IMG/VR virus record: IMGVR_UViG_3300035107_000209
Location: 1-23,041 of that record
Strand: one strand, 5' to 3'
Source: a virus
Length of the DNA stretch: 23,041 nt
Numbering within the stretch: position 1 is the stretch's first letter; each line of letters begins with the position of its first letter. The notes beneath the pieces are model-generated. The model saw nothing but the letters and a program-made list of their open reading frames with translations. It was not told where the DNA came from and searched no databases. A program made the translations under genes and the position numbers. Shown here one piece after another: positions 1-23,041 of the stretch.

Positions 1-148
1 TTTTATTATAAACATCAACCTGTTCGTGGATTAGGAGTCCCACCTCATCCATCCAATCTTCGTCTATTAATATACTACCTTCATAATTTAAATCCACATC
101 GGTACAAACTGCACCATGTATCTTACTATTCAAAAAACATCTTCTCAT
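1..148 (-). CDS. panD: Aspartate 1-decarboxylase PanD, N-terminal part (cut by window edge)
   Basis: PanD converts L-aspartate to beta-alanine, the precursor of pantothenate and CoA. The 49 visible residues align without gaps to the start of E. coli PanD as I remember it. Lys9 and His11 (KIH) are conserved, as is the self-cleavage site YEGS at residues 22-25, where Gly24-Ser25 is cut and Ser25 becomes the pyruvoyl cofactor. The ID at 28-29 and the GLL-x2-E at about 37-42 also match. The ATG (148-146) directly follows the TAA of the preceding 46-aa gene (TAAATG) and has no clear Shine-Dalgarno, so translation is probably coupled. The C-terminal two thirds lie outside the window, so I cannot tell whether the gene is intact. 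Family assignment is firm; the role as a host-metabolism gene is inferred. Confidence 0.85.
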   Translation of the reverse strand, partial: MRRCFLNSKIHGAVCTDVDLNYEGSILIDEDWMDEVGLLIHEQVDVYNK

Positions 149-404
149 TTAAAAAATCCATACAATTAAAGATGCAAATATTACACCTTTCATAAAACAA
201 AACCATGCTAATCCATAATCATCTAACCCAGTCACTTCCATAAATTCATACATCATATTTCTGTGGGTATTTAATATATCTTTTAACATATAATCTCCCT
301 ATCGTTTATTATTTAGGAGTCCCAGATAAACTCTAGGAGTCCCTTAACTGCCCACCAAGTTTTGGGGGGTAGCAATGCCCAGCCAAAAATAGTCTAGGAG
401 TCCC
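32..404. repeat. Four copies of TAGGAGTCCC (GGGACTCCTA on the minus strand)
   Basis: The identical 10-mer occurs at 32-41, 314-323, 334-343 and 395-404, always in the same orientation, and I did not find it elsewhere in the window. Three copies lie in the non-coding stretch after the gp27-like gene. The fourth lies inside panD, where it encodes Gly-Leu-Leu. The core GGA-n-TCC is a short palindrome. Function unknown; a protein-binding site or RNA motif is possible. Confidence 0.6.
149..289 (-). CDS. Small single-pass membrane protein, unknown
   Basis: A 46-aa reading frame with a strong ribosome binding site (AGGGAG, 6 nt before the ATG). The N-terminal half is polar. The C-terminal half (about residues 28-46) is a hydrophobic segment ending in WIF, which predicts one transmembrane helix at the very C-terminus. 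It abuts panD (stop then ATG with no gap) and so probably shares its mRNA. I do not recognise a family. The good RBS and tight spacing argue that it is a real gene. Confidence 0.55.
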   Translation of the reverse strand: MLKDILNTHRNMMYEFMEVTGLDDYGLAWFCFMKGVIFASLIVWIF

Positions 405-418
405 AAAACACTGTCCTT
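290..418. other. Non-coding gap between the hub gene and the panD operon
   Basis: No reading frame with a plausible start is visible here. The stretch holds three of the four TAGGAGTCCC repeats. Between repeats three and four there is an imperfect GC-rich inverted repeat: CTGCCCACC at about 349-357 against GGGGGGTAG at about 364-372, with two mismatches. No U-tract follows on either strand, so I do not call a terminator. Confidence 0.4.
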
Positions 419-1936
419 TTAGTATTGAGAATCCAATGTCATACCTTCGAAGGTATCTGGATTGACTTGGTGTCCATCTGTGGTGCATGAGAGCTGTACT
501 TCGAGTCCACTCCTAGAACCCTTCCATGTAATACTCTCTACTAATAGTCTACCATTATGTTGTAGTTCTTCTCTATCACTAGGTGCTGGTGTTGGCATAG
601 GTATTTTAACCTGTATCACCATGCCTGCACTAATATTAGTTCTTGCTGGTATCTGAATATTTACTCTATTACTCTCGAATAAACTCTCTACTCTCTGTCT
701 ATTAAACTTGACATGACTCCCACCACTTGTTATACTGTTCCCTACATCCTCAGCTTTATTACTAAATGTATAGGGTACATTATATCCAAAGTTGACAGCG
801 GCTCCAAATCTATCTATAATAGAGTCTCCCTCAATTGCAGTCTGAGCGGCTCCCATAACATCTTCTCCACCCCCATCATCTGGTACTCTTATATTCTCTG
901 CACCAAATCTAAAGGAAGGGGCTACTGCAAGACCTTTCTTATACTCATTATTCTCTATTTCGAACTGTTGCGTGAATTGACTAGGGATAACTGTGATAGT
1001 TTTAGTTACTGTGTCATAAGAATGCACTGTGCCTGCATATAAGCCGCTCTGGTGTGCAAGTAAAGTGTCATATAGGTTAACCTTATTGTAGGATAGAATG
1101 TCGTTTCCTACACCCTCTGAGTAGTCGTAGTTATCTGAATTGACCATAGAACCATCTCTGGGACTAAACTCTACTGCACCATCTAGATAAGATATATTAT
1201 ACATCTGTTCGACATTCATAAACCTAAACCCATTGAGAGCTGTCTGGAAGAAGTAGTAAGAATCCCCATAAGGTTGACTGTCATCCTCACTGGTGTTGTC
1301 TCTCAGCCACTCTAAGGTCTTATATACAGTCCAATTGGGACAGAGAAACCCAGAGACATCTCCTTTGTCTGCATTGAATATAGAGAAATAGTTACCGACT
1401 TCCTGCCCCCCCTTCACACGCGGTTTCAAGTCACCTGCGGCACCACCTCTACCACCTTCGGTCTCTACAAAATTTAATTCTTCCTTACATATTTTATTTA
1501 ATATATCTCCAGACTTTCCTCTATATACTCTGGATATTCTCTTAGTTCTTGCTTCATATAATAAAGGAGAACAAAAATCAAGGGAATATAATACCTTTGA
1601 GAGGTCTGTAGAGGTATCTCTGACATAAGTAGAGACATTAAATATACGAAATACTTGATTTATTTGTTCATCGTCTGGTACTTCTTCTTCATTCCCCTGT
1701 ATTCCACTAAAATGCAGTCTTAAATATTCTTGTCCAGTAATATTTAATCGATTAAATACATTAATATTGTCTGCAATAACGATATTACCAGTTAAAAACA
1801 TCTGATAGATACTCTCAGTTAACTGAAAAGAGTCTACTAGATTACTTACATCTATCTGATTACCTTCATTATTACTGATAACTGCACTGATTAATCTGTA
1901 AGAATTAGGTGAATTTAAACCTATTGATTGTGCCAT
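419..1936 (-). CDS. gp27-like baseplate hub protein
   Basis: A 505-aa protein that I read as the marine-phage counterpart of T4 gp27, the trimeric hub that joins the tail tube to the puncturing device. Evidence is the overall sequence character: an N-terminal beta-rich domain with FNRLNITGQEYLRLHFSG at about 61-78, then GDILNKICKEELNF and a YKTLEWLRDNT...YFFQTALNGFRF stretch typical of gp27/gpD-type hubs. It ends with a beta domain carrying INIPARTN-like and GRLLVESITW-like strands. It is longer than T4 gp27 (about 390 aa). It lies just downstream of gp53 (stop and start almost touch, with only a weak AGG before the ATG) in a gp48-gp53-gp27 order that makes a hub role natural. A more generic virion structural protein is the alternative. 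Confidence 0.6.
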   Translation of the reverse strand: MAQSIGLNSPNSYRLISAVISNNEGNQIDVSNLVDSFQLTESIYQMFLTGNIVIADNINVFNRLNITGQEYLRLHFSGIQGNEEEVPDDEQINQVFRIFNVSTYVRDTSTDLSKVLYSLDFCSPLLYEARTKRISRVYRGKSGDILNKICKEELNFVETEGGRGGAAGDLKPRVKGGQEVGNYFSIFNADKGDVSGFLCPNWTVYKTLEWLRDNTSEDDSQPYGDSYYFFQTALNGFRFMNVEQMYNISYLDGAVEFSPRDGSMVNSDNYDYSEGVGNDILSYNKVNLYDTLLAHQSGLYAGTVHSYDTVTKTITVIPSQFTQQFEIENNEYKKGLAVAPSFRFGAENIRVPDDGGGEDVMGAAQTAIEGDSIIDRFGAAVNFGYNVPYTFSNKAEDVGNSITSGGSHVKFNRQRVESLFESNRVNIQIPARTNISAGMVIQVKIPMPTPAPSDREELQHNGRLLVESITWKGSRSGLEVQLSCTTDGHQVNPDTFEGMTLDSQY

Positions 1937-1937
1937 A

Positions 1938-2669
1938 TTAAGAACCTATGAATGACTTGAACTCTCTGATAAGTTGTGGTACATACTTACTCTGAATATA
2001 TTTGATACTTCTCTTATCATCATTAAACTTCTGCTCATAGTCGTGGTTAGATACTGGTGTATTACCATTACTTATAGTCGTTTTATTACCCTCTGAGTCT
2101 TCATAGTGATGTGGTGAGTCTGAAAAATTTCGAACCGAACTAATAATAAAACTCTTCGAGCTGTTCGACCCTGTGACTGTTTCTCCTACTTGGAATTGTC
2201 CTTCTATATCGTTGAGTACTATTTGTTGATTAGTAGGGTCTATTTTGGTGACAAATCCGAAGGCCGAACTGGTAGAACCTACTACCTTTTCCCCTTGGAA
2301 AAATTTCGAATCCGAACTGGATACGATATCCGACTGGAATGGTGCTACGATAGCTTTACCAGAATATTTCCTTTTAATGAATCTTTCTAGTACTCTCTGA
2401 GACTTTGGCCAATCACTATGCACTGCAAGATGTGGATTAACCATCCAGAATAACCAATATAAAGTTGCATCTCCATACAGTTTAGTTGCAGTTACATCTG
2501 GTCTATCTTGGTCTTGAATATAATAGTATTCGTATCCAGAGATGGCATCTTCGGCATTTGCACCTACTCTTATATTACGAAATATATCTTTTGCTTTGAT
2601 TAAATTACCATCATTCTTAAGGTCGAAATCAATCGTTGGAAAATGTCTAAAATATTGTTTTTGACTCAT
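1938..2669 (-). CDS. 53: Baseplate wedge protein gp53
   Basis: The 243-aa homologue of T4 gp53, which links the wedges to the hub during baseplate assembly. The N-terminal part (about residues 1-105) has the family pattern: F-DFDLKNDG, a YYIQDQDRPDVTATKLYGD stretch and LYWLFWMVNPHL. Residues about 115-180 form an insert with two similar beta motifs (GEKVVGSTSSAFG and GETVTGSNSSKSF). The C-terminus has DDKRSIKYIQSKYVPQLIREF. T4 gp53 is about 196 aa, so the repeat-bearing insert accounts for most of the extra length. Start supported by AGGAG 7 nt upstream. It lies 9 nt after gp48 in the same operon. Confidence 0.8.
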   Translation of the reverse strand: MSQKQYFRHFPTIDFDLKNDGNLIKAKDIFRNIRVGANAEDAISGYEYYYIQDQDRPDVTATKLYGDATLYWLFWMVNPHLAVHSDWPKSQRVLERFIKRKYSGKAIVAPFQSDIVSSSDSKFFQGEKVVGSTSSAFGFVTKIDPTNQQIVLNDIEGQFQVGETVTGSNSSKSFIISSVRNFSDSPHHYEDSEGNKTTISNGNTPVSNHDYEQKFNDDKRSIKYIQSKYVPQLIREFKSFIGS

Positions 2670-2678
2670 ATATTACTC

Positions 2679-4070
2679 CTAATCATTATGGCTTCCACTT
2701 CCACCTCGTCTACCGAAGTCTGCATTATGTGACCCTCTTGGTTTTCTTGAACCTGCTACGATATCACCTTCCTCTGTTGCATTTGCACCAGTTTGACCTG
2801 GCCCTAATGAGTTATTACCCATACCTAGTTCAAAGTCTTTAATTTCTCGTTGTGTATCTTGATTTGCACCTCTAGCTGAAGCTGCAACCCTACCGACATA
2901 TCTAAGTCTATCGATATTTAATATTTCTTTAAATGTAAGAGTTAAAGTAACACCATTTGGGTAATGTTGTATTTTATGATTTTTTCCTATCTGACCTTCA
3001 AGAACTGGTTGGTCATCATCTGGAGTACATATACCATTATCTTCTCTTACATCTGCACTAGCAGACTCAATAAATGACATATCTTTACCACCAGAATAAT
3101 CGACATCAACAGTTGATAAGAAACAATTCTGTGGATGTTCTATGTGACCTAATATAGGGCCTTTGAAGTTTATTTCCCATTCTGCTGGTAATATGGATAT
3201 TCTAGGGTTCTCATTAGATGACATTGGTAGTGACATGAGTTTAAACCAGTAAATAATGTCTGTTATCTCTTGTGCATCTGCTTCATTATATGGATTTAAT
3301 GCAAAAGTATAGGTGTGTTCTCTCATTCCAACACCACCAAAGTTTAATAATTTAGGGTTTGCAACTGCTGAACCCTCTTGTTGTGCAGTTGCCTCAAATA
3401 TTGATTCTCCAAATGCTTTAAATGCTTCTTGTATTGTATCACCTATACCGAAATCAAAATCGAATCCTTCTTGATTATTACCGAAAAACTCAGTCAAGAA
3501 TGCTTCTCCTAGTCCTACATCTTTTGTTTCATAATCTACTTGTATGGTATCTTTAACATTATTAGGGAAATATAATGCAATTAAACACTCTCTTTGAGTT
3601 GCAGAAAAGGTATGTCTTTTACCATTTCCCATTCCATTATCTTTTTCACCTTCTGTTAAATTAAATCCATGTGTCCCAGCATCACCATCATGTGTCACTC
3701 CTCTTAATAAACCAGCATCAATTTTTCTTGGTCTAGTTCTAAAGACAATCCAGTTATCAATAAACCTATCATTAGAGGTTGGAAATCTTAACATTGCTCT
3801 TTTTGATGGTTGTATACGAGTTCCATCTTCGTTTACAGCTTTATCTGGATTCTTTATTAGTCTTCTCCTAGCTTCTGATGCAAGTGCAGCTTCTTCTGTA
3901 ATTTTAGATGGTATATTTGATATGTTAATACCAGTCTTCATTGAAATTAGGTCATCTAATGCACCAGATATTTTTGAATTAAATAGTGCTTGTTTTCCAC
4001 CTAATGCAGAATTAAGGTCTTCCTTGATTGACCCAAGGATTGACTCTTTAAGATTCTTGAAAAATTTCAT
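2679..4070 (-). CDS. 48: Baseplate tail-tube cap gp48
   Basis: A 463-aa protein corresponding to T4 gp48 (about 364 aa), which sits on the hub and with gp54 starts tail-tube polymerisation. Family features are an N-terminal amphipathic region, a RAMLRFPTSNDRFIDNWIVFRTRPRK stretch at about 90-115, and a C-terminal tube-like domain with WEINFKGPILG, CFLSTVDVDYSGGKDMSF and the strand HYPNGVTLTLTFKEIL. The C-terminal 60 residues are Gly/Asn-rich and probably disordered. The start codon lies about 36 nt downstream of a minus-strand late promoter. It is the first gene of the gp48-gp53-gp27 operon. Confidence 0.75.
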   Translation of the reverse strand: MKFFKNLKESILGSIKEDLNSALGGKQALFNSKISGALDDLISMKTGINISNIPSKITEEAALASEARRRLIKNPDKAVNEDGTRIQPSKRAMLRFPTSNDRFIDNWIVFRTRPRKIDAGLLRGVTHDGDAGTHGFNLTEGEKDNGMGNGKRHTFSATQRECLIALYFPNNVKDTIQVDYETKDVGLGEAFLTEFFGNNQEGFDFDFGIGDTIQEAFKAFGESIFEATAQQEGSAVANPKLLNFGGVGMREHTYTFALNPYNEADAQEITDIIYWFKLMSLPMSSNENPRISILPAEWEINFKGPILGHIEHPQNCFLSTVDVDYSGGKDMSFIESASADVREDNGICTPDDDQPVLEGQIGKNHKIQHYPNGVTLTLTFKEILNIDRLRYVGRVAASARGANQDTQREIKDFELGMGNNSLGPGQTGANATEEGDIVAGSRKPRGSHNADFGRRGGSGSHND

Positions 4071-4077
4071 ATAAATA
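4070..4077 (+). promoter_or_regulatory. T4-type late promoter for gp4
   Basis: Exact TATAAATA, the late-promoter element recognised by gp55-type sigma with gp33. Predicted start is about 6 nt after the box, giving a leader of about 30 nt to the gp4 ATG at 4113. The box overlaps the start codon of gp48 on the other strand. Confidence 0.75.
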
Positions 4078-4105
4078 CTCTCTATAGATTTAGTTATGTA
4101 TAAGG

Positions 4106-4113
4106 TATTTATA
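4106..4113 (-). promoter_or_regulatory. T4-type late promoter for gp48-gp53-gp27
   Basis: TATAAATA on the minus strand, about 36 nt upstream of the gp48 start. It faces the plus-strand box at 4070-4077, so the two late transcripts should overlap by roughly 18 nt at their 5' ends. Its last base pair is the A of the gp4 start codon. Confidence 0.75.
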
Positions 4114-4544
4114 TGAGTTACAAGGGAAGATTCAAACCAAAGAACTATAAAAAGTACAAAGGTGACCCAACTAAGGTGATATATCGTTCAATGTGGGAAT
4201 TGAGATTCATGAAATATTGTGATAAGAATCCCAGTATATTAGAATGGTCTAGTGAGGAGATTATTATACCATATCGTGGATTAGATAAAAGAGTCCATAG
4301 ATATTTCCCAGACTTCTGGATAAAATACCAGAATCAACAAGGACAGATAGTAAAAGAAATCATTGAGGTCAAACCTAAAGCACAAACCAAGAAACCCACT
4401 AAGAAGGGTAAACATTATGGTAAATATATAAGAGAGGCAAGAACTTATGCAATCAATCGTGCAAAGTGGGAAGCTGCAGAAGAGTATTGTTTGGATAGGG
4501 GATATAAGTTTAGAATAATAACAGAAGACCATTTGAAAGCGTAA
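4113..4544 (+). CDS. 4: Head completion protein gp4 (PD-(D/E)XK nuclease fold)
   Basis: A 143-aa homologue of T4 gp4 (gp50/4), needed to finish DNA-filled heads before tail joining. A nuclease-type active site is visible: Glu29 in RSMWE, Asp67 in the YFPDFWI strand, and the EVK triad at 85-87, followed by a Lys-rich loop (PKAQTKKPTKKGK). This matches the PD-(D/E)XK layout. Length is close to T4 gp4 (about 150 aa). Start: AAGG 7 nt upstream, and about 30 nt from the late transcription start. It stands alone on plus between the gp48 operon and the large RNA locus. The gene ends in a strong hairpin. Confidence 0.8.
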   Translation: MSYKGRFKPKNYKKYKGDPTKVIYRSMWELRFMKYCDKNPSILEWSSEEIIIPYRGLDKRVHRYFPDFWIKYQNQQGQIVKEIIEVKPKAQTKKPTKKGKHYGKYIREARTYAINRAKWEAAEEYCLDRGYKFRIITEDHLKA

Positions 4545-4546
4545 AA

Positions 4547-4595
4547 AAAACCCCACCATATCATCATATCAAGTATGAATTCGAGGTGGGGTTTT
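4547..4595. terminator. Bidirectional intrinsic terminator
   Basis: An 11-bp perfect stem, AAAACCCCACC (4547-4557) with GGTGGGGTTTT (4585-4595), around a 27-nt loop. On the minus strand it is followed by a run of eight T, so it should best terminate a leftward transcript, the RNA at 4545-5619. On plus it lies three bases after the gp4 stop codon and ends in four T. Confidence 0.85.
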
Positions 4596-5456
4596 GACGA
4601 TGGTTCTTATGATAGCAATCGTCTAAAATGGTGAAGTTCGTTAATGACTACTCGGTGTTTGCAACCACTGTTTCATCACCACCTTGAGCGAGATTTCGTA
4701 TTCCCTACTAACTGTTAGACGACTATACCCTCTTATTCTCCAAGAATCTAACAAGTACCAGACACCAATTGTTTTCAACTCACATCCATACACTTATCAT
4801 CATACTCTAACTCAGGCCTTCTTTCTACGCTCGGATTCTGTATAGGTCTCCGACTATCTGTCTGTTGCACGCTTGAGTCTCGTCTCTTGTTTTTACAACA
4901 AACAGTCAACACGCCTCCATCTTGTATTCGTATATCACCACTACTAAAGTTAGGAAAGTCATCACTGACCCCAACAGGAATTCAATAAAATCTGATTTTT
5001 TTACCACCAGATGCCCTCGTTAGTTAACCATGTTTAGTCCCCTCTTCTCGCGTTAAATACCTTCGTTTGTTATGTCTCCCAGTATTGATACAGTATCAAC
5101 CCACCGAACTTTCAATGTGCGTAAACTCTACCTTGTAAGATTAACAAGGTCAACGAATCTAGCATCCATATGGTACTCGTTCTCTTTTACAATGTCCCTT
5201 AGTGGTAAGATATCTTACAATCCTCACTCTTTAACCAGAGGATGGACAAAGTTGTGTAATGGTTGAATCAAGGTAGTGAAGTAGTTACTGGTTATATTGA
5301 TTATCACTAGGGACAATCTCACCACATGCTTACTCACATGACTCTACGATTTACGATAAGTCTTATGCTCTGCCTCAAATGTATAACTGCAATAGCTACA
5401 TCCAATTGACATTTCAAGAGATACACACCACTTCTCCACTGTGCCCTCGGCGACAG

Positions 5457-5473
5457 ACAGGATTCGAACCTGT
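5457..5473 (-). other. tRNA T-arm-like hairpin inside the large RNA
   Basis: A five-base-pair stem ACAGG/CCTGT closes the seven-base loop TTCGAAT, identical to a canonical T-arm (T54 T55 C56 R57 A58). It is followed at once by a second hairpin (5439-5456). I could not build an acceptor stem, D-arm or anticodon arm around it, so it is not a standard tRNA. Confidence 0.6.
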
Positions 5474-5625
5474 GACCTCTCAAGACTTTTGAACTTCGTG
5501 AACTGTTTCTAATGATTAAGAACCTTTTCAGTGTCATCTGGACTAAACCTTAATCAAGTAGGATTTTCACTGGTTTTTTACGAGGTCGAATCCTCAAGCA
5601 CTCGGTAATTCTCAATTACAAGGTT

Positions 5626-5631
5626 ATTATA
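5626..5631 (-). promoter_or_regulatory. Candidate -10 (TATAAT) for the large RNA
   Basis: Perfect sigma70 -10 on the minus strand. The best -35 at 18 bp is only TTGCAT. A start about 7 nt downstream would fall at about 5619, exactly at the first base of the 5' hairpin. Confidence 0.45.
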
Positions 5632-5675
5632 CAAAAAAATGTACCTATGATGCAACAAAAAGATTTAAAAAGTGG

Positions 5676-5683
5676 TATAAATA
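5676..5683 (+). promoter_or_regulatory. T4-type late promoter, start at the ATG
   Basis: TATAAATA followed by CATGT and then ATG at 5689. The usual distance of about 6 nt places the transcription start on the A of that ATG, which would give a leaderless mRNA for the next gene. Confidence 0.6.
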
Positions 5684-5688
5684 CATGT

Positions 5689-6273
5689 ATGGCAGGTAAA
5701 CTATTTGACAGATTAGAAAGAGAAGCTTTTCGTGGTGGTATCCAAGCAAGGACTAAAGAGTCCATGAGATGGTTCAGACAACGAGTATCTACATTAAAAA
5801 GAGTTAATAGAACTGAATTGATGAGAGATGCAAAACAACGAAAAAGACAGATATTTGGTGATATGTACATGATGATGTATGACCCAAAACATAAACAAAC
5901 ACTACCTTATTACGATAGATTTCCTCTTGTAATACCAGTAGAACCTGCTAAAGGTGGATTTTATGGTCTTAACCTACATTATCTACCACACTCATTGAGA
6001 GCTCAGTTCTTAGACCAATTATACGATAGGACAACAAATAATAAGTTCGATGAGTCAACAAGATTTAAACTGACATATGATTTATTAAAAGGTATCAGTG
6101 GTAAACCTTTCTATAAAGCATGTTATAAACACTATCTATCTTCACATGTAAGAAGTGCATTTGCAAAGGTTGATAGTGCAGACTGGGAGATTGCAATATT
6201 TCTACCAATCGAATCATTCAAAAAATCTAGTTTGGATGCAGTCTGGAAAGAAAGTAGGAAACAAATTTCATGA
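5689..6273 (+). CDS. Conserved T4-like marine phage protein, possibly gp2-like DNA end protector
   Basis: A 194-aa protein starting MAGKLFDRLEREAFRGGI, the start I remember for homologues in marine T4-like phages. An upstream in-frame ATG at 5647 lies before the late promoter and has no Shine-Dalgarno, so I prefer 5689. Conserved blocks: Arg-rich N-terminal helix (RTKESMRWFRQRV), YDPKHKQTLPYYDRFPLVIP, GGFYGLNLHYLPHSLRAQFLD, and near the C-terminus WEIAIFLPIESF. No membrane segment or known catalytic motif. Some marine phage annotations, as I recall, call this family a DNA end protector (gp2). I am not certain; a virion or tail-associated role is equally possible given its hub neighbours. It overlaps gp54 by ATGA. 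Confidence 0.6.
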   Translation: MAGKLFDRLEREAFRGGIQARTKESMRWFRQRVSTLKRVNRTELMRDAKQRKRQIFGDMYMMMYDPKHKQTLPYYDRFPLVIPVEPAKGGFYGLNLHYLPHSLRAQFLDQLYDRTTNNKFDESTRFKLTYDLLKGISGKPFYKACYKHYLSSHVRSAFAKVDSADWEIAIFLPIESFKKSSLDAVWKESRKQIS

Positions 6274-6881
6274 AGATAGATAGATTTAAAGCACAAATAG
6301 ATGATTTACAACGAAGTAATAGATATAATGTATCAATGTTTGGTACTGGTGCAAAGAATAGTGGTCTTGCAATAAGAGGTATTAGATGTGAATCTGCATC
6401 AATGCCTGGCAGAGGTTTCTTCTCTGTTGAAGATTCAGAATATGGCCCTAAGAGAGTCATACCACATAAACCACAATATGACCAATTCGATTGTTCATTC
6501 TATTTAACGAATGATATGGAAGACAGAGAATTAGTAGAATTATGGATGAGTACAATGAATGGTTTCTCTGGTGGAAACTTTCATAGTAGATTTCATGATG
6601 ATTATCGAGGGATAATTTATTTAGAGATGTTAGATAAATATGATTCTGTAAATTATAGATGTCTAATGTCAGATGCATTCCCAGTACAATTAGCACAAAT
6701 TGCTATGGGGTATCAAAATAGTGAAGTCACTAAATTTAATGCACAATTTAGATATAGGTTTTGGGAGAGTGAATTCATGAACTCGAAACCTTCTAATTTA
6801 ATAATAGGGTTTATGGATAAACACCTAAGTAAATTAGAGAATAAGGTAAAAAGAAAAATCGAAGATGAAGTCTTTGGTTAA
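6270..6881 (+). CDS. 54: gp54-like baseplate-tail tube initiator
   Basis: A 203-aa protein with the look of a tail-tube fold. The strand pattern IRGIRCESASMPGRGFFS is followed by PHKPQYDQFDCSFYLTNDMEDRELVELWMSTM, then YRGIIYLEMLDKYDSVNYRCLMSDAFPVQLAQI and FNAQFRYRFWE. This order (tube-type strands, helix with ELWM, long beta hairpin, closing strand) matches gp19/gp54-type proteins. T4 gp54 is about 320 aa, so this is a shorter version, without room for much beyond the tube domain. gp54 caps gp48 and nucleates the gp19 tube. The gene sits directly before gp26 in the hub operon. A gp19-paralogue identity cannot be excluded. Confidence 0.6.
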   Translation: MKIDRFKAQIDDLQRSNRYNVSMFGTGAKNSGLAIRGIRCESASMPGRGFFSVEDSEYGPKRVIPHKPQYDQFDCSFYLTNDMEDRELVELWMSTMNGFSGGNFHSRFHDDYRGIIYLEMLDKYDSVNYRCLMSDAFPVQLAQIAMGYQNSEVTKFNAQFRYRFWESEFMNSKPSNLIIGFMDKHLSKLENKVKRKIEDEVFG

Positions 6882-6900
6882 TTGATTATAGGAGTATATT

Positions 6901-7629
6901 ATGGGATTACCTAAACTTAATACAGTTGAGTATTTCGAAACATTACCTGTTTCAAAGATTGAGGCAAAGTTTCGTCCATTTAATGTTAAGGAACAAAAGA
7001 TATTGTTGCAAACATTAGAAGATGGAACACCACAATCAATATCAAATGGAATGATGAATTTGATAAGGTCATGTTCAGAACTACAAGACAGTGATTGGAC
7101 TGTAGATAAACTCAGTAATACAGATTTAGAATGGTTGTTTATTCAAATCAGAATGAAATCTGTAGGTGAGTCTACAAAGGTTATACTACCATGTGTTAAA
7201 CAACCAGAAGGATGTGATGGACAAACACCTGTCAATATTGAATTTGATAAGATGAGAATAGAAGGTGAACTCAAAGAACCTAAAGTAATGATAACAGATA
7301 CTATAGGTGTAATGATGAGAATACCAAGTTATTCAGATGTTCAAGAATTATATGAGTCTGGTATGGATATTGGAACAGAAAATATCTTTAAAGTGTTAAA
7401 CAAATGTATAGAACAAATCTTTGATGCAGATAATGTGTATGAGACGAAAGAATTTACTGAAAAAGAAGTAAATGACTTTGTTGATGGACTAACTGTAGAC
7501 CAGTTCAATACTTTAATGGAATGGTTTAGTTCAGTTCCCAAAATGGTATATGATGTAGAATTTGCATGTAGTAAATGTGGACAGACTCAAGAACAAGAAC
7601 TTTCTGGATTGCAGAATTTTTTCGTCTAG
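6901..7629 (+). CDS. 26: Baseplate hub assembly protein gp26 (tail chaperone, frame 0)
   Basis: A 242-aa protein of the T4 gp26 family (T4 about 208 aa), long listed as a hub component but absent from T4 baseplate structures, which points to a chaperone role. Two cysteine pairs, Cys98/Cys105 and Cys223/Cys226, could form a zinc site. The N-terminus (KIEAKFRPFNVKEQKILLQTLED) is the typical family start. Strong RBS (AGGAG, 7 nt). The stop at 7627-7629 lies 4 nt after a T-TTT-TTC heptamer (7617-7623). A -1 slip there would replace the last residue by 62 residues of the gp51-like frame, giving a 303-aa fusion. The genes that follow are the chaperone extension, a holin-like protein and the tape measure, as in lambda-type G/GT-H order. 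Confidence 0.75.
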   Translation: MGLPKLNTVEYFETLPVSKIEAKFRPFNVKEQKILLQTLEDGTPQSISNGMMNLIRSCSELQDSDWTVDKLSNTDLEWLFIQIRMKSVGESTKVILPCVKQPEGCDGQTPVNIEFDKMRIEGELKEPKVMITDTIGVMMRIPSYSDVQELYESGMDIGTENIFKVLNKCIEQIFDADNVYETKEFTEKEVNDFVDGLTVDQFNTLMEWFSSVPKMVYDVEFACSKCGQTQEQELSGLQNFFV

Positions 7630-7811
7630 CCCTTTCTCATGAGACACTTGCAAATTACATACAAACTAATTTTGGATTAACACAACACCATAAGTGGTCG
7701 TTGACAGAACTGGAAGAAATGTATCCTTGGGAAAGGGAAATTTATATTTCCCTACTATTGCAACATCTAGAAGAACTAGAGATGCAAAGGAAACAGGCAC
7801 AAAATAAATAA
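7575..7811 (+). CDS. 51: gp51-like hub assembly catalyst / frameshift extension of gp26
   Basis: This frame overlaps the end of gp26 in -1. Its only ATG (7575) lies inside gp26 and has no Shine-Dalgarno, and the residues before FFRLALSHE are just the out-of-frame reading of gp26 codons. The conserved-looking part starts at the slippery site: FFRLALSHETLANYIQTNFG, then WSLTELEEMYPWEREIYISLL and a C-terminal helix LQHLEELEMQRKQAQNK. The PWEREIY-type motif recalls small marine-phage proteins annotated as gp51, far shorter than T4 gp51 (249 aa). I think it is made mainly as a gp26-51 fusion by -1 frameshifting from 7623; independent translation from 7575 is less likely. Confidence 0.65.
   Translation: MWTDSRTRTFWIAEFFRLALSHETLANYIQTNFGLTQHHKWSLTELEEMYPWEREIYISLLLQHLEELEMQRKQAQNK
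7617..7623 (+). promoter_or_regulatory. Candidate -1 ribosomal frameshift site (T-TTT-TTC)
   Basis: The heptamer fits X-XXY-YYZ in the gp26 frame (codons TTT TTC). After slipping, both tRNAs re-pair with TTT TTT and reading continues CGT CTA GCC in the gp51-like frame. It lies just before the gp26 stop codon. I see no strong downstream stem or pseudoknot. Confidence 0.6.
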
Positions 7812-7823
7812 TAGGAGAGTATT

Positions 7824-8201
7824 ATGGCCGATGAAAGATTTAGTGGAGACATGTCTCGTAATGAAGTCGAAATGGATTTGTCCAAGTTCATGGAGATGAT
7901 TCAAGAGAATGCAGCCCTTAAAGACGAAATAAGAGACCTTAAAGCAAACGATACAGTGAACCCTTGGCAAAAGTGGATTCACCTTGCAAGAGCAGTAGAT
8001 TCATGGAGAATCTGGCCTCGTGCATTTTTAAGTGTCTACATCATATTAGTGTACTATGCAGCTATGTGGTTCATGGAATTACCAGAACCATCAATGGAAC
8101 AATCTGGATTGATTTCAATCCTAGTTGGAGCAGGAGCTGCTTGGTTTGGACTATATGTAAATAGTGCAGCTAAAGAACACGACACTAACGCAAAAAAATA
8201 G
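7824..8201 (+). CDS. Holin-like two-transmembrane protein
   Basis: A 125-aa protein with a charged, coiled-coil-like N-terminus (about residues 15-45), a Trp/Arg-rich juxtamembrane stretch (PWQKWIHLARAVDSWRIWPR), and two hydrophobic helices at about 67-86 and 95-114. A short polar tail follows (NSAAKEHDTNAKK). The architecture resembles phage and gene-transfer-agent holins that disrupt the inner membrane, but T4 holin T itself looks different. RBS AGGAG 7 nt upstream. It lies between the gp26/gp51 chaperones and the tape measure, an unusual place for lysis. A tail-assembly membrane tether or a DNA-entry function is the alternative. Confidence 0.5.
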   Translation: MADERFSGDMSRNEVEMDLSKFMEMIQENAALKDEIRDLKANDTVNPWQKWIHLARAVDSWRIWPRAFLSVYIILVYYAAMWFMELPEPSMEQSGLISILVGAGAAWFGLYVNSAAKEHDTNAKK

Positions 8202-8213
8202 ATAAATAGTATT

Positions 8214-10139
8214 ATGGCAGACGAAAATATCAGTAGTAAAGAAGCTTTACAAGGATTAGCAAATATTAATCTAGAATTAAAGCAACTTAATGCTAAACTT
8301 ACTTCTAGTGAGTCTTTAAATACAGTAGGTAATCTTAGGAAGGCAATCCGAGAGGAGAGTTTGTCTTCCGAAGATGAACAGAAAGTATTAAGTAAACAAG
8401 GTCTTATGGATTTAGGTTATGAAGAACGAGATGCTGAACTTCGTGTAGCTGCCAATGCAGAACTTAAGAGACTAAGAGAAGAACAACAAAGACTTCAAAG
8501 TATCGAGGAAGAGTTTGGTGGACTATCTGCAAAAGATGACACCATGAAAAACCAAATAGAATTTGACATCGATAGGATGTTAGAAATACAGAAATTTGGT
8601 AGAGAATTAAATAAACTCGAAAAAGGTCTCACACCCATACTAGGTACAATATCACAGAGAATCAAAGAGTCTGGTGATAAAACTTTTGGTGCAATTACTA
8701 CTGAACTAAAGGATGATTTAAGAGGTGACTTTGATAAAGTCACTGCATTCTTAGGGCCAGCTGCAACTGCATTCCAGAACCTACCATTCCTTGGTACTAT
8801 TGCAAAGTTTAGTGGTCAGTTGTTAGCAAAAGCTGCGTTGCAAGTCCTTAACATGATTAAGGCAAGAAAACAAGATGCAAAACAACACAAAGAAATTGTT
8901 AAGATTGAGAAAAAGAATCAAGATATAGCAAAAAAACAATTCGAGACAGAACAAAGACAACAAGCAAAAGCACTACCATCACCAACTGGTGGTGGTGATG
9001 TTATTGATGCAGACTTTGAAGAAGTCGGTGGTGATGCTGGTGGAGATGGATTATTTGGTGCAGCTGCTGGAGCTGCAGCTTTAGGTGCATCCACTCTTAT
9101 ATTTAATCCTGCTACTATGTTATTATTTACCAAAGCAGCTGGACTTGCAGCTATTGGTCTTGCATTACTTGGTGCTGGTGTAGGTGCGTTTATTGCATTA
9201 GTTGGATTAGGTATGGGAGTCACCATCTACCAGTTAATGAGCAATATGGCATCTGGTATTGCATCGTTTGATGAAAGTGGTGCAACTGATGCTTTACGAA
9301 ACTTAGAACAAATAGACTTGTTAAAGGTTGCTGGTGGTTTAGCTGCCCTAGCAGGTTCATCAGTCTTGAATTCAATAGCAGGATTGATTGCATTATTGCC
9401 TGGCGATGAAGCTCCATATACGAAACTAGGTGAAGATGCAGCTGGTTTTGCAAATGCAATCAATGACAGTGGTTTCATGGATATTGACACTGAGGCATTT
9501 GGAGAAAAAACTTCTGCATTGTTTGGCCCTTCTGTTAAAAACTCATTTGCTGGTGTATTAGATTTCTTTAGTGGTGATGCTACACCATTAACTGATTTAG
9601 GTGCAGATGCAGCTGGATTTGCAAATGCAGTTAAACCATTTGAGGAAATGGATGTAGATACCTTTACTACTAACATCACTAAAGTCAAAAATGCAATGTC
9701 AGAATTTGAGTTACCAGAGAATAAAGATGGTTTACTTAAGAGTTTGTTTGGTGAATCTGGTATTGACCAATTAAGAGACCTTGCTGGTATTACTTTTACA
9801 GACCCAGAACTTGGTGGTAAGTTAGAAAAACTAGGTACTGGTGTATCAATGGTGACTGTTGGTCTTGAAGGTTTGACTAAAGAGAAAGCAGAAACACTTG
9901 GTAGATTAGGTTATGAGATTGGTAAAAACTTTGATAACTTTAATCTAAACTTTGGTATGGTGCCTCAAACTGCTGGTGCTGGTGCAGATATGACTATTGC
10001 ACAAGGTGAACAACAAAAAGCACCTGTAGTAATTCAAAATCAAGTTGCAAACTCAAACAATAATACTAATGTAAGAAGAAATTATACTGCAACTGGAGTT
10101 AAGGTAAATCATTCTAGAGCTCACTCATCTTTACCTTAA
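8214..10139 (+). CDS. 29: Tail tape measure protein (gp29-like)
   Basis: A 641-aa protein, slightly longer than T4 gp29 (590 aa), which sets tail length and sits in the hub. Residues about 1-110 are helical and charged. A second Lys/Gln-rich coiled coil spans about 217-252. Residues about 281-345 are Ala/Gly-rich and very hydrophobic (LAAIGLALLGAGVGAFIALV), as in tape measures that insert into the host membrane. Two related repeats follow at about 402-435 and 457-490 (LG-x-DAAGFANA). The end is Asn-rich and low-complexity. The gene is the last of the plus-strand hub operon, directly after the putative frameshift chaperones. No clear RBS; ATG follows a weak GATAAATAG. It ends tail-to-tail with the next minus gene, stop codons overlapping. 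Confidence 0.7.
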   Translation: MADENISSKEALQGLANINLELKQLNAKLTSSESLNTVGNLRKAIREESLSSEDEQKVLSKQGLMDLGYEERDAELRVAANAELKRLREEQQRLQSIEEEFGGLSAKDDTMKNQIEFDIDRMLEIQKFGRELNKLEKGLTPILGTISQRIKESGDKTFGAITTELKDDLRGDFDKVTAFLGPAATAFQNLPFLGTIAKFSGQLLAKAALQVLNMIKARKQDAKQHKEIVKIEKKNQDIAKKQFETEQRQQAKALPSPTGGGDVIDADFEEVGGDAGGDGLFGAAAGAAALGASTLIFNPATMLLFTKAAGLAAIGLALLGAGVGAFIALVGLGMGVTIYQLMSNMASGIASFDESGATDALRNLEQIDLLKVAGGLAALAGSSVLNSIAGLIALLPGDEAPYTKLGEDAAGFANAINDSGFMDIDTEAFGEKTSALFGPSVKNSFAGVLDFFSGDATPLTDLGADAAGFANAVKPFEEMDVDTFTTNITKVKNAMSEFELPENKDGLLKSLFGESGIDQLRDLAGITFTDPELGGKLEKLGTGVSMVTVGLEGLTKEKAETLGRLGYEIGKNFDNFNLNFGMVPQTAGAGADMTIAQGEQQKAPVVIQNQVANSNNNTNVRRNYTATGVKVNHSRAHSSLP

Positions 10140-10363
10140 TTTAATCCTAAATCTTTACCCCAAGGCCCTTCATAATTAGGTGAAGGATACTTGTCTTTTC
10201 TTTTGTATTTGGTCTTATCTTTATGGACTTGAGATTGTCCATGTTTAGGTGTCACCTTGCGTGACTTAACCTTTGGTTCTTTCTTACCAAATACCTTTTC
10301 CCAATTATCCTCGAATTGTTTATCACTGACCACTGTAGGTCTCCTTTTAGAACCTTTTCCCAT
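10136..10363 (-). CDS. Small basic protein, unknown
   Basis: A 75-aa, very Lys/Arg-rich protein (MGKGSKRRP start; RKVTPKHGQSQVHKDKTKYKRKDKYPSP in the middle; ends GPWGKDLGLN). No membrane segment, no cysteine. Such composition suggests nucleic-acid binding, but I do not recognise a family. The leader of about 170 nt from a late promoter folds into four consecutive hairpins and lacks an obvious Shine-Dalgarno next to the ATG, so expression may be controlled by the RNA. Its stop codon overlaps that of the tape measure gene. Confidence 0.65.
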   Translation of the reverse strand: MGKGSKRRPTVVSDKQFEDNWEKVFGKKEPKVKSRKVTPKHGQSQVHKDKTKYKRKDKYPSPNYEGPWGKDLGLN

Positions 10364-10534
10364 AATAAGTTAGAAGTGTTAAGAGCCCCTCATATGTTGT
10401 CCCGCTCGTTAACATGATATCCTCTGCCGCTGTCGATATCTTACCACGATTATGTACCCAAACCTCTAACCATCCTACTTGGTACATTCTATGGTGCATG
10501 AAACACCATCCCCCTCAGTCAATCCCTTAGTGCA
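10364..10534 (-). ncRNA. Structured leader or small RNA with four hairpins
   Basis: Four stem-loops follow each other with little spacing: 10491-10496/10504-10509 (6 bp, 7-nt loop); 10452-10458/10481-10487 (7 bp); 10416-10421/10435-10440 (6 bp, GATATC twice); 10378-10386/10404-10413 (9 bp with one bulged base). The region is GC-richer than the flanking genes and has no reading frame. A minus late promoter at 10547-10540 predicts a start near 10534. It may be a cis-acting leader of the 75-aa gene or a separate small RNA. I cannot match it to a known class. Confidence 0.5.
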
Positions 10535-10539
10535 TAGTA

Positions 10540-10547
10540 TATTTATA
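10540..10547 (-). promoter_or_regulatory. T4-type late promoter
   Basis: TATAAATA on the minus strand between the end of gp32 and the hairpin-rich leader. It would transcribe the leader and the 75-aa basic protein. Confidence 0.65.
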
Positions 10548-10560
10548 ATTCAAAATACTT

Positions 10561-10575
10561 AGGATTGACAATCCT
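10561..10575 (-). terminator. Weak hairpin at the end of gp32
   Basis: AGGATT/AATCCT, 6 bp with a 3-nt loop, overlaps the gp32 stop codon region. Only a short T-run (TATTTTG) follows, so it may be a weak terminator or an RNA 3'-end stabiliser. Confidence 0.3.
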
Positions 10576-11468
10576 TACACATCATTTGCAAGTTTCTGGA
10601 AGTATGAGAGTGACTCATCTTCGTCTACATCTGTCGTTGCAGTTGTAGGTTCTGCAATTGTTGGTTCTGGACTTGGATATGCAACATCGTCCATGTCAGA
10701 TGCAACTGAAGCTGCAGTTGCTGTTGATGCTGTCATACCTAAAACTCTATCGAGTTTTTGTTTCAACTCATCATAAGATTTGAATTCACTTGGTGCAATC
10801 ACATCTTGTAATGAATGTTGACTGTTCCAGACTGCTTCTAATTGTGCATCATCATCTGATAATGGTTTAGAAGTTGCAAACTCAGACTTATCATAGTTCC
10901 AGTATCCATCTACTTTACGAACTTTAATTTTAAAGTCTGCACCTTCCCATAAATCAAATGGATTCATAGGTGTTTCATCTTGAAACTGTGGTTGCATTTT
11001 GTCTTTCAACATTTCGAAGATTTTCTTCCCATATCTGAATAAGAATACTTTACCTTCATTCTCTGGATGTGTAGGGTCAGAAACTACAAGAATGTTTGAC
11101 ACATAGTGCAACCTTCTTTTCTGTTTCCTTGCTATATCCTTGTTTGCCTCAATACCAGAGTTCCACAATTCAGTATTGTGTTCTGATACTGGGTCTTTTT
11201 GATTAAGAGTAGTCAATGACTTCTCTATGTACCATCCACCTGGCCCTTGAAAACCATGGTCGAAGTATTGAACCCAAGGCATGTCTTCACCTTGAGATGC
11301 TGGTAAAAATCTCACAACTGCATAACCATTACCAGTCTTATCTAAATCGATTTTCCAGTATCGGTCATCATTGTAGGATTTTGTTTCAGTCCCACTAGAA
11401 GTTTTTTCTAGTGATGCTTGTAAGGTGTCGAATCCACCTCTAGATTTTTTTAAGTCTTGAAATGACAT
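10575..11468 (-). CDS. 32: Single-stranded DNA-binding protein gp32, without zinc cysteines
   Basis: A 297-aa homologue of T4 gp32 (301 aa), which coats ssDNA and organises replication, recombination and repair. Domains: basic N-terminal cooperativity region (about 1-20), OB-fold core with YWKIDLDKTGNGYAVVRFLP, the strongly conserved SNILVVSDPTHPENEGKVFLFRYGKKIFEML stretch, and PFDLWEGADFKIKVRKVDGYWNYDKSEF, then an acidic tail (DVDEDESLSYF) for partner binding. T4 has a Cys/His zinc site. Here the same region reads KDPVSEHNTELWNSG and the whole protein contains no cysteine, so zinc is not bound. SD GAGGAT before the ATG. An AU-rich leader with a tandem 10-mer precedes it, a possible autoregulation site. 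Confidence 0.9.
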   Translation of the reverse strand: MSFQDLKKSRGGFDTLQASLEKTSSGTETKSYNDDRYWKIDLDKTGNGYAVVRFLPASQGEDMPWVQYFDHGFQGPGGWYIEKSLTTLNQKDPVSEHNTELWNSGIEANKDIARKQKRRLHYVSNILVVSDPTHPENEGKVFLFRYGKKIFEMLKDKMQPQFQDETPMNPFDLWEGADFKIKVRKVDGYWNYDKSEFATSKPLSDDDAQLEAVWNSQHSLQDVIAPSEFKSYDELKQKLDRVLGMTASTATAASVASDMDDVAYPSPEPTIAEPTTATTDVDEDESLSYFQKLANDV

Positions 11469-11486
11469 AATTATATCCTCGTATTA

Positions 11487-11506
11487 GCATTGTATTGCAT
11501 TGTATT
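11487..11506 (-). repeat. Tandem 10-mer in the gp32 leader
   Basis: GCATTGTATT occurs twice head-to-tail (AATACAATGC on the mRNA strand) between the stop of the preceding gene and the gp32 RBS. In T4 the gp32 mRNA leader is an AU-rich, unstructured binding array for gp32 itself. This repeat could play the same part. Confidence 0.5.
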
Positions 11507-11513
11507 AATATTA

Positions 11514-12308
11514 TTAAACCAAGTAATCTTCCAATGGAGATACACTTAATTCATCCTTCATTATATAATAGTCTATGTTTCGAAATCTGTCAACTAAAAT
11601 CTTTAGTTGGTCTGTCTGGGATATCCAACCTTGGTCACCAGTCTCAACAAGTCTGTTGTTCTCTGGTTCGTCTTCTGTCCCATAACATCGAGTTCCAGCA
11701 TAGATGTTATTATATTTAGTCGAATCGTAATTCCAAATAGAATCAAATCCAACAAAAACTACATTATCGTAGTTATGGTTTTGTGATGCCATTGCAGCTG
11801 CAGTAGTACCAGCAAACCAATTCTCATAAAGATGGTAGTCATCTTCTGGGCCACCTATCTTTGTAATCTTATAGTCATCCTCTATTCCTATAGTTTGCAT
11901 TTCTAGGATACCAACATTACCATTACCCTTTCCATGCATGGTCACTTTAGAATGACTTGGGTCTATCCATTCTCTCACTGGTACACCCATTGTTTCTTTT
12001 ATTATATTGTATTCTTCAAACCCTAATGGGTCTTCCCATTCTCCAGAGAAGTAACATTTATTAAGTTTAGGATATCTTGCTTGACAACACTCACCCATGA
12101 TACTTACATCTATGATGGTAAGATAGTCTGGTGAGTAATCACGATATAGTGCATTACAACCCCATATATCTCCATCTAAGATATCTAAATCTAGTCCTTG
12201 TCTTGATGTACCATTACCAATAATATATGCAGTCTTACCACCTGTTAAGTTTAAATGTGAATACATATCTGGTCTTAGTTCTTCTGCAACTGCAACATCA
12301 ACATTCAT
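11514..12308 (-). CDS. Unknown protein, Rossmann/glycosyltransferase-like
   Basis: A 264-aa protein set between gp59 and gp32. Residues about 25-70 read AYIIGNGTSRQGLDL, then GDIWGCNALYRDYSPDYLTIID. This pattern of a glycine-rich beta-turn-helix followed by a beta strand ending in Asp resembles nucleotide-sugar-binding proteins and phage proteins of unknown role. Later blocks: HGKGNGNVGILEMQTIG, WFAGTTAAAMASQNHNYDNVVFVGFD, and GDQGWISQTDQLKIL. No membrane segment. The start overlaps the end of gp59 by 11 nt. In T4 gene 33 lies between 59 and 32, so this gene is an insertion in the ancestral cluster. A glycosyltransferase or sugar-related role is a weak inference. Confidence 0.6.
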   Translation of the reverse strand: MNVDVAVAEELRPDMYSHLNLTGGKTAYIIGNGTSRQGLDLDILDGDIWGCNALYRDYSPDYLTIIDVSIMGECCQARYPKLNKCYFSGEWEDPLGFEEYNIIKETMGVPVREWIDPSHSKVTMHGKGNGNVGILEMQTIGIEDDYKITKIGGPEDDYHLYENWFAGTTAAAMASQNHNYDNVVFVGFDSIWNYDSTKYNNIYAGTRCYGTEDEPENNRLVETGDQGWISQTDQLKILVDRFRNIDYYIMKDELSVSPLEDYLV

Positions 12309-12885
12309 ATATCTCTAATACCTTTCTCTTGAGTATACTTGGGTCATATGATATGAACCCTCTAGTCTTTTGTAATCTCTGTTTGACCTCTGGCCATACA
12401 TATTGTTCTGTTATCTTTATGTTGGAACTCCATTCCAATATGGAGTCAAGTAATACTCCTGTTCCAAATGATATTGATTTGGATAAAAGACACTCAACAA
12501 TGATAGGATGACTAGAACTATCAAGAACAAATAGATTGTCCAAAACACCTTCAAGTGAGTTAAGATGTCTGATATCTTTTTCGAAAGAGTAGACCAAAGA
12601 CTGGTTGTACTTTTTCCATTCTGTATAGTTTTGTTTTGCTTCTTCACCAAATAAATCTCCTACCCAATAATCTTTGTGTTGAAAGTTTGCAATATAAAAA
12701 TCCTTAAGTTGTCCATTATATTGTTTCCTAAGTTTTGCAAACTGAAACTTATCATTCCTCTTAAGGAAACTACTAAACGATGCACTAACTTTTCCATGGT
12801 ACTTATTAAAATCATAATCTGAATTATAATGTAGTTTTATACCAAGATAAAGTTTGTAACTCTCGTATCCAAATCTTGCATCCAA
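12298..12885 (-). CDS. 59: Helicase loader gp59
   Basis: A 195-aa homologue of T4 gp59 (217 aa), which binds fork DNA and gp32 and loads the gp41 helicase. The diagnostic start is YESYKLYLGIKLHYNSDYDFNKYHGKV, parallel to the T4 YKLYLMIKQH...YDVIKYN block, followed by KFQFAKLRKQY, KDFYIANF, YWVGDLFGEEA and FEKDIRHL. The C-terminal half (SISFGTGVLLDSIL) also matches the T4 pattern ISFETFILLDSFL. It starts 2 nt after the bS21 stop and has a weak RBS (AGGA, about 14 nt away), so coupling with bS21 is likely. The neighbouring gp32 and gp33 repeat the T4 59-33-32 association. Confidence 0.85.
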   Translation of the reverse strand: MDARFGYESYKLYLGIKLHYNSDYDFNKYHGKVSASFSSFLKRNDKFQFAKLRKQYNGQLKDFYIANFQHKDYWVGDLFGEEAKQNYTEWKKYNQSLVYSFEKDIRHLNSLEGVLDNLFVLDSSSHPIIVECLLSKSISFGTGVLLDSILEWSSNIKITEQYVWPEVKQRLQKTRGFISYDPSILKRKVLEIYEC

Positions 12886-12887
12886 GT

Positions 12888-13163
12888 CTAAATCCTATGT
12901 GTTCTTTTGTAATGTTCCAATGCTTGAGCTGCACGAAGTTTATCAATATGAATTCTTCGTTTCTTTGCATTCATTTTTTTCTGTCTCTTTGCAGAAGGTT
13001 TCTCATAGTATCGTCTCTCACGAACTTCTGCAATGATACCATCCCTTTCAACTTTCTTTTTAAATCTTCTCATTAAGACATCAAATGGTGGTGGCCCAGA
13101 TGGTTTCTTTGGTTTTCTTCCCCATTCTTTTTGTCTTTGTGGTCTTCGATTATAATGTTTCAT
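12888..13163 (-). CDS. rpsU: Ribosomal protein bS21, phage-encoded
   Basis: A 91-aa protein whose core is a clear bS21: PFDVLMRRFKKKVERDGII, AEVRERRYYEKPSAKRQKK, then a Lys/Arg-rich helix. Cellular bS21 is about 70 aa. This one has a basic N-terminal extension of about 25 residues (RRPQRQKEWGRKPKKPSGPP). bS21 lies near the anti-Shine-Dalgarno region of 16S rRNA and affects initiation, so a phage copy could replace the host protein and favour phage mRNAs. Viral bS21 genes are known from aquatic phages. Placed between gp33 and gp59, with 4-nt and 2-nt junctions to its neighbours, so it is co-transcribed with early/middle replication genes. Confidence 0.92.
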   Translation of the reverse strand: MKHYNRRPQRQKEWGRKPKKPSGPPPFDVLMRRFKKKVERDGIIAEVRERRYYEKPSAKRQKKMNAKKRRIHIDKLRAAQALEHYKRTHRI

Positions 13164-13390
13164 ATTGGTAGTTTACCTTTTCCTTTTTTAGTATTTGGTT
13201 TTAATAGATTATAATTCATTGCATCACTTTCTATCTTTTGTTTTAGAGGTGGTGTAATGAGGTTTTTTACTGACTCTGGGTCTAGGTGTTGTGTCTCACA
13301 GAAATGTATAATTGCATCTATGTAATTCAATCCTTTTTCCAGTACAATAGTTTCTATTTGTTCAGTAAATCGTTTTTTGGTTAGTATCAT
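13160..13390 (-). CDS. 33: Late transcription co-activator gp33-like
   Basis: A 76-aa protein matching the short gp33 proteins of marine T4-like phages (T4 gp33 is 112 aa). Pattern: KKRFTEQIETIVLEKGLNYIDAIIHFCE, then an acidic segment, PLKQKIESDAMNYNLL and a basic C-terminus ending GKGKLPI. In T4 gp33 bridges RNA polymerase (beta-flap) and the sliding clamp gp45 to activate TATAAATA promoters, and such promoters are present in this window. It overlaps bS21 and the upstream membrane gene by 4 nt each. Assignment rests on remembered family pattern and on the 59-33-32 neighbourhood. Confidence 0.75.
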   Translation of the reverse strand: MILTKKRFTEQIETIVLEKGLNYIDAIIHFCETQHLDPESVKNLITPPLKQKIESDAMNYNLLKPNTKKGKGKLPI

Positions 13391-13665
13391 TTTCTATTCT
13401 TAAGATTCTGTTGTGTCCTATATGCAGTTACCCAATTCATACCATTCTTTTCTGCTTCCATGAATACTGCATTAGTTACCATCACTGGGATAATTACTGC
13501 CATATGTACAATGATTGACATTACGATACTATAGTTCAACCATTCCATGTATACAGATGCAACCACTCCAAAATAACCAGACCACATTATGAATAGTGCC
13601 ATGGTTACATATCCTTGAATTGAAGGGTCTTTAATATGTCTCAATGGATTGTATCTGTTGTCCAT
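13387..13665 (-). CDS. Two-helix membrane protein
   Basis: A 92-aa protein starting at ATG 13665, supported by GGAGAG 5 nt upstream. A GTG further upstream at 13689 has no such site. Two hydrophobic segments, about residues 22-41 (MALFIMWSGYFGVVASVYM) and 46-70 (YSIVMSIIVHMAVIIPVMVTN), are separated by a short loop, and the C-terminus is basic. No family recognised. It is the first standard gene after the early promoter at 13725-13752 and heads the gp33-bS21-gp59-gp32 transcript. Confidence 0.6.
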   Translation of the reverse strand: MDNRYNPLRHIKDPSIQGYVTMALFIMWSGYFGVVASVYMEWLNYSIVMSIIVHMAVIIPVMVTNAVFMEAEKNGMNWVTAYRTQQNLKNRK

Positions 13666-13685
13666 AACAACTCTCCAACAATCTA

Positions 13686-13718
13686 TCACGAAAATTTTAC
13701 TCTTTTAATTAATTCCAT
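13686..13718 (-). CDS. Possible 10-residue leader peptide
   Basis: ATG-led frame MELIKRVKFS followed by TGA, positioned so that its A is the predicted transcription start of the promoter at 13725-13752. It ends just before the RBS of the membrane protein. It may be a leaderless regulatory peptide or chance. Confidence 0.25.
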   Translation of the reverse strand: MELIKRVKFS

Positions 13719-13729
13719 ACTACTAGTAT
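13717..13729. promoter_or_regulatory. Palindrome ATACTACTAGTAT (operator candidate, copy 1)
   Basis: A perfect inverted repeat (ATACTA-C-TAGTAT) overlapping the -10 and predicted +1. The identical 13-mer occurs at the same place in the promoter at 18371-18399. Confidence 0.55.
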
Positions 13730-13752
13730 CTCACGATTTTCTTATTTGTCAA
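13725..13752 (-). promoter_or_regulatory. Sigma70-like early promoter of the gp33-bS21-gp59-gp32 operon
   Basis: TTGACA (13752-13747), a 16-bp spacer and GATACT (13730-13725). The -35 overlaps the stop codon of the GNAT gene. A 13-bp palindrome covers the -10 and the start region. Confidence 0.6.
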
Positions 13753-14270
13753 GTCTTTTCCCACTCACATTGTAAATTTTTATCAAATATTTTAAGATAA
13801 ACATGAAATGGTTTTTCTGGTTCATACCAATCTCTATCATACATTAGTCCATAGTAGTCAAAGTTGGTAGCTTTGTAGATTGTCCCACCTTTTTCTTCTT
13901 CTGCAACTGTGACTACAACTTTAGGATTTAGTAATTTCATTGCACGAGATAGAAACCATCCTGTTATATTGTGTTCATCTTGTGGTAGTACTCCAAGTCT
14001 TGCTAACTCATAAAAACCCTCACATGTCTCTGTATGACATCCATAGTGTTGTTGGTGAAAAGGAATGTGCCATTGTTGATTCTTATGATAAGAACAGAAT
14101 TGTACTGCACCAACTAGTTTATCTTTGTTGAATAGACCATAACAATAATGTCGAAGACCACCTGCCCATGGATAATCTAATCCATAGATATCTTCTTTGT
14201 CGTTGGTATTTTGGATGATAAGTGCAGTATCCTCAAGACTTATCTCACTTACTTCATAATCTTCTTTCAT
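13749..14270 (-). CDS. GNAT-fold protein, possibly Mom-like
   Basis: A 173-aa protein with acyltransferase-like architecture: a YGLFNKDKLVGAVQF strand pair, then ELARLGVLPQDEHNITGWFLSRAMKLL, then VVVTVAEEEKGGTIYKATNFDYYG. The last two blocks closely follow the phage Mom-type pattern (E-L-x-RL...N...WFL, then an acidic strand, GxIYKAxNF-Y-G). Mom proteins alter adenine in phage DNA to evade restriction. General GNAT members acetylate small molecules or proteins. I cannot tell which from sequence alone. It follows IscU (stop at 14271, ATG at 14270) and so shares its promoter. The stop codon lies within the -35 of the next operon. Confidence 0.6.
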   Translation of the reverse strand: MKEDYEVSEISLEDTALIIQNTNDKEDIYGLDYPWAGGLRHYCYGLFNKDKLVGAVQFCSYHKNQQWHIPFHQQHYGCHTETCEGFYELARLGVLPQDEHNITGWFLSRAMKLLNPKVVVTVAEEEKGGTIYKATNFDYYGLMYDRDWYEPEKPFHVYLKIFDKNLQCEWEKT

Positions 14271-14693
14271 TTAATCTGGTGGATTATTGTGTTTTCTATG
14301 TTCTACTTTTTCTTCCCAGTTTTCTATTGCTCGTTTGATTCCTTCTTCTGCAAGGACTGAACAATGTAGTTTGATAGGTGGTAATTCAAGAGCAGCTGCA
14401 ATTTCTTTATCTTTAATTTGTTTTGCCTGTTCAATTGTTCTACCTCTGAGCAGTTCAACAAAAAGTGTCGATGATGCAATAGCAGAACCGCATCCATAAG
14501 TTTTGAATTTGACATCCTCTATTGTGTCTCCATTCATCTTGAGGTCGAGTTTCATGACATCACCACAAGCAGGAGCTCCAACTAATCCAGTTGCAACATT
14601 AGGGTCTTTAGGGTCGAATCGTCCTACAGAATGTGCTTCTGGATTTTTTAAAACATTTTCGAACCTTTCTACTACTTTTTTTGAATATGCCAT
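14271..14693 (-). CDS. iscU: Iron-sulfur cluster scaffold IscU
   Basis: A 140-aa IscU/NifU-N homologue; the scaffold on which [2Fe-2S] clusters are built by IscS. All ligands are present: Cys43 in GAPACGDVMKL with Asp45, Cys68 in KTYGCGSAIASS, and His110-Cys111 in KLHCSVLAEE. The HscA-binding motif appears as LPPIK (104-108), so it may work with the host chaperone. Compared with E. coli IscU there is a short N-terminal insertion (about 16-22). The full set of residues argues for a functional protein rather than a relic. The late promoter at 14791-14784 lies about 90 nt upstream. A phage copy could support Fe-S enzymes during infection; that is inference. Confidence 0.92.
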   Translation of the reverse strand: MAYSKKVVERFENVLKNPEAHSVGRFDPKDPNVATGLVGAPACGDVMKLDLKMNGDTIEDVKFKTYGCGSAIASSTLFVELLRGRTIEQAKQIKDKEIAAALELPPIKLHCSVLAEEGIKRAIENWEEKVEHRKHNNPPD

Positions 14694-14723
14694 AATTTTT
14701 TTGTAAATTGAGTATATAACTTT

Positions 14724-14731
14724 TATAAATA
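14724..14731 (+). promoter_or_regulatory. T4-type late promoter for the 47-aa protein
   Basis: TATAAATA, about 78 nt before the ATG at 14809. The predicted start falls on the palindrome GATAATTATC (14737-14746). It faces the minus late promoter at 14784-14791. Confidence 0.6.
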
Positions 14732-14783
14732 TAGGTGATAATTATCTATAACTGGATAGTATATTATAATTTTTACCCATAAC

Positions 14784-14791
14784 TATTTATA
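14784..14791 (-). promoter_or_regulatory. T4-type late promoter for iscU
   Basis: TATAAATA on the minus strand, facing the plus box at 14724-14731. The two transcripts should overlap by about 40 nt at their 5' ends, the same face-to-face layout as at gp48/gp4. Confidence 0.6.
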
Positions 14792-14808
14792 AGGAGACCA
14801 AACTTAAA

Positions 14809-14952
14809 ATGAGTCGTGCTATTAACTATATTATTGAACATAGATGTGAGATTTGTCATCAGATTAGAGAGTTTACTTCATTCTCATTCTATATGTTAGC
14901 ACCCATTGCTCTACCATTTGTAATAATGTGGTTGGCAATGAATTCTTACTAA
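14809..14952 (+). CDS. Small membrane protein with N-terminal CxxC
   Basis: A 47-aa protein with a strong RBS (AAGGAG, 12 nt before ATG) and a late promoter. The N-terminal half carries Cys13-x-x-Cys16 (HRCEICHQ). The C-terminal half (about 27-45) is one hydrophobic helix. It is the only plus-strand gene in the right half of the window. Its stop overlaps the stop of the nuclease gene on the other strand. Not recognised; the CxxC pair could bind metal or be redox-active. Confidence 0.6.
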   Translation: MSRAINYIIEHRCEICHQIREFTSFSFYMLAPIALPFVIMWLAMNSY

Positions 14953-15623
14953 AGACCATACTCAGTTCTATACTGACTACGAAGTTCTTGTAGCTGGTCG
15001 ACATACCTATCACTTGGTTGTTCAACGAACAACTGAGACGAACCATCACTCACTGCAATCATTGTGATAATTGCATGGATTGTTTCACCTGTAAGTTCTT
15101 CAAACATTTTTGCATATGCAGTTTCCTGTATAAAATAATTCTGTATCCATTTTTCCTGTTTTGGTTTTGCACTGGTTTTAAAATCGATGACCGATAGTTT
15201 ACCATCCCACTCTGCAATGCAATCTACTCTACCAGCAAGTTGTAGATTATGTGAATAAAGTGGTGACTCAAGTCCATGAACAACACCTATCTGATTTAGT
15301 TCTTTTTCTAGTGAAATGAAAGCTTGTTGAGTAGTGGGCATTGCACCCTTGAATTTTTCTTCAAAGTTATCATTTCTAATATAGTCTTCAAATAGTTGGT
15401 GTGCAGATGTACCATGTCTTGCAGCTTGAGTTGATATCTTGTTTGCAGTTTTCTCACCAACTCTTTTTCTCCATTTCTTAATACCATCCCTATTCAGAAG
15501 TCCAGTGACCGATGTAACAGATGGATACTTCTCACCTGTTGGTGTAATGTAGTATCTTTTACCATCTATATTTTCTGTAGGTAATGATTCAAATCCATAA
15601 TCTAGGATTTCAAATGTTTTCAT
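14949..15623 (-). CDS. PD-(D/E)XK exonuclease, RecB/Cas4-type
   Basis: A 224-aa nuclease. Motifs in order: YPSVTSVTGLL at 33-43, GTSAHQLFEDY with His75 and Glu79, LAGRVDCIAEWDG with Asp134, and VIDFKTS with Asp147 and Lys149. The latter gives the D-x12-D-F-K metal site of the RecB family. A downstream IQNYFIQETAYAKMFEEL helix carries the usual Q-x3-Y motif. Such single-domain phage enzymes act as DNA exonucleases in recombination or host-DNA degradation. No helicase domain. It is the last gene of the minus-strand accessory operon and overlaps the 68-aa gene by 4 nt. Confidence 0.8.
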   Translation of the reverse strand: MKTFEILDYGFESLPTENIDGKRYYITPTGEKYPSVTSVTGLLNRDGIKKWRKRVGEKTANKISTQAARHGTSAHQLFEDYIRNDNFEEKFKGAMPTTQQAFISLEKELNQIGVVHGLESPLYSHNLQLAGRVDCIAEWDGKLSVIDFKTSAKPKQEKWIQNYFIQETAYAKMFEELTGETIHAIITMIAVSDGSSQLFVEQPSDRYVDQLQELRSQYRTEYGL

Positions 15624-15826
15624 GGAAATACTCGTTGTGGTTTATAATCCTCTGTTACTTCATCCAAAAGACCTAGGTCTTCTGTTTGTAGTAAAGTTAC
15701 TTTAAATTGATTTCTAGATATACACTCTACAATATGAGGAACTTCATGTCCTTTAGACACTGCAAATTCTACTCTTTCTGTAAACTCTCTGTATTCGTCT
15801 CTATCTAATAATGCAGTTTGTTTCAT
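15620..15826 (-). CDS. Small unknown protein
   Basis: A 68-aa acidic protein with a helical N-terminal half (LLDRDEYREFTERVEFAVSKGHE) and a beta-like centre (NQFKVTLLQTEDLGLLDEV). No cysteine pair beyond a single Cys, and no membrane segment. RBS GGGAG is present and the gene overlaps both neighbours by 4 nt, so it is translated with them. Family not recognised. Confidence 0.6.
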   Translation of the reverse strand: MKQTALLDRDEYREFTERVEFAVSKGHEVPHIVECISRNQFKVTLLQTEDLGLLDEVTEDYKPQRVFP

Positions 15827-16386
15827 TCTGAATAACTCCCAAAATCTTTATCACCAATAGGTAATTGATATGCAATATCAAATGATATAGAATGTGATGG
15901 TTTAGTACCATTCCACCAAACATGATGTGCAAGATATGATGGATGAATAATACAATATCCTTTTTTACAATCGTTTAACTGTATGTAATTCAGATTCCAT
16001 CCAGTAGGTCTTTCAACTTTAGGATAGTGTCCTTGATATAAACCTGCCATAGGATTGTGTATTGTTAAACTATGATTTGAATCTTCTGGAAAATAAGTTC
16101 CAGTCCATGCACAATTTTGATGATAATGATGGTCTAAGTGCATTCTATTTTTATCATAACGATTTACCCACATGTCATTTAACTTTACTTCTTGTCTGAC
16201 CATACCCATTTGTTCACATATATCTTGAACAATATTCATTGTCATATCAGTTAACTCTGGATATGTTTTTTGGACTATATTACTTTCATCAAATTCTGTT
16301 GGTAGTTCTATTTCTATATCTAGATGACCAGACCAAAAAGGTATTGAAAATATACCACCTAATTGTTGTTGTAATTCTTCACTCAT
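15823..16386 (-). CDS. 2OG-Fe(II) oxygenase-like protein
   Basis: A 187-aa protein of the small phage oxygenase type. The region RMHLDHHYHQNCAWTGTYF (81-99) carries His83-x-Asp85 and His87-x-His89; the latter aligns better with the H-x-HP-x-S-x2-SG pattern of one 2OG subfamily. The distal ligand is probably His154 in PSYLAHHV, and the 2OG-binding segment is HSISFDI (165-171), where the usual Arg is replaced by His. The missing Arg may mean altered cofactor binding or activity. Strong RBS (GAGGAG). Substrate unknown. Third and most divergent oxygenase in the window. Confidence 0.65.
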   Translation of the reverse strand: MSEELQQQLGGIFSIPFWSGHLDIEIELPTEFDESNIVQKTYPELTDMTMNIVQDICEQMGMVRQEVKLNDMWVNRYDKNRMHLDHHYHQNCAWTGTYFPEDSNHSLTIHNPMAGLYQGHYPKVERPTGWNLNYIQLNDCKKGYCIIHPSYLAHHVWWNGTKPSHSISFDIAYQLPIGDKDFGSYSE

Positions 16387-16388
16387 TT

Positions 16389-16700
16389 TTACTCCTCGAC
16401 CAGTGTATAATATACTGTTAGTTCTTCACCTTCAAGTATGGGTCTAATTGTATATAGTTCTCTCTGGTCTCCATTGTGATAATGGATATTTGTATTAATA
16501 TAACAATTTGGGTCTTCCGAATGGTTTATGAATCCACCTAGTGGTGTTCTAATCCAGTCTCTTCTTCGTTCTTCCCATATATGTGTTTCACCTAAAAAGA
16601 TTCCTGCTTTGAAATCTTCTGTTGCAAATAGACCTATACCATGTATTGGACTTTCTTTAAGAGTTAGACCAGTGCATAGTGGTCTGTAATCAAATTTCAT
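16389..16700 (-). CDS. Minimal SET-domain protein
   Basis: A 103-aa protein that is almost only a SET core. Motifs: SPIHGIGLFATEDFKAG (17-33, the SAM-binding start), GGFINHSEDPNC (55-66, the NHS-x2-PNC signature), and ILEGEELTVYYTL (88-100, the GEEL-x2-Y end). Post-SET cysteines are absent and little space remains for an I-SET insert. SET proteins methylate protein lysines using SAM. Bacterial and viral examples are less studied; targets here could be host ribosomal or RNA polymerase proteins, which is speculation. RBS GAGG before ATG. It lies directly between the 202-aa protein and the oxygenase. Confidence 0.8.
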   Translation of the reverse strand: MKFDYRPLCTGLTLKESPIHGIGLFATEDFKAGIFLGETHIWEERRRDWIRTPLGGFINHSEDPNCYINTNIHYHNGDQRELYTIRPILEGEELTVYYTLVEE

Positions 16701-17308
16701 TATTTGTCCTCTGGTATGTGATGGTTAGTCCAACAATGTCCTACTCGTTTATCAGTTCCATAAATTCTTTGAATACATTCTTGTTGTAGTTGACCATTTT
16801 GTATTCCAACCTCTGTTGTTATATTTTCGATTACTTCACCTACCTTTACTGGTTTATCATATGTAATTCTATAATCTATAACTGGACAAAACTTATTAAG
16901 ATAAAACAATGCATTAATACCTAAATGATAATCACCTATTGCAGCTTTGAAAGGGCCACCAACTAATTTTCTAGGGATACTTGGTTCTATAGAATGCCAC
17001 CATGATGTTTCCCATACAGTTGATAGTCTAGGTTTACCTAAATCATTACTACCAAGACCTTCACCTTTAACAACTTGCCACCCAGAAAAACCTACTTCAT
17101 CTTCAACAACCCATCCTGCGTTTGTCATGTAATAGAATGCTGGTATCGATGGATGTACAACATCATTAGTATCTTTATTGTACATATCAAATGCTTCTTG
17201 TTCACCATCGTTTTTATCTAAATTTATCTTAGGATTAGTTTTATCATCTGAAACTTCAAGTCTTTCAAATGCAGTGTATCCTTCGTAATCGTGTAATTGT
17301 TTCTTCAT
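16700..17308 (-). CDS. Unknown protein, possibly hotdog-fold (thioesterase-like)
   Basis: A 202-aa protein. The C-terminal half reads GDYHLGINALFYLNKFCPVIDYRITYDKPVKVGEVIENITTEV, then GQLQQECIQRIYGTDKRVGHCWTNHHI. A central helix followed by long strands with KPVKVGE and a final strand pair is typical of hotdog thioesterases and dehydratases. The N-terminal half (HPSIPAFYYMTNAGWVVEDEVGF) may be a partner strand region. I see no decisive catalytic residue. If correct it may act on acyl-CoA or acyl-ACP, which would fit with the phage PanD (CoA supply). Both links are inference. It overlaps the neighbouring 113-aa gene by 4 nt. Confidence 0.5.
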   Translation of the reverse strand: MKKQLHDYEGYTAFERLEVSDDKTNPKINLDKNDGEQEAFDMYNKDTNDVVHPSIPAFYYMTNAGWVVEDEVGFSGWQVVKGEGLGSNDLGKPRLSTVWETSWWHSIEPSIPRKLVGGPFKAAIGDYHLGINALFYLNKFCPVIDYRITYDKPVKVGEVIENITTEVGIQNGQLQQECIQRIYGTDKRVGHCWTNHHIPEDK

Positions 17309-17646
17309 TTTTTATTTAATTTTATACCTTGTTTCTTTTGTCGTGCTTGTATCTTTGCATGTTTATCGATGACTGCATCTGTCTTGACCTCTTTTGCACT
17401 TCGTCTTTTTATTGACTTTGCAAGGTCTGACCTAGGATGTGCATCTGCAACTTTACTAAGTACTTCGTTAAATCCACCTGTACCACCTAGTCCAGTCCTA
17501 GAACCGACCTTTGAAACTATGTTTGGTGCAGAAATTACTTTTTTTAAATGAGGATTGTTTTCACCAAACTCATCTAAATCTTTATAAGACATACGATGAG
17601 TTTCTACCTCACCAGTCTCAGTGTTCTGAAATTCATATGTAGGCAT
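17305..17646 (-). CDS. Conserved marine-phage protein (FmdB-like start, no zinc)
   Basis: A 113-aa protein starting MPTYEFQNTETGEVETHRMSYKDLDEFGENNPHLKKV, a start common to a family found in T4-like marine phages. It recalls FmdB zinc ribbons (MPTYEY...) but has no cysteine, so no zinc ribbon forms. The middle is Gly-rich (SRTGLGGTGGFNEVL) and the end very basic (KHAKIQARQKKQGIKLNKK). Role unknown. The start overlaps the stop of the 44-aa gene upstream (TAATG). Confidence 0.6.
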   Translation of the reverse strand: MPTYEFQNTETGEVETHRMSYKDLDEFGENNPHLKKVISAPNIVSKVGSRTGLGGTGGFNEVLSKVADAHPRSDLAKSIKRRSAKEVKTDAVIDKHAKIQARQKKQGIKLNKK

Positions 17647-17780
17647 TATCTATCCAAAAAGTCTCTGATACCTCTGTATATAAAATATACAAGACAACCC
17701 CAGAAACCTAAATTAAAGAAAAATACAAATACTTCAAAGGGTAAAGAATATACCCACATTAAGTTATATAAAAAATCCAT
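17646..17780 (-). CDS. Small hydrophobic membrane protein
   Basis: A 44-aa reading frame, rich in Phe, Leu and Val (FEVFVFFFNLGFWGCLVYFIY spans one membrane helix), ending with a basic RGIRDFLDR tail. A GGAG lies 10 nt before the ATG and the stop overlaps the ATG of the next gene as TAATG, so coupling is likely. No family recognised. These contacts on both sides support a real gene. Confidence 0.55.
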   Translation of the reverse strand: MDFLYNLMWVYSLPFEVFVFFFNLGFWGCLVYFIYRGIRDFLDR

Positions 17781-17800
17781 GTCAACTATATCTCCATACA

Positions 17801-18364
17801 TTACGATGCATATCCAGCGTGTGTTTCAAAATTCATAAACTCTGGTACTGGTCTTTTAGTCCACTTTGCAAAGTCTTTCTTATAGTTTATATAGTAGTTC
17901 TTGTATGCCTCTACTACATTTGTTTGTTTAACATCATCTGGCATTGCAAGATATGGGTCAACATATGGTTCTACATCAATCTGCATTGGTGCAGAAGACA
18001 ACATATCTCTAAGTTTTTTGTCTGTTAGATGTATTTTACCATAACGATGTGTATACTCATCACATAGATGTGTCCACATTTCATACAACCAGTTGTAATG
18101 ATTTTGTGATGCTCTAGTCCACAATCCACTTGGATGTTTTACATGAGATGCTTTGTATAATGTTTTCTCCATCTTTGCAATAGGATGTTTCCATCTTTGT
18201 ATTCTACGACCACCTAGGGTCTGAGATACATATGGGTCACCATCTAGAACACGATGTGCAGTCGACATCAACTGTGCATATTCAATAATCATTTTGACCA
18301 CATGTTTATCACAATGCATTTCTGCACATTTCTTTGGGTCTTTGTCTAAGTAAAAAATATTCAT
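17801..18364 (-). CDS. Conserved phage protein with HCDKHVVKM motif, unknown
   Basis: A 187-aa protein of a family frequent in marine phages: MNIFYLDKDPKKCAEMHCDKHVVKMIIEYAQLMSTAHR, then HPSGLWTRASQNHYNWLYEMWTHLCDEYTHRYGK, LAMPDD, EAYKNYYINYKKDFAKWTKRPVPEF. Conserved His, Cys and Asp residues suggest a metal site or catalysis. A relation to DNA glycosylase/endonuclease V-like folds has been suggested for similar proteins, as far as I recall, but I cannot support it here. The start is the family start and coincides with the predicted +1 of the early promoter at 18371-18399, so the mRNA may be leaderless. Confidence 0.65.
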   Translation of the reverse strand: MNIFYLDKDPKKCAEMHCDKHVVKMIIEYAQLMSTAHRVLDGDPYVSQTLGGRRIQRWKHPIAKMEKTLYKASHVKHPSGLWTRASQNHYNWLYEMWTHLCDEYTHRYGKIHLTDKKLRDMLSSAPMQIDVEPYVDPYLAMPDDVKQTNVVEAYKNYYINYKKDFAKWTKRPVPEFMNFETHAGYAS

Positions 18365-18375
18365 ACTACTAGTAT
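18363..18375. promoter_or_regulatory. Palindrome ATACTACTAGTAT (operator candidate, copy 2)
   Basis: Identical to the 13-bp palindrome at 13717-13729 and in the same position relative to the -10. A bound regulator here would block both polymerase binding and the start codon. Confidence 0.55.
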
Positions 18376-18399
18376 ACGATGTAAATTAGTTATTGTCAA
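18371..18399 (-). promoter_or_regulatory. Sigma70-like early promoter of the accessory operon
   Basis: TTGACA (18399-18394), a 17-bp spacer and TATACT (18376-18371), close to consensus. Only AGTAGT separates the -10 from the ATG at 18364, so transcription should begin at the start codon. Confidence 0.7.
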
Positions 18400-18400
18400 A

Positions 18401-19183
18401 TCATTTCTTTTTGTTGAAGAAAAATGTTGCAGAGTTTCTAGGATATTCTGCCTCCCAAGAAACAGCAGTGACCTTATGAAATATGTCACCACGAAATACA
18501 ACTGCACTACCACCTTTTGGTAGGGTACATGCACGAACAAAATCAATATCATCATTTAAGAATAGTGTTTCTCCACCCCATTTTCTTAAATCCCAGTATT
18601 TCATAGGGTTAATATACACTATTGCACTATAATCCATATAGTCTTGATGTGACCAAGAACTGTCACCAGCTTGGAATGCATGTACATAACAGTTATTGTA
18701 TTCTTCTAATTCTACTCCTAATGCAGATTCAAAACTTGGTTTATATACTTCCCATATTTGGTCTACAGTTCTATGTACCTCTGGATGATGTGTAAATATA
18801 TCTTGTTGCAGTTCCCAACCTTTACCTTCTTTATCCCAGTAAGGTACATTGTCATCGTCTGCTTTCTGATATGCAATTGAAGCTGCCTCTGTAAATGCTT
18901 TTTGACTTTGTGATACATTCATATACCAAGTCACTCTTTCTGTTGTTCCTGTAATTTCTTTTGAAAACCCACCTTGTTCTCTAATAGCTTTTTGTGCTAC
19001 TGGGTCACCAGTTCTATTCATACTAATATGAGGTGGATTACCACCATATGCAAGAAAACCTCTTATCCATTTACCATAGTTAGTAAAATTCATCCACCAT
19101 TTTTCTACTACTTGGTCTGGGACAATATTGTCTACTAGATAAATTTCTTCACCTAATACATCGATGTGTTCACTCATCATCAA
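18401..19183 (-). CDS. 2OG-Fe(II) oxygenase, tandem copy A
   Basis: A 260-aa oxygenase with all expected residues: His179-x-Asp181 in WSHQDYMDYSAIVYINP, the GGETLFLND turn (203-211), distal His236 in RGDIFHKVTAVSW and the 2OG-binding Arg249 in EAEYPRNSATFF. Such enzymes hydroxylate proteins, nucleic acids or small molecules using Fe(II), O2 and 2-oxoglutarate. The substrate cannot be inferred. The N-terminal half has its own motif set (W-M-NFTNYGKW, TGTTERVTWYMNVS) shared with copy B, so the two arose by duplication. The start (three ATG in a row) overlaps the end of copy B by 14 nt. Confidence 0.8.
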   Translation of the reverse strand: MMMSEHIDVLGEEIYLVDNIVPDQVVEKWWMNFTNYGKWIRGFLAYGGNPPHISMNRTGDPVAQKAIREQGGFSKEITGTTERVTWYMNVSQSQKAFTEAASIAYQKADDDNVPYWDKEGKGWELQQDIFTHHPEVHRTVDQIWEVYKPSFESALGVELEEYNNCYVHAFQAGDSSWSHQDYMDYSAIVYINPMKYWDLRKWGGETLFLNDDIDFVRACTLPKGGSAVVFRGDIFHKVTAVSWEAEYPRNSATFFFNKKK

Positions 19184-20045
19184 ACTCCAAATAGTATGTT
19201 ATTGCCATTCTATCAAATTCTGCTTCCCATGATACACCAGTAACTTTATGTGGTATATCACTTTTAAACAAACATGCAGTTGAACCTTTAGGAGAAACAC
19301 CACCTCTACAAAAAGTTAAACTATCATCTAGGAATATAGTTTCTCCACCCCACTTTCTTAAGTCATATGTATCTGGATTTAAGTAAACCACTAAAGTGTA
19401 ATCAAAAGGGTCTGCATGTGTCCAAACAGAATCACCATATGCATTTCTGTTTAGATAACCATTTGTATATTCTTTTTTAAATTTTCTACCAACTATCTCT
19501 TCACAATGTGGTCTATAGATATCAAATATTTGATTTGCAAGTCTTTTTACTTCTGGATGCATATCATAAACACCAGCAGACATTAATTCATCATTCAATC
19601 CTACAGTTTTAAATGCATCTGGATTTTCATCAATCATTTCTTGAGTAACTTCATAACTACCAACTTTAAATGGTTCTGGTTTTATGTCTTCTGTAATTTT
19701 TATATTGTCTGCTGTTAATCCTTTTACTGTATTTTGATTTTGAGACGATTGATAGTGATAACACTTCTCCATTTTAGATACATTAATAAACCAAGTTAAT
19801 CTTTCTTTAGTTCCTGTAACTAGTGCTGGATTTACCCTAGGTAATGTATTGTGGACTTCCATTGCTTCTTCTATGTGAGTATCCATTGCATTGATTGGTG
19901 GATTTTGATTATAGAATATCTGACTCTTATTCCATTTACCCCATAACATGAATCCATAATACCATCCAGCTGTATCTGCATTTGATACAACATCTGTGAT
20001 TACATGGATATCATTTCCACTACTGTCTGCGTTGTGATAGTTCAT
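19170..20045 (-). CDS. 2OG-Fe(II) oxygenase, tandem copy B
   Basis: A 291-aa paralogue of the gene downstream. Ligands: His210-x-Asp212 in VWTHADPFDYTLVVYLNP, GGETIFLDD, His266 in SDIPHKVTGVSWEAEF and Arg279. Shared N-terminal blocks are WYYGFMLWGKW and VTGTKERLTWFINVSK. Between the N-terminal block and the core it has an insertion of about 40 residues (roughly 105-150) that copy A lacks. Both copies keep the full active site and so probably differ in substrate. RBS AGAGG 4-5 nt from the ATG. Confidence 0.8.
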   Translation of the reverse strand: MNYHNADSSGNDIHVITDVVSNADTAGWYYGFMLWGKWNKSQIFYNQNPPINAMDTHIEEAMEVHNTLPRVNPALVTGTKERLTWFINVSKMEKCYHYQSSQNQNTVKGLTADNIKITEDIKPEPFKVGSYEVTQEMIDENPDAFKTVGLNDELMSAGVYDMHPEVKRLANQIFDIYRPHCEEIVGRKFKKEYTNGYLNRNAYGDSVWTHADPFDYTLVVYLNPDTYDLRKWGGETIFLDDSLTFCRGGVSPKGSTACLFKSDIPHKVTGVSWEAEFDRMAITYYLEFDDE

Positions 20046-20148
20046 TTATCCTCTTATATGCATTATGTAGTTGTTCTTCTAAATCTCTGACATTCTTCTC
20101 AAGAATTTGAATTTGACTTTGCAATTCTTTCTTTTCTCTTTCTATCAT
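20020..20148 (-). CDS. Possible 42-residue coiled-coil peptide
   Basis: ATG-led frame of 42 codons, MIEREKKELQSQIQILEKN then DLEEQLHNAYKRINEL, a clean heptad-like helix. It overlaps the gene before it by 50 nt and the oxygenase after it by 26 nt, and has only a modest RBS (GGAAGAGAG). The coiled-coil pattern favours a real gene; the long overlaps count against it. Confidence 0.35.
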   Translation of the reverse strand: MIEREKKELQSQIQILEKNVRDLEEQLHNAYKRINELSQRRQ

Positions 20149-20437
20149 TTGCTCTCTTCCTTAATTGTGCTTGGACAATAACCCTTTCTTTCTCATTGAG
20201 ACATGAGGTATCTTTAGGGCCCCAGACTGTACCAATACGAGTCAGTTTATCACATGCAGATAACATATGATTCCATACATCATCCTCTGCACTACCTTTT
20301 CTATCTTTTTCAAATATTTTTCTACTGAATCGTAGGGATTTAGTTTTGTTTTTTTCTGCATATGCAGATATCTCACGACCTAACTCTGCATAGAAGACTT
20401 CTTGTGGAGTCATATCATAACAACTTACTTTATTCAT
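20099..20437 (-). CDS. Unknown basic protein
   Basis: A 112-aa soluble protein with a helical N-terminus (TPQEVFYAELGREISAYAEKN), a central WNHMLSACDKLTRIGTVWGPKDTSCLNEKERVIV and a basic tail (RKRANDRKRKERIAK). Good RBS (AAAGGATATATA before ATG). Three cysteines without a clear metal motif. No family recognised. The leader upstream holds an inverted repeat (20469-20489), which could regulate it. Confidence 0.6.
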   Translation of the reverse strand: MNKVSCYDMTPQEVFYAELGREISAYAEKNKTKSLRFSRKIFEKDRKGSAEDDVWNHMLSACDKLTRIGTVWGPKDTSCLNEKERVIVQAQLRKRANDRKRKERIAKSNSNS

Positions 20438-20468
20438 TATATATCCTTTCTAATTATAAAAATGTTTG

Positions 20469-20489
20469 ACACATTGTAACAAAATGTGT
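20469..20489. promoter_or_regulatory. Inverted repeat ACACATT/AATGTGT
   Basis: A 7-bp stem with a 7-nt loop in the 61-nt gap between two minus-strand genes. On the minus strand a short T-run and a TATAATT follow about 10-20 nt later, so it may be an attenuator, operator or weak terminator next to a promoter. Confidence 0.35.
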
Positions 20490-20498
20490 ACTCACGAA

Positions 20499-20915
20499 TC
20501 AAGATTTATCTGGAAATAGTTGGATGACATTATCACCACCTTTCTTTTCCTTGGTTTCTTCTTTCATGAATTCATCTACTTCTTTTTGAAGTTCTGGTGG
20601 AGTGGAATATCCTAAGTCTGTTAGATAGTCTTTTAAGACAAATGGGTCTAACATATCTGCATTCCATTCTTGTTCTGATATTATATCTTCTCCAGATTCT
20701 TGCATAAGGTTTTGTCTACTTCTTAGGTATGTATCACATATCATAGACAAATGTGTTGTAGCTTTATACAGTGATAACCATTCTTGATTCATTTGAATAG
20801 GGTTATCAGTATCATCTGCAAATGCAATATTGATTTTTTGAAACCAACCATTATCACTTGTTATTACAAGTGCAATGTCACCTTTCTGGAGTTTTAATAT
20901 GTGTTCTTTGTCCAC
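20499..20915 (-). CDS. Unknown acidic protein
   Basis: A 138-aa protein beginning at a GTG that directly follows the TAA of the upstream gene (TAAGTG). No nearby in-frame ATG would leave the N-terminus intact. Sequence: DIALVITSDNGWFQKINIAF (beta), then helices EWLSLYKATTHLSMICDTYLRSR, and an acidic/Lys-rich tail ending VIQLFPDKS. No membrane segment. Not recognised. It seems translationally coupled to the 358-aa gene. Confidence 0.6.
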   Translation of the reverse strand: MDKEHILKLQKGDIALVITSDNGWFQKINIAFADDTDNPIQMNQEWLSLYKATTHLSMICDTYLRSRQNLMQESGEDIISEQEWNADMLDPFVLKDYLTDLGYSTPPELQKEVDEFMKEETKEKKGGDNVIQLFPDKS

Positions 20916-21992
20916 TTAACTATAGATGTCTACTTTAATTGCTTCATATAATGCTTCATTCTCAGCTGAGAATGCACCAGCATCATATTGTTCTTGCCAA
21001 AATTCTTTCCATTTAACATCTGATGTTGCAGTATGTTCTATCATAGGATGACCATCTGGTAGACTAAAAGTACCACTATCTATATCTTGTAATGTAGTTT
21101 CTACTCTTGCACCACCTACAAAATTAAGTACATCCTTTGTTGTTCTTGGTTGTCCTAGTGTTGGACATGTATGAGTTACCCATGTATCAAGATTTGCAGT
21201 TCTACCCATTCCATTTGCAATTAAGAAATTATCAATTAAAGTTGCAGTCTCATGGTCTCCACCCTTCAACCATTCTTTTTTATATTTCATAGCTGCACCA
21301 GAAACTAAAAAGTCATTAACACATGTAGTTTTGAATTTGTAGTCTTCACCTCTTCCAAAGTCTTCTAAACTTACTTCTGAGTTTGATGGAGATATGTTTA
21401 CTGCTGTTGTTCTATTAAATTCTGCATCTGGGATTACACTTGATGAAACTGTTGCAATAGGATTAATTTCACCAGTGATTGCTTTTCTATAATCGTCAAT
21501 GTATTTCCAGTAGACATTTACTTCAACACTATCGAATGTTTCAGTATTTGGAACTACTGTATTACCATTCTTATATACATAAGCTTCAAGATAAACTTCA
21601 AGTCCAGAGTTTCCTAACCATTGTGCAGGCCCCCAATTAGATGTATCATTTTCATCTTTACCTTTTGAAAAACTTAAGGTTGCTTTTGGATTACCATCTG
21701 GAGCTGCACCATATTTTGCAATCATTTCGTCTCTTTGTGCAATATCTTGAGCATTAGTATAAGTTCTTTGACCATCCTCGATGAATTTACCATCCATCCA
21801 TTCACTGTCTTTAACTTTACCATCCCTTACAATGTATTTGTCACCAGATTCTTTCATTAATTTACAGAACTGTGCAGATGTCATCGGTGTTGGATGACCA
21901 TCATTCATTACAATAGTCTGTCGTGTTGCACATTCATATGAGTTATCTTCAACCCATGATGGTATAGTTTGTCCCCATGCATCTGTAGCCAT
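20916..21992 (-). CDS. Unknown protein, possibly a virion component
   Basis: A 358-aa protein starting MATDAWGQTIPSWVEDNSYECATRQ. Repeated polar beta-type stretches (GLEVYLEAYVYKNGNTVVPNTETFDSVEVNVYWKYIDDY) and Asn/Thr-rich segments suggest an extended beta fold, as in capsid decoration or fibre proteins, but no family match comes to mind. Three cysteines (about residues 21, 43, 227) plus one in THTCPT. No signal peptide or membrane helix. Two small helical genes precede it on the same transcript with junctions of 0-3 nt. Confidence 0.55.
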   Translation of the reverse strand: MATDAWGQTIPSWVEDNSYECATRQTIVMNDGHPTPMTSAQFCKLMKESGDKYIVRDGKVKDSEWMDGKFIEDGQRTYTNAQDIAQRDEMIAKYGAAPDGNPKATLSFSKGKDENDTSNWGPAQWLGNSGLEVYLEAYVYKNGNTVVPNTETFDSVEVNVYWKYIDDYRKAITGEINPIATVSSSVIPDAEFNRTTAVNISPSNSEVSLEDFGRGEDYKFKTTCVNDFLVSGAAMKYKKEWLKGGDHETATLIDNFLIANGMGRTANLDTWVTHTCPTLGQPRTTKDVLNFVGGARVETTLQDIDSGTFSLPDGHPMIEHTATSDVKWKEFWQEQYDAGAFSAENEALYEAIKVDIYS

Positions 21993-21995
21993 AAT

Positions 21996-22412
21996 CTATC
22001 CCCTTGTTACCTTTTTGACTCTTTCGATTTGTTGGTTTATTATTGCCTTTCTGTTAGGCCAATAGATGTATTCTTTATCCTCATTTTCCATGAGTTTATG
22101 TAGAAGTGGTAAAATAAGTTCTTCTGCATCTGCAAGTTGTGATTTCAATTTTGATACTGCAACATCTGTAGAACTACCCATAGATGTTTTTGCATCATCC
22201 AACTCATCCAATGCACTTGATACTAGTTTGTTAAGTACATCAACCTTTGCATCAAGGTTTTCTATTTGTTCTGAGTTGACTGCATTTCCAGACGATTCTG
22301 CAACCTTCTTTAAGTCTTCTGCAATCTTCTCATTGAGAGCTGCAGCTTCTCCAGTTTTGGTTGTTAGTTCGTCTTGGTCTACTGCTGTAAAACCGAAATC
22401 TAAATCTGCCAT
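21996..22412 (-). CDS. Helical coiled-coil protein, unknown
   Basis: A 138-aa, mostly helical, acidic protein. Long amphipathic stretches run from about 20 to 100 (TGEAAALNEKIAEDLKKVAES, NLDAKVDVLNKLVSSALDELDDAK). The C-terminus is more basic (WPNRKAIINQQIERVKKVTRG). No cysteine. It shares one base with the stop of the 101-aa gene upstream (TAATG). Similar small helical proteins occur next to structural genes in marine T4-like phages; function unknown. Confidence 0.6.
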   Translation of the reverse strand: MADLDFGFTAVDQDELTTKTGEAAALNEKIAEDLKKVAESSGNAVNSEQIENLDAKVDVLNKLVSSALDELDDAKTSMGSSTDVAVSKLKSQLADAEELILPLLHKLMENEDKEYIYWPNRKAIINQQIERVKKVTRG

Positions 22413-22717
22413 TACTTCTTACCTTTACTTCTTTTTAATTTTTCTCTTGCATCGACAACTGGTTCTGTTGTTTCATTACCTTCTGTCATACCACCATCTA
22501 GACTCTCTGCTTCTTGTTGTTGTGCAGCTTGTCTGATTTGTGCTTGTGCTTGACTCTCTGCAATAATGATTTCTCTTAATCTTCCGATAGTTGAGAACTC
22601 TTCTGCTTTGAATGTTCCACGACTTGCACATGTATCAATAACTGCAACCATCTGAGCTAGTTCTTTCAAACCTAGAATCTGTGTTTGCATCAAATCAACT
22701 TGTTCTACTTGATTCAT
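22412..22717 (-). CDS. Small helical protein, unknown
   Basis: A 101-aa protein with a helical first part (MNQVEQVDLMQTQILGLKELAQMVAVIDTCASRGTFKAEEF) and a Gln/Ala-rich segment (ESQAQAQIRQAAQQQEAES). The end is a charged, disordered-looking tail (VVDAREKLKRSKGKK). RBS GGAGACATT before ATG. Its ATG is 25 nt after the stop of the gene cut by the window edge. Not recognised. Confidence 0.6.
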   Translation of the reverse strand: MNQVEQVDLMQTQILGLKELAQMVAVIDTCASRGTFKAEEFSTIGRLREIIIAESQAQAQIRQAAQQQEAESLDGGMTEGNETTEPVVDAREKLKRSKGKK

Positions 22718-22742
22718 AATGTCTCCATAATATTTGTACCAT

Positions 22743-23041
22743 CTAGTCTAAAGGACTTGATGGGAATCTTTTGACTGTTACTGGGACATCACCTTCCCAT
22801 GCATCAATCTGTTTAACTACTGGTTCTTCTATATTCCATTGACAAACAATGTCTGTCCCTGGCTTGAACCATCTTTTAAAGTCTCGATTGTACATCAATT
22901 CATGAGTCTCCCCATCCATTGGGTCTACAATCTTCAACAATCCCATAACTGGGTCATAATGACGAACTTCTGCAATCTTACTTACACCATTATCAGTATA
23001 AGTGATTGCTCTTTCTTCATCAGTAAGTCCTAGTCTGTTTA
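22743..23041 (-). CDS. C-terminal part of an unknown protein (cut by right edge)
   Basis: The reading frame is open to the window edge. An ATG at 22946 exists but codons upstream of it stay open and read naturally (NRLGLTDEERAITYTDNGV, then SKIAEVRHYDPVMGLL), so the true start lies outside. The visible 98 residues are acidic, with WFKPGTDIVCQWNIEEPVVKQIDAWEGDVPVTVKRFP at the end, likely beta-rich. No family recognised. It heads the run of small minus-strand genes seen here. Confidence 0.6.
   Translation of the reverse strand, partial: NRLGLTDEERAITYTDNGVSKIAEVRHYDPVMGLLKIVDPMDGETHELMYNRDFKRWFKPGTDIVCQWNIEEPVVKQIDAWEGDVPVTVKRFPSSPLD

Follow-up and report, generated by a model that had tools for sequence, protein, structure and literature searches.

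The gp26 locus and the frame that overlaps it

The window analysed here (the whole stretch of 23,041 nucleotides) is a 23-kb IMG/VR virus fragment of a marine T4-like phage, for which no close isolate was found among the phage records. It carries a gp26-like gene and an overlapping -1 reading frame upstream of a tape measure candidate (Table 1). The product of gp26 matched both the T4 base plate protein family PF12322 (E 4e-49, 167.7 bits against a cut-off of 24.5) and phrog_150 (E 3.6e-50) over nearly its whole length.

Table 1. Features of the gp26 locus in the window
Feature	Coordinates	Strand	Basis
AGGAG, ribosome binding site of gp26	6890..6894	+	sequence reading
gp26-like tail assembly chaperone, putative short form, 242 aa (start ATG 6901)	6901..7629	+	PF12322 and phrog_150 matches; N-terminal fold resembling 2OB9
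Slippery heptamer T_TTT_TTC, gp26 frame	7617..7623	+	sequence, conservation across loci
TAG stop of the putative short form, one codon (GTC) past the heptamer	7627..7629	+	sequence
-1 frame extension of the putative long form, gp51-like domain, 62 aa + stop	7623..7811	+	phrog_634, pN/pS, gp51 alignment
125-aa gene, two TM stretches, between extension and tape measure candidate	7824-8201		
Tape measure candidate, 641 aa	8214..10139	+	position, length, composition

A preliminary description had placed a T-TTT-TTC heptamer in the gp26 frame 4 nt before the stop. The heptamer is indeed present in that frame (codons TTT and TTC), but its distance to the TAG is 3 nt, and a scan of the whole gene revealed it to be the only in-frame XXXYYYZ heptamer in the window's gp26. 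The open stretch of the -1 frame extends from 7575 to 7811, and a -1 shift at the heptamer reads QNFF-RLALSHETLANYIQTNFGL and continues to the stop ending at 7811, for a virtual fusion product of 303 aa. For the frame entered in this manner, described earlier as protein-like, the match to phrog_634 ('baseplate hub assembly catalyst', E 1.2e-26) started from ORF residue 11, near the heptamer. Moreover, positions 228–279 of phrog_150 also matched the -1 frame, directly after the part matched by gp26. As this one family spans gp26 followed by the -1 frame, it must already contain proteins in which both parts are continuous. A PDB sequence search with gp26 gave no match, and the same search with the extension gave only helical matches at chance level.

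Among PDB structures, the predicted model of gp26 (mean pLDDT 84) best matched the HK97 gp13 tail assembly chaperone (2OB9), with a Z of 7.0 (that is, below 8) over 83 residues and the next row at 4.7, which is suggestive but not conclusive of a chaperone fold. The -1 extension was predicted to be entirely helical, and Foldseek with the 64-aa extension returned nothing meaningful. Further downstream, the 641-aa tape measure candidate had no match in PHROGs and none above cut-off in Pfam. The gene in the corresponding slot of Ochrobactrum phage ORM_20 matched the tape measure family phrog_167 (E 1.1e-6), and Prochlorococcus phage P-HM1 gave a weak tape measure match. In the order of chaperone, extension and tape measure proposed earlier, as in lambda G/GT-H, the 125-aa gene intervenes before the tape measure, which is a candidate only.

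The protein encoded at 7824-8201 matched phrog_10198 (function unassigned), with two membrane stretches by sequence reading and a holin-like character by appearance only, and is kept at 125–128 aa in the window's relatives L001 and L003-L007. Rhizobium phage RHph_Y68 and ORM_20 carry a similar-looking protein of 108–136 aa in this slot, and these two are mutually related, with no detectable relationship to that of the window. Elsewhere in the window (4113-4541), a gp4-like head closure protein (phrog_218) also matched the TnsA-like endonuclease N-terminal domain PF08722 (E 2.4e-24).

Conservation of the slippery heptamer

Alignment of the heptamer across related phages, proposed earlier as a check, involved loci picked by their gp26 similarity and not by the heptamer itself, in a scan biased toward cyanophage-type gp26. 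A first tabulation revealed T_TTT_TTN in the gp26 frame near the stop in 95/95 loci, with T_TTT_TTC exactly 3 nt before the stop in 91 of these. In total, the heptamer was present in 103/103 tabulated gp26-type loci of this kind, stemming from cyanophages, part of the Straboviridae, Menderavirus, and Rhizobium, Ochrobactrum and Variovorax phages. It was found in distant phages, among the Straboviridae in Aeromonas phage Aeh1, Vibrio phages nt-1, PVA8 and vB_VmeM-32, and Cronobacter phage S13, and outside this family in Stenotrophomonas phage BUCT608, Variovorax phage V45v66, ORM_20, RHph_Y68 and P-HM1. Additional Aeh1 relatives and two more divergent contigs carry it as well. A scan seeded with the Variovorax phage found no relatives, and a joint profile of all -1 domains proved too divergent to scan the collection with.

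With synonymous codons sampled according to the usage of the respective gene (smoothed with the pool), the heptamer was expected in 18.5 of the 42 loci left after clustering at 70% identity, whereas all 42 carried it (log10 product -19.8). Because related sequences are not independent, this product is overstated, and the 15 deeper lineages obtained at 50% identity (15/15 against 6.0 expected) provide the safer figure. Conservation of the heptamer therefore far exceeds chance. In the selected phages in which the +1 frame was read, no extension comparable to that in the -1 frame was found.

A conserved run of T at this site might also point to slippage of RNA polymerase, yielding mixed mRNAs that are read in either frame. 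However, the run mostly consists of six T followed by C, whereas RNA polymerase slippage usually requires about nine (PMC5009743), and with the X_XXY_YYZ phase kept in every locus and the run not lengthened over evolution, we deem transcriptional slippage very unlikely. Since the window is an IMG/VR fragment, and its relative L006 displays an isolated frame break early in gp26, it could furthermore be argued that an indel from assembly or sequencing has split one continuous gene. This explanation is already refuted by conservation of the junction, which recurs in isolates belonging to many lineages as well as in independent contigs, leaving it a vanishingly small chance. The break in L006 (near 3115) stems from an apparent single-base indel that leaves the rest intact, and is probably an assembly error.

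Selection, start codons and possible stimulators of the -1 frame

Comparison of 13 pairs of relatives gave a pN/pS of 0.08–0.24 for the -1 frame over the 50 codons after the heptamer, a stretch in which the 0 frame is interrupted by several stops. On the other side of the heptamer, it is the -1 frame of these pairs that contained stops, and its pN/pS there was mostly >1. Purifying selection hence acts on the 0 frame up to the heptamer and on the -1 frame beyond it, so that translation of the -1 frame seems to start about there and not at ATG 7575. This ATG is the sole start codon of the window's -1 frame before the conserved domain and lacks an SD, which bears out the earlier statement that the overlapping frame has no start of its own backed by a ribosome binding site. 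Considered as a true start, ATG 7575 was rejected, being absent from the 82%-identical relative L003 and located in a part of the -1 frame that is not conserved among relatives.

Across the 103 loci, ATG or GTG occurred in the first 12 codons past the heptamer in 64, TTG as the sole start in 13, a start only upstream of the heptamer in 5 (window included), and none of these three codons before the conserved domain in 21 (among them Aeh1, S13, ORM_20 and the window relatives L003-L007). The 64 loci might in turn indicate that two separate proteins are made, with gp51 started independently or by termination-reinitiation near the gp26 stop. TAATG or TGATG overlaps in PVA8, nt-1, RHph_Y68 and BUCT608 fit such a scheme, which is also how depositors annotate gp51. 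However, the 21 start-less loci argue against it, the start annotated in several cyanophages falls on a codon that is Leu in other phages, and neither the downstream gp51 starts nor ATG 7575 are preceded by an SD. The public records of Aeh1 (L100), VmeM-32 (L102), S13 (L104) and ORM_20 (L108) carry no annotation for the gp51 frame.

An SD-like element upstream of the heptamer bears on the same question. At least 4 nt complementary to the anti-SD were found 18 to 5 nt before the heptamer in 93/103 loci, compared with ~21% of equally sized windows in the interior of gp26, and the match ended 10 nt before the heptamer in 66 loci. This spacing alone proves little because the residues E-G-L are conserved, but the Glu codon of the element is GAG in 23/31 (background 0.32, P 2e-6, uncorrected for relatedness) and GGA is over-used for Gly. 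For dnaX and many IS elements, stimulation by such an SD is established (PMC5009743). As the element lies ~25 nt before the downstream ATG, which is too far for initiation, and is equally common in loci without a start codon, separate initiation of gp51 appears improbable. The window lineage itself has no good SD-like element.

With regard to downstream RNA structure, RNAalifold on 16 diverse sequences yielded zero pairs. Stretches of 40–90 nt after the heptamer were slightly more stable than their shuffles, with a mean z of -1.1 to -1.6 against -0.5 for the interior control. As the window's own z was +0.9, however, no common RNA structure is claimed. Several cyanophage loci (L043, L047, L048, L051, L070 and others) carry a short palindrome such as GGTCCATATGGACC soon after the heptamer, just after the gp26 stop, whose arms vary but stay complementary; this palindrome is not general.

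Proposed short and long chaperone forms in T4-related phages

A profile of the virtual fusion aligned to five T4-type gp51 proteins with E 3.9e-24 over 242 columns, straight through the junction (FFRLALSH in the fusion, VFKLLVNP in T4-type gp51), and T4-type gp26 proteins aligned to the fusion as far as the junction and then ended. Correspondingly, gp26 of RB14 consists of the PF12322 domain only, and its gp51 of PF12322 plus the C-terminal extension. T4-group phages thus encode both forms as paralogous genes, as divergently oriented neighbours in RB14, phiAS4, PhT2 and vB_SdyM_006 or in tandem in Pseudotevenvirus leB, and both the predicted frameshift and the two-gene arrangement are found within the Straboviridae. 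Homologues with separated genes, which had been named as evidence against a frameshift, therefore do exist in the T4 group, but the gp51 encoded there combines a gp26-like N-terminal domain of its own with the extension, which also speaks against gp51 being started separately at the frameshift-type loci.

Retention of both frames without a conserved heptamer, named likewise, was seen in the Ackermannviridae-type group (L014, L016, L112, L113-L127). In Det7 with its relatives, in Kuja and in Vibrio phage D524, a -1 frame with a PWH motif overlaps gp26, and the heptamer is replaced by ATT-TTC, CTT-TTT or CTT-TTC. The sequence ATTTTCATTTAATTTTTGAAATTGATTTA around the gp26 stop of the Det7 group is nearly invariant, down to ~70% protein identity.

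Site conservation, the codon-usage null, the switch of constraint, the start-less loci and the gp51 alignment together support the initial proposal of a -1 frameshift joining gp26 and the gp51-like domain. Arguing against the frameshift are the window's lack of an SD-like element or clear downstream RNA structure, the ATG or GTG near the stop in the 64 loci (most cyanophage loci included), the heptamer-less Ackermannviridae-type group, and the 125-aa gene before a tape measure candidate without a family match. Weighing these, we are highly confident from the sequences that this would be a tail assembly chaperone locus, with gp26 as the short form and the -1 frame supplying the C-terminal domain of a frameshifted long form, the extension being predicted to be translated solely as part of the fusion, as in lambda G/GT.

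The sequences themselves establish the site, the frames, selection, conservation and homology; slippage, its rate and a role in assembly are what we infer. Ribosomes would translate gp26 from its ATG, most of them reading one further codon after T_TTT_TTC before stopping at the TAG, and a minority would slip back one base (TTT TTC re-paired as TTT TTT), bypass this stop and yield the 303-aa fusion. The possible HK97-like fold, the position and the literature suggest a role like that of lambda G/GT. By analogy, the tape measure protein would be held by numerous short and a few long copies, tail tube protein would be recruited through the extension, and both forms would leave before tail completion. 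In the T4 group, the two forms would come from two genes, gp26 (short) and gp51 (long). In a broader scenario, whose chances we consider evenly balanced, most T4-superfamily phages outside the T4 group would use a canonical -1 frameshift, aided in most lineages by the SD-like element situated 10 nt before it. In T4, Acinetobacter and related phages, a gene duplication would later have replaced this mechanism with two genes, and Ackermannviridae-type phages would have switched to shifting non-canonically at the nearly invariant ATT-TTC-ATT-TAA junction.

Vladimirov et al. reportedly already named the tail chaperone genes of T4-like phages in 2022, and the core of the finding is therefore known. 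The PRFect paper (PMC10885494) cites that work for T4-like phages in which a short gene is accompanied by a longer fusion gene, and in PMC12846349 it is the reference for poly-T slippery signals in the chaperone genes of T4-like phages. The frameshifted chaperone, known from lambda and reported earlier for some T4-like phages, here appears conserved across most T4-related lineages sampled. The present analysis adds the wide census, the SD-like element ~10 nt upstream of most sites, and the heptamer-less Ackermannviridae-type group that keeps both frames.

Reading gp26 and gp51 as short and long forms explains the gp26-like domain inside T4 gp51. If true, gp51 records with their own start are probably wrong, and Aeh1, S13, VmeM-32 and ORM_20 show no gp51 because annotation skipped a frame that needs no start. 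Moreover, a 2016 review (PMC5009743) states that long-tailed phages widely conserve G-T frameshifting 'except T4', and this exception would then refer to the T4 group proper instead of T4-like phages in general.

Compared with known systems, the locus is homologous in sequence to T4 gp26/gp51 (PF12322, phrog_150), the short form corresponding to gp26 and the fusion to gp51, but T4-group phages rely on a pair of paralogous genes in place of a frameshift. Cyanophage gp26/gp51 (Kyanoviridae) share the identical order, heptamer and distance to the stop, although they are deposited as two genes and the window's gp26 is just 31–36% identical to theirs. The chaperones of Vandenendeviridae and Andersonviridae likewise have a conserved poly-T -1 frameshift site ending the short chaperone gene, but with GTTTTT as the motif (PMC12846349). 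HK97 gp13, the top structural match to the N-terminal domain of gp26, shows 8% identity to it, with the match limited to residues 1–88 of 242 and gp26 having further domains. With lambda gpG/gpGT, finally, the locus has in common a slippery site close to the stop of the first frame that leads into an overlapping -1 frame. This likeness comes with no claim of sequence similarity, the gp26 family being PF12322, and differs from lambda in the 125-aa gene that stands between extension and tape measure candidate and in the SD-like element that most of the window's relatives carry upstream of the heptamer.
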